The notes beneath the pieces were generated by a model. That model did not search any database and had not been told where the DNA came from. It was given only the letters and a program-made list of their open reading frames with translations. From NCBI GenBank assembly GCA_902728285.1, contig CACVBU010000964.1, forward strand, positions 248,001 to 312,000: a stretch of DNA of 64,000 nucleotides. The letters are read 5' to 3'. This document shows, one piece after another, positions 1 to 64,000 of the stretch. Made by a program: the position numbers and the translations under genes. Position 1 is the first letter of the stretch, and each line of letters begins with the position of its first letter. Origin of the DNA: Clytia hemisphaerica. Its lineage: Eukaryota > Cnidaria > Hydrozoa > Leptothecata > Clytiidae.

Positions 1-809
1 CAAAGGATTTGGTCCCACGTGTTCTTGTAAAAAAGCGTGTAAGTTATGTGTTTGTATTCTATTTTGCATTGATTGGGCTGAATGGATGGATTTAGTAATT
101 AGAATTTATTTTTCTTGAACCTTTTTTTTTGTAAACATCTATATTTCTTAGCACAGTATGGTTTTTTTAGATTCATCAACGCATAGTTAGTATTAAAGTT
201 TAAAGATAATTATCAAAATGCTTATAAAACTTTGCTTTAGATGAAGGGAGGTGAAAAGGAACAGAATTCAATATCTCGAGTTAGAGGAAACTTTAGGAAA
301 TACTTTGTAAAAGTCGAATTTTGGCTAAAAACTGTTGAAATCAATTTTGGTCAAAAAAAACGCAAAGAAGGAGAGCAAAAGGCCAGTAAAGTATACATTT
401 CAATAAGCCGATTTATGTCTGTATTAAAGATCTGAATTTCAGTTGTCATCAAACTTGTTTGAGCGGTATGGCGGTATTTTTTCGAAAAAACGCTATTTTT
501 TGCCAAAAACATCAACGATGGAGAGCAACAAAATTTTGTTTTTAAAATTTTTAATTTTCAGCCATTCAACAATTTGCAAGAAAAATGAAATTCTAAACCC
601 TTCACTTTGCTTACAGTCGGCATTTTTCTAAAGCAAGTAAATTTGAAAAAACACCACGGAGGAGTGAATGATATGGAGCATCTTAAAAAAATTCCGTTTT
701 CTTTTGTTAGGATAATTTCTTTTTTTATCAAAATAAAAAGCTTAGTGATAGAAATTTTATACATACAATGGATAAAGGAAGGCAACACATATATTGCCAA
801 AGTTCTGGA

Positions 810-3197
810 TTATTCAATCTCGACCGAAGCACCAACTCCCTCCAGTTGAGCTTTCAATTTTTCCGCATCTTCTTTTGAAAGTTTCTCTTTGACGACTTGT
901 GGAGCACTTTCGACAAATTTCTTGGCCTGTAAAACGATTAATAAAAAAGTCTGTGTTGGTCGTCATTTTTTGATACATGGCTCTCATAAGAAGGGACAAG
1001 CTGGAGTTTTTACAAGCTCTTATGTGATTTGGTTGGTCGTTAAGTTAATTTCATTACTTTTTCTAAAGAACGCGTCATCTCTATTACTTCAAATGACCAA
1101 TTAATTAGTGAAGTATCTTATAAAAACTCCAGCTCATCCCCATAAGAAAAGGCATACAATTGACTCTCTCTTATTCGATCTTCAAAGGACCAAGAATTTT
1201 CTTCGAATTAGAGAAAAATTCAAATTACTAAGAACAATTCAAACCACTTTCTGTTTCCGTAAATGCAGAAAGATTAGAATAATGGAAGTAGAAAAATAAT
1301 TTAAAAAAGTTGAAGTTCGAACTAGAGAGAGTTGACTGTAATAAATGGTCGTTATCTTCTTAATCGCACGATAGGTTATTTTTTCTTATTTGGCACGCCC
1401 TCAAAGAGAGCAATTAATCGTTAATCACACTCTTCAATGCCGCGCCAATGTTTACAAAATTGATTTTAATGTTTTTTCTTACATTTTTTTGCATCGAACG
1501 TTTTAATTGCATTCGAAATTTATTTTGTGAGAAAGAAAATCAATAAACAACAATAAAAGAAAGACACAGAGAGAAGAGAAAAATATAAAACCTTCAGTAT
1601 AATTTCTGTAATTTACTTTCCTAACTGGGAAAAAGTAGTGAAAGCCATTGTGCGATTAGCTCGTAATCACATAATAACTCGTACAATTCGAAAATTGCAC
1701 TCGTGACTTTTTTGTTATTAATTTACCGAGTCCGAAAGGACTAGTGCAATCATTCTCTAATTGCACTCGTTATCATGTGATTACATATACTTATTAAATA
1801 CCTGGACAAGATTGACGTCAGTGAGGATGGTTTTGATTTCTTTGATTAGTTTCACTTTCTTTGAGTCATCAAACTTGATCAGTTTAACGCCGAATTCTGT
1901 TTGAGCTTCTACTGGTGCTTGTTCCTCTTCCTATGTGGGAAGAAGGAATTGAGGTACCTGAAAACCTGTAGGACACCATGAAATAACACAGGGTGTCTAC
2001 GGAATTTTTTCCACCATTTTTAAAGTTTTCAAGGTTTTTTTTGGCAAATTTTTTTTCAACGTTTTTTGGACCCTTTATTAGGTATTTTCAAAGTTTTTCA
2101 GGACTAAAATTGACTTAAAGTAGGATATGACTATGCTGAAGTGCATGGACGTTAATTTGATGCAGAAACAAAGATTGCGAGCGTAGCGAGCAAGAAAACA
2201 TTTGGAACTTCAGCATAGACCAAAACTTCATTGAGAACCCCAAGTCAAAACAAGACTATACTGTCACAATCATGCATTTTCAAGGTTTTCAAGGAATTCT
2301 CTCATATTACATTCACTTTAACAAGGTTTTCAAGGTTGCTTAGTCCAATTTCAAGGTTTTCAAGGTCCCGTAGACACCCTGTTCAAACAAGGGCTTGATT
2401 TGTTACTATCATTTGTCAAATGAAGCCCTCGTTTTAAAAATACAGTGAGACACTTGTTTAAACGTTCATCAACAATTATGAGAGTTAACAATTAACTAAA
2501 ATATTCACTTTAAAACCATGCATACATCATTAAAGTGACGTAAATTTTAGGTGCCTACATACTTCAACTGGTGCGGCTGCCGCAGGGCCAGCTGATGACA
2601 TCATTGGAATATCAGAGATTCCCAATCGTTCCTGAAAAAACAGAAGAAAAATTACAGTACGAAGTTGTTCAGCAGGAAATGGAATTCAAAGTATTGTAAA
2701 GTAAAATGTACCGCAGTGATCTATCTCAAGGCGAGTTTTCATCTAAGCACTCATTTTGGAAAATCGACCAGAGATGAGGAGTTCCTTTCTATTTAAAAGA
2801 CATGCTCAATTTTTTATTTATCATTTTTAATAACTACTGTCTTTCAGGTTCTTCAACATTTTATAATGGCTATTCGCCCTACTTAAATAATAATTAGATA
2901 GAAAATTTCGGAAAAGATAAAATAGCAAAAACATCTATGATGAAATGTTCCGAAAGAAGAGGAAGGAACTTTGAGTACTCATGAAACAAACTGATTCTCA
3001 AGTATTTTGAAAAAGGCAATCACAAATACCTTTAACAATTTATTTAACGATGAGACCTCCAGTAGGTTCAGTTTTTCAATGGAATCAACAATATCTTCTA
3101 CATGTTTCGGGAAGGTTAAATTACCAGAAGCAGGTGCTTCAAGTGGTTCGGTAGAATAAAAATGTGATGAGGCAGCTGGACGAGTCTTGTTAAGCAT
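810..3197 (-). CDS. MRPL12: Mitochondrial ribosomal protein L12 (bL12m), four coding exons
   Basis: Protein of the L7/L12 stalk of the mitochondrial large ribosomal subunit, which recruits translation factors in the matrix. Coding exons on the minus strand are 3030-3197, 2563-2631, 1802-1930 and 810-926. All introns are GT/AG and phase 0, giving 160 residues. Exon 1 encodes a short Ser/Arg-rich leader and the dimerisation helices (residues about 30-56, [14 protein letters not shown]). Exon 2 encodes the Ala/Pro hinge. Exons 3 and 4 encode the C-terminal factor-binding domain ([19 protein letters not shown], ending GASVEIE then TAA). The order and motifs match animal MRPL12, though it is shorter than the roughly 180-200 residues usual there. 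The ATG at 3197 is the only in-frame start in exon 1. An in-frame stop lies 14 codons upstream, after a possible splice acceptor, so an extra 5' exon with more transit peptide is possible. Introns hold two inverted-repeat elements. Confidence 0.93.
1663..1784. mobile_element. Small inverted-repeat (MITE-like) element in MRPL12 intron 3
   Basis: The ends gtaatcacataataactcg and a near reverse complement (cgttatcatgtgattac) lie about 120 bp apart inside the last MRPL12 intron. The inner arms also pair through a shared ttgcac/gtgcaa core. No coding capacity is seen. The family is unassigned. Confidence 0.5.
1989..2381. mobile_element. Inverted-repeat element with amplified 'ttcaaggttt' word
   Basis: The left end cagggtgtctacgg is mirrored exactly by ccgtagacaccctg at the right end. 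The roughly 390-bp interior repeats variants of tttcaaggtttt many times, mostly near the two ends, and carries no ORF. It sits in MRPL12 intron 2. The structure is that of a non-autonomous DNA element; the superfamily is not determined. The flanking octamers (aaataaca and ttcaaaca) are only partly alike, so the target duplication is uncertain. Confidence 0.65.
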
Positions 3198-3499
3198 GCG
3201 ACAAACACTGCATCTAGATATGATGAAAGAATGGAATGGATGAGAACTTTAAATTTTTTTCTGGTGTAGCCAAGCCCTTATTTCTCCTGACAGGGCAGAG
3301 TTGGTTGCCAGTATGGCGGTCACATTAAAATTCAAAAGGAAACCGGGTTCTCTTTATCATTTTTGATTCAGGGTAAAAAGGCTTACTAAAAAATTTGTTG
3401 TGTGCTAATAGTTGTTTGGATCTTGATATCTTTCTGGAAAGAATGCTAATTACAGTATAGTAATCGTTAAAGTTTTCTTTCAAGAAAATGATACTTATC

Positions 3500-3645
3500 A
3501 TATTTCTTGCATCAACAATGGACCATTTCAGAATTTGTCTGTAACAGGGGGCGGAAGACACGGAATCCTGAGGGCAAAAAGAGCTAGGATTTCCGACACA
3601 TTTTGCAAAAGTACATGGATTTTGATCTGAATTTCCGACCACCAC
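3500..3645 (-). other. Possible orphan cysteine-rich exon
   Basis: A strong splice acceptor (long T tract then cag) precedes an open frame with spaced cysteines: NPCTFAKCVGNP, SSFCPQDS, SAPCYRQ. A possible donor (gtatca) follows near 3500, although the frame stays open to 3325. The spacing resembles short disulphide-rich extracellular repeats. No partner exon was found on either side, so this may be a gene remnant or chance. It lies 450 bp upstream of MRPL12 on the same strand, but nothing ties it to that gene. Confidence 0.25.
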
Positions 3646-3893
3646 TGAAAAAAAAATATTTCCAGGGCTAGAAAAAATGTACGATGTCCAACGGGGGTAA
3701 CAAAAATTTTCTGGAATGGCCCAATCTATGACGTGATAAGGAGATTACACTGTAGGGGTCCTCGACAAAACACTTTCAAATTTTTTATAGTATTGGTAAG
3801 AGCAAAAAGAACAGTATTGGTCCCCTTGAGAACGAAAAAGGGGTCCTAACCACAAGCGATTCTGCTAAATGTGAAATTCTGAACAACTACTCT

Positions 3894-4734
3894 TCATGAG
3901 TTGAAGAGGTTACGAAAGGGTGCACTTGATTGGTTCTCATCTAACAAATCAATGTTTAGGTCACCAAGTATAATGACATTGTGTTTCTTGGAAGTGACTT
4001 CTGCAATTATAGTCTCAAAATTGGTCAAGAACGTTCTGTGGTTGCGAGGTGGTTGGTAAACGCATGATACTAGGAACTTTGGAGAACGTACGTTGCATTC
4101 CAACCAAATCATTTCTAAATCGTTCTTTATTGATGTTTCATATTCTATACCATTTAACTGTAATTTGAAGTAAATAACTACTCCTCCCCATCCATCATCC
4201 ACTTTACGATCTCAATGTAAGAACTCGTAATTATCAATTTTGATTTTATCATCCGGTATGTCTGCTTGAAGATGAGTTTCTGTAACGGCAAAGATATCAA
4301 AGTTTGTTTCTTCAACTCAAGAAGGACTTTTAAGATGTTTAGTTTGTGAATGAGTCCATTAATATTTAGATGAGCAATTTTCAAACCCTTTCCTTGGTGA
4401 ACTTTAATGGCAATCTCCTTGAAGGCTTTGACCTTGTCTTCATCGATTTTGTTAGTATCATTACAGATATCAATATCAATGTTCTTGGGTTTTAAAACAC
4501 AGGATGGACATAACCAATCAAATTTGTCCATGGATTGATATTCCTCATATTTCTTAGCAGAAACATTTCCGCATTTGATATGAATCCAGTTTGAGCAATC
4601 ATCACATTCAATTCAATTGATCTATGATTGGATGCAACTGGACGTTTACATACTGGACATCTTGGTGCCATTTGTATTTTATTAGTTTGATCGGGTTGCT
4701 GCCTTTTATAGTGGACAAGTTTACCGTATTTCAA
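3894..4734 (-). pseudogene. Decayed CR1/L2-like retrotransposon fragment (zinc finger plus endonuclease start)
   Basis: Three overlapping frames on the minus strand together show a PHD-like zinc finger (CPVCKRP, then CDDCSNW, IKCGN and WLCPSC in another frame). Next comes the start of an APE-type endonuclease (IAHLNINGL, then GWGGVVIYF, CVYQPPRN and ILGDLNIDLL). The reading frame changes at least twice, near 4590 and near 4200-4300, so the copy is dead. The second half of the endonuclease and the whole reverse transcriptase are absent. The domain order is the same as in the element at 37-41 kb, but the sequence differs enough that it is probably another family. Confidence 0.75.
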
Positions 4735-4795
4735 AAATGTTAATTTCGAAAATGGTATCCTTTGCTTCTGGAGTTAACCCAGCAGTCAACTTTTG

Positions 4796-4883
4796 GGGTC
4801 ACTCACATATCGATGTTTCCTGCAACTAACGTCATTGTGACGCGAGGGGGTGGGGGGGGGTCAGAGCCTATGACGCTAAGAAA
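4796..4883 (+). repeat. Repeat with G-rich core, inverted partner of 11703-11790
   Basis: It begins ggggtcactcacatatcgat, continues through ctgcaactaacgtcattgtg to a run of 5 G, T and 8 G, and ends at tgacgctaag. The first 50 bases are the reverse complement of 11741-11790. It may be the end of a transposable element. Confidence 0.55.
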
Positions 4884-4929
4884 TTTCAACAGAATATCGA
4901 TTTTCAAACAGTTCATCATCCTTCGACCG

Positions 4930-7727
4930 TTAGGTCGGAAATACCGAGTATCTCTCTCTCCACAGCTCACGGTCTGACATAACTGTTTTCAGTTCTTCTA
5001 ACTCGAGCCCTGTTTCCCGCCTCAAATTGTCGAGGAAAGTTCGCTTCCTTGAGTGTCTAGGACCAGTAGGGCACCACAATAAGATATCTGAAATGATTTC
5101 AGATTTTGCTCTGAAACAATGGCCGGAGAAAGTTAGCCTCCTGGAAAAAAGAACAGAAGAGATTCTAGGGAGACCTTGGTAGATTTGGGCGAGGTTGGGA
5201 TGATCTCTCCAATCAAGATTTTGAACCCTTTTTAGGAGATTGGTATAACACCCATCAAGACTTTTCTCCATAGATTTTGTCATGGTCCAGGTTTCAGAAC
5301 CATAAAGAAGAATGGGCTCCACAAGACACTTGAAAATTTTCAGCTTGAGGTTATTGCCAAGATCACATTGCCAGATTTTGTTGAGCTTATTACAAGCTTT
5401 CCACGCAAGTGCTTTCCTGGTTTTAAAGTCGCTATCAGAACTGTTGATAAGAGAGCCTAAGTAGTTGAAATCGATTACTTTTTTAATGTCAACACCTTTC
5501 AAAGAAAATAAAGGGAGAAAGTTTTCAGAGGAGCAAAGATATTCTGTTTTTTTTTTCTCGTTACAGTAAAGACCGACCTGACTTGCTGCAGTTTCTAAAG
5601 AATGGAGTATAATTTCGAGATTTTGAATACTTTCTGCAACAAGTGCGAGGTCATCAGCAAAATCCAGATCAGTCACAAACAAGCCAGGGTCACGTGTGCC
5701 CTGGGGCGTTTTAATTTGAATTCCCTTTTTGTTAAAAGTATCAACAGAAATTCTTAAAACATAATCCAAAACAACTATAAAAAGAAAAGGAGCAAGAGTG
5801 TCTCCTTGAAGAACTCCTGCTTGAATATTAAAAATATCTGTATCCCCATCAGATGATACAACCTTTGCTTTGGAAGAAGTATACAATGCTTGAATAGCAT
5901 TTATAATTTTCTCAGGGATACCATAGAGACCTAGAATTTGAAACATTTTGTCTCGACTGATCGAGTCGAAGGCCTTTTTGAAATCAACAAAACATATAAA
6001 AGCATCTTTTTTGAGTTTCCTCATTTCTTCCAGAATTCGTCTGATAGATAAAATTTGAGAGAGTGTACTCCTGCCCTTCCGGAAACCGTTTTGGTTTCTC
6101 CTAAGGAGGGGGTCAAGAATAGGAACAATACGGTTAAATAAAAGTTTGTTATAAATTTTTGCGGCAATTGGCATCAAGGTGATACCTCTGTAGTTTGAGG
6201 CTAAGGTCAGATCACCTTTTTTGGGAACTGGAATGATACCCCCTGTTAACCATGCAGAAGGTGGCACAAAATCGTTAAATGTATGGTTACAAAACTCTAG
6301 AAGGAGGTCAAGAAAAATAGGGTCTTTCCATAAAACTGTGGGTATATTGTCTAGATCGGAAGATTTATTGATAGAAAATGATTTTAAAGCTATTTTAAGT
6401 TCATCTTTAGTAAAAGACTCTGTTGAAATGTGTAAGAGATCAAAAACTTGGTTCAGAGGAAGTTGGTCAGGATCGATGGATGATCCTTGCGCCCTGACAG
6501 TTCATTGATTGTCTTCCAAGCAGCTGAGTGTTGATTGGAAAAATGAAGATGTGAAATAGTGTCAATTTTACCTTGAATAAAAGATGCTTCAGCTGTTAAA
6601 TAAGCTTCATCTAAATATTTTTGGGCGTCAGCAAGGCGTTTTGAGGTTCTTCTGGTTGCGCGAGATAGGTGCCTTGCTTTGACTTTATCGTATTCATTGC
6701 GTGCTGCGATGACAAGATCATTTTCAGACAGATGTGTTCTTTTGGTTTTAACTTTTTTGGGCAAAAGAGAGAGACAGACATTTTCATTTGCGTCTACCAA
6801 AGTTTGGTATTTCTCTTCAATATTGTGATCGGGACGAGAGAGGAGGTCAAATCTATTTTTCACTTCAACCGTATAAATAGAGCGAAGATTAGAACTTGTA
6901 TAAACTTGTTGCCAATCAATAGATTTCAGAGGGTTGGGTTTGCACTTTTTAGAAGATCTCAAACTTAGACAAATGTGTGCAGAAACGACTCTGTGGTCTG
7001 AGCCAACAGAAGAAAAAGAAAAATATGATTGAGCATTTCTGACACTGTTTTTCCATTTACTTCGGACAAGGACATAGTCTATTTGGGATTTAGTTCCAGA
7101 GGGATGTTGGAAAGTCCAGAGCCTATTAGTATTTTTCATAAAAAGTGTATTTGTAGCAACAACCTGATGTTATAACATAAAATCAAAGAGTTTATTACCA
7201 TTTCTATTTGTCGATTTATGGTATGAAAATTTTACATTATCATTCCCTAACTGGGCATTAAAGTCGCCAGCTAATATAAGAAAGTTATGCGCAGGAATAG
7301 AAAGGATAGTTTGAGAAAGAATGGAATAGAAACTATCGACATCAACCTGTTCAGAGACATTTGTTGGACTGTAACAAGCTACAAAGGTTGTTTTAGGGTT
7401 GCTATTAAATTCGGCAACAATAATTCGATTTGAAATTTTACGGAGAGATAAAAGATTTTCTGCTGCTCTAGAAGAGAGTAGCATACCCAGGCTGCATCGT
7501 TTGAGGCGTGTGATAGCACACTTAAAGTTATGCATAGCACTCCTTATCACACGCCTAGAGTACTTTTTAGGAGTGCGATTGACCACACGCCTGGAATTTT
7601 CAAATGACAAAGCCTGCATACCAATACCCCCGATTGTTGTTCCCCGGGAATTTTTCCATGCTGAGGCGGTTACAAGCTTGTTTTTACCAAGATTTGAGTG
7701 GAGGAATTCAATGTCTTTGTTAGCCAC
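4930..7727 (-). pseudogene. RTE-type non-LTR retrotransposon, one stop and one frameshift from intact
   Basis: The APE endonuclease lies at about 7727-6900 (FLILAGDFNAQLG, SQIDYVLVRSKW, VGSDHRVVSA). A linker follows, then reverse transcriptase at about 6480-4930 (PKKGDLTLASNYRGI, NGFRKGRSTL, FVDFKKAFDS, GVLQGDTLAPFLF, DFADDLALVAE) and a C-terminal segment (LLYGSETWTM, SGHCFRA). The fingers and palm are continuous. Two lesions separate the frames: a TAA at 7170 in otherwise open endonuclease frame, and a one-base shift near 6482 between linker and reverse transcriptase. The FADD catalytic box and the GDFN and SDH endonuclease motifs remain. The RT motifs and the single-ORF layout point to the RTE clade. 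A 135-bp insertion interrupts the endonuclease at 7481-7615. Confidence 0.88.
7481..7615. mobile_element. 135-bp in-frame insertion with hairpin, inside the RTE endonuclease
   Basis: The 7-bp word gcatacc occurs at 7481 and again at 7616, exactly 135 bases apart, bracketing 45 codons that do not fit the endonuclease fold. Before it the protein reads GGIGM, and after it LLSSRAAENLL. The insert contains aggcgtgtgat and its reverse complement atcacacgcct, with a further cacacgcc. This looks like a tiny inverted-repeat element with a 7-bp target duplication. Confidence 0.5.
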
Positions 7728-8717
7728 ACTAGCGTCCTGCCAAAATGCGTATCAAAGATTAATGCTGCAAAAGCGCTATATCGTTTACTTGACTCAAGCA
7801 AAAAAATGCACCGCAAAACTTCTAAAGGGATTCATGAAAAAATAACCCGGCGCTTTTTAATGAAATTAACATTTTCAAAAACTTTGAGAAATTGCGTAAA
7901 ATTTGAGCCATAGATGAAAAGATTTGAGCCAAGCCAACCTTGAAAACTAATTTGAAGATCTTCCCAAGAAAAAGATCTACGGGGGAGGCGGAACCCACCT
8001 AGATCCGCGCACTGCCAGATAGGCTATCTCCCGGAAATATTGCCGGACCTCAAACAATGACCCATTTACATGTGCGTAATTGTTTTTACTTTAGCGTATA
8101 AACAAGGCCTTAAAAATCGAAGTGCTGTCTCGGGAATTGAATGATAAATTTTGGTTGGTTGATTTTGGCTGCTGCACGTTTTATTTTGTTTCCAACTTTC
8201 AAGTTTTAATTAATATTCTCTTGCGAACTTGATTCAGGTAACTCTCATCCTTGTTGTTGAAATGTATCCTGTAGATGCATGACTGATGTTGTTTTTTCTG
8301 AAAGCTAGATTTCCTAGTGTGACTAACTGTCAAACCTGTAAAATTTTGTATTCCATCCTTCGCTAAACCTGCCATCTTAATTTAAACGCATAAAATATAA
8401 CAGAGATGATATCCAATACCCTTCCGTTACGTTTGTAGGAATATGTTATTATCTCCATAATCATAAAAACAGAGATATCGCAATAAAAAAAAGATGGGCT
8501 GTATTTTGATATACAAGGGCCGCGCTGACGGACCGTCTACATAAATATGATAAAACAACGAGCCGTTTGTCTGGGGACAAACAAATGTGAAAGTCATACA
8601 GTTAGGGAAACCATCCAGGGTCCTGCCATTCTATAAGCCAGAAAAAACTAAATGACACTCGTAAACATTCTGACGTCAAATAAAAACTGAACGGATGTGT
8701 TGTTAAAAGATGTAAAG
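7728..8717. other. Intergenic, no gene recognised
   Basis: The start, up to about 8050, is probably the 5' untranslated part of the minus-strand RTE element (short GC-rich patch at 7978-8035). The remainder is AT-rich with no coding signal that I can support, up to the ATG of the plus-strand ORF1-like gene. Confidence 0.4.
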
Positions 8718-9737
8718 ATGGCGGAGAAAATTCAAGAAAATCTACGAAAACAACCGAATTCAGCATCAATTTACGACCTTTGCAGCCCATCTGAATGTGT
8801 TACAAGTGAAGAAGGAAGATCCAAAGGCACACTTGAATGTAAAAAGTGCAATCGAATCGTACACAACATTTGTTCAAAGCTCCCCGTCTATCAAATCCAG
8901 TTATGTCTAACATACAAATCGAGAGCTTTTGTCTGTCAAAACTGTGTCGTGATCACCCCTGATCTATTGGAACGGGTCAATTCATGTGAAACATCAACAG
9001 TTTCAGGATTCCGAAAGGAGATAAAAGCTTGCGAAAATATAATGAAAGCCCAGGACGTAGAAATCACTCAACTGAAGTCCAAAGACGTTAATACAATGAT
9101 CAGCGAAATAAAGGATAGCTTTGAGACCAGAATGGCAACGATCGAAAAGAAGATGGAAGACATCGTTGAGAATAAAGGAGAAAATAGATCACAAAGCTAC
9201 GCAGCAGTCGCGTCGAGGAAAATCGAGAAAAACATAGAAAACGTACTTCGAAGGGAAAAACAGGAGGAACGACAGATTCAATCCACGGCGTGCAATCTAA
9301 TTCTTCATGGTGTTGGCGAATCCACTGAAGATTCAGAGGAGTCAACCAAAATCTACGACGAAGAATATCTAAATGAAACAGTCTTACCTAAGAAACTAAG
9401 CTTATGGAATATAAAGATTGAAGAAACTCAAAGAATCGGAAAATTTTCGAAGGAAAAGGAAGATGAAAAATGCTATCGACCAATAAGAGTCCGATTTGCA
9501 AACGAAGAAGACAAAAATACAGTGTTAAGAGCAATCACTAAAGGAGAAAGATTGCCCTTCCGTGTGACAGATGATCTTACGAAAAGTGAAAGGAAGACAA
9601 TCAAAGAGTGGTGTATGAAAGCCAAAGAAATGAACACGTCACTAAAGGATGCAAACTTTAAATTCAAAGTCAGGGGGAGCCCTAGGAAAAAACTCTATTT
9701 TAAGAAAATTGTAAACCGAACAAAGAGCGGTTCATAG
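8718..9737 (+). CDS. LINE ORF1-like protein (PHD-like finger, coiled coil, ORF1 RRM-like domain), standalone
   Basis: An intact 339-residue frame from an ATG in good context (aaagatggcgg). It has a Cys/His-rich PHD-like finger (LECKKCNRIVHNIC, then FVCQNCV), a charged coiled-coil segment (about residues 95-150), SYAAVASRK, and the RRM-like core typical of LINE ORF1 proteins (TACNLILHGVGES, then YRPIRVRFANEEDK). A basic C-terminal domain ends at KKIVNRTKSGS. In L1/CR1-type elements this protein coats the RNA and chaperones target-primed reverse transcription. No endonuclease or reverse transcriptase follows on the same strand, so this is either a 3'-deleted element, a non-autonomous ORF1-only element, or a captured host gene. 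The GTG/TTG codons upstream of 8718 are unlikely starts. Confidence 0.75.
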   Translation: MAEKIQENLRKQPNSASIYDLCSPSECVTSEEGRSKGTLECKKCNRIVHNICSKLPVYQIQLCLTYKSRAFVCQNCVVITPDLLERVNSCETSTVSGFRKEIKACENIMKAQDVEITQLKSKDVNTMISEIKDSFETRMATIEKKMEDIVENKGENRSQSYAAVASRKIEKNIENVLRREKQEERQIQSTACNLILHGVGESTEDSEESTKIYDEEYLNETVLPKKLSLWNIKIEETQRIGKFSKEKEDEKCYRPIRVRFANEEDKNTVLRAITKGERLPFRVTDDLTKSERKTIKEWCMKAKEMNTSLKDANFKFKVRGSPRKKLYFKKIVNRTKSGS

Positions 9738-10133
9738 AGGCCCATGTGCTCGCACGGTGGCCTGCGAACTTGTATAGCATTATTATAAACTTAAGTTTCT
9801 TACTATTTTCCATCAAAAACAACCAAAAACATTGCTACTTCCCAAAGCTGGAGACCAAAACAAATTATCTTCCAAGATTATGGCGCCCTTTTAGATCTAT
9901 TGTTATGGCCATCTAAAATGGTGGAAAGAGTTGCGGAAAGACAGGGGCGCCCGCTAGCTTCGAGGGTGGTAACGCCAAAACGCCCAATACGATCTTCCAA
10001 CAAAAGGCGAGTTATTTACCGTGCGAGTTACGTCATACACTCCACCGCAGCACACAACGAACGGTGTTTCAGTGAATATCAATAATTATAAGAATATTTT
10101 ATGTGCTTAAATTCAGTAAACTTTGAGTTCTTC

Positions 10134-10526
10134 CACGTGCGTTTGGTTTGGGAACGCGAAACACGAACGCAAACTACCCATGTCTAAACTTTTCAATATA
10201 TCTCCAGAACTAACAGATTTTTTGAAATTCTGTAAAAAGGTCTAAGTTCCTGAATAGTTTTACTATGTTCTATGGAAAAATCATAAGCATCAGTCAAATA
10301 CTCGTTCATCTATTTAAGATTGAAGACAAAAATTTGCGAAGAAAAATATACCTTGAGCACAAAAAATGCTTTTTTAAACACTTTTTTCCACCGAAAAACA
10401 AATAACTTTTACAGACTTACCTTCCCCAAACATTGAAGAAGCCTCTACTAATTAAAGTAAATGAGATAAGATAAGATAAAACCTTAAAATCAACCAGAAT
10501 TTACAACCTTTCGTCCAAAGCAAAAG
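10134..10526. repeat. Dispersed direct repeat, copy 1 (about 393 bp)
   Basis: Begins cacgtgcgtttggtttggg and ends ctttcgtccaaagcaaaag. The same order of sequence recurs at 16011-16412 in the same orientation with few differences, and both copies end abruptly at the same bases. No ORF or terminal inverted repeat was found. Confidence 0.85.
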
Positions 10527-11702
10527 ACGTGCTTTTCTCGCCGCCATCTTGAATTTAAAATGAGAATTCTAGAGAATTCCATTAGTTTCCAGCTCCCGCG
10601 GTCTTTTTTCATCCAATCAGATCGCGCGATTTCACTTTCGCTTTCTCTAGTCCAATAAGACTGCGGGATTTGAGTCATGTGACTTTTCTATTAAAAAACC
10701 CGCGTGAAATACAGGGGGTCAAAAATAGAAATACAGGGGGTCACACTACTGGCTACAGGAACTGAAAGCAAGCAATTAAGGCCAATATTTTTGGTTTTTC
10801 TGAAGGACAAAAGGTATATATAGGAAGCTTTACTGAAAGAGGGATAAGGCTGGGACAATCTATTTAAAAGATATGGACATAAAAAAGGCACTTTTTTGGG
10901 TGATAATTAAGATTTTACTTAGAAACTTTAATTCTCTTACCCCCGGCTCGGCCCCCCCTGATATGAGCAAGGAAACCATGATGGCCACCCCTACTGAAAA
11001 TTTCAGATCAAAACAAACAAGGAATTAATTCCTGTAACTCGAAGAAAATTGGAAAAAACTGGTTTTTGACTGTTTCTGATCCTAAAGTGCTATTTTTTGG
11101 TAAAAGCTATACAATTTATGTTTGGATTTCTAGAAAGCTTACCCATTCATTGTTAATACATTTTTTATTTGAAAGTAATCTCTTCATGGAATAAAAAGAT
11201 ATAGTCAAATCTTGTAGGGTCATTTTTCAAAAATTTTTTGCCAAATTCGATTTTCGCATTTCGCCATTTTACCCTACGCAAACGCACGTGCTTCATTGAA
11301 GATTAAGAAGATAAGAAGATAAAAAATGCGCTGGATAATTTTCATTGTAACAGTTTGGTCAATCATAGCTGAAAGTTTGAAAAAGTTTTTCCGACGCAAA
11401 AAAAAATTTCAGCCAATTAAAAGCACAGTGTGCTTATATTTACTATGTTTGCTACATCGTCTAGGCTAAAAAAAGTGCGAAAAGACACGAACGTCATTTT
11501 TTAATGAGTGTTGTTATGATTTTTTAGATCGCGGTTGCGTACAGGAACTCACCAAATGTTCCTAACTGTCATAAGTCAAAACCACTTGTTTTAAAACCGT
11601 GGGAAACGAAGCACAAAAATCAATGTGGCTGGAATATCAATATCTGTAATAACTAATAGAGAAGAAAAATTACTTTCATCGATTTTTGGTATATTTATGT
11701 AA
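10527..11702. other. Intergenic AT-rich sequence, no gene recognised
   Basis: Contains two copies of aatacagggggtca at about 10710-10745, a C-rich patch near 10940, and a GCCATCTT-type word in 10541-10552. No open frame with protein-like character was found. Confidence 0.4.
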
Positions 11703-11790
11703 ATGACGCTAAGAAAGGGGGGTGGGGGGGTTCTTCAGATAGCGTCACAATGACGTTAGTTGCAGGAAAAATCGATATGTGAGTGACCCC
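11703..11790 (-). repeat. Repeat with G-rich core, inverted partner of 4796-4883
   Basis: Runs from tgacgctaag through 6 G, T and 7 G to gatatgtgagtgacccc. The outer 50 bases are the reverse complement of the 4796 copy. The G-tract nevertheless has the same strand polarity in both copies, so the pair is not a simple inversion. Confidence 0.55.
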
Positions 11791-12199
11791 TACAAAAAAA
11801 TTAGTAATATTATTTTTGATACAATAGGCAGATATGATGAAGACAACTGGTTAGTGAAAAAAGGGAGGGGTGTTTATAACCAACAACATTTTTAGAAAAC
11901 GTAAACTACATGCAGAATTTCAAATTAAAAGAAATTAAGGAAATTATACCTGGAAAGTTGTGCACATGTTCTTGTAAAATGTCCTAATCGAGCCGCCATT
12001 TTGGATTAAATTAAAACCTGAGTGCTAACTCTCTTTTTCTTGCGGTAACAATGAACGGGAAACGCGCGATATGACGTCATAGATTGTTTTGATCACGTGA
12101 TTTACGAAAATGGTATTCTTTGCTACGGTTAACTTTTTTCAGGCACAATCAAAATCACACCGCCGGTCACCGCACCGATCACACCAGCATCAATCATTG

Positions 12200-12540
12200 C
12201 AGTCAAGTTAAGTTAAAGTCACAAGTGAGTAGGTAAGGTACCAGGTCGTTATTCGTGACCAAGGTCATGTATATCTTGGTGGGTGATAGAAATTGACCGT
12301 CATTTGAACATCCCCCTTCTGTTTAGTTTTTCCACTTCCTATCTCTCTTATGACCTATGTCTATCATCTCCTTTTCTATTTTCTGACTTTCTGAGACTTG
12401 TTTTCTGATTTCTACTAACTTTTCTATGAATTTGATATTTCAAACTTTCTCCAAATATCGACCCGACCGGGATTCAAACCCACCAAATGAAAGAATTTCT
12501 GATCAGAAACCCAGCGCCGCGCTATCCGCCATTGAGCCCA
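12200..12540 (-). mobile_element. tRNA-derived SINE
   Basis: The minus strand carries a tRNA-like head at about 12457-12540: an A box tggcggatagcg (12520-12531) and a B box ggtttgaatcc (12470-12480), about 40 bases apart, with an anticodon-arm-like ctgatcag between them. Both boxes match the internal RNA polymerase III promoter consensus closely. The head is not a valid cloverleaf across its whole length, so this is a tRNA-derived element rather than a tRNA gene. The body continues towards lower coordinates as purine-rich sequence; its 3' limit near 12200 is a guess. Confidence 0.65.
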
Positions 12541-12545
12541 CACAC

Positions 12546-14090
12546 TCGCACAGCAGAATACAAAATTTGTAAGGCGGCAATCAAAAATATGTTTCATTCG
12601 GGTCGTCCGACCGACTGTTTATTTACAGAACACCCGATTCGGAAAGTCAGTAAAATCGTCAGTTTTTTTTGGGCCCTGTTCGTAGGCTCGGATCTTTCCC
12701 ATAACACTGCTGTTCCCCTCAGGCAAAATCGTCGATTCTGTAGAGGTCACGAAATTGCCGAGTACAGACGTCAAAAAAAAAAAATTCAAAATGGCTGCCG
12801 AGCGAGCACTGACAAAAACAAAAAATTAGGAGTTTTCAATTGCCTACTACATCAGAATAAGACAGAGAAATGCAGTAAAATAAAAAGTAAACAAACCTTG
12901 AACCTTTTGTTTGTCAAAATAAGGAAAATATTCTAGCTGCAGTAATGTTTACATTCAGAAATAAATCCATTTTCCACCAGACCTACAACAAGGTTTCAAA
13001 CCACGCTGCGGCATTACTGGCAATGAATTCTGACTTAAAAAATGTTGGTCCAGTTCCCTAGAAAGGGTATGATTACACTTCCAAATGACTTTTTTTTACA
13101 ATAACATTTGTCTTCTCACAAATCCAAAAATAAAAGGTTTATAAAACCAACACGGGGGGTCAACATTCTTTACAACAAACCGTCAGATCAAACTTTATAA
13201 AGATCAACCACGTAAATGTCACTTGTTTTCCTGATATCTGAATAATATTAAAACCTTTCTGTATATATTTGGTTCTTCAAAACCATTTCCCTTTCCCGCA
13301 GCAGGCTTTAAAGTTCATGTTGACCCCCGGTTTTATTTGCGCGGTAATCTAGAAAGGCCTTTAGTGCGGTATAAACAAATGATTTCATTGGTTTAAAAAA
13401 GTCAAAACATCAAGCTATATCACGTGATCAGAATCATGATCGGACTAAACGGAAGCCGTGGTCATATGTCATATGATATTTTCGCGCGTTTTAATTCGGC
13501 AAAGTTTAGTAAACTCGACCACGTATCAATGTTTTGATTTTTCAAGCGGGGATTTCTGTAGAATGATAAAATATGGCTTGGCTGGAATCGACACCATAAC
13601 AGCAGTGATAATGGCAGGCACGGGCAGTCAGGAACAAGTGCAAATCAGGATACCTGTCAGCAATCTCTCCTACTTTAGAGAGTTGTATCCTAATTTGGAG
13701 ATTTAGGTATCCTAAATAGGAGAGCAGACACTTTGACCTGAATTTTTGAGGTTACTGCTTCGATCATCCGCGTTTTTGGAAAACTATGCAAACCTTTTCT
13801 TCATCGAGATTTGCACCACTGACCAAAATTTCAAGTAATTTCTCTGGCGGGTTCCTCGAAAATTAACATCCTTAATGTTACTGCCGGCCCAACGACAGGT
13901 TAACAAACAACGGCAGCAAGAAAGCCTTAGGATTTACGCGTTTTCGATGATGTATCTTTGACGGCTAAAAATAAGCACAAATACAAAGTTTAAAGAAAAA
14001 GCTAATAGCAAAATAAATAACACAAGAAATCAGTACAAACCAAAGTCTAAGGGTACAATAAAAAGTAGACAAGAAAATACAGAGCATACC
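12546..14090. other. Intergenic, includes a weak inverted-repeat pair at 13142-13335
   Basis: Near 13142 the sequence aaaccaacacggggggtcaa is roughly mirrored near 13316 by tgttgacccccggtttt, which suggests a short non-autonomous element of about 190 bp. Nothing else is recognised. An 82-codon open frame at 13458-13706 has no recognisable protein features. Confidence 0.35.
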
Positions 14091-14093
14091 TAC

Positions 14094-14348
14094 AAAAGGG
14101 GGGGGGTTTGTACTTTTACGGTGTGACGGGATTGGCCCTTTTTTAGTACGGTATTACAGGATTTGACGAAAAAAGGGACGGGAAAATGGTATTTTAAAAT
14201 CAGACGGTGACGGTATTTAGGTACATTTTTGCCCTGTACAAGCTGGTGTGACGGTGTTATTATTTTTTCAATTTTCGGGATTCCAGGATTCAGCAAAAAT
14301 TTTGACGGGAAAACGGTATTTCGAACCCCTACAAACCCCCCCCCCCAC
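14094..14348. mobile_element. G-tract inverted-repeat element with amplified 'gacggtattt' word
   Basis: The left end aagggggggggtttgtac is mirrored by ctacaaacccccccccc on the right. The interior is built from variants of gacgggaaaacggtattt and gtgacggtattt in direct orientation. It has no coding capacity. The G-tract ends and word-based interior are shared in style, not in sequence, with 44689-45031. Confidence 0.65.
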
Positions 14349-14407
14349 AAAACAGAACATCTAAAAACACTTACTAAATCACTGTTGGCTAACACCTCGA
14401 ACAGATA

Positions 14408-15772
14408 CCACAGGAAAAAGTCATCAGTTCCCACGGGTTGGAAAGTCAAATTAAAAGGGTGGGAAAGTACATGTTTCCCACGCGTGGGACCCTGCAATGT
14501 TTTACTCTGGTGGGAAGTGCTAAATACCACTCTATAAAATCCCACGTTGAAAAAACAAATTCCAGCGGTTTAAAACTAAATTAACATGCAAGAGGTGGTT
14601 GCTCTCGACATTGTGCTGAGAATAGTGAAAATGAAAATCACACGCCTAAATTTGAACTTCACACCCAGCTTATCAAAAGGTCAAATCGAAAATCACACGC
14701 CGAAATTTCAATTCCCCACCTAGCTATTACCAATTATTTGATAAATTGTTAAATGTATTTGATCATTCGTGAGCATTGGCTCGATAGCTCCCATTCGTTC
14801 TGTCATGTACTTGCGCTACTTTGAGAATCCCGGCACTTTGTCACAACAGCGGAACAACAACGTGATACCGATTGAACGGCCGCACGGTGGATGACGATTC
14901 CACTGAGCCCTTGCGACGCAAGTCCATTGCGAACGAACGAGGTCGCCCTTGCGGGACGCCTCACCTTTAGCGTTGTGTTACACACTGATCGAATACACTC
15001 TTATAATGTTAATGATTTGCATACAATCTGAACAGTTTTGACCCAATTTTCACTTGTGGTTTTTTTTTTACGCATGCGTAGTACAAGTATGGGTATTTAA
15101 TTGTACTTTCCCACCCTATATATTGTACTTTCCCACCCTATATATTGTACTTTCCCACCCTATTAATTGTACTTTCCCACCCTATTAATTGCACTTTCCC
15201 ACCCTATTAATTTGACTTTCCCACCCTATTAATTTGACTTTCACACCCTATTAATTCGACTTTCCCACCCGTGGGAACAAATGATTTTTTCCGTTTTTAG
15301 AGTTTTGTAGTGTAAGTTTTCGTCGACTATATAATTGCTAAGTGTTTATTTGAAATTCACACCTAAGATATATCAAAAAGACTCTAAAGGGGCTTCCGCA
15401 GTGTGATATTAGTAATACCGATGTATCGATGTCTCAAAATATTTTAGATAAAGTCCAGGGTGTGAAATCGGAAATCCTAAAGATTTTAAAGAATTTTATT
15501 GCAGGGAAATTCCAATGGGGGAAATTACGTTTCACACTAGCGTGATGTGCTTTTTCTCGTAAGAAGGGTTTATTTCAATATTGCACGTCTAAAACTTCAG
15601 ACTAAAATATTTTTTGAAAAAAGTCCGCAGTGGGATTTTGCGAATCCTCCGGCTTAAAAAATTCCACTTTGCAGCTTGAGAAAAATTACGCGGAACAAAT
15701 AATTTTTAAAATTTCCAGCGCTGGAAATGGGGTTTTCCCACCCGTAGGATCTGATGACTTTTTCCTGTGTAC
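14408..15772. mobile_element. 1.36 kb inverted-repeat element containing a 22-bp minisatellite
   Basis: The left end ccacaggaaaaagtcatcag followed by ttcccacgggt is mirrored on the right by acccgtaggatctgatgac then tttttcctgtg. The hexamer tttccc/gggaaa with accc recurs throughout (cccacgcgtggg, gggtgggaaag, tttcccaccc). A minisatellite lies at 15099-15275. There is no transposase frame, so it is non-autonomous. Confidence 0.65.
15099..15275. repeat. 22-23 bp minisatellite, about 8 copies
   Basis: The unit is attaattgtactttcccacc plus ct. The first copies carry tatata in place of ttaa, and the later ones read tttgac or tcgac in place of tgtac, so the array shows a directional drift. It lies inside the 14408-15772 element and is built from that element's own tttcccaccc word. 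Confidence 0.85.
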
Positions 15773-16010
15773 ACAGACAGCTTACAACATGCTTCACTCA
15801 CAAACACTCATTCACTGCCAATTTGTAGCATTCACAGCTCAACACAACTCGACGTACACTTCCCTAAGGACAGAACACTTGACAATACATACACATAAAC
15901 AACATTCCCAAGACATTTAACATAAGACAATACACAAGAGACTTATACAAACAGTATGCAGTGCCGAGTATGCACCCCGCACAGTGACAAGCCGTTACTA
16001 GTAACCCTGA

Positions 16011-16412
16011 CACGTGCGTTTGGTTTGGGAATGCAAAAACGAACGCAAACTACCCATGTCTAAACTTTTCAATATATCTCCAGAACTAACAGATTTTTTG
16101 AAATTCTATAAAAAGGTCCAAGTTCCTGAATAGTTTTACTATGTTCTGTAAAAAAATCATAACCATCAGTCAAATACTCGTTCATCTATTTAAGATTGAA
16201 GACAAAAATTAGCGAAGAAAAATAAACCTTGAGCACAAAAAATGCTTTTTTAAACACTTTTTTCCACTTTTTTCCACTTTTTCCAACGTAATTTTTATAG
16301 ACTTACCTTCCCCAAACATTGAAGAAGCCTCTACTAATTAAATTAAAAGAGATAAGATAAGATAAAACCTTAAAATCAACCAGAATTTACAACCTTTCGT
16401 CCAAAGCAAAAG
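16011..16412. repeat. Dispersed direct repeat, copy 2 (about 402 bp)
   Basis: Second copy of the 10134-10526 repeat. It carries an extra duplicated ttttttccact near 16260 and ends at gcaaaag. The next base pairs belong to the target duplication of the element at 16422. Confidence 0.85.
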
Positions 16413-16421
16413 TTGACGGTA

Positions 16422-16962
16422 TAGAGCCTGAACCTTTCATGTTTTTAAAAACACATTGCTTACCTGGTTTGCAGAAAACACTTTTGAACACGAATGGTTC
16501 AGTTTTCAAAGTTTTTAAAAACACCGAATGTCCTGTTGAAGCCGACTGTAAAAAAAGTCCCGACTGGCTAATTTTCCCGATTTTTTCCCGATTTTCTAAC
16601 CCGATTTTCAATCCAATTTTTATCTGATTGGTTCCGACAGGACACTGCAAGAGCTTCAAAATCGTCTTGAAAAACACCTTGAACACCAGAGAAACACTGA
16701 AAGGTTCACAAAAATGGTGGTGTTTCTGGGAAATGGCATTTTTGCCTGAGTTTAGTGGAGAAAATTGAGAGTTGATTTATGGAAATACCAGGAACACAGG
16801 AAATGCTGGAAACACACCACCTCGAGAGGTAAGGTGTTTCTGGGAAAATGTTTTTGCCAAAAACACCCAGAAAACCATGAAAGGTTCAGAAAAGGTGTTT
16901 CAGGTAAAAGTGTTTTCAGTGTTTTCGGGACTTTTTTGACATGAAAGGTTCAGGCTCATAAT
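16422..16962. mobile_element. Inverted-repeat element with 10-bp target duplication and 'ggtgttt' words
   Basis: The end gagcctgaacctttcatg (16424) is mirrored by catgaaaggttcaggctc (16941-16958). The direct repeat gttgacggta flanks it at 16412-16421 and 16963-16972, a 9-10 bp target duplication. The interior repeats aaacacc and its complement ggtgttt many times. Target duplications of this size are typical of Mutator-like (9-11 bp) elements, while hAT elements give 8 bp. No transposase is encoded. Confidence 0.7.
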
Positions 16963-16972
16963 GTTGACGGTA

Positions 16973-17756
16973 ATTATTGACATGCCAATAATTTAGAAGA
17001 AGTTGAAAAACTATCTGAAGCTGTAAGGAGTTATACATGCTTGTATGATAAATCGCATTCCGACCACAAAAATAAACCACTGAAGAAGATGGAGCAAAAT
17101 CGAAAAATTTCTTGGAATGGAAGAAGTTAAAGATATAATGCACAGATTTGTCTGATTTTTATCATCCAATTTCTATTACTTTGTGTAGATATTGCAAATA
17201 TTCCAAATAGTTTTACTCGGATACGTTGTTGTTAAAAACTACTTTGAAACACTCAATGGAAAGTGTTGTTAGTACAGTTTGTTTGATACTGCCTGTGAGT
17301 GAACCTTGTTGACAAACTATCAAAACCCAGGCGAACACATAATTAACTTATACCATATAACATCTTTTACAAACTCAAAAAACTTTCAAAACTACTCTAA
17401 ACTACATCAAAACATCAGCCACATTTTAAAAAGGCTCCTTTCCAGCGGCCTTTTTGTTTAGAAATGAACCTGTGTTTTCATTTGTTCATCTTTTTTCACA
17501 AGGTCAGCTTTTTCCATAAATTATAGGCGCCCATAGAAAAATATAAAAAAATCCCCCGAATATTCTGCTTAGTGAGTGGGCACTTTTTAACGAATTAGGT
17601 GCACTCACATATGCAGGGAGAAATATCCCTGCAGGCATGTTAGTTGGACCAGACCGTAGACCAGAAAAATGATCTTTAAAGAACTAGACGGTGAAATAGT
17701 TTTTACGGTCTGCATATCCAAGCTAATAAAATTCATGTGGTTAATGTGAGTTAACA
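16973..17756. other. Intergenic, no gene recognised
   Basis: AT-rich sequence with only short open frames and no splice-site-bounded coding signal. I see nothing to annotate. Confidence 0.4.
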
Positions 17757-18655
17757 GTTAATGCGAAGATCCAGAAATGACCATTTTCACTGTTCAAGCC
17801 TTGCAACCATGAGAAATATTCAATCTAGTTTGAATTTACCCATGAGCTGCATTTTAGTATAGTGTCCATTAACAGATTCCAGAATCAGTTTATATACTTT
17901 AAATAATTACCATCAACTGCTCCAACTTGGGACTATCTGAAAAAATATGGGACGCCGATTGGCAAGCCGGCCACCATTTCACCGAACTTCCAAAGTCATT
18001 TGATTTGAGTTAAGGAAAGGCGTATTTAAAAATACACGATTTCTCTTTCGATTTTACAGTAAGTGAAAATACAGACCAGATATGCAACAGTCCCATGTTT
18101 CGACCAATCGTCCCAAGTTAGAGACGGTTGACGGTATGTGACTCGAGTTTGAAAAATCAAGCCACCGTCCGTTTAATGCGACAGATCCAGAATTGATCAT
18201 TTTATTTAATGTGTAGAATCATGAAAAAAGTCCCAATCTGGTTCAAATTTACACATGAGCTGCATTTTAGTCTCCGCTAACATATTCCATAATCAGCTTG
18301 GAATAATTTTGTATCGAATTTGAAAATTCAAGCCACTGCACCAATCGTCAAACGAGACAGATCCAGAAATAACCATTTTCACGCGTAGCCTCATGGAAAA
18401 AGTACCAATCTTGTTCCAATTTACACACGAGGTCCATTTTAGTGTCCATTACCAAATTCCAAAATCAGTTTACTTTTAATAATCATGTGTTGAGTTTGAA
18501 AATCATACCACGTCCCACTCTCCCACCACTGACCGTTGTTAGCGACAGATCCAGAAGTGACTGTTTTCTTGTGTAGCATCAAGGAAAAAGTTCCAATCTT
18601 ATTCAAATTTACACATGAGCTACATTTCAGTTTATTTATTTCTATATCAGAAGCC
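17757..18655. repeat. Degenerate tandem repeat, four copies
   Basis: The block 'agatccagaa, gaccattttcac, caatct, caaatttacacatgagct, gcattttagt' recurs beginning at about 17765, 18181, 18357 and 18546. The spacing is irregular (about 415, 176 and 189 bp). Copies are visibly diverged, suggesting an old tandem array with one longer unit. Confidence 0.65.
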
Positions 18656-19807
18656 ATTATTTCCTAAAAATAAAGTCTTTTCGAAAACAATAAACTAAAA
18701 ATAGAAGTGATTTAAGGTAGAATTTTCACTCATAAAACGTTATGAAAACTTGAGCAAAGACTATAAGATATGGCAGAATGTTGAAAAAGGTTTATAAAAG
18801 AAAACCATTACAAAATATCTTTGGTTTGAAAGTCTCTTGACCACTAAAGCAAAGAAAATGTTCAAGAGAGTATGAATCAACCTCCTCGCTTCGACCGCCA
18901 TCTTGTTTTGTTTTGAAAATTGTTTTTGAAAGAGCGCGGAATCAGAAAATATATCTTTTGTAGCCAGTACCCGACTTTAGCAACCTTTTCCCTCTCCAAA
19001 CGGCAAAATTAAAAAGTGTGTTACTGGTTTTAAGCGCCGTTTCTACCAAAACGGACGGACAGATGGAAGGACGGACGGAAAGTTGCAAATGAAAGGCCCT
19101 ATCGCTAGCGCTGGGCCAATTATTTTAATTTTCCAGATACCGCTGAAAAAGCCTTCGACTCATCTTGAAGTTGAAAAGGAATGATATCTATTTCGCGATT
19201 ATCCTATTTAATAGTGGACATGTAAAATCTAAAAATAACTTCAGGCATGAGATAACATTTTGCGATTACGTTTCGCGATAACCAAAATTAGCACTAGTGG
19301 ATGGCAGGCTTAACTCGCTGCATCTCTTTACAACGCTGCCACAACACGAAGGCGGAAAGATAATCTAGATTCTTGCAATATGCAAAGTAAAATTGGATGA
19401 ACCTATCTTGAAGCTGAGGTATTTTTCATTATTAATGGTCAAATAAACTTGTCTGAAAACTTATCTCGCAATGAGCACCATAATGCCTAGAACTTAGTTA
19501 GAGAACTACAATTTGGTAAAAAATTCTAAATCCTCTATCCAACCAATTAAAAGGAGGATCCTCATCAAAGTGTGTGGAAATTTGGTTGGAACATTTTAAA
19601 AGTGCTTATCCAACCCGAAAACGATTCAATTTAGTTTGACCTAGCTAAGATGTATATATATGTTCCCCTTTCGGATTTGTTTTTTTTATACAATTTATTT
19701 TGATTGAGCATTTAGGTTGGTGCTGACTTGGTAATTCCAACTTTGTTTTGAAAGAAGTTTTATTTTCTGCTCCTTTATATTCATCAATAGATCAGTACCA
19801 CAATACC
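18656..19807. other. Intergenic, no gene recognised
   Basis: AT-rich sequence. It contains a short run of acggacgg words near 19050-19080 and an accgccatcttg word near 18894. No protein-like frame is seen. Confidence 0.4.
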
Positions 19808-20111
19808 TTAAGTGGATAAATTTTAGTGGGGATTAAATTTGGCGAATTTGGCCAAAACTCGCCAAATTAAATCCTCGCCAAAATTTCCAAATTTGGCAAT
19901 TCGCCCTACCAAATTTAACAAAAAGAGAATTATGTGAAAAATCGCAACTTTTTAGTATATTTTTGAGTAATTGTCACACATTTCAATGTGACAAAATTTC
20001 GAATTCGCCAAATTAAATCCCTGCCAAAGTTTACGAAATTGGTCTATTGCCAAATTAAATCCCCCACCAAAAATTGTATTTAAAAGTCCACGCCAAAATT
20101 TATCCACTTAA
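19808..20111. mobile_element. TTAA-bounded inverted-repeat element just upstream of MMADHC
   Basis: The ends ttaagtggataaatttt and aaatttatccacttaa mirror each other, and each starts with TTAA, as expected if TTAA is the target duplication (the piggyBac hallmark). The interior is a patchwork of gccaaatttggcgaa and its complement. It ends 54 bp before the MMADHC start codon and about 35 bp before a plausible splice acceptor (tttttag at 20140-20146). Confidence 0.65.
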
Positions 20112-20165
20112 TGTAATTAAATCTATATTTTTTTATATATTTTTAGAGAATAAATAAAAAGAAAA

Positions 20166-21014
20166 ATGGCAGCAAATAGATCCATCCGCAACATTTTTTA
20201 TGCTCCAAACATGAGACACCTAGCAAAACAATTTTGCATCCATCAACGTTCAATGGCTACAATGACTTCAAGTAACCAAATCTCAAAATCATCAAAAGTT
20301 GGAATCTGGAATAATGACCCTTCATTTCCTATGCCTGGAAATATTGGTGTAGATTTGAACGCCCTTGATGCGTCCTCTGAGATTAAAGCCTCTACTTCAT
20401 CACCACCTCCATACCAGAGTTTAGCATCTGCTTTTCTGGATCTGGAGGATGAGGCTATGCGTAAAAATCGCATTTTGAATCAATTTGTTAGTGAAAGTCT
20501 TGAAGATGGAGAAGAGGTTGACCTCAGTGAAGACAAAGCAACCACCTCTTATCTAGATCATAATGTTGAATGTAAAATTCAATCATGCCCTGATCATCTT
20601 ATGAAGAGCTTTACAAGCTTATTTGATAGTTTTCCGGCAAATGAGCAGTTAACTGTTATTACGCTAAGCCAGAAAACAGAAAATGATATGACAACTTGGT
20701 CTGAAGAAGTTGAAAATGAAAGAGAAGAACTAACAGGTATTTTCATTGATAACGCCAAAGAAATTTGCTCCAAAATTAAAGAAAATGGTCATTGGGCTGA
20801 TTTCATTGAACCAGCCTCTGGTCACGCATATTACAGTTCTCATCGTAATGAAACATTATTTGAAACGGATGACAGGCTTAATCAACTTGGTTTTGAAATT
20901 GAAGATCTTGGCTGTTGTAAAGTACTTTTGCATAATGAATGGAAAAGCAATGTTTTTGTTGGTATCATCTTCACCAATGCTCCTGCCGATAGCCATTTCT
21001 TTGGAAGTCTTTGA
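20166..21014 (+). CDS. MMADHC: Cobalamin trafficking protein CblD, mitochondrial
   Basis: Directs processed cobalamin from MMACHC towards cytosolic methionine synthase or mitochondrial methylmalonyl-CoA mutase. The single 282-residue coding exon compares with 296 residues in human. A basic N-terminus (residues 1-35) looks like a mitochondrial presequence. Diagnostic segments are PGNIG (57-61), IQSCPD (138-143), WSEEVENERE (178-187), GHWADFIEPASG (208-219), LFETDD (231-236), LGFEIEDLGCCKV (241-253) and FTNAPADSH (269-277). The LGCC cysteines correspond to those implicated in cobalt-thiolate bonding to MMACHC-bound cobalamin in the human protein. The Kozak context (gaaaaatggc) is fair. A tttttag acceptor 20 bp upstream suggests a 5' non-coding exon. 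No canonical AATAAA is obvious soon after the stop; attaaa occurs near 21210. Confidence 0.95.
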   Translation: MAANRSIRNIFYAPNMRHLAKQFCIHQRSMATMTSSNQISKSSKVGIWNNDPSFPMPGNIGVDLNALDASSEIKASTSSPPPYQSLASAFLDLEDEAMRKNRILNQFVSESLEDGEEVDLSEDKATTSYLDHNVECKIQSCPDHLMKSFTSLFDSFPANEQLTVITLSQKTENDMTTWSEEVENEREELTGIFIDNAKEICSKIKENGHWADFIEPASGHAYYSSHRNETLFETDDRLNQLGFEIEDLGCCKVLLHNEWKSNVFVGIIFTNAPADSHFFGSL

Positions 21015-21510
21015 GTTAGAAACAAAATTTTGCATTTCTGTATAACCATGCATACTACATGATGGATATCAATTATTTTATATTTCAAATTTTAAGTTTG
21101 AACCACATACTTTGTATTTTATAAGTCAATTAATCTATTTTATAGAACCCTTTTAAAATGAAAATCTTTTGGGAGTTTATTATCGAAAAATCAATGAAGG
21201 TATATCTTATTAAATTACTAAACTGTCTACCCTACCTCTCGAAAAAAGATCCCCTTCGAAAGAAATTTGAGTGTTTTTTAACATACGGATAGAAACATTC
21301 TTTCAAGAAATAATAACTCTTTTATAGGAAAATAATTTAGACTTTTGTGATTTCCGAATCCTTCAGACATTGGATTGATTTTTAAAGGACATTTTAAAGG
21401 TGCCCTTACCCCTCATACATACCCAACTTATTACTTATTCCAGTAGAATTGGCGTTGTACATGAACCAAATAACAACCACCCACGAACTAGTAATATAAG
21501 AACAGTTGAA

Positions 21511-21683
21511 GTCTGTATGCAGACACTTTAGTTTTTGAGCATTTTCTCAGCACCCATTTATGCTATATCTTTTATCATTTAGATTATTCTATTTAGAAAT
21601 ATCTTTCCAACGGTGTATAACTGTCTAACGTAGCATGAATGGGTGCTAAGAAAAGGTCAAAAAACTAAAGTGTCCACATACTG
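21511..21683. mobile_element. MITE with about 50-bp terminal inverted repeats, Tc1/mariner-like
   Basis: The left arm ctgtatgcagacactttag continues to cagcaccc, and the right arm mirrors it (gggtgctaag, then ctaaagtgtccacatactg) before a TA. The outer TA/CAG style and hairpin shape fit a Tc1/mariner-type MITE. It lies between MMADHC and the small gene at 22095. Confidence 0.7.
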
Positions 21684-22094
21684 TACTTTTGAGATAGACT
21701 TGTTCGTCCTTGTGCTCATAAATGTAAAGGAACCCCCTTTTTCGCCCTAATTAAGTGTTTTCCCAATGCCCTATCTTTCTACTAGCTATTCATCCTATTA
21801 GAGACTGCTATTTTGAATTCCAGCTTGTCGGGAATTTTTTTTTGTTTCAGTGAAATTTCAACTAATTTTACCGGCTATTACATTGAGTACCTCTGGACTT
21901 TCTCGGTCATTTGAAGACAAAAAGATTTTATTCTTAAAGTTTTCTCCACCTATTAAATATTCGCAACCAATCTATACCTATAAAATCTTTTGTTAGTTCT
22001 CAATTTTATCAAACTTCTTTTTTAAGTCTATAGATGGAAAATTTTATAAAAATGCTGAGTTACTGAACCATAAAATGAAAAGACATTAACCAAG

Positions 22095-22736
22095 ATGGAC
22101 AAAAGTAAAGGTAAGAAAAAGAAGAAAACTTATCTATTTCAGTAAACCTATTCGCTTTTATTGTACATGCATTTCCTACCTTGTGAAAACCGAAAACAAA
22201 TCTAAAGGGGAATTCGTCTAAGTTAAATCTTTAATCAATTGTTGAGTTGAGTTGTGTATTTTCTTATTTCTATTTCAATTCTTATTCTTTTTAGGTGGTA
22301 GAGAAAGAACCGGATGAAAGACCGATGCATCTGATCAATGTACGAAAACGACCCCTTCTCACAGACCCGGTAGGATATTTTCATCCAGTGGGGTTAAAAA
22401 TAACGGACTGAAACTCTGGAAAGGGGTGTATGAAAGGGAGCGCACCGATTAATACTTCCAAACCGACACCTACACACAGTTGGTTAATATCCTAGGAATT
22501 GCTTTAAAATTTCGCATCTTTCTATGTTATGATGTAATCAATATGCGGAATTACATTTATTCTTCCGGGGGAGTCGCCTTTAATTTCGCGAAAAAGCCAC
22601 ATCATCATTAGCTGAAATTTATGCTGATCTGTTTTAAATATTTTTCAATATACGATTTGATGTTGATTGATAATAAATACTTTCACTTTCCTTTACTTTT
22701 AATTTCTCTTGTTAGGGACCAATCAACTTGAGTTGA
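22095..22736 (+). CDS. Possible three-exon gene for a 34-residue microprotein
   Basis: The ATG at 22095 is in strong context (aaccaagatgg). Coding exons are proposed at 22095-22110, 22302-22369 and 22716-22736. Donors are gtaagaa and gtagga. The acceptors are a tandem ttttaggtggtag, of which the second AG keeps the frame, and tttctcttgttag. The product is highly charged (starting MDKSKEKEPDERP and ending TDPGPINLS), with no membrane helix or signal. An AATAAA follows the TGA by four bases. I recognise no family. Alternatively, exons 2 and 3 (frame VVEKEPDERPMHLINVRKR from the first AG) could be the 3' end of a larger transcript whose upstream exons I did not find. Confidence 0.4.
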
Positions 22737-22740
22737 TGAC

Positions 22741-22746
22741 AATAAA
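22741..22746 (+). terminator. AATAAA polyadenylation signal after the microprotein frame
   Basis: A canonical hexamer four bases after the TGA at 22734-22736. If used, the 3' untranslated region would be only about 25-35 nt. Confidence 0.4.
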
Positions 22747-22990
22747 AGCAACAATTACAAATAAACTAGAAAGGTATTTTTCTGAAATCCCATATTGAAA
22801 ATTAATTCTTCCATCTTTAAGATTTTTGTTAATGTTTCTTCACATGCTAAGTAATTAATTCAGTTCTATCCAGTTTATAGTCATTTTTTCTTATATACAG
22901 CAGATAGTACAGATTCCTTTGGCGAAACTATTTTATGCAGCAACGACTTTTAGTATATAGATTTCATATGCCATAGACGGAAATTTCTCG

Positions 22991-23082
22991 TGCAATATGG
23001 AAATATTTTACTCGTCCTATATTCTTTATCCGTATATTAAACGGAAAAATTTCGGAAGTCATAAAATATTTCTCATATTGCA
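22991..23082. repeat. Short inverted repeat (20-bp arms)
   Basis: tgcaatatggaaatatttta at 22991 is mirrored by taaaatatttctcatattgc at 23062-23081 with one mismatch. It could be a small MITE or part of one. Confidence 0.45.
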
Positions 23083-24540
23083 ATCGAAGTTGTCTGATAT
23101 GTTGTTCTAGACAAATTTCTCCTCAAGACTCTCGGATGACTTTGAATTGACGTCAATAATTTTTTGACGACATTGAAGATTACCTGTTTAGTCCATTGAC
23201 GATTGCGTTGAGTATGAAACTAACTTAACTCGTTTTCTTAACTCAAAACTAATATTTCATCGTGAAACGTCTCTCTACAATAATAATTTTGGGTGTGTTC
23301 ATTTCTACAGAATGGAACCTCGTGGATAGTACTACGCAATAAACCGAGAGGTTACAAAGAAAATATTGATATTGACTGTCAATATAATAATGAAAAATGA
23401 TATCAAAAATAATGGAACGAAACAGCAAACAAACAAATTAAAGGTATTTCCGTTCATTTGAATCATTTTTCTTTCCTGTATTAAACCATTATGAGGTGTA
23501 ATGACTTTCTCACATATTAGCCCCGCTATGGGCTAAAGGTATTTCCGGTACCCTTAATTACATAAGCATAATCTTTCCTCGCTCACAGACTTGTATATCC
23601 CTGTTATCGGCCTTTATCATCACGTCACGCAATCACGCCTCAAATGTTTGCCAAAGTCAGTCGTTCATGGTGTTTCAATAAAAATGGCTCGCTAAAAAAA
23701 ATGATTGCTTTGGGAAATAGATATTATTATCTAGAGATATCGAAATCGAGATTGTCCTTGGGTTATGGCGCTCTAAATTAGCGATGTCGAGAGGCTATTT
23801 TATGTCAAACATGGCCCCAATAAAATTGACATAGGCTCACGTTTGAAAGATCTTCAAATTTAGAACGACATAGTGTCAAGAGTTAATTTGATCCAGTCCC
23901 GGAATGATAATTTTTTTTCTGGAAGAGCCTTATCTAGCTACTAACTTACGTATTGCCTATTTCCACCTATTCAACTATTACACTGAAACTCGGGAATCAT
24001 TGAGACAATCCCGATCAGGTCATCGGGCTAACCGCTGAGAGTAACTATATTTTATAAATTGAAAAAGGCTAAAACAAAACCAAATTTCTAGTTTAAGTAA
24101 CTGTTGTAAGGTTGGACAGATATTTTGATAAAATCGCGAGGACAGGCTGTCATCAGCATCAATTTGGCAAATTTTCAAACATCAAAAATATGCAAGTTAT
24201 TTTAAAGCAATCCATCATCATTCCAAGAAAATGATTAACCATACTTCTTCAATTAAGTGATTGAATCAAAATAGTTTAGAGAACATTAAAAAACACACCA
24301 CATTTTTACTATACTAATGCAGTTGCAATTTGTCATGTATTTATTTCGGTGTTGACGAGATGAGCTGTGGTGTGGGAGTGATTGTGAAAGTTTTATGTAA
24401 GATCTGTGGTAACAAACTTAAGCTGAAAGTTCACCTTTCTAAAGTGACATTCTGACTATTATGCGTTGTGAACGAGATGAAATGATCACAGGTGTCAGGT
24501 GTTGTGCAATGTTTACCTCATAACCTTCTATGATAGTATA

Positions 24541-24829
24541 CCGTCGTTATTTCCGGTAAGATCCCACTTCCCGGACTGAACTTCCTCTGTCACTTTCCAG
24601 TGGAAAAAAAAAACCAAAACTCTGGCTAGTTGAAAAATGAACTTGGGAAAGTTAGCCAGTCTTCTAATTCAACACAAGGTTTATCATGTACATTTTAAAA
24701 ACCCTTTAAAAAGTTTTTCAGCCGATTATCCTGGGGAAAACAGTAGAAATATTTTGGGAAAGTTGTGGAACTTTTTGTCCGGGAGGTAGGTTCTTTGTCC
24801 TGAAAGTGGAATCTTAACCGGAACGACGG
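24541..24829. mobile_element. MITE with TA target duplication (CCGTCG ends)
   Basis: The left end ccgtcgttatttccggtaag is mirrored by ttaaccggaacgacgg on the right, and arm similarity continues through atcccactt/aagtggaat. A TA lies directly outside each end (24539-24540 and 24830-24831), the usual Tc1/mariner signature. No coding capacity. Confidence 0.75.
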
Positions 24830-26368
24830 TACAAACTTTATCGATCAATATTTGTATCTAACGTTGTCTTTTAAATGGGAAAAAAGGACAAAAAGACGCA
24901 AAAATCAATAAAAAAAGTTTCGGGTAAATGAAATTTACGATTTGAACATCTTTTTGTTAAATGCAACACACGAAGAACACATTTAGCCCTCTCATTTAAA
25001 AAAAGAAATTGGGGTCTTTTCTTATTTCTGATAAAACATCAAGGTGTCTCGCGATATTTTGAAACGATGACTGAATTATATGAAATCCTTTACATTGCGC
25101 TTATAGAGTTTCGTTTTCGCTAAAACAAAACTGACATATTCTTGAATGTTTCAACATTTGTAAATTAAAAACATAAGAATGAGCCACTTGATCTTTTGTG
25201 ATTGTTCCTATAATAAAATACTAATGGATACTTCAAATATCAAATTTTCTAAAGAAATGTGATTTGGGTATTGCTTTGTTTTTGCCAGGTAGTCGATGTG
25301 TTAGGGGATTCCGTTTCTTGGTTACTATAAATGTGTCTTTGTGGCGAATCTTGACTTTTTCTTGTCTTGTCTTTGAGTTCTTATAAAATAGTGTTCTTAT
25401 AAAAAATCATTCCACTAAAAATCGAAAACTAACATGTCATCTTATTTTCAAAAGACAAATGACGTAAAAAACAACACATGAATTCGTTTTTGTAAGGGTG
25501 AGTCTAAACTTTTTCTTCTCTTTCAGTTCCTATAGAGTAGTATTCTTATTAAAAACACATTTAAGACATTCTTTTTATACCGAGAGGAGGTGCGCCACTT
25601 ATGCTGACAAAGCAGAATAAAGAAAAGAATTTTTCAAAGTTTGTGCTCGCGCGGAGAAAGGGTTCCAAATTTCATCACCCAACCGTCACCGGTTGCCGGG
25701 GAACGGGCCGTGCAAGGTACGGCGCGGGACATTCCCGCACGGACAATTGCCGGTCCGTACGGTGTTTTCGGCGCGAGAGGGATATAAAGTTGGCCTTTCT
25801 TTAGTTTAGAAACATGCTTAGTAAGTAAATGTTTGGAGATACGTTAAATGTTGTCCTTGAACAAAAAAATTGAAAAATAATATGTCATTTCATTTTCAAA
25901 AGACGGATCACGTAAAAAAAACAACACAAAAACAAAAATTGTTGAACACAAAGAGTAGCTAGGCAGTAAGGTAGTAAAGCGACTTTGTCTGTTGTCTATC
26001 TATCATTGTTCGAAACTACCTCAATGATTTCCTGTGACTAATTACCTTACTAATTGCCTCTTTAACGATTCCCGCTTTCTACTCGACTATCCACTTCTTT
26101 TTATTATTATTTTTCACTTAATACACATAAGAACAATAACAACAACTATAAAATAGACTACATCTCCATCATATACAATTTAACTATTTGCTATTTGAAA
26201 GATTTACCACTGGCTATCACCAATACTTGATCTTTCCAATTTCGATGCACCTTCAATAAATTTGTTACTTTTATTTTTATGGATATTTAGTGACTTTCAC
26301 TTTAAAGTAAAGTGGTTGTTACATATTTATTAAATGGACTGTTAAAGACAATTTGCTGACTCGACAAA

Positions 26369-29300
26369 ATGTGTTGCAGTAATGGAATAACTACAGCGAA
26401 GAATTGTTGGTTGTTTTTCATTGTTTTCTTCGTGGCGTTTTGTCTTGGAAATCATGGAAGATGCAACGCCCTTATCAAAGGTATGAAATGGTTTTATTTT
26501 AGAAGCTGCTAGAATTGTTTATGTGGAGGCGCTGTTACTGTATTTTCAGTTAAGATCCTATTATCAAATCCAAACCTCGAAATCAATAGCTTCTATCTGC
26601 ACGTTCTTTGGATGTATAAATATCTGCATCGTTGAGGGGGCCATTGTATTATTTTTCGTCCCGTATATGATTACCGAAGAAAGAGTCAATGAAATGAATT
26701 CATTTTTCACAACCTTACTAAACTTTATAGGTCACGATTTTGAAGCAGTCCCTTACTCGTAATAAGTTAACTTAAACTTAATAGGTTATAATGTGACAAT
26801 TCTTAGACTTTTCATGGAGCCTGGTAGCGAGAGGTGGAGACTTTCCGTGTTGTTTACTGATTTTATTTCATTTTATTGGATTGATGAAAAAAAGCTGAAA
26901 ATTTCAATTCCACTGTGTAAAACAATAAGGAACTTATTTGCTGTACGCAGGTTTTATTGATTCCCACTGGTATCTCAGCCAGTGGTTAATTAATGACCGC
27001 TAATAAATCAACACCGTCACTTTGGAATCTTATTAGGTCGATGTCTTGTTTACAAGATAAGTCTTGTATTCATTAAGATGACAAGTCTCCTTAAATATTC
27101 TTTATTTGAAAGTATTACTGGGTTAACGATAGTTTACAAATTTAATTTCAAATGTTAATACTTTTAGATACACATGGGTAGTGTATTTTAGAAGCCTTTT
27201 TTTGCAAGGTTATTAGGAATGAAAATCTTAAAATAAAACCTAATTAAAATTGATTCTGAAGTTTTGGATATACTTTTAGCTTTCTTCTCAATCTAATAAA
27301 ATCTTACTAAAAAAAGTTTGTATCAAAAGTATTAATTTAAATGAGTTTATAATTTGATGAGTTTTTACAATCTTTTAAAATCCTTTAAAAAGTAACCGTT
27401 GGCAATGATTTGTAGGTCTACTATAAAATATGTTTTTTTCTATAATGAGTATATAATCTTTATAAGGAAGTTGGGAACGGTAATTCGGTTACATGCAGAC
27501 TCCATTGAAAAGCAATTTTCAATAATGTTCTTTAGTGATTGAACGTGCGCTGATTTTCTTTAGAAAAACCGGGAAATGTATTACTTAATTCGGATTAAAT
27601 TAGATTAATTCTACAATCAAGTTCCGTCATTTTTTAAAGTGACCTTATTATTGTTTTTCATTTTGTTCTAAATTCAGCGAAATTCGCATTAATTTGATAA
27701 AGCCAAATGAACGAAAATTTACTTGAAATACCATAAGAATGTTCACAACGTTCATATAACGTTAGATGAATGTTGAAGCAACACTGTGTACCCGGTGGGT
27801 TGCCTTGCAAATTTTATTTCCGTCAGCGGACGTAGACCTGAATTACTGGCCGAAGACTAGCGGGCACCTCACTATAAACTGGGGTTTTTTTATCTTGTTT
27901 CTCAATGAGTTCCATACTTTATGACGACTTTTGGAGTGACGTCAAAAAATCGAATGCTTGGAGCCCTAAAACCTGGGCTCAAAACATTCGAAAAAGTAAC
28001 AAAGTGGAATTTTTGATGTCGAAAATTCTCCTTTTTTCGAATAATAAAACAAAAGTAATGGAAAGTAGTCGTCAATATTACATGAAAAAGTTACAAATGT
28101 TAATCAATATAATTTTCAAATTTATGTATAAGGGATGTTTTATGCTACCCACGCGCTAAATGGACATAGCACGTATTTTTCGTTCTGTTTGTCAATTACA
28201 TTTGATATTATATAATTATTATTGGGGAGAATGGAGTATAAAGTTTCCTTCCTCTGAAGTAAAAGTTTTCAACATTATTGTAACATTGTCAGGAAATTTG
28301 AAAAGCCCTTTTTTTGGGTCGATTATGTCTTATTAAAACTTTGTTTTATGGGTTTTAAACTATGTCTTCTAGTGCAAATAGCATTGATTTTAAATTGACG
28401 AAGGACCAAAATCGACTATTTTTGTATGATTTTCTAAAGCATATAATTCAAATTATCTATATGTTCTTTTTTCCATGAAACAACCACGTGGTCATATACC
28501 TTGGTCGTCTTTTTGCGGAAAGCACTTAAGAGTTTTCAATTTGTAAAAAATCATTTGGTAGGCCTACGGTATATCCGTATAAATCTTAACTTGCTTGACC
28601 GAAAACTCTAGCCTCGTTTTTGCTTGTTAGTAACCCTTAATTAGCTAGGAGCCAGCGAATTTCAAAAGTATTGCTTTTTTAACATACTGGTATTAAATAT
28701 TGCAATTGGCATTTTTTCGCTAATTGCCATCATTTTCCGACAATTAGACTTATTAATTCAGAACTTCATTTCGCTTGCAGTTAACGAATGAAAAACTTTC
28801 TTCGTTTTAAATTGATTAGAGGTTAGATGTCATTTTGGCCACCCCATACCCTCCCAGTAATCTTCAAAAAAGGCGTTTTATTTTCGCTGCAATAATGCTT
28901 GTCTCAAGAGAATACAGTAACTTAGTAATGATAAAATAGCTTCATTAATGACGTGTATATGTACGACTCCAAGCTCAATTTCTCTTTTCTGAAAATGAAA
29001 ATATCTCAAGATTTCATAATTTTTCTTATGCTAGGCCTTCTAGAAGTTCAATTCATTCCAGAAAAAAAAATTGGAGGTTTTCATCTGTGTTTTTCAGGAC
29101 TTTATCACTACTTTTTACTTTAAGAAGTCCAGCCAGCGCCTTATATAACAAGAACGCTTTAAAAAAGGCTTGAAAAATGATCTGGCAAAGTTAAATACAA
29201 AGTGCTCAAGACGATGTTTGCTTATGAAGTAATACGCAATCTAGCACGTTCAAATACTATTTCCTTCAATTAGTGGGCGCTCTTAAAACCGCAGTATGTA

Positions 29301-32300
29301 CAGTTCAAAAAGGGCTGGCCGTCTAAGTCTTTGATTGTCATTCTCTTTGACCTCATTTTTACTTTTTCTTTGGAAGCAGAGCAGTGACTTTGCATTGATA
29401 ACGGAACTTCAGAAATTTGGCAAAAGAACTAACGAGACCGTCATACAAAAAAAGTGTTAAAAAGATGACGGTTATGCGAAAACCGTATGCCGGATCTTTA
29501 AATGACTTATTAATGACGGCAACAAGTGAAAAAGACGATAACGACGACGTCATTTTTCATTCGTCATTAAGTGTGCACTGATATATTGTGTCGGTATTTA
29601 TATAATGTTTTTTTGTTATTGTTTTTCTTAAAATTCTTTCTTTTTATAAGAAATAGAAGAATATGTTCTTCGCCTACTCAGGGACTCTATCTATCTACGT
29701 AATACATTTTCCATTCGTCTCATTAAGCTAAGGATTTTTGACCTTGCATATGAAATATGTAAGGTCGACTATTTAGTTGAAAAAGGGACAATCTCAAAGT
29801 TTAAGGTTAGCAAATATGTTAGTTTTTCAGACATTATTTTTGACATTTGGCCTTTTGATGTTAGTAGGTTGATATTTTATTGTTTTCATTTCCCGACATG
29901 CATACCTCGGGAAGACTTATATTGCATAATAAAGCTATCATTCTTCATTCCATTATTTTGAGAAATCTTAGAAAATAATTTTTATATAGACTTAAGGAAG
30001 GATCGTGTAGGAATGATATATTTTCCAATGTGCATCCTGGATTCCATTGAATACAAGTTTCTATTTTTGATATCGGATCGTTAACTTGTGTCCACCTAAA
30101 CCTGATAATTACTGACACTCAAACAATAGCTAGGGCTGAATAAGAAAAAAATTAATCTCCGTCCAGATTCTGATTACTCTGCGTTGGCACGTATGCATCC
30201 TAAAGGCAATGGCTCCGTAAGAGCCATTTAAAATTTTTTAAAGTTTCTGCCCCCAAAGTAAGAACGTTTTTTTATCCGATAATTTTGTAAGAATCCATTG
30301 AATGACTGGATTTTAAAAACAAACATAAAAATCGTCAATTTATTTTTTGATGTCATGCACAATATCCGCAATTATTTAAGATATGCACCATTTTTGTCTC
30401 ACAAGGGCCAAAAGTGACCAAAATTTGAACTTGTCATACATCTGAGATGAGAAACGGATGTAAAATCGTACTTTTCTTAGATTTCATTTTAGTCTTTCAG
30501 CATTCTTTTTAAGGAGATCAAATTAACATGAATTCGAATCACCATTATGGAGTAAAATTAATTGGCGTTGCTAGATTTGCGGTCTACTAAGCTGAAAGCT
30601 TTTCGCCACCGTTTGCCAAACACGTGTTTTCTTTCAGTAAAAATTTGATTTATTATTTTGAAATTACGCACCACGAAATTATTTTCTGCCAATGACGTTA
30701 TTGGGGTGAAAACGTTTTAATTGAAAATTCTTACGTGGGATATTATTTCGAAATTTAGCTTTCATCGCAAAAAATATGGAAAGGGACGTTTTTAAAGCAT
30801 ACAATCTTCACATTTACTTTTAATTTAAATCCATGCCTTTGGTTTATAAGTAAGAAAATAAACCAGTCAAGGGCTTAGCGAATGTTCTCTTTTCGATTTC
30901 TGTCAGCCTACATGTAGGAGAGGGTTTTACAGCCAACTTTCTACCCACTTTTAATTCACAATGAGAATAGACAGGGCCAGAGCTTTAGATGGCGGCCCTT
31001 TTGCTTGGTTAATGAGAATTAATCAGCCAACTTTTTTGAGTTTCTCGCTTAAAAGGTTCCATCAACAACCTTGCTCATGACAACCTGGATACTCTACGCT
31101 TATGCTACGGACGCTAATATTGACAAAAACAAAGTTATAAATCAAAAACTTAATTGCGGAGAGTTCTTGGTTTAAAGTCGAAGCCACAAGTTTGTACCTC
31201 AAAGAGACATGATTTAATTGCGTTAAATTGCTTCTAATTAAGCTGCGGCTTTTGATAATTCATTTTTCGTATTGCGATTTTTCATTAAAAGGTCATTTAC
31301 TTTATGGGTCGCTTTTCTCTCATGTTCTGTCACTTCAAAAGATCTTCTGTAGCCGACCTCTGACTTGATTTATTGCCCAAAAGAAAACACAATCGACCCA
31401 GTTGACACACACAACGTTTTGCTAATGTTCATCTAACGTTCGTGCAATGTAAGCTGGAAGAATTCTTATGACTGTTTAGGTCATATTTATTTTGACTTTT
31501 AAGCCTAAAAAAGCTCTTAAAATTTTCTTAATTCCACAATTTTGTGGGAGTTTTTATGCAATTACCTTGAGAAATTGGGTTTTTTAGAGCCCATAGAACC
31601 TTGAAATGTTCTTAACTTATCGAAGTTTCATATTCTTATCAAAAATGTTTAGTAGCCAAGCCTAACTTTCTAGTTCTTGAAAAAGAAAGAGTGGAATTTA
31701 GGTAAAAAATGACGGCACAAACACACACTTTTGAGGAAGTTACCCTGACTTCTGGCAGCTCCTGGATCGGGTAATAAATTACTTTGTAGGAAGGCTCCTA
31801 CCTTTTAAATGCATATGTCATTTTCGGGTTTGATTTATAAATATCCTGTCTGTTTTTAGTTAATGACAAAGGCTCAATTATTAACAGGGTCCCTTCATCA
31901 CCGCTCATTAAGTTGTTGCCATATTGAAATAACTCGACATTGATTGATATGGAAATATTTCCCGAATTTTTGAATATTTGATTTATAATGACTTCAATCG
32001 CTTTCCAATTAAGAATATCAGAGTATCTGGTTAACGCTTCTCTGCGACTGATACATTTGTAAACCTAAACGACATCTTTTTTTAATAATATTTAGGCTGT
32101 TGTTTTTCTGCAAAGACCTCTGTCAGCTAATTCTTGAAAAGGCCTGAAAATACGATTCTAATATACAATATAATTGATCGGGCTTAGATCCAACATGAGA
32201 ATTCCATTTTTGTTATCCTTAAAAAGGTTGTTTTTCTGCAGAGAGCTGGATCAGGCTTTTAATGAAAGATACTCAACCAATATATATCATCCATTTAAGA

Positions 32301-34938
32301 CATTTAAGATAACATTTCAAAACAAACTTGAATAGTTGAATTTGAAATCTGAAAATAGCATATGAAGTGCGTATACATTAATTAAACCTATTTTGAACTT
32401 ATGAGCATTTTTACAGAATCTTTTTTTCAAAGCAGACGTTTTGTTTGTATTAGGGAGATTTAAAGCTCAATTTCCCGTCTATTGTAGGCTTAAAAACTTA
32501 TTTAAGCCTCTACTCTGCCTTTTACAAATTACTTTAAAGGCACTTTACTGTCTGTTATTAACTAACTATTTTTTTGAAGATATTCTGGATGATAATCCTA
32601 TTTTAACCCGATTGTGTATCTCCGTTCCCTTCTCAATAGTCAAACAGTTAACTCTCGCTAATTCGAAATCGAACGGGTTTCCAAATCTGTTCGAATAACA
32701 GAGGTATTCGAATTATAGAGGGTATTTTACAAGGGTTTCTCATTTGACAGGAACTAAGAATTAGTTCGAATTATTGAGAGATTTGACAAATAGAATTTCG
32801 AATTAGCGAGAGCATGTCTCGTGTGTCGTCTTTGTAATTTCAAGCTGATGTAGGTTTCTCGTTGAGAATTATAAAAGATTGAGAATTTTAAAAGATTTCT
32901 ATCATCATGCTATAAAAACTTTTAGATTAATTATACACTATTCGTTAACCTAACCTCCTCCCTGAACTTTCTTGACTCTGATATGACCCAATATAATAAT
33001 TCAACGTAGAATTCAAATTTTCGTTTTCAATATTAATTTCTGTTTCATTTTTTCTAGTTGATGTCTCCTTGAAACTTTACCAATGCGATTCCAAGTGTGT
33101 CCAAGAAGATGGTCAACCATGTCCATCAAGCATCAAAATTGCAGACCAGATGGAAAACTTAACCGAACCGGGTGTTCAATTCATTGTTTTTGATTACTAT
33201 AGTGGAAGAATAGTATATAAAGTGACATTCAATTTCTTATCCAATACATTTAGGCGTGATCGTTTAAAACAGTTCTTTAACGCCTTACCAATGAATGCTG
33301 TTGTTTTAATAACCGTCAATAAGAAATGCGAAGCAAAGATCGACCAATGGTATGATTTCTTATTACAACATTCGAATCTGGTTTTATTGAATATCGATTC
33401 TAACGAACCAGAAGTGTTGATCACGTGTCAGGGACAATGTAAACGGGGCATTATTTCGACATCGCATGCACCGATTTATCGTTATAAAAGTGACGCACAC
33501 CAAGGCGCGATACAAGAAGACTATCAACTAGTTTTAGGTAAGCCGACTCCTTATTTCCCTAATTTTATGGCTGACTACATTCAACTTGGAGATATAAAAG
33601 GCAAGCAGGGGGATTAATCCCTTAATAGCCCTGTTTTTCTTTAATCACCCTAGTAAAAAAGTTTTTTGACCGGAAAAATATCGTTCAAAAACAACATTGA
33701 AACTAAGAAAAAGACATTATGAAAAAAAGAAAACTTTAGCTTTTAAGGCTGTTTAAGGCCTTAATAATAAATCGAGGGATAATATTTTTTCGGGTGATTT
33801 TGAGATAAATAGTCCCTCATTTCATTGGATTTATTTTTTGGTTGTAGATTTTATCAAAATTCTTCTTTCATTTTCTCTAGATAACGATAGTGGTAATTTC
33901 AAGACACACAAACAAGAAGGGGGTACGACTGATGACCAAAAGATTTTCGTTATTGTTCTCGTAGTTTCAATCACAGGTGTTTTTATTATTTTCATTGCTG
34001 TCATCTCATTGGTCTATTGTTGTAAAAGGAAAATGGCAGCCAAGAAGCGAGAAGAAGATGAAAGATTATCAAACCGAAAACGATTGAATTGGAAAATCGA
34101 TAATTGGTTTCGACAACGCGAGATTGAAGGGATAAATCGTAAAATTGCGAAAGTGAACTCGTTAAGTGGAGATACAACTTTAACTCGTAGTCTCAAAGAA
34201 TCGGTGCGGGATCGGAATCCATATCACCAAGGCGACTTTGTACGAACCTCCATTTCAACACCATCCGTCGTTGATTTTCGGAATCACGATTTTGCATACG
34301 AAAATATTTTTGATCCCGATGAGATATCGCTATCAACTCGTTTTACGACGTTATCACGAGTTTATCCAGATAATATAAGTAATATTGCTACCATAGCAAC
34401 ACCATATGATGCACAGGACCGATGGTTGTCGCCTTTCGATGTAAACAGATATTCGGCGAGACGAGAATCGTCGGATCAATTTTCAACGCTGACGAGTAGC
34501 GACTTTTCGAGCGTCTCGCAACACAATACAATCGATCGTTTTTACGTCCGAGAGCACCAAACCTTACCACGTGGGCTTCAATGGTTGTCGCCAGGCACTC
34601 GCCGACAAATATTTTTCTCGGCAGCCGACGCAGAAACGAAAAACGAAAATGGAAGATTGTCGGTAAACGAGGATAATCGTTTTTCTGATTATTATCGTCA
34701 TGATGTCGATGGTCATTTACATAAAACGCCAATGAACGGGAAAGATTTCACGCCGCCGGCTTACGTAGCTCGAAATTCCCGGAAGACGTCGTCGAATTCC
34801 GACGACGGTGAATTGTCGGACTCTGGTAATTATTCGGACCCAAGAGAATTGGATTCTAGCACGCTTTCGTTGTTCAAAGATGAATTGCTGAAACGAAACT
34901 CGAACGCCTCTTTTTATGAGATCGCAACAAAAGTTTAA
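26369..34938 (+). CDS. Single-pass membrane protein with FAM3/ILEI-like extracellular domain
   Basis: Coding exons are 26369-26480, 33058-33537 and 33881-34938, with GT/AG introns (both phase 1), giving 549 residues. Residues 1-35 form a signal peptide (hydrophobic WLFFIVFFVAFCLG). Residues 45-60 hold three cysteines. About 72-165 resemble the FAM3/ILEI domain: GVQFIVFDYYSGRI, a Phe-rich strand, LKQFFNALPMNAVVLITV, and LVLLNID. FAM3 proteins are secreted and cytokine- or lectin-like, and a related domain occurs in CEMIP, TMEM2 and POMGNT1. Residues 219-243 are a membrane helix followed by CCKRK. The cytoplasmic tail of about 300 residues has a basic membrane-proximal region, YENI (337-340), PPAY (489-492, a WW-domain ligand) and a C-terminal TKV (class I PDZ ligand). 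The cell-surface role is inferred. The ILEI assignment is by pattern only; gene structure is more certain than function. Confidence 0.75.
27741..27800. repeat. AACGTT-phased repeat, copy 1
   Basis: Reads ttcacaacgttcatataacg, then ttagatgaatgttgaagc, then aacactgtgtacccggtggg. It shares the order 'AACGTT, gatgaa, gttgaa, caac, tgtgtgcc, gctggg' with the four other copies. It lies in intron 1 of the FAM3-like gene. Confidence 0.55.
31395..31450. repeat. AACGTT-phased repeat, copy 2 (opposite orientation)
   Basis: Starts at cgacccagttgacacacaca, followed by acgttttgctaatgttc and atctaacgtt, the reverse-complement orientation of copy 1. It also lies in intron 1. Confidence 0.5.
32645..32812. 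mobile_element. Pogo/Tigger-like MITE
   Basis: The left end cagttaactctcgctaattc then gaaat is mirrored by atttcgaattagcgagag at 32795-32812. The interior repeats attcgaattat words. The ends resemble pogo-type ends, CAG(T) followed by CTCTCG-TAATTCGAA. It lies in the FAM3-like intron 1, about 250 bp before exon 2. Confidence 0.6.
33538..33880 (+). other. Intron 2 of the FAM3-like gene, frame open for 26 codons
   Basis: The intron runs from gtaagcc to ttttctctag. If retained, exon 2 reads on for 26 codons (GKPTPYFPNFMADYIQL and on) to a TAA at 33615-33617. That product would lack the membrane helix and be secreted. This is inference from the open frame only. Confidence 0.4.
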
Positions 34939-35023
34939 AATCGAAAAAAATAAAAATGAGTTTGGGCATTGGAGAAATGCTGGAAGGCGAGAAGAAGCCA
35001 CTATTGAAAAATTGAAAAATTGA

Positions 35024-35029
35024 AATAAA
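35024..35029 (+). terminator. AATAAA polyadenylation signal of the FAM3-like gene
   Basis: Canonical hexamer 86 bases after the TAA at 34936-34938. A weaker match lies just after the stop (aaaataaaaa near 34950). Confidence 0.6.
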
Positions 35030-35410
35030 GACGCTTGCCTAATTACAATAGAGCAAATAACCCTCAACTTGATCAAACTTGATGAAGACTGAAAACTCCT
35101 TTACAAAGGATCGGGACGGAGGCACATTCATTCACCAAGTGAGTTACATCACCCAGTGGAAATCGAACCCCAACCTCCTTGACGGCAGTCAAAAGATTTA
35201 TAAAGACTACACTACTGTGTTCAAAATTCATGCTCTTGTGAGCGTACATAACCTTTTAGTTAGTGGATAAAAGTTATAAACATTTATCTACCGATTGAAA
35301 TTTTCTATACTACAGTGGACTCTAGCCTGTACCACCCCGCCGCCACGGGCCTTTTTTATATTTCGAATAAAACTTGTCGTAGTCAGCGAAGAAGAGTCTG
35401 GTACATGCTA

Positions 35411-35574
35411 AGTGGACTCACGCTAGTTCGAACTTCTATTATTCGAATCTTTCTATAATTCGAACTAATTCTCAGTCCCCGTCAAAGAAAAACCCTCGTA
35501 AAATGCTTTCTACAATTCGAATCTTTCCTTAAATCGAGCAAAACAAGACATCGAGTTATAGCAAAAGTTAACTG
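35411..35574. mobile_element. Diverged pogo-type MITE
   Basis: The left end agtggactcacgctagttcg and the right end gagttatagcaaaagttaac are imperfect inverted partners, each with TA outside. The interior has attcgaat words. It resembles the element at 32645. Confidence 0.45.
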
Positions 35575-36801
35575 TATTGAATTTAAAGTATAAGCTTTAT
35601 TTTATAAGCTTTGTAATTAACAAAAATAATAATATTGTATATTTTTTGTGTGTAATTCAATCCCATATTTATATTGTCAGATTGTTAAAATAATTTGTGT
35701 TATTTTTCCTGCCAAAAATTAATACGACCCCTTAAACTGATCTATTTTGGTGGAAATTTTAATTCGCATGCATCATCATCCAACTTTAATAATTTCTTTT
35801 ACCTCTGTAACTTTCACACTAGGCGTCAAATAAATTCCTTAGAAATTTCGTCAGAAAAAACTTGAAAAATTCCTGGGCATCTAAAACTTAGTTCAATTGA
35901 CCCTATCAGATCATAGTCAGTATTGATAACAATCTGGATAAGAAATCCTCTTGTATCTTTCTACTATTTAGATATCTCTACTTCTTCTTTCCCCATGGAA
36001 GAGTTGACAGAGGTCCTCTCCACGACAAAGTCTTGCAACAGCTTCAGTCCAGATAAAATACCACCCACTTATCTGGGTGGACAGGAATTTTCATGATATC
36101 TTTCTTAAAGCTTTACAGCTTCCTGTTTAAAGACAATTTTTAGCCTAATGAAATAATGGGTTAAGTAACCCTGCTTACCCCTATGGGGTAATCTACCACA
36201 TGCTGCTCTCTTGTGTATTCTTCTCGACGAAAATCATTTTGAAACGATTTAAAACTTTTTGAATTTTGATAGAATCTTATGAAAAGTACAATGTAACAGT
36301 CTATTCCTCTAAAGAATCCTGTATTGTAACACGCATGCGTAATTTTTCGCTCTTTAAACCATATGTAGTTAAATACCGTGATAATCAAAGAGGAATGAGT
36401 ACGTGGTACAGTCACTTTCGGTCGGGGTTGGGGACGGCGAAATCGTCTTTTTTATGAAATTTGTCGTTCTTTTTGACTATTTTTAGTAAATGTACTAGTA
36501 GGATTCTTTAGATAAACCCCCTCCAAGTATAAAGTTTTGGGTTGGAAACATCACATACGACCTCCTTGGGCTTCAAAAATCGAAAATAGCTTGGAGCTAA
36601 AGGGGTTAAGGCGGGGTTAATTTAAAGAGGGTGACTTTGAATCAAGGAGGGTTTACCTATTGTGTCTTGTTAGCTCTTTTTCTGTTTTTTTTTGTATTGT
36701 AAGTCAAACTTTTTATCATCCGAATCTAAAATCCAAAACTTTATCACATCTCCGTTTAACACGACACAGAGCCTAAGGGACCTCCAACCTATTGGGAAAA
36801 T
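35575..36801. other. Intergenic, no gene recognised
   Basis: AT-rich sequence with no coding signal that I can support. It ends at the microsatellite tail of the retrotransposon at 36802-41036. Confidence 0.4.
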
Positions 36802-36823
36802 TAATAATAATAATAATAATAAT
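36802..36823. repeat. (TAA)7 microsatellite, probable 3' tail of the retrotransposon
   Basis: Seven TAA units on the plus strand, equal to ATT units at the 3' end of the minus-strand element. It marks the probable 3' terminus of the CR1/L2-like copy. Confidence 0.65.
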
Positions 36824-37734
36824 GATATATTTCTGGCATTTCCAAAATTTACATTTGGCTCTTCACCTGAAAATTCTGTATATAATATATGTGCAATGTC
36901 TAGAAAAAAATTGTAAAATAACCTGGTAGTATACTGAAGAAAAATTGGGGCCGTATGCGGACAAGCAAATAGGGACGAAGCGGTGGGCTAGTATGACGAA
37001 TAAAATGATTAGGATTAAGAAGTATAAGGGGTAAAATGTGAATAGTGATAGAGCTAGACTAAAACCTAAACAAATCCGAGTATCTGAGTATGCTAGCTGA
37101 GGCCATCGCAATGTGTGCTATTATAAAAAATTAACGAATATATTTAAAAAAAAATACTAACATAATGTTATAAGCTAGACTAGACTAAGGTTCAAGTACT
37201 ATTGGTGGCTAGAGGTAAAGTAAGCGACAAAATAGATCTAAGAACTCGGTGAGATAGAATCACGACAGAGCGTAAGATAGAATGAGTAAAACTTGCATAG
37301 ATTGCAACACCGAAGGCTGTGTAAAAGTGTACTGGACCTTGCAAAACACGACCAGTATTTTGACATAAATAAGTGAGCTATCAACTATCTAAATTAAATT
37401 AATTGAAAATAATTAAACATCAAATGGAAAAAAAAAAAAAACTTCATAGAACTAGAATATAATAAAGTCATATATATGCACTGAAGAAAATACAGACTAA
37501 GTAAACCTAAGAACAGATGGGCTAAATCTAAAAATCAGAATGGAGACTAGGGAACCAAGGCTACGAGTAGGGATATTAGAAGAATTGAAGTCAGAATTAA
37601 TTTAAAACTAAAATGGCGCGTGAAACAAATCGAGAATTAGACTAAAACTAGGTATAAGAAATAATATAACATAGAAAGCACCAGCTAGGAAATAGCGAGT
37701 AGCGACGCAGGGACTACAGTTGGTAGAAGAGGTA

Positions 37735-39155
37735 CTACTGCAAGCTCCTAGCTAGGGCTTTGTCGAAAAAATATTTTTTTGTTTCTTGACAAAAGGCTTT
37801 GTAAGTTTCTGAGTCACGACAGTTAACAGGTAGTTCATTAAAAATTTTAGAAGCTTCAGATTCAAAGGAACCACTAACATTACAGGTTTCACGCAATTTA
37901 GTTCCACCAATTACATCCGTTCGAGTCTTGGCTTGCACATATTTCTCCATAGGGAGGAATTTGGGCCAGTCATTCATATTCACTGATTTCCACGCAAGTT
38001 TAGCCAAACTGTATTCGGTCCGTTCTTTGACAGGTAGCCATTTCATATCTATTACGTCAGACTTGCGAGAGTAGCTCTTCCGGACGAAGCTAGCTGTGGC
38101 ATTTTGGACTCGTTGTAATTGGTTGAATAGATATTGTGGTGCGTTGTGAATTACGGTATTACCATAGTCTATTTTACTCAATACAAGAGATTCTGCCAAC
38201 TGGCGTCGTACACGGTATGGTAAATATCGTTTGATGAGGGATAGACTCTTCAGCGTGCCATATGCTTTAGTGACGATTTTTTTGACATGTTCATTCCATG
38301 TTAGGTTTTCGGTGAAGATGATTCCTAACAGCTTGAATAGGGGAACACGCTCAATCACATTTTCGTTATTTGACTTGATTTCGAATTCAAAATTATGCCT
38401 CCTTGCCATTTGAGATGTGGCAAAGAGCATCGATTTAGTTTTTCTGGCGTTAAATATCAAGTTCGAATCCAGCGACCATTTCTCAATTACGCTAATATCA
38501 GAGTTCATTTCAGTGACACAATTTTCAAGCTCGTTTGGTTTGGTGTGGCGATATATAGTCGTGTCATCAGCATATTGAACACATTTTGCGGTGGTTTTTG
38601 TTGCCATGTCGTACACGTAAATGTTGAAGAGAATGGGTCCAAGTATGCTTCCTTGGGGGACGCCATTAGTAACTGTGAGAATGGATGACTTCTTGTCGTT
38701 GATCTGTACGTACTGAAGTCGATTGCTCAGATAGTTGGAGATAACATAGAGTGACTTTTTTGAGAATCGTAGTGTGTGAAGTTTTTTGATAAGAGTTTCA
38801 AAATCAACTGTATCAAATGCTTTTGAAAAGTCAGCGAGAACTGCAAGAGTGATTTCGCCTCGATTCATCGCTTTCAGGATGTCGTTTTTGATTTTGATGC
38901 AGGTGGTTATTGTGCAGTGACCCTTTCGAAAACCAGATTGATGTATTGATAGTAGTTCTTCACTTTCTAGATAGTTTGTCATTTGTGTCATAATCAGTCT
39001 CTCGTATACTTTTGAAAGGATCGGTAATATGGAGATTGGACGGTAGTCGCTCGGATCAGCGGGTGACTCAATTTTAGGAATAGGGCTGATTTTCGAGATC
39101 TTCCACTGGCTAGGAAAGACGGATTGTCGAATGGAAGAGTTGATAATATGGCAAA
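37735..39155 (-). CDS. Retrotransposon reverse transcriptase, frame-shifted continuation
   Basis: Continues the frame broken near 39155. It has SDYRPISILPI, HQSGFRKGH, VLADFSKAFDTVD, GVPQGSILGPILF, the catalytic CVQYADDTTIY and FKLLGIIF, then the C-terminal domain (SKIDYGNTV, LQRVQNATASF, FNELPVNCRD). The catalytic motifs are intact. The single-base shift is the only lesion seen between the two parts. The layout is that of the CR1/L2/Jockey group, which uses no RNase H domain. Confidence 0.88.
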
Positions 39156-41036
39156 TGGGACTACAATTTCATCGATGGCGAGTTTAATGTATTTCGACGG
39201 TATCTGGTCATGGCCGGTTGAGCAGTCGTTTCGAAGATTACATAAGGCTTTACGAACGTCAGCGTAGGAAACTTCGTTTATGTCGAATGGATTGTCTTGT
39301 GCAGGTAATTCGTTGATGAGTTGATGTAGGATTTGCTCTGATTTAGGTTTTGAGTTAAGAAGTCTCCCGGCTGTTGTGTTGAAGTGGACATTGAGTGTGT
39401 CGGGGTCAGCGGATATCTTTTGTGGTGATGGTTTCAGGATGCGATGGATGGTTGACCATACTTCTTTCGGTCTTTTGGAGGATAGTGCGCGTCGGTAAAA
39501 ACTGGATTTTGTTACTCGAATAAGAGTTTTTAATTCGTTTCGGATTTTACGAAACAGATCCCAATCTTTTTGCTCGGACTGCGGGGAATGACATTTGGTT
39601 CGTAAATAGTCTCTTTCCTTTTGCTTCTCGCTGATGTTGAGATCTTTTAACCACGGAGCTGGTGGGCGCGTTAATTTCTGCCTGATGAGGGGTGCGTGTC
39701 GGTCTAGACAATCGGTAAAAAGTTTGTTAAATATGTCTAGTTTTTCCTCAGCGGTATCAAAAGCGTAAACAAGATTGAACGGTATTTGTCTAATATCTGT
39801 TTTAAATGCTGCTACATTAAAGTTTTTCTCATTTCGAATAAATTTATATCTGGGTTCAAACCGTGGCTTGCGTAGATTACATATGACGAAGGCAGCATCA
39901 TGATCGCTCATTTCGTCGCATGGGATAACATCATCGTGGATGACTTTTGAGAATGAGGTAACGATATGGTCAATGCAGGTTTTTCCCTTCCGGGTTGGCT
40001 TCTTCACTTGTTGACGTAAACCGAGACGATCGAGGGTATCTTTATATTCGTCAGCAACGTTGTAGTTCTCTTTCAGGAGATCGATATTTGTATCACCAGT
40101 AATCACGATTGGATCAGACCAGATGGTGTGAACGTACGATATTAATGTTTCGAATTTTTGAAGCCAAGCACGTTTGTCAACGTCTTCGGAACTTGGTTGA
40201 TAGAAAACGGCTATAAGAAAGGGACTTTTCTTTCCCTTCACTTCAAACCACTGGTGTTCGATCGTTGTATCTTTCTTGTCAATGTCAGTTCTTGGGCGAT
40301 GTTTAATGCCGTCTTTGAAGTAGGCTCCCACGCCACCGCCACGTTTACCATTTCTGTTATTGTATCTGAAAGGATGATAACCGGAGAAGTTGAGTTGTCG
40401 GATGAGTGCAGGATTGTCAACGAGCCATGTCTCAGAGATTGTTAGGATATCGAACTTGTGTTTTAGGAGCATGGCTTCAAGTTGGGCAGTCTTATTTTTG
40501 ATAGATTGAATGTTAAGGTGCGCAATGCTGTAGTTGTTTCGGTTGGCATTTAGAAGATCCAACTGGATTTGAGTATCTTGTTGCGCTGGGATATCATTCA
40601 CGGTCGAGGGGTCTGATAGTAGAAAGTCTATATCGACATTGTTGAACGGTAATTCAGTAAGCAGACAGTCGTGACATGTCCATAAATTGTGTTTGTCTGA
40701 GAAGTTTTTTACAGTTTTATAAATACATTTTACGTGAGTCGAGTTGAGACAAACCTTGCATTCCAAGTGGTACGAATTCTTACGGACAGTTTTGGCACAA
40801 ACAGGACAAGCGAGCGGACCCGGATTAGTTTCGATGTCACCAGAGATGAGGAGTCGAAATGTTGCCGAATGATTTGCGTACAGATGGATCGGTGCACAAA
40901 ACCTCCGTTTTTTGTTGTGATTTTGACGTCGAGTCAAAAAGTCTTTGTTTTGAACTTTAAATTTCGATTTCTCGTGGCTTCTTCCCATTTGATGTAGAAA
41001 GAGATACACCATTACGACAAGCGCAGCTTCCTTCAT
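38994..41036 (-). CDS. Retrotransposon N-terminal part: 2A peptide, PHD finger, APE endonuclease, start of RT
   Basis: The first ATG is at 41036, with an in-frame TGA shortly upstream. Residues 4-14 are hydrophobic (AALVVMVYLFL), like a signal sequence. Residues 64-74 (ISGDIETNPGP) match the D(V/I)ExNPG-P ribosome-skipping consensus exactly, at 40815-40847. A PHD-like finger follows (ACPVCAKTVRK, HLECKVC, HVKCIY, WTCHDC). The endonuclease shows IAHLNIQSIKN, LTISETWL, GGGVGAYF, VITGDTNIDLL, CIDHIV and MSDHDAA. A linker leads to the RT start (GHDQIPSKYIKLA). The last 50 or so residues, after about 39155, are out of frame. Skipping at NPG-P would release a short hydrophobic leader and let the rest start with Pro. 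This activity is known for 2A sequences in sea urchin and other elements but not shown here. Confidence 0.85.
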   Translation of the reverse strand: MKEAALVVMVYLFLHQMGRSHEKSKFKVQNKDFLTRRQNHNKKRRFCAPIHLYANHSATFRLLISGDIETNPGPLACPVCAKTVRKNSYHLECKVCLNSTHVKCIYKTVKNFSDKHNLWTCHDCLLTELPFNNVDIDFLLSDPSTVNDIPAQQDTQIQLDLLNANRNNYSIAHLNIQSIKNKTAQLEAMLLKHKFDILTISETWLVDNPALIRQLNFSGYHPFRYNNRNGKRGGGVGAYFKDGIKHRPRTDIDKKDTTIEHQWFEVKGKKSPFLIAVFYQPSSEDVDKRAWLQKFETLISYVHTIWSDPIVITGDTNIDLLKENYNVADEYKDTLDRLGLRQQVKKPTRKGKTCIDHIVTSFSKVIHDDVIPCDEMSDHDAAFVICNLRKPRFEPRYKFIRNEKNFNVAAFKTDIRQIPFNLVYAFDTAEEKLDIFNKLFTDCLDRHAPLIRQKLTRPPAPWLKDLNISEKQKERDYLRTKCHSPQSEQKDWDLFRKIRNELKTLIRVTKSSFYRRALSSKRPKEVWSTIHRILKPSPQKISADPDTLNVHFNTTAGRLLNSKPKSEQILHQLINELPAQDNPFDINEVSYADVRKALCNLRNDCSTGHDQIPSKYIKLAIDEIVVPFAILSTLPFDNPSFLASGRSRKSALFLKLSHPLIRATTVQSPYYRSFQKYTRD

Positions 41037-41227
41037 CTTCTTTAGCAAAAATCAGCTCACTTCTTTTTAATTTGAGTGAGAATTTTAAGAAAAACTAATT
41101 TATTTTCACTCTTTTGACGTTAGTTTTCAAAAAAACGTCTAACCGTTGAGAAGTCGTTGCAGTGTGACCATAAATTTAGATTATTATAATCGAGTATTTT
41201 GAAGTACAATCTCTAACCCATCGATAT

Positions 41228-41331
41228 GAGTCCTAGTTGACACTCGACGTCCATATAACGTTTATCTAACGTTCACAACGTCCATATGATGTTAGATAAA
41301 CGTTGAAATAACGTTGTGTGCCGGCTGAGTT
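41228..41331. repeat. AACGTT-phased repeat, copy 3 (palindromic)
   Basis: The two halves mirror each other: tcctagttgacactcgacgt, then ccatataacg, ttatctaacg, and back through gttagataaacgttgaaat, aacgttgtgtgccggctga. AACGTT occurs at spacings of about 11 bases. It may be a complete element of which the other copies are halves. Confidence 0.65.
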
Positions 41332-41345
41332 AAGACTACATTCAC

Positions 41346-43153
41346 AATTAGCCTCCGTCTCGGAAGAGGACTGGGCCCGAATTTGCGGACGTTTTCACAG
41401 TTTCACTTTCGTTTTCGGCTATACGACAGCGTTTTCAAGCAGAAAGCAGAGGAAATCTGTGAAATTATTGCAGGGAATGCTAACCTATTTTTCCAGTGTT
41501 TCTCAAGATTGGAGCAAGATTATTGTTCTCGAAAGTTCATAAAGACCTAATAGTTTCAGATTAGTATGATTTCATCAGAAAAAACATTTACACCAAAGCT
41601 CCTTATTGATATGTGAAGGCTACCAAAAATAGCAATGTCCTCCATCAGAACAACTTTAACATAAGGGACAAGGACAGTCAAGAAGTCTACTTCTTTGTTG
41701 AAAATTTGCACAAAATACTTAGAGAAAATGGTACTATGGAAGCCCATTCTATACTCCTAAATGATAGTTGAAAGATCAGCAGTTGAGAGGGTTGATTAAA
41801 ATAGAACTCAAAGCACACAATAAAGTATACCATATATATTTGTCCAGAAAGAACTGGCATGTTGTTTGCTTTGTTTTGGTGTTTAAAAATATGTACTTAT
41901 CAGTCCTAAATAATACAAATTCGAATATAATGAGGGCAATGAGTCTGGTTAAATGTTACTATATTTACAAGAAAGGATTACTGAAAAAATACTACTGTAT
42001 GTACTACTGATGAACTAAAATCAAAAACTAAAACTTTACCATAAATTTACATTACGACAATTTAAAAATCTATCTTTAATAGCAACAAAGAAAAAAAACA
42101 TGGCTCAAAGTTTTAAAAACAGAGCTAGTCAGAACTTCAATTCAGTAGGTATAGAGCTTTCAAAATTTGAAAACAGACACTGCATTGGTTACTACAAGAC
42201 ATACTATCCACACGGTTTTTTCGATTCACGAAAAAAATAAAGTATTTATCAAAAAAAGGTTCTCTTTTTTTTTGGTAATCAATTCCAACAAACAACAATC
42301 AATATAACAGTTTTTTGGCAATCATCCCACAGTGTAAACATTATCAACCAACTAAACCCACACCGCCAAAATTGTAAAAATAAAGTCAATATAATTTCTA
42401 TCAACAATTTCTCGTAAAACTTTTTTTTCCAACATTCTGATACCAATCATGGCTGGAGGCATCATGTGTAGAGTGACTGTGTGGCATTTCTTTGCTGTTA
42501 ATGATCACGATACCAAACATCAACCCCCGCCAAGCCAAATCTGTCGATTAAAAATTTCCATTAAAATTATAATTGAAACTTATCTCGTAAAATGCTTTTT
42601 TCAACATTCTGGAGGTGTTCAAAGTTAGAGGTATCATATGTAGAGCCAAGCAATACATGAAAAGTCATTTGCTATCCCATTTGCCATGAGATATATGAGT
42701 CAACAAATCAAACAAAAACCAACAAATCATGTCTCTTCACTTTCATGTCACATCGTGTTTATATGGGGTATCAGAAAGCCAATCCACAAGAAGAGCCATC
42801 TTCCTTTATTATGGAGTGTTCCAAAACTATTGGTAGGTTGTTTGGAAGTAAAGAAACCCACACAGTTTGTTTTATTTTGAAGATTTAACTTGAAAACAAA
42901 CTGCATCTTTCCAGTAGAAACTCATGTTTCAACCTGCTACATAACACTGGTCAGTCGGGTCTGCTACTAACATGTAATAGTTTTATTATAGCCGAGCTTG
43001 AGAATCCGTAGGCAGAACTTGTAACATGTATTATGTGTATAATTATGTCAGTCGACTTGAATTATGATACATTACTTACATTTCACTGGATGCATTTTCG
43101 CTGTGAAATTATCCGCAAAATTTTCTGACCGCGTTCTGAGACGGAGGCTAATT
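41346..43153. mobile_element. Candidate 1.8 kb inverted-repeat element
   Basis: attagcctccgtctc at 41347 is mirrored by gagacggaggctaat at 43138-43152, and inner parts also correspond (tttgcgga, tttcacag). Inside, two diverged copies of a block of about 180 bp (ctcgtaaaa, ttccaacattctg, tcatgtgtagag) lie at about 42405-42490 and 42590-42675. No transposase frame is seen. Confidence 0.5.
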
Positions 43154-43802
43154 GAGAATAATCGGATCACAGAACTTTCAGTATTTTTTCTACTGAAGCG
43201 ATGGAATCTTGGACTTTTATTTTCACCAGTATGATTCTTCTAGTGGATAGATTCCAAATAAATACACCCTTCTTAACCCCACAAGCCGTCGTAAATTTGT
43301 ATACGAGGCGTGGAAAAAACCGACAAAAACTGGTTGTAAAGTTTAGCGTAGTAACTGTGATAGTACCATCCAATGCTGAGGTACGGAGACCTACATTAAG
43401 GCAAAAATGATGATTGCGTCAGTAAGTCTGTCATTTCATTTCATTTTCAAAATCCCCTTAATTGAATTTGTCCTCTAAAAAGTAAAAATTTGAGTTAAAA
43501 AATCTTTAAAAATTTTTTTTAGGCATTTTCAAAAGTTGTCAAAAAGATGATTCCAAAAGTTTCACCATAGAAATCAATTCATATTTACTGTTCACCGTCG
43601 AAAGTTTAAGTTAATGTTGACTTTATAAATATTTCAAAAGTTATTGAATTTGATTTAGGGGACATGGTGCATGGAGCGGTTAATCAACTTTAAGCCACCA
43701 TTTTTCCTAAGCAATTTATCAATGTGACACCTGGATAAAAAATATTTTCATGGCATAGCTTTTTATTTCTTCATTGAACTTTGAAGCTCGTTATGAATTA
43801 AA

Positions 43803-45399
43803 GATTATACGTGTGTGCATGTTTCGTTCATTCAATTTTTGACGACATTTTTGGTCAAAAAATTGAATTTCGATGACAATATTCAATTTTCAATTTTCGA
43901 GTTAAAAAATTGAAAATTGAATTTTGATTGCAAATTTCAATTTTTGTTTTGTTTATTGCTAGAAATGAACTGAAATTTCTAGTATCATCTTTGATTTTCT
44001 AACATAAACTTCTTGCATTGAAAATTGAAAATAATATTTTCAATTACTGAAAATTGTGTCGTGAAAAATTGAATTGACAAAACAAAACCAATTTTTTATC
44101 ACGCTTGCTTTTCCATGAAAACAGATGCTCAAAACAAGTAGTGTTTCATCGGTACCAAAAAAAACAAGAAAGTAGAATGTTTTATTATCTGTTGATTTCT
44201 AGTTCCCAGGTCTTTTGCAGTTTAATTTCCTTCTGGGTAAATACACTATGACATAAATTTCACGTGGCAAAATTTCTTTTACGTAATATATACTCTTCGG
44301 ATACTCTTTGGTCTTTGACTGCAAACATAGTCCTGCAGTGTGCCTTTTTTATTGAGCAACGCCCTTTTTTATAAGAACAATTTTACAAGAACACGAGGCT
44401 GAAATTTAGGCCAAAACCTAAGAACAAATTAAGAACAATCTGAGCCTCAGATTTCTAAAAAAGTACTGATTTTAAATCTATTTTAAGTTCTCAAGTAAAA
44501 AACATCGTAAGAACATTTAAGCCTGAAAAATTCAAAAAATTAAGAACAGCCCAGCCTGAGCCAAAGTATACTGGTTCTTATAAAAAAACTTATTTAGAAA
44601 GTGCTCGATTAAGTCTTTAGGATACACAGGACTGTGTCAGGAATGAAATTCCTTCAACCTCAATGGCACAACTACCTGTCAACTAAGAGGGGGGGTTTCA
44701 TGGTTGGCGGAGGAGCGGAATCGGCCCTTTTTTCGGACGGAGTGGCGGAATTTGGCGAAAATTTAGACGGAATTACGGAAATTGGGTTCTCTGACGAAGA
44801 CGGAAAATTAGACAATTTTAGTGCGGAAAAACGGAATTTAGCAAACAAATTTGCGGAATTTCGGAATTGGTAAAAGATATTCAAAATTTGCAGAATTTTC
44901 GACAAAAATATTGAATTTCAAAGGAATTTTCGGTGACGGAATTTTGGTTCAATTTAAGACGGTTTGACGGAAATTGGAGAAAAAATTGGCGGAATTGCGG
45001 AATCGGGTACCCCCTGAAACCCCCCCCCCCCAAGAGGCCTTTGACGTACTGCGTAATCAGAAAGTTTCAAATGACCTAATTCCTTGAGTTAGAGATAAAT
45101 TACTTTACAAATTGGTTTGGTTTTGTCAAATTCAATTCTTCACGACAAAATTTCAGTATTTGAAAATATTATTTTCAATTTTCAATACAAAAAGTTTATA
45201 TTAGAAAATCAAAGATGATACTGGAAATTTCAGTTCATTTCTGGCAGAAATAAAAATAAAATTGAAACTTTCAATCAAAATTCAATTTTCAATTTTTTAA
45301 CTCGAAAATTGAAAATTGAAAATTACCATCGAAATTCAATTTTTTGACCAGAAATGTCGTCAAAAATTGATTGAACGGAACATGCCTGCATGATTATAT
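43803..45399. mobile_element. Foldback element with about 287-bp terminal inverted repeats
   Basis: The left arm at 43803-44089 and the right arm at 45115-45399 are near-perfect reverse complements by eye. Shared words in order include ttcaatttttgacgacattt, aaaattgaatttcgatg, tagtatcatctttgattttc, attttcaat and gtcgtga. The arms are rich in ttgaaaattgaa palindromes. The 1 kb interior holds a nested element (44689-45031) and no transposase. Confidence 0.8.
44689..45031. mobile_element. G-tract element with amplified 'acggaattt' word, nested in the foldback element
   Basis: The left end (7 G then tttcatgg) is mirrored by cctgaaa plus 12 C on the right. The interior is almost entirely variants of gacggaattt, gcggaatt and ttcggaattgg in direct orientation. 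The open frames crossing it follow from the word repetition and are not genes. Confidence 0.65.
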
Positions 45400-45924
45400 T
45401 ATTCTAGATATTTTGTAGATATTTTGAAAGTAAATTTAATCAAAAAATTAAATATCAAATAGGGTATAAATATAAACATAAATATAATTTCATTTCATTT
45501 TTGATAATTTATCATAGTTTCTTAGTCTCTTTTTCTTAGTCTCATCCACCTTGCGGGTACAAACAGTTCATAGATACAAAATTTCAAGCGTCAATTTTTA
45601 AATAAGCCACAATGTGTTTTAACAAAAACACCATAGCCTTCAGTAGATTTTTTTGTCTGAAAAGACGCTCTTTGAGTTTTTGTCGGACGTCTGATATGAA
45701 ACCATGCACGAAAGCTGTTCTATTGAGTTTTTCAAACGTCTAGCACAGATCAGAACCAGCGTTTCTGGAGCGCAATAAAAGATACTTTTTAGCAATACCA
45801 TCTTTCTGGTTTTCACCATGGACCAATTGGGCTTCACATAAGATAATCTCTGGACGCTTAATCGCCTATCATGGATCCAGGGTCGATATCTGTGTTTTAC
45901 CCTGTCGTTACCTGGCATCTGACG

Positions 45925-45975
45925 CTTATAACGTCCATATAACGTTAAATGAACGTTGAAACAACGTTTCATTAC
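45925..45975. repeat. AACGTT-phased repeat, copy 4
   Basis: Reads cttataacgtccatataacg, ttaaatgaacgttgaaac, aacgtttc. AACGTT or a one-base variant recurs about every 11-12 bases. Confidence 0.5.
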
Positions 45976-46660
45976 TTCAGTTGAAATAGACATCCTTCTG
46001 GCGTCACAAATGAAACTTTCCGGACACGAATTTTCGGACGACCATTCGAGCACGTGGATGACGATGATGAAGATGAAGCATTAGATAGCCAGGATGCTCT
46101 TCTTATTTCCTCACTTGACTGCTGAGATGATCTGAAAATTTCAGGACAAATTTAACTCAGGGCTGTATGGTGTTGAAAATATCCTCCCCTAGGTTTAAGA
46201 GTTCATATTACCACTTACGTATAGTCGAAGGCTCGATCCAAATCTCATGTATATAGGATTTGAAGCCACTTATTTTCTACATAAATTGCGTGGCCCACGT
46301 GGTTTTCACACAAATGTTGGGTTGAAAGTAAGATTCTTGAAAATGTACAACACAAAAACAGTAAAAGAACGCTAGATACAACCCCCCGTCGTCCGAAATG
46401 CGCCGAAAATATAACAATGTCACTTTTGCTTGCTTGGTAAAGGTATAAGATTTCTCTCTAGCCTTTTGGGCTTGAAACTCAACGCTTCATTTTTTTACAT
46501 GTTTTCTCATGTGATAATTTTTACGGGGTATTTGTCTAAAATTCTTACCTCCTCGACTTGGAGATGTTAGATTTCCATTTCATAAGTGAACTAAACATGG
46601 TTTTCAAATTTGTTTTTTTTTTTTGCCCTAAAACGAAAGAAAAAATGAAACCAGAGCTAT

Positions 46661-46713
46661 GGACGTTGTGAACGTTAGATAAATGTCGAAAAAACGTTGT
46701 GTGCCAGCTGGGT
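46661..46713. repeat. AACGTT-phased repeat, copy 5
   Basis: Reads ggacgttgtgaacgttagat, aaatgtcgaaaaaacg, ttgtgtgccagctgggt. The terminal tgtgtgccagctggg is shared with copies 1 and 3 and, inverted, with copy 2. Confidence 0.5.
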
Positions 46714-46817
46714 ATGTTTAGTATTGGAAGATCTTATCTTGATTTAGAGAATAAGTTGGTCGTTTATAATATTAAATTTTTAAATAACAAAAATCAAATC
46801 CGATCAGTGATTATTCA

Positions 46818-47244
46818 AACACCCGGGGGAGGACACTCGAAAAATGGCTTTTAAAATCGGATCCTTACAGTTCAACCCTTGAGCAATGAAAAGTTACCCT
46901 TACCCATTTTACCGAACATTTCTGACCCTTACAGTGTAGTTTGACTTTATACCTTGTTTTGCTGAAATCACCTGAAAATGAGCCTGTGATGTCGACACAA
47001 TAAGTAAAACAAATTAAATTGGGTTCGAGTCAAAGCTATAAAGATACATCCGACTTTTACTGTCAGACTTGCGAGTCAGCAGTCCTAAAACACGCCCTTG
47101 CAGTGTATCCAGCTAAAAGAAGACCCTTGTAGTGCACTCTATCAAAAAATGTACACCCTTACAGTGCTTTTCGAGGGTCTCGAAAAACCTACCCTTAAGG
47201 ACGACACATGCTGTGGGTCGGACCATATGAGTGCCCCCTGGTTT
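46818..47244. mobile_element. Inverted-repeat element with amplified 'acccttacagtg' word
   Basis: The left end aacacccgggggaggacactc and the right end gagtgccccctggttt are inverted partners. Inside, acccttacagtg and close variants (cgcccttgcagtg, acccttgtagtgc) recur at least seven times. No coding capacity. Confidence 0.55.
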
Positions 47245-47654
47245 AGACATCTGACTGAAGTTTTTTAGATAACTTTGGATGACACTGAGTAGACAGGGAA
47301 GACTTGGCGAGGTCGACATCTTGAAGGAAAAAAATCATATTTCCAAATAATCAAAATTTTGAAATAAAAGCATTACTCCAACCATTTTTTACGTTTTTAA
47401 AAGCAACTGAAATCTTTTCATGTTTACGGACTGTTTTACGTTTCTCCTAAAAACAAAGCAAAATAATCATATATCTACGGACCTTAAGGGCCGTCCAAAG
47501 TCTCTCTCGTTAACAAGAAGCCAAAATAGTCTCTCTAGATTCTCGATTCTTACCCTTTAGGGGTATATTAAGGGTACAAAAGTCTTGAATTGTCAAGAAA
47601 ATTCTAAGGATGTGAAATTTTGACTTTTGAAACACCATGAATATTGGATTATAT

Positions 47655-47910
47655 AGGATAAGAAGCCGTGGCATGAACGTAGAGCATCCAGCTATACGTT
47701 GTGCAAGGTTGTTGGCTTGACCCCAGCTTGGTTATACCAGAGATTCCCAAAATGGTACTTGATGCCTCTCTGTTTGATGCTCAGCAAGTGGAAGACTCCA
47801 GGGAAAGGAATGGCGCCCTACCTTCGGGTAGATAGCTAGATAAAAAGAAGCCTCGTATTCGCCCTCGAATGTGGTCCCCAACTTACTTGCTTACAGATTA
47901 CAGTATATAG
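47655..47910 (+). mobile_element. Probable tRNA-derived SINE
   Basis: An A-box-like tggcatgaacg (47669-47679) and a B-box-like ggcttgacccc (47714-47724) lie 35 bases apart on the plus strand. A non-tRNA body follows (gatgctcagcaagtggaaga, ctccagggaaagg). The body looks like a conserved SINE core but was not matched to a named family. The ends are approximate. Confidence 0.45.
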
Positions 47911-48639
47911 ATTTGATCATGCGAAACAGATAATATTCGATTTTTAAACATTTCCTCATCTGTTGTTAACATATGTATAAATGGATGAAGCAAACCAACC
48001 ACCTCGATCAAATGATAATTGTTAAATGATAATTGATAATTTTAAACCAATTCAATGGAATTATCGGTCACTGCATGTGGTATGTATAGTTTTGCACTAA
48101 GATATATTTACGCTCTCTCTAAACATGCACAAAATGTCGTTTGAGAAATCGAAGATAAATTAATAATGAGCTTAGTAAAGCTCAAATTGCAGATGTAGAA
48201 CGATAAGCTCGGTATACATTCACTCACCATCTGGATAAGGCTATCACTGTGTCTCACTAACATTCTGCCGATTGGTAATGTGAAGGTTTCGATCACAGAC
48301 TTGCACCGCAATGGACTGTGTTGGAATCCCAAGCACTACCAGGCAGGGTGTTAGGAAAATATGGGGATCGACTCTCTACCTTCACTCGTACAAATTAATA
48401 AATATCGTATAATATCGCAATATAATGATGAATAGATAATTCAATATCGTATCGTATATCAAGCCTAAAGATTAGTTCATTCATTCATTCCTATAAACAC
48501 TTATTCTCTGTCAAGGATAATGACAATCTCCAATCAAGAAAATTTAATCAGCAAATGTACCATAAGCCGTCAACTCTATCAATCGTCTGTAAACAGATCC
48601 GATATTTACAGAATTAATTGCTGTTTTGCGCTACGTTAT

Positions 48640-49004
48640 AAGTGAGATATACACTCTGCTACCGATTACTCAAAAGACTGACCAAAAAGCACAGTTCTTT
48701 CTTAACCCACCAGTTACATCTACATCGCCGATTAACTCAAAACTCACATCATCATCAAATTCACTACATCTGCAAAATCACCAACAACCATCAACTCCAT
48801 CTGCAAATTTACCATCAACCATCAACCTTATCTTAAGGCTCACCAAAAACCATCAGCTCCATATGTATATTGGCCGAAGAACATTTTTGTTTTGTCACCA
48901 GATTCACAAAAATAATCAACTAAAACTGCAGATTCCCAAAGAAAACTATCAACCTTTATTTGCAGATTACCAAAAAGGCAGGTTAACCAAAGACCGTTAC
49001 CAAA
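48640..49004. repeat. Decayed left flank of the 30-bp satellite
   Basis: Diverged units (catcaactccatctgcaaat, ttaccatcaacc) merge into the homogeneous array at about 49005. Edge decay is expected for arrays homogenised by unequal exchange. Open frames here are by-products of the repeat. Confidence 0.65.
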
Positions 49005-52000
49005 AATAATCAACTACATCTAAGATTCACCAAAGATAGTCAACTACATCTAAGATTCACCAAAAACTATCAACTACATCTAAGATTCACCGAAAAATAA
49101 TCAACTACATCTGCAGATTCACCAAAGATAGTCAACTACATCTAAGATTCACCAAAAACTATCAACTACATCTAAGATTCACCGAAAATAATCAACTACA
49201 TCTGCAGATTCACCAAAGATAATCAACTACATCTAAGATTCACCGAAAAATAATCAACTACATCTAAGATTCACCAAAGATAGTCAACTACATCTAAGAT
49301 TCACCAAAAACTATCAACTACATCTAAGATTCACCAAAAACTATCAACTACATCTGCAGATTCACCAAAGATAGTCAACTACATCTAAGATTCACCAAAG
49401 ATAGTCAACTACATCTAAGATTCACCAAAAATAATCAACTACATCTGCAGATTCACCAAAGATAGTCAACTACATCTAAGATTCACCAAAAACTATCAAC
49501 TACATCTAAGATTCACCAAAAATAATCAACTACATCTAAGATTCACCAAAGATAATCAACTACATCTAACGTTCTCCAAAGATAGTCAACTACATCTGCA
49601 GATTTACCAAAGATAGTCAACTACATCTAAGATTCACCAAAAATAATCCACTACATCTGCAGATTCACCAAAGATAATCCACTACATCTAAGATTCACCA
49701 AAGATAGTCAACTACATCTAAGATTCACCAAAAACTATCAACTACATCTAAGATTCACCGAAAATAATCAACTACATCTGCAGATTCACCAAAGATAATC
49801 AACTACATCTAAGATTCACCGAAAAATAATCAACTACATCTAAGATTCACCAAAGATAGTCAACTACATCTAAGATTCACCAAAAACTATCAACTACATC
49901 TAAGATTCACCAAAAACTATCAACTACATCTGCAGATTCACCAAAGATAGTCAACTACATCTAACATTCACCAAAGATAGTCAACTACATCTAAGATTCA
50001 CCAAAAATAATCAACTACATCTGCAGATTCACCAAAGATAGTCAACTACATCTAAGATTCACCAAAAACTATCAACTACATCTAAGATTCACCAAAAATA
50101 ATCAACTACATCTAAGATTCACCAAAGATAATCAACTACATCTAACGTTCTCCAAAGATAGTCAACTACATCTGCAGATTTACCAAAGATAGTCAACTAC
50201 ATCTAAGATTCACCAAAAATAATCCACTACATCTGCAGATTCACCAAAGATAATCAACTACATCTAAGATTCACCAAAGATAGTCAACTACATCTGCAGA
50301 TTCACCAAAAATAATCCACTACATCTAAGATTCACCAAAGATAATCAACTACATCTGTAGATTCACCAAAAATAATCAACTACATCTAAGATTCACCAAA
50401 AACTATCAACTACATCTGCAGATTCACCAAAAATAATCCACTACATCTGCAGATTCACCAAAGATAATCAACTACATCTAAGATTCACCAAAGATAGTCA
50501 ACTACATCTAAGATTCACCAAAAACTATCAACTACATCTAAGATTCACCGAAAAATAATCAACCACATCTGCAGATTCACCAAAGATAGTCAACTACATC
50601 TAAGATTCACCAAAAACTATCAACTACATCTAAGATTCACCGAAAAATAATCAACTACATCTGCAGATTCACCAAAGATAGTCAACTACATCTAAGATTC
50701 ACCAAAAACTATCAACTACATCTAAGATTCACCAAAAATAATCAACTACATCTGCAGATTCACCAAAGATAATCAACTACATCTAAGATTCACCAAAGAT
50801 AGTCAACTACATCTAAGATTCACCAAAAACTATCAACTACATCTAAGATTCACCGAAAAATAATTAACTACATCTGCAGATTCACCAAAGATAGTCAACT
50901 ACATCTAAGATTCACCAAAGATAGTCAACTACATCTAAGATTCACCAAAGATAGTCAACTACATCTAAGATTCACCAAAAACTATCAACTACATCTAAGA
51001 TTCACCGAAAATAATCAACTACATCTGCAGATTCACCAAAGATAATCAACTACATCTAAGATTCACCGAAAAATAATCAACTACATCTAAGATTCACCAA
51101 AGATAGTCAACTACATCTAAGATTCACCAAAAACTATCAACTACATCTAAGATTCACCAAAAACTATCAACTACATCTGCAGATTCACCAAAGATAGTCA
51201 ACTACATCTAAGATTCACCAAAGATAGTCAACTACATCTAAGATTCACCAAAAATAATCAACTACATCTGAGATTCACCAAAGATAGTCAACTACATCTA
51301 AGATTCACCAAAAACTATCAACTAATCTAAGATTCACCAAAAATTAATCAACTACATCTAAGATTCACCAAAGATAATCAACTACATCTAACGTTCTCCA
51401 AAGATAGTCAAGCAGCTGCAGATTTACCAAAGATAGTCAACTACATCCAAGATTCACCAAAAAATAATTCCACGGACGCTGCAGATTCACCAAAGAGATC
51501 AACTACATCGAAGATTCACCAAAGAGAGTCAACTACATCGGCAGATTCACCCAAATAATCCACTACATCTAAGCTTCACCAAGATAATCAATACATCGGG
51601 TGAGCATTCACCAAAAATAATCAAACGACATCTAAGATTCACCAAAAAACTATCACTCATCTGCAGATCACCAAAAATAATCCACTACATCTGCAGATCA
51701 ACCAAAGATAATCAACTACATCTAAGATTCACCAAAGATAGTCAACTACATCTAAGATTCACCAAAAACGATCAACTACATCTAAGAGTCACCAAAAATA
51801 AGCACCACCATCTGCAGATTCACCAAAGAGAGTCAACTACATCTAAGATTCACCAAAAACTATCAACTACATCTAAGATTCACGAAAAATAATCAACTAC
51901 ATCTGCAGATTCACCAAAGATAGTCAACTACATCTAAGATTCACCAAAAACTATCAACTACATCTAAGATTCACCAAAAATAATCAACTACATCTGCAGA

Positions 52001-54780
52001 TTCACCAAAGATAATCAACTACATCTAAGATTCACCAAAGATAGTCAACTGCATCTAAGATTCACCAAAAACTATCAACTACATCTAAGATTCACCGAAA
52101 AATAATTAACTATCTGCAGATTCACAAAGATAGTCAACTACATCTAAGATCACCAAAGATAGTCAACTACATCTAAGATTCCCCAAGCGAGTCAACTACA
52201 TCTAAGATTCACCAAAAAACTATCAACTACATCTAAGATTCACCGAAAATAATCAACTACATCTGCAGATTCACCAAAGATAATCAACTACATCTAATTC
52301 ACCGAAAAATAATCACTACATCGAAGAGTTCACCAAAGATAGTCAATACATCTAAGATTCACCAAAAACTATCAACTACATCTAAGATTCACCAAAAACT
52401 ATCAACTACATCTGCAGATTCACCAAAGATAGTCAACTACATCTAAGATTCACCAAAGATAGTCAACTACATCTAAGATTCACCAAAAATAATCAACTAC
52501 ATCTGCAGATTCACCAAAGATAGTCAACTACATCTAAGATTCACCAAAAACTATCAACTACATCTAAGATTCACCAAAAATAATCAACTACATCTAAGAT
52601 TCACCAAAGATAATCAACTACATCTAACGTTCTCCAAAGATAGTCAACTACATCTGCAGATTTACCAAAGATAGTCAACTACATCTAAGATTCACCAAAA
52701 ATAATCCACTACATCTGCAGATTCACCAAAGATAATCAACTACATCTAAGATTCACCAAAGATAGTCAACTACATCTGCAGATTCACCAAAAATAATCCA
52801 CTACATCTAAGATTCACCAAAGATAATCAACTACATCTGTAGATTCACCAAAAATAATCAACTACATCTAAGATTCACCAAAAACTATCAACTACATCTG
52901 CAGATTCACCAAAAATAATCCACTACATCTGCAGATTCACCAAAGATAATCAACTACATCTAAGATTCACCAAAGATAGTCAACTACATCTAAGATTCAC
53001 CAAAAACTATCAACTACATCTAAGATTTCACCGAAAAATAAATCAACCACATCTGCAGATTCACCAAAGATAGCAATCACTAATCTAGATTCACCAAAAA
53101 CTATCAACTACATCTAAGATTCACCGAAAAATAATCAACTACATCTGCAGATTCACCAAAGATAGTCAACTACATCTAAGATTCACCAAAAACTATCAAC
53201 TACATCTAAGATTCACCAAAAATAATCAACTACATCTGCAGATTCACCAAAGATAATCAACTACATCTAAGATTCACCAAAGATAGTCCAACTAATCTAA
53301 GATTCACAAACAAAAACTCTCAACTACATCTAAGATTCACCGAAAAATAATTAATTACATCTGCAGATTCACCAAAGATAGTCAACTACATCTAAGATTC
53401 ACCAAAGATAGTCAACTACATCTAAGATTCACCAAAAACTATCAACTACATCTAAGATTCACCGAAAAATAATCAACCACATCTGCAGATTCACCAAAGA
53501 TAGTCAACTACATCTAAGATTCACCAAAAACTATCAACTACATCTAAGATTCACCGAAAAATAATCAACTACATCTGCAGATTCACCAAAGATAGTCAAC
53601 TACATCTAAGATTCACAAAACACTATCAACTACATCTAAATTCACCAAAAATAATAACTACATCTGCAGATTCACCAAAGATAATCAACTACATCTAAGA
53701 TTCACCAAGATAGTCAACACATCTAAGATTCCCCAAAACTATCAACTACATCTAAGATTCACCGAAAAATAATTAACTACATCTGCAGATTCACCAAAGA
53801 TAGTCAACTACATCTAAGATTCACCAAAGATAGTCAACTACATCTAAGATTCACCAAAAACTATCAACTACATCTGGAGATTCACCGAAAAATAATCAAC
53901 TACATCTAAGATTCACCAAAAATAATCAACTACATCTGCAGATTCACCAAAAATAATCAACTACATCTAAGATTCACCAAAGATAGTCAACTACATCTAA
54001 AATTCACCAAAAACTATCAACTTCATCTAAGATTCACCAAAAACCACATCTAAGATTCACCAAAGATAGTCAACTACATCTAAAATTCACCAAAAACTAT
54101 CAACTTCATCTAAGATTCACCAAAAACCACCAACTACATCTGCAGATTCACCAAAGATAGTCAACTACATCTAAGATTCACCAAAAATAATCAACTACAT
54201 CTAAGAATCACCAGAAATAATCAACTACATCTAAGATTCACCAAAGACAGTCAACTACATCTAAGATTCACCAAAGATAGTCAACTACATCTAAGATTCA
54301 CCAAAAATAATCAACTACATCTAAGATTCACCAAAAATAATCAACTACATCTAAGATTCACCAAAGATAATCAACTACATTTAAGATTCACCAAAAATAA
54401 TCAACTACATCTGCAGATCCACCAAAGATAGTCAACTACATCTAAGATTCACCAAAAATAATCAACTACATCTAAGAATCACCAGAAATAATCAACTACA
54501 TCTAAGATTCACCAAAGACCAAAGAGTTCACCAAGAGACTAGTCAACTACATCTAAGATTCACCAAAAATAATCAACTACATCTAAGATTCACCAAAAAT
54601 AATCAACTACATCTAAGATTCACCAAAGATAATCAACTACATTTAAGATTCACCAAAAATAATCAACTACATCTAAGATTCACCAAAGATAATCAACTAC
54701 ATTTAAGATTCACCAAAAACCATCAACTACATCTGTAGATTCACCGAAAAATAATCAACTACATCTGCAGATCCACCAAA
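49005..54780. repeat. 30-31 bp satellite array, about 190 units, with higher-order structure
   Basis: The monomer is tcaactacatctaagattc plus accaaaaacta. Variant monomers carry ctgcag in place of ctaag, gatag/gataa ends, or ccgaaaaataa. A rare marker monomer (aacgttctcc) falls at 49568, 50144, 51390 and 52626, giving a higher-order period of about 1.24 kb plus one shorter step of 576 bp. Monomers contain TAA in one frame and are not coding. Units in parts of 51.4-52.4 and 53.0-53.7 kb carry many single-base indels. Confidence 0.95.
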
Positions 54781-54975
54781 AACCATCAACAACAAACGGG
54801 AGATTCGCCTTAAGCCATCATGCAGCTAATGAGATTAAAATATGTCGATTCACGAAAAACCATTAAGTCTGTCTGCAAATTTGCTAAAAAAACCATCACA
54901 TTTGCATTTACCAGAAAATTCCCCAAAAACCATCACCATCACATGAGATTCGCCAAAAGCATCATTCTAAAAACA
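54781..54975. repeat. Decayed right flank of the satellite
   Basis: Loosely spaced remnants of the monomer (accaaaaaccatca, gagattcgcc, aaaccatca) fade into unique sequence by about 54975. Confidence 0.6.
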
Positions 54976-56953
54976 GCCATTTTGACAAAATAGGTCAGCT
55001 CGACTTCAGATCTGATTACCAATTGTTTTTGATACCATGAAGCGTCTTTAATTTTGAAATGTTCTATCTGTTGTACGTCCTTATTTAAATGCTATCAGCT
55101 TCCCACATAAACAATGGCCAATTTTTGTTTTTTTCTATAGGGTTGCTTTTATCAATAACCAGAAACAAAGAGCGGCTCCTCCTGAACTTTATACCTAAAC
55201 ACATGGTCTTGAGAGTTTACAATTGATGAATATAGTAAGTTTAATATTTAATCTCCTATTTTCATTCGTTATACTAAAAATAGGATATTTAGTTGTCTTT
55301 CCAATTTTATTGAAATTTGAATAATGAGGTCGCCTCAAACCCCTGCAGAATTTCTTCAACATATCACCGAAAAAACAACAATAGAGTAAAGCCATACGCA
55401 AAACACATACTTAAGAACGCATTCTCTACCTGCTTATTTTTTTAAAGATGTCAAAACAAAAATGCAAGATATTGACGTAAACTCAGTGGTATAACCCCGC
55501 TGTTAGCTTTTTTTATATTTTTCGGATACAAAAACAGACAAATTTCAATTAATTAAGTTAAAGCTAACCATTAATTACGTTAAAGGAGTCATTAATTAAC
55601 TTAATTAAGTCAATAGAGTGCACCCGTTGAGTGTGTTTGAGAGATCATTCATTGAAAGTTCTTTATTTAGGTTTTAATTTTGCAGGTGTTTTAAAAGGTT
55701 CCTTATATAGCGACATAAACATTGCTATTATAAGCTTCGAACACACAGTTTGTGCATCAGAGAACCTTCATTCGTGTCTCTATAGCGGCTTATATTATGC
55801 TCCAATGTCACGGACCCGTAAGAGCACCACCCCTCCCCCATTAAATACTTTATTTAACCTTTTGTGCGCGCTGTTTTTTTAACTTAACGAATGTTTGAAT
55901 TTGTTATTCTGTCGAGGCATTGAGAGACAGGAAGCAAGACCGTTTACCCAAAGTATTTTGGCTTTTGAATGATTCTCTTTTAACAATTTGACGGCGTTGT
56001 TACAGGCTAAATACAAGAAAATTTATTGTTTCGAGCTAAAAAAAACGTCAGTGGGTTTAGTTTCTGAGTGCCACTTTTTCATTAAGTTGAAAGGATGGAA
56101 AGAGTTAATTTCCTAGTGGGGCTGAAATTGTAGGGTATTTTACACTCGGCTATGAAATTTTGACCAGCATTTCCAGTGGGACAGGAGTCTAACCGGCTCC
56201 TGTTGCTGTGACACAAAGTTTTCTAAATCCATGATTAAGAAGATGATTTTTACTTTGAGTTTATTTTTCTGTCATAAATAGAAATATATATATTGTTATA
56301 TTGTTGTGTTATTCGTAGTTTGTAATTGGCGTGGGTTGAATTCCCGTTTGGTAGCTCAACAATATCCAGGCTACAGTTCATTTCTATTTTTCTATTAATA
56401 TCACCAATATTTTACATATTTATTTCCGAAGACAATTTTTTTTTTGAATTTTAAGGACTACAACAGTCTGAATTTGGGAAGGAATTCAGTGGATGGCGAA
56501 AGAAAATGAACTCTTTAGGGAACTTAATTTGGCATATTTTAGGTAAATTCGTTAAATCCGCCAAATTCTTTTCTCGCGAAAATTTCTACCGGGTGTCTCT
56601 GAAAAAACTTTCCCCTGTTTGATTCAAAATTGCGAAAAAGTGAAAAAATATATTAGCTTGATTTTTTCGAAATCGTTTAGAGGAGGGTTCAACTTAAATT
56701 TTGGTATATCAAACTTTAAAATTGCTTCATTAGACCAAAAGTTATGACAAAAAGAGTAAAAAAGCTTTTTTCAAAAAGAGCGAAAAAAGACGAAAAAACA
56801 GGGTATCAAATCTTTTGTTAGAGAAAAAGACACTCAAACTTTCTCTTCTCCACTCAAATAACTCGCTAAGCTTTGGAAACTTTTGGAAAAATTTTGATAA
56901 AAGTTTGTTGCTTGTTTAAACTTCTTGCTCATTAATGAATCCAAAAGGAGGGA
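54976..56953. other. Intergenic, no gene recognised
   Basis: AT-rich sequence. It includes a TTAATTAA-rich patch at 55545-55610, with ttaattaagttaa and its near mirror. A short part near 56525-56590 (aatttggc, ccgccaaattc, cgcgaaaattt) recalls the interior of the 19808 element. No protein-like frame is supported. Confidence 0.4.
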
Positions 56954-58369
56954 TCAGGTCGGGTTAGCGTGAGGCATGGCCACGAACTGAATTGATATTT
57001 TCACTGTTCAGTTGGTAGCCAGGAATTGAATATGATAAAAATACAGACCGACAACTGCTCCTCCTACTTTCACTGTTCAGTTCCTGGCCAAGATTCCACC
57101 CATGATCAGTTCAGCTCGTAGCCAGAACCCCACCCAAGATCAGTTCATTTCGTAGCCAGAACCCCACCTATGATCAGTTCAGTTCGTAGCCAGAACCCCA
57201 CCCATGATCAGTTCAGTTCGTAGCCAGAACCCCACACAGGAGCAGTTCAGCTCGTAGCCAGAACCCCACACAGGATCAGTTCAGCTCGTAGCCAGAACCC
57301 CACCCAAGATCAGTTCAGTTCGTAGCCAGAACCCCACCCATGATCAGTTCAGTTCGTAGCCAGAACCCCACCCATGATCAGTTCAGCTCGTAGCCAGAAC
57401 CTAAACTGAGATCAGTTCAGCTCGTAGCCAGAACCCCACCCATGATCAGTTCAGCTCGTAGCCAGGACGCTACCCAATATCAGTTCAGCTCGTGCCAGGA
57501 CGCTACCCAAGATCAGTTCAGCTCGTGCCAGATCCCCGCCCATGATCAGTTCAGTTCGTAGCCAGAACCCCAACCAAGATCAGTTCAGTTCGTAGCCAGA
57601 ACCTCACCCATGATCAGTTCAGTTCGTAGCCACAACTTCACCCATGATCAGTTCAGCTCCTAACCAGGGTGCTACCCAAGATCAGTTCAGCTCGTAGCCA
57701 GGGTGCTACCCAAGATCAGTTCAGTTCAGCTCGTTGCCAGAACCCCACACAGGATCAGTTCAGCTCGTAGCCAGAACCCCACCCATGATCAGTTCAGTTC
57801 GTAGCCACAACTCCACCCAAGATCATTTCAACCCCACACAGGATCAGTTCAATTCGCAGCAAGAACCCCACACAGGACCAGTTCAGTTCGTAACCAGGTC
57901 CCACCCATGATCAGTTCAGCTCGTAGCCAGAACCTACCCATGATCATTTCAGCTCGTAGCCAGTGCGCTACCCAAGATCAGTTCAGCTCGTGGCCAGAAC
58001 CCACCCATGATCAGTTCAGCTCGTAGCCAGAACCTCAACTGAGATCAGTTCAGCTCGTAGCAAGAACCCTACCCAAGATCAATTAATTTTGTAGTCAGTA
58101 AGCCACCCATCATCAGTTCACTTTGTAGCCAGGACCTCACCCAAGATCAGTTCATTTCATAGCCAGAACTCTGTCTATGATCATTGCAGTTTGTGACTAG
58201 GAAAGACCCCACCCATGATCAGTTCAGTGTGTGGCAGGGTTTCAAACCATGATAATTTGCATTCGTGAACCAGAACAAAATTCTTAATTTTTGACTTCGT
58301 AATAAAAGCCAGGACCCATATCCCCTTTCCTCAGGTCGGGTTGGCGTGAGGCACGGGTACAAACTGTAC
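56954..58369 (+). repeat. 34-bp minisatellite, about 35 copies
   Basis: The unit is gatcagttcagttcgtagcc plus agaaccccacccat. The array occupies about 57040-58260 and is bracketed by two copies of ggtcgggttagcgtgaggca (near 56958 and, with one change, near 58336), which suggests it expanded inside a larger repeat. Degenerate units lie at both edges. The same unit occurs in reverse orientation at 63185-64000. Confidence 0.95.
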
Positions 58370-58386
58370 TTGTGAATAAAGTCACA

Positions 58387-58823
58387 CGCTCAGGCATTTT
58401 AAGGCCTGTCCAAATTTTCCGTAATTTTTAAACACCAATAGCACTCGCCAAGAGGTATTCATTCAAATAAGTAAAAAACGCATTTTTGCAAAAATATGCT
58501 GACGTCAGCAAAATTTCAAAATATTGTTTGATTTAAAATGTGACTATTTATAATGTCCTACTTTGGTTAAAATTTCAACATCTAAAGTTAAGCCAATCAA
58601 AAGTTATTCAAATAATAAGTTTTGCTGACGTCAGCATTTTTACATTTTTGCAATATTTATTCATATATCTTTATTTAGGCAAGCAAAACAATTATTGAAC
58701 AGCACTTTTCATATTCTACACCCTAACACGCTTCCAAAAAGGTATGAATGAACACCTCTTGGCGAGTGCTATTGGTGTTTAAAAATTACAGAAAATTTGG
58801 ACATGCCTTAAAATGCCTGAGCG
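58387..58823. mobile_element. MITE with about 80-bp terminal inverted repeats
   Basis: The arms begin cgctcaggcattttaaggc and pair through accaatagcactcgccaaga to gaggt; the arms are about 58387-58468 and 58742-58823 with few mismatches. A second, inner inverted pair is ttgctgacgtcagc near 58498 and 58620. No coding capacity. Confidence 0.85.
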
Positions 58824-58867
58824 TATACATTGTACCCAAAACTATTTTTATTGATCGAATTCACTAG

Positions 58868-59075
58868 TATAGTTTATACCCGCTTCAAATATATTTTACA
58901 CCCGTGATCAAATATACTTTGTACCCGTGATCTAGTATACTTTATACCTGTGATCAAATATACTTTATACCCATGATCTAGTATACTTTGTACCCGTGAT
59001 CAAATATACTTTACACCCGTATTCATGTATACTTTACACCCCTGGTCAGGTATACATTGTACCCGTGACTGAAAC
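58868..59075. repeat. 26-bp minisatellite, about 8 copies
   Basis: The unit is approximately cccgtgatcaaatatacttt plus gta or ata, with gatcta and gatcaa variants alternating in the middle of the array. It starts directly after the MITE at 58387-58823. Confidence 0.85.
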
Positions 59076-59744
59076 AGATTTGTTTAATTTTGTATTAAAT
59101 TTCTCTGATCTTCACATTCGCCGGACCCTTTAGAGCAAAGTGTGGTCCTTGTAGAATGGACTATCTGTTATGAAATAATTTGGATTAAAGTTAACGCCAA
59201 TGAATAGTTTAGATTCAAGCAAGGGAATGTAAATTGAGACAAGGAAAATTTTGAGAACCTGATTGCTTTTATTTTTAATAGTCTTTATAAAATGAACGAT
59301 AAAAAGATGCTCGATTGTATAATCATCATTAAACAACTAAAGTCTGTCTCGAAATAATTTGCAGCTGGAGAAAAAAATGGCTGTAACTTTGATAGAATTC
59401 GAATCAAGTTGCGATTTTGTGCTCGTTAAAAAGATATCGTGAGTGGAACATTATCAAGTAAAAAATTGAGAAAAAAAAGGAAAATGAAAATGAAAAATGA
59501 AGAAGAAAAAAATCAACTTTTTGTAGAAATGTGGTATAATTACCATTTTCACAGGAGTGACTCTTCAATCTTAGATCATCATCAATGTGAAAAAATTTTT
59601 CAAAAATATTCATTCAATCAAAAGATATCAAACAAAGTTTATTGCTGGTTGATCGACAAAAGGCTGTTTTTTTGTCGTTTTTTACCAGTTTTTACTAATT
59701 TAACGAAAGTCAAATAACTATTTGGTTGAATATTAGAAAATGAT

Positions 59745-60401
59745 TTTCGTGATACACCTCTTAGATTCCACTTTTTTCGATGGAAACTCTCGAATTATTA
59801 TATGTAGATTCCAAAATCAAAAAGTTTCCACGATATTATCGTGCAAGTAACGAGTAAATGGCGATTTTTTGCGTTTCCAGGCAAAATTGCAAGGCCTGGA
59901 AATTCATGATTTTTGGGGGGTCTTCAAATTAAAAAAAGACCTATATCACATGATAGAGCTCTTCAAACTGAGCAAAAAAGTGTATTACACCGAAGCCCCA
60001 ACTTCTCTAGATCAAAAGTTATGGGCCTATTTGTGGTCAAAAAGGTGTTTAATTTTGCATAAATTAATGCAGATTGTGGGGAAATTCCCTGTTTTCCATC
60101 AGTTTTTTACCACAAATAGGCCAATAAATTTTGATCTAGAGAAGTTGGGACTTTGGTGTAATACACTTTTTTGCTCAGTTTGAAGAGCTCTATCATGTGA
60201 TATAGGTCTTTTTTTAATTTGAAGACCCCCCAAAAATCGTGAATTTCCAGGCCTTGCAATTTTGCCTGGAAACGCAAAAAATCGCCAATTACTCGTTACT
60301 TGCACGATAATATCGTGGAAACTTTTTGATTTTGTAATCTACACATACTAATTCGCGAGTTTCCGTTATTTTTTTTGGAATCTAAAAGATGTATCACGAA
60401 A
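59745..60401. mobile_element. Hairpin (foldback) element, about 292-bp arms and 72-bp loop
   Basis: The left arm at 59745-60037 and right arm at 60110-60401 are near-perfect reverse complements. Landmarks are tttcgtgatacac and its mirror, tttccacgatattatcgtgc, tttccaggcaaaattgcaag, ttcaaattaaaaaaagacct, and ctctagatcaaaa. The loop is about 72 bp. There is no transposase. The open frames across it (59869-60183 and 60099-60305) mirror each other because of the palindrome and are not genes. Confidence 0.9.
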
Positions 60402-60861
60402 TGAAACGTTTTTCGACCTCAGCCGCACGACTAAAAGCACATATGGTTCATTTTGGTCCATCATTGTGGATAATAGATATTGACTGCAGTTATGATGTTA
60501 TCAAATGGTCGATCCAGTCCATACCAATCTCTTAAAAAGAAAATATACCTATGTTAGATAAAGAAAGTGTCTTTCGCTAAAAAGAAGCCTTAGATTTACG
60601 TTCTTAGATTGTAAAAAAACATGCAAGATTATCATGAAAGTGAAAAATAACGGAAACATAAGCTCGATTCGAGTTTAGCTTTTAAGTTTTGTATAGTTAT
60701 GGTAGTTATAATAAGTTATATTAAGTGCTTTCATACCTCCACATGAAAATATTGTAGTTCGATTCCTTTCTTGCTTCAATTTAAGCTTGAAGCGATTCCA
60801 ATATGATTCAATATGCTAATGAAAGAAAAAGAAACATTATTGCATAAGTTATATTTTGTAG

Positions 60862-61103
60862 GAGGAGCCCCCCCCCTGCGGCACCCCTTATCACGCCATC
60901 AAGCAAAATTTTTTCTCTATCACGCATCACGAAAATCGCTGGAGGTTTGTCATCACGCAAAAAATAGCGAAAAATAGCCCAAATCACGCATCACGCCAAA
61001 ATCTTGATCACGCCATCACGCCGACAAAAATCTCTAATCACGCTATATATCACGTAAGAAAAAAGCCCCAATCACGCCATCACGCAAACCGCTGGGGGCC
61101 TCT
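60862..61103. mobile_element. C/G-tract element with amplified 'atcacgcc' word
   Basis: The left end gaggagcccccccctgcgg is mirrored by ccgctgggggcctc. The interior is almost wholly atcacgcc, catcacgc and aatcacgc with short A-rich spacers. It abuts the 3' side of the Merlin-like transposase and may have displaced its last exon. A related copy lies at 63028-63180. Confidence 0.65.
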
Positions 61104-61330
61104 AGCAGAGCAAGAAAAGAACTAGGAAACCTTGTTAGTATTGGTAAGTTACAGAGAAATATGTCTTCGAAAACTAAAAGACCTTTCCTTTCGGAAGCAG
61201 GTCGTAATATTGTACATTGAAATAATTTTACAAATAATGACCATTGAAAATATAATTGGATAAGCAAGTTATAACAGGAAAACGAAAAGAAAGTAGATAT
61301 ATACACCCTCTTTAGAGCTATTAGACTTAC

Positions 61331-62492
61331 CTGTGTGTGAGCACCTGTGACAGGGTCAACAAAATGATACGTATGATTCACGGTGTTGTGCTGAATGCAG
61401 TTTGGCACAAACTGTTGTAAACGATTGTAGGCGCGCCATTCATCACTATGAATAACACTGTTAGGATTTAAAACTCGATTAATGATACCAACCAAAGTCG
61501 GACGGTTTCTCCTATTGACGATTTCCATATATCCTTTTGCTGGAGTAAATCTTGTATCTACTAGCCCAAAAACCCAAACTGGTTGTGCCCGTCTTCCTCG
61601 ACCTCCCTGTAAAAAAAAGCTAAAGCTACTCACTAACCATTCTCCTAATCAAAGAGCGATTTAAAATATGCATCACATTCTATGCCTCTTTTTAGAACAT
61701 TGAGGTAGTAAATTTGAATTAGCAAATAGTAAATGAGATCATCAAGAGCTTTCTAAAATCTAGGAAACGTTTTTATAGTACAGTTGAATCCCGATAAGTA
61801 GTAGCTTAACTGGGCCGAGAAAAAGGTGGTACTACTTAGCTGAGTACTACTTATCCGTGGTACTACTTATCGGGATTCAACTGTATTTATAATCCAGCTA
61901 AAATCAACATACTCTTTGAGCATGTTGGAATTGACTTTCGTCAATCTGTACAACAAAGTTTATACCACCACCACCAGAGTAATTGGGTTTCTTTGCAGCT
62001 CCCGAGTGCATATTCCTCTTAATTTCTGAAACATTTTGATCACATGCTCTTTTAGGATACCGACTATATTTGTAGTTTTGGTCATTGATATCTTACTCGC
62101 CCACAGATAAATAACAAAGAAAAGATCTGGCAGCGAAACTCTTGTCCGAACCCCCCCCCTTAGGAAATTTATTTGAAATTTTAGACCCACCTTAAGGTGA
62201 GGACGTATGAGGTTTTGAATTTTAATAACTCCGCCAACTTTATTTATAATTACTACCATCCCATAAAACCTTCCAAGTATCGAAAGCTGAAAGAAAAATG
62301 AAAGACTCACCATCGATATCCATCACAGCATCCGTCGTTTCGTTCCAATCGCATTGGTAATTGACAACCAGGGCAAGCTTTAATAACACTGATAAGTCCT
62401 TGCCCTTGTAAGAAGTGTATAATGGCAATTTTATCGTTGCCAAATAACAAAGCTCCCCATCTCTGCAAAAAGCGTCTTTGTACAGCAGCCAT
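61331..62492 (-). pseudogene. Merlin-like DNA transposon transposase, spliced, incomplete
   Basis: Minus strand, three exons. Exon A (62311-62492, ATG at 62492) carries the zinc-finger-like N-terminus (KACPGCQLPMRLERN, DGYRW). Exon B (61913 to about 62158) has LPDLFFVIYLWASKISM and, after a one-base frame change near 61975, VVQIDESQF with the first catalytic Asp. Exon C (61331-61606) has GRGRRAQPVWVFGLVD, IHSDEWRAYNRL with the second Asp, and VNHTYHFVDPVTGAHTQ before a donor. This is the DDE domain shared by Merlin and bacterial IS1016/IS1595-type elements. The last exon with the catalytic Glu was not found; a C/G-tract element lies there. The copy is therefore probably inactive. Splice sites GT/AG fit, except that the exon B acceptor lies in a C9 tract and is uncertain. 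Confidence 0.75.
61781..61883. mobile_element. 103-bp pogo-type MITE in a Merlin transposase intron
   Basis: The terminal repeats cagttgaatcccgataagta and tacttatcgggattcaactg are perfect. A TA dinucleotide lies immediately outside each end. The interior repeats gtactacttat. It sits wholly in the intron between exons B and C (61607-61912), so it does not interrupt the coding sequence. Confidence 0.85.
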
Positions 62493-63027
62493 CTCTTCGC
62501 ATTAACAAAAGATCAGACTCGCATTTGAATTTTATTTTGGTGGAAATATATAAATTCCCGACTGCTCTGTCTGATGCCTGGCCGCTTTATTATAGGAAAC
62601 AAATTTTAAAGCCTCTTATCAAAAAGCTTTCGGTTGATAAAAGTCTAGACAATGTATTCTTGTTTTAGAAAGAAATACGAACATTGTTATTTGTGACCTG
62701 CTTAAATAGGAAAACTACTTATTACAAGAATCACTTTTCAGAAAGAAATCTAAAAATATGACTCATAAATTGGACTATGAGCCCCGATAATCAGCCGGAT
62801 TCTTTTCATACTGTAATATTGTCTTATTCTAAAGGCGTGATTTTTTTCGGGGATACGGTAATTTTCAGATCGGATCTTTGCTTCATTTTTGTCAAAGACT
62901 TTCTTCAAATCAAATAAAAGGTAAATAACGATCAACGTGCAAAAATTTGTTTAGAAGACAAGGCATTTTTCACGGTCTTTTTTTATCACTTCGCAAGAAT
63001 ATTCTACTTTAGAAATCTAGACATCAA
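62493..63027. other. Intergenic, no gene recognised
   Basis: AT-rich. Probably includes the 5' flank of the Merlin-like transposase; no matching terminal inverted repeat was found. Confidence 0.4.
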
Positions 63028-63180
63028 AATGAGAGCCCCCCTCCCAGCGGACCTAAAATTCGCGCCATAACGCCAATTTTCTTTCAGATTTCACGCCGTC
63101 ACGCTTGAAAAATTCCATTTCACGATCACGCCAATTCTTTTACCATTTCGCGCCACCATGCCTAGAAAATTTCTTTCATT
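63028..63180. mobile_element. Second C/G-tract element with 'cacgcc' words, one end visible
   Basis: The end gagagcccccctcccagcgg resembles the left end of 60862-61103 and is followed by cgcgcc, cacgcc, cacgatcacgcc and gcgccaccatgcc words. The opposite terminus is not seen; the sequence runs into the inverted minisatellite. Confidence 0.5.
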
Positions 63181-63184
63181 CCAG

Positions 63185-64000
63185 TCCTGACTACGAACTG
63201 AACTAATCATGGGTGGGGTCCTATACGGTCTGACTTGATCTAGGTTGGGGTTCTGGCTACGAACTGAACTGATCCTGTGTGGGGTTCTGGCTACGAAATG
63301 AACTGATCATGGGTGGGGTTCTGGCTACGAGCTGAACTGATCTTGTGTGCGGTTCAGGCTACGTACTGAACTGATCATGGGTGGGGTTGTGGCTACGAAC
63401 TGAACTGATCTTGGGTGGGGTTCTGGCTACGAGCTGAACTGATCCTGTGTGGGGTTCTGGCTACGAACTGAACTGATCATGGGTGGGGTTCTGGCTACGA
63501 ACCGAACTAATCTTGGATGGGGTTCTGGCTACGAACTGAACTGATCCTGTGTGGGGTTCTGGCTACGAACTAAACTGATCATGGGTGGGTTTCTGGCTAC
63601 GAACTGAACTGATCTTGGGTGGGGTTCTGGCTACGAACTGAACTGATCATGGGTGGGGTTCTGGCTACGAACTGAACTGATCCTGTGAGGGGTTCTGGCT
63701 ACGAAATGAACTGATCCTGTGTGGGGTTCAGGCTACGTACTGAACTGATCATGGGTGGAGCTGTGGCCACGAACTGAACTGATCTTGGGTGGGGTTCTGG
63801 CTACGAGCTGAACTGATCCTGTGAGGGGTTCTGGCCACGAAATGAACTGATCATGGGTGGGTTCTGGCTACGAGCTGAACTGATCTTGTGTGGGGTCCAG
63901 GCTACGTACTGAACTGATCATGGGTGGGGTTGTGGCTACGAACTGAACTGATCTTGGGTGGGGTTCTGGCTACGAGCTGAACTGATCCTGTGTGGGGTTC
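63185..64000 (-). repeat. 34-bp minisatellite, inverted copy, about 24 units, cut by window end
   Basis: The plus strand reads ggttctggctacgaactgaa then ctgatcatgggtgg, the reverse complement of the 56954-58369 array unit. Variants (gagctg, gtgtgggg, cttgggtg) match variant units of the first array. It continues beyond the window. Confidence 0.95.

Follow-up and report, generated by a model that had tools for sequence, protein, structure and literature searches.

A predicted StopGo/2A leader with a separate hydrophobic core in a CR1/L2-like retrotransposon of Clytia hemisphaerica

The minus strand of a 64,000-nucleotide stretch of Clytia hemisphaerica DNA carries an element that is best explained as a recent, full-length, single-ORF CR1/L2-like non-LTR retrotransposon with a StopGo/2A leader. 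The leader is predicted to split off from the downstream enzyme during translation. We give this reading, which is drawn from sequence, a probability of about 80%.

Results

Overall organisation of the element

The whole stretch that we analyse, referred to as the window, corresponds to positions 248001-312000 of contig C666, and the genome that we search comprises 417 Mb in 951 contigs. The first-pass annotation gave no strand; the ORF lies on the minus strand and starts at the first ATG, at window 41036, with the N-terminal reading MKEAALVVMVYLFLHQM... The features are as follows.

36802..41164, minus strand: full-length single-ORF non-LTR retrotransposon with an (ATT)n 3' tail, 4363 bp (blastn against 17 fetched copies)
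41037..41164, minus strand: 5' UTR of 128 nt, without upstream ATG and with no space for an ORF1
40995..41027, minus strand: hydrophobic core AALVVMVYLFL, residues 4-14, signal-peptide-like (hydropathy)
40893..40976, minus strand: polar spacer, residues 21-48, loosely constrained (dN/dS between family pairs)
40815..40892, minus strand: extended 2A, residues 49-74, running from the API..YANH stretch to the end of NPGP (codons of family A versus A')
40815..40838, minus strand: 2A/StopGo core octapeptide DIETNPG/P, predicted break Gly73/Pro74
40665..40808, minus strand: PHD-like C4HC3 zinc finger, residues 77-124 (PF00628, 15.6 bits, below the cut-off of 24)
39900..40517, minus strand: AP-type endonuclease domain, residues 174-379 (Pfam PF03372, 1.4e-10)
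38386..39078, minus strand: reverse transcriptase (RT) domain, in a frame different from that of the N-terminal part (Pfam PF00078, 4.3e-35)

In blastn comparison, 11 of the 17 fetched copies start at query 1434-1438, where the end of the window element is 1437, that is, around window 41164. The remaining six start at query 1428-1531, between 9 bases before and 94 bases after window 41164. At the other end, all seven copies inspected, the window copy included, share the 3' end at window 36802 and the (ATT)n tail. A short tandem repeat at the 3' tail is a feature of CR1/L2-like retrotransposons. The two end sequences of the element are unlike each other, and the flanking stretches of the window copy that we compared for a target-site duplication share no word of 6 or more bases. 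Because the 128-nt 5' UTR contains no ATG before 41036, we take the element to be full length, with a single ORF and without ORF1.

The N-terminus agrees with the first-pass annotation: in the ORF from 41036, the hydrophobic AALVVMVYLFL is followed by an exact ISGDIETNPGP at residues 64-74. The PHD finger that the annotation placed directly after the 2A is also found, as a PHD-like finger. Its match to PF00628 spans the whole profile (positions 1-47 of 47) with a score below the curated cut-off, as do the matches in all three elements scanned (the window element, L037, and L082). The 10 aligned representatives all show the same C4HC3 pattern of Cys, His, and Trp residues, in which the Trp precedes the last Cys pair. 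The AP-type endonuclease and the RT follow in this order. As the annotation had noted, there is a single frameshift downstream; the frame change lies near 39.15 kb, within the RT, and the RT frame is then open until a stop codon that ends at 37735. An open frame of 1105 aa is found in four related copies (C303, C500, C805, and C907). The closest of the fetched relatives, L053, is 99.5% identical over 4366 bp, which fits a recent insertion of the window copy, in line with the earlier claim.

The annotation further placed the 2A-like sequence N-terminally in an APE-type retrotransposon, and this holds for the single-ORF element described here. Odon et al. 2013 reportedly describe 2A-like sequences in APE-type non-LTR retrotransposons, often with a single ORF, and the clades that bear them are said to include CR1, L2, Rex1, and Ingi. 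The window element resembles the elements reported there in having a 2A-like sequence in an APE-type element. In the accessible text of PMC4120745, a PHD domain in the N-terminal part is common in CR1/L2 elements, and single-ORF elements with an N-terminal PHD domain are known as CR1 subgroup 6 and L2 subgroup 4. That text, in the part available to us, makes no mention of 2A for these subgroups, and the word "ribosome" occurs 0 times in its main text.

A search of window 36500-41600 against Rfam at a permissive threshold gives four matches, all below the gathering score and none of them a ribozyme. Since Rfam gave only such sub-gathering matches, the presence of a ribozyme at the 5' end, or of another known RNA element, is rejected. 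No tRNA gene is found in the 64-kb window with the bacterial code, and a search for relatives in viral contigs gives two stretches that fit a pattern, neither of them confirmed.

Apart from the element, the window contains tandem repeats. A 30-bp unit is repeated in ~192 copies at window 48999-54794, with strong strand asymmetry (GC skew ~-0.3 to -0.5), and no ORF of at least 150 aa overlaps window 48500-55000. Arrays of 34-bp units occupy window 57096-58169 and 63187-64000, and the consensus unit of one array matches the reverse complement of the other's at 33 of 34 positions.

Elsewhere in the assembly, contig C900 (14551 bp) codes for part of a COX1 with three TGA codons in frame, and its AGA and AGG codons stand at positions where Arg is conserved. 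This agrees with mitochondrial code 4 and suggests a non-bilaterian, probably cnidarian, source.

Sequence and conservation of the 2A

The octapeptide DIETNPGP, encoded at window 40838-40815 on the minus strand, fits the 2A/StopGo core (D/G/C/N)(V/I)ExNPGP exactly. The window contains this pattern a single time without mismatch; when up to two mismatches are allowed, at least one match is found in 6 of 100 shuffles of the window. The 2A is in frame between coding parts, the frame being open from the ATG across the finger and the endonuclease. The octapeptide is preceded by RLLISG, which by eye resembles the L-rich StopGo class with D at p12. In viral StopGo sequences, this class ends in (A/S/C)G before the Asp, according to the accessible part of PMC12846837. 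An alignment read by eye gives RLLISG upstream of the box in family A, RLLLCG in B, DILLSG in C, NIVLSG in D, and SIVLSG in F.

Conservation of the box in sister copies was the test that the first-pass annotation had set in advance, and the box is kept. A 393-residue query that includes the 2A yields 1009 candidates, of which 105 matches are scored. Among the 55 scored matches that cover query residues 64-74, 51 have a canonical box, three have a changed box, and one box is unread (C851). This count is biased in favour of the box, as the query itself contained the 2A and scoring covered only 105 of the 1009 candidates. The boxes are taken from fetched loci, except for two C884 matches taken from the genome places of GDIETNPGP. 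The changed boxes read NTGP (L071, the family-E representative), NPGS (L072), and DVKI (L074), in open frames of 431, 489, and 308 aa, respectively. In the portion of PMC12846837 at hand, the E, N, P, G, and P positions of StopGo are almost fixed, so these three copies are expected to be weak or inactive. The canonical boxes include those of L075, where Asp replaces the Gly that normally precedes the box, and L087, which has a stop upstream. The annotation had also called for copies with an intact frame. All 16 copies with frames of at least 900 aa have the canonical box, and three of them (C692, C712, and C43) have one stop inside the match. The integrity of the leader is lost in L016/L045, where it is out of frame with the Met, and in L017/L046 and L087, which have a stop in the leader.

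Codon comparisons between families are independent of this count. In both A-A' pairs compared, the 26 codons of residues 49-74 differ at seven synonymous and no nonsynonymous positions. For the same residues, dN/dS is 0.05 each in B-B' and D-D', with 2 and 3 nonsynonymous differences, one of those in D-D' lying inside the octapeptide. The dN/dS of the spacer (residues 21-48) is 0.82 and 0.40 in the two A-A' pairs, 0.51 in B-B', and 0.30 in D-D'. The box is kept between families as well. In the pairs A-C, B-C, and A-B, the octapeptide is 75-88% identical, the highest of all parts measured; the corresponding values are 35-46% for the PHD finger, 45-52% for the endonuclease, 11-47% for the spacer, and 15-35% for the signal region. 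Synonymous divergence is low in the first 48 codons in A-A', B-B', and D-D' and mostly higher downstream, so part of the similarity of the leaders may reflect constraint on the nucleotides. The low synonymous divergence at leader codons 1-48 hints at such a constraint, for example an internal promoter.

Along A and A', identity per 60-base step is mostly 90-98%, with one step at 75%, up to +860 nt from the Asp codon of the 2A (window ~39978), and mostly 63-83% beyond this point, in comparison with L047-L050. The two families have a mosaic appearance, as if the 5' module (leader, 2A, and finger) had been exchanged.

Proposed function of the leader

The 73-residue leader would consist of a signal-peptide-like core, a polar spacer, and the extended 2A (StopGo). 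If the 2A is active, the nascent chain at the 2A would block formation of the Gly-Pro bond, and the leader would be released with NPG at its end. The ribosome would resume at the Pro and make a separate PHD-endonuclease-RT protein. Having no hydrophobic N-terminus, this protein would be able to enter the nucleus. Where skipping fails, the hydrophobic N-terminus would stay on the chain and direct it to the ER. The core may engage SRP or the ER, and the released leader may have a role of its own. The use of a 2A in a retrotransposon of this kind is known; the two-part leader looks like a variant of it.

Hydrophobic core and its distance to the break

In L042, the family-A representative whose leader has the same letters as that of the window element, the best mean hydropathy over 11 residues is 2.82, a value reached by 8 of 20000 shuffles of the leader. 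Across ten representatives of families A-F, picked for readable start peptides, the best 11-residue mean within the first 20 residues is 2.31-3.35, and the observed values are reached by 4 to 523 of 20000 shuffles. The least striking is D1 (523). All ten of these chosen representatives, from six families, have the hydrophobic 11-mer at the N-terminus, despite changing letters. In all ten, a core of ~10 residues follows a short n-region; the n-region of the family-F representative lacks Lys and Arg. A decayed copy, L075, has no hydrophobic core in its 53 readable residues.

The distance from the end of the core to the P-site Gly is 59 residues in family A, 49 in B, 58 in C, 57 in D, 55 in E (measured in a copy with a changed box), and 55 in F. 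In family C, the spacer is shorter and there is an insertion nearer the 2A, and the total is still 58. In two G copies, a hydrophobic segment lies upstream at 56 and 59 residues, within open frames that are longer and carry additional hydrophobic segments (five in L007 and three in L082). With its end 59 residues from the break in the window element, and 49-59 across the families, the core is separate from the 2A.

The first-pass annotation pointed to sea urchins for 2A sequences that also act as signal sequences. Such a double function exists, and it was tested in NLR immune proteins rather than in retrotransposons, as far as the accessible text of PMC4981915 goes. SpNLR2A resembles the leader of the window element in being N-terminal, hydrophobic, and of 2A type, and its skipping determines whether the product goes to the cytosol or the secretory pathway (PMC4981915). 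According to the same excerpt, signal and 2A are one 26-residue stretch in the sea urchin proteins, whereas in the window copy they are two parts and belong to a mobile element (PMC4981915). Closer to the sea urchin sequences are L008, L001, and L094, in which the hydrophobic stretch directly abuts the 2A, 9-10 residues from the Gly. The Helitron-like loci described below and L094 have no distant core, and L093 has hydrophobic segments at 35 and 5 residues. In the open-licence literature, we find no report of such elements having a signal-like core that is set apart from the 2A by a fixed distance, and nothing that combines a 2A sequence, a retrotransposon, and a cnidarian.

A probable role of the hydrophobic core is that of a signal peptide, either for unskipped chains or for the leader. 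At clearly lower odds, the 2A works while the hydrophobic N-terminus is no signal peptide and has no role in targeting. The enzyme of a retrotransposon must act in the nucleus, and the signal region is more divergent than the 2A (15-35% identity between families), both of which fit this alternative. However, the 11-mer is kept at the N-terminus of the ten chosen representatives from six families, and the distance from core to break stays at 49-59 residues.

The same distances allow a further reading, in which the core would be just out of the exit tunnel during the 2A pause, allowing SRP to bind and to deliver the ribosome with the element's RNA to the ER membrane ahead of leader release. We consider this unlikely. 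It is suggested by the spacing in families A-F and in the G copies, which is close to that of XBP1u, where the hydrophobic region HR2 lies ~52 residues from the PTC when the nascent chain pauses and SRP is recruited (PMC6624018, accessible part). The likeness is one of geometry, and XBP1u differs in that it pauses without release and restart (PMC6624018). The constant total in family C, in spite of its altered spacer, speaks for the timing. However, equal spacing is not independent evidence, because the families share ancestry, which could also explain the similar distances. In addition, the open frames of the G copies are longer and contain further hydrophobic segments, the Helitron-like loci and L094 do without a distant core, the 2A pause is possibly too short, and there is no known reason for the element to need the ER.

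2A sequences elsewhere in the genome

The pattern encoding the octapeptide occurs at 361 genomic places, of which 193 are on the forward and 168 on the reverse strand, and the stricter GDIETNPGP at 60. StopGo motifs are said to be very rare in cellular coding sequences in the accessible part of PMC12846837. The 2A loci that we read represent at least three types of mobile element.

One of these is Helitron-like and is represented by L008 with L092 (G000 C149, ~70500-78448, minus strand) and by L001, L004, and L005. It starts with a hydrophobic leader and CGDIETNPG/P, followed by a herpes-tegument-N-like domain (PF04843, 8.8e-8), repeats, DUF6570 (2.7e-20), and a PIF1 helicase (9.8e-29), and it ends with an endonuclease-like part (PF03372, 0.00083, below cut-off). 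A Rep part is seen by eye (REP_ORF2-G2P match 0.0044, below cut-off). The frame of the L008/L092 copy is broken within L092. In the genome, 143 Helitron-like matches are scored of 459 candidates. Among the literature matches listed, none reports a Helitron with a 2A-like sequence or ribosome skipping, and the same holds for Helentron with 2A peptide.

The leaders of L008, L001, and L004 share S..YR..IG.F ahead of the 2A with L094 1-501, a PHD-less endonuclease element. In stretches chosen by eye beforehand, the local scores are 40, 36, and 44, which are reached by 6, 31, and 2 of 20000 shuffles, respectively. Possibly, one 2A leader cassette has moved between element classes.

The variety of these elements bears on whether the NPGP box is kept for the function of the protein, as a linker to the PHD finger, without recoding. 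Pro74 lies three residues ahead of the first Cys of the zinc finger, at a place where recoding is a prediction. However, the residues upstream of the box resemble a StopGo class, and the same box precedes an endonuclease-like start without PHD in L093 and L094 (by eye) and a herpes-tegument-like domain in the Helitron-like L008, which makes the linker function very improbable. A chance motif in a decaying repeat, which the frame break in the window copy might suggest, is rejected, given 361 sites against ~0.17 expected genome-wide from base composition, 0 places for the reversed-pattern control, and the purifying pattern over residues 49-74.

Discussion

With 361 octapeptide sites, those read being spread over at least three types of mobile element, the genome of C. 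hemisphaerica offers natural variants of the 2A. Such variants bear on the reasons that mobile elements have for splitting off a leader, and on whether a hydrophobic leader and a programmed pause cooperate. If the spacing between core and break is functional, ribosome skipping would be linked to the membrane targeting of an RNA. The leader would then be a timed targeting device, with SRP taking the RNA to the ER during its translation and skipping then freeing the nuclear enzyme; we regard this as a long shot on present evidence. If true, the timed leader would be a mobile element's counterpart of XBP1u, based on recoding.
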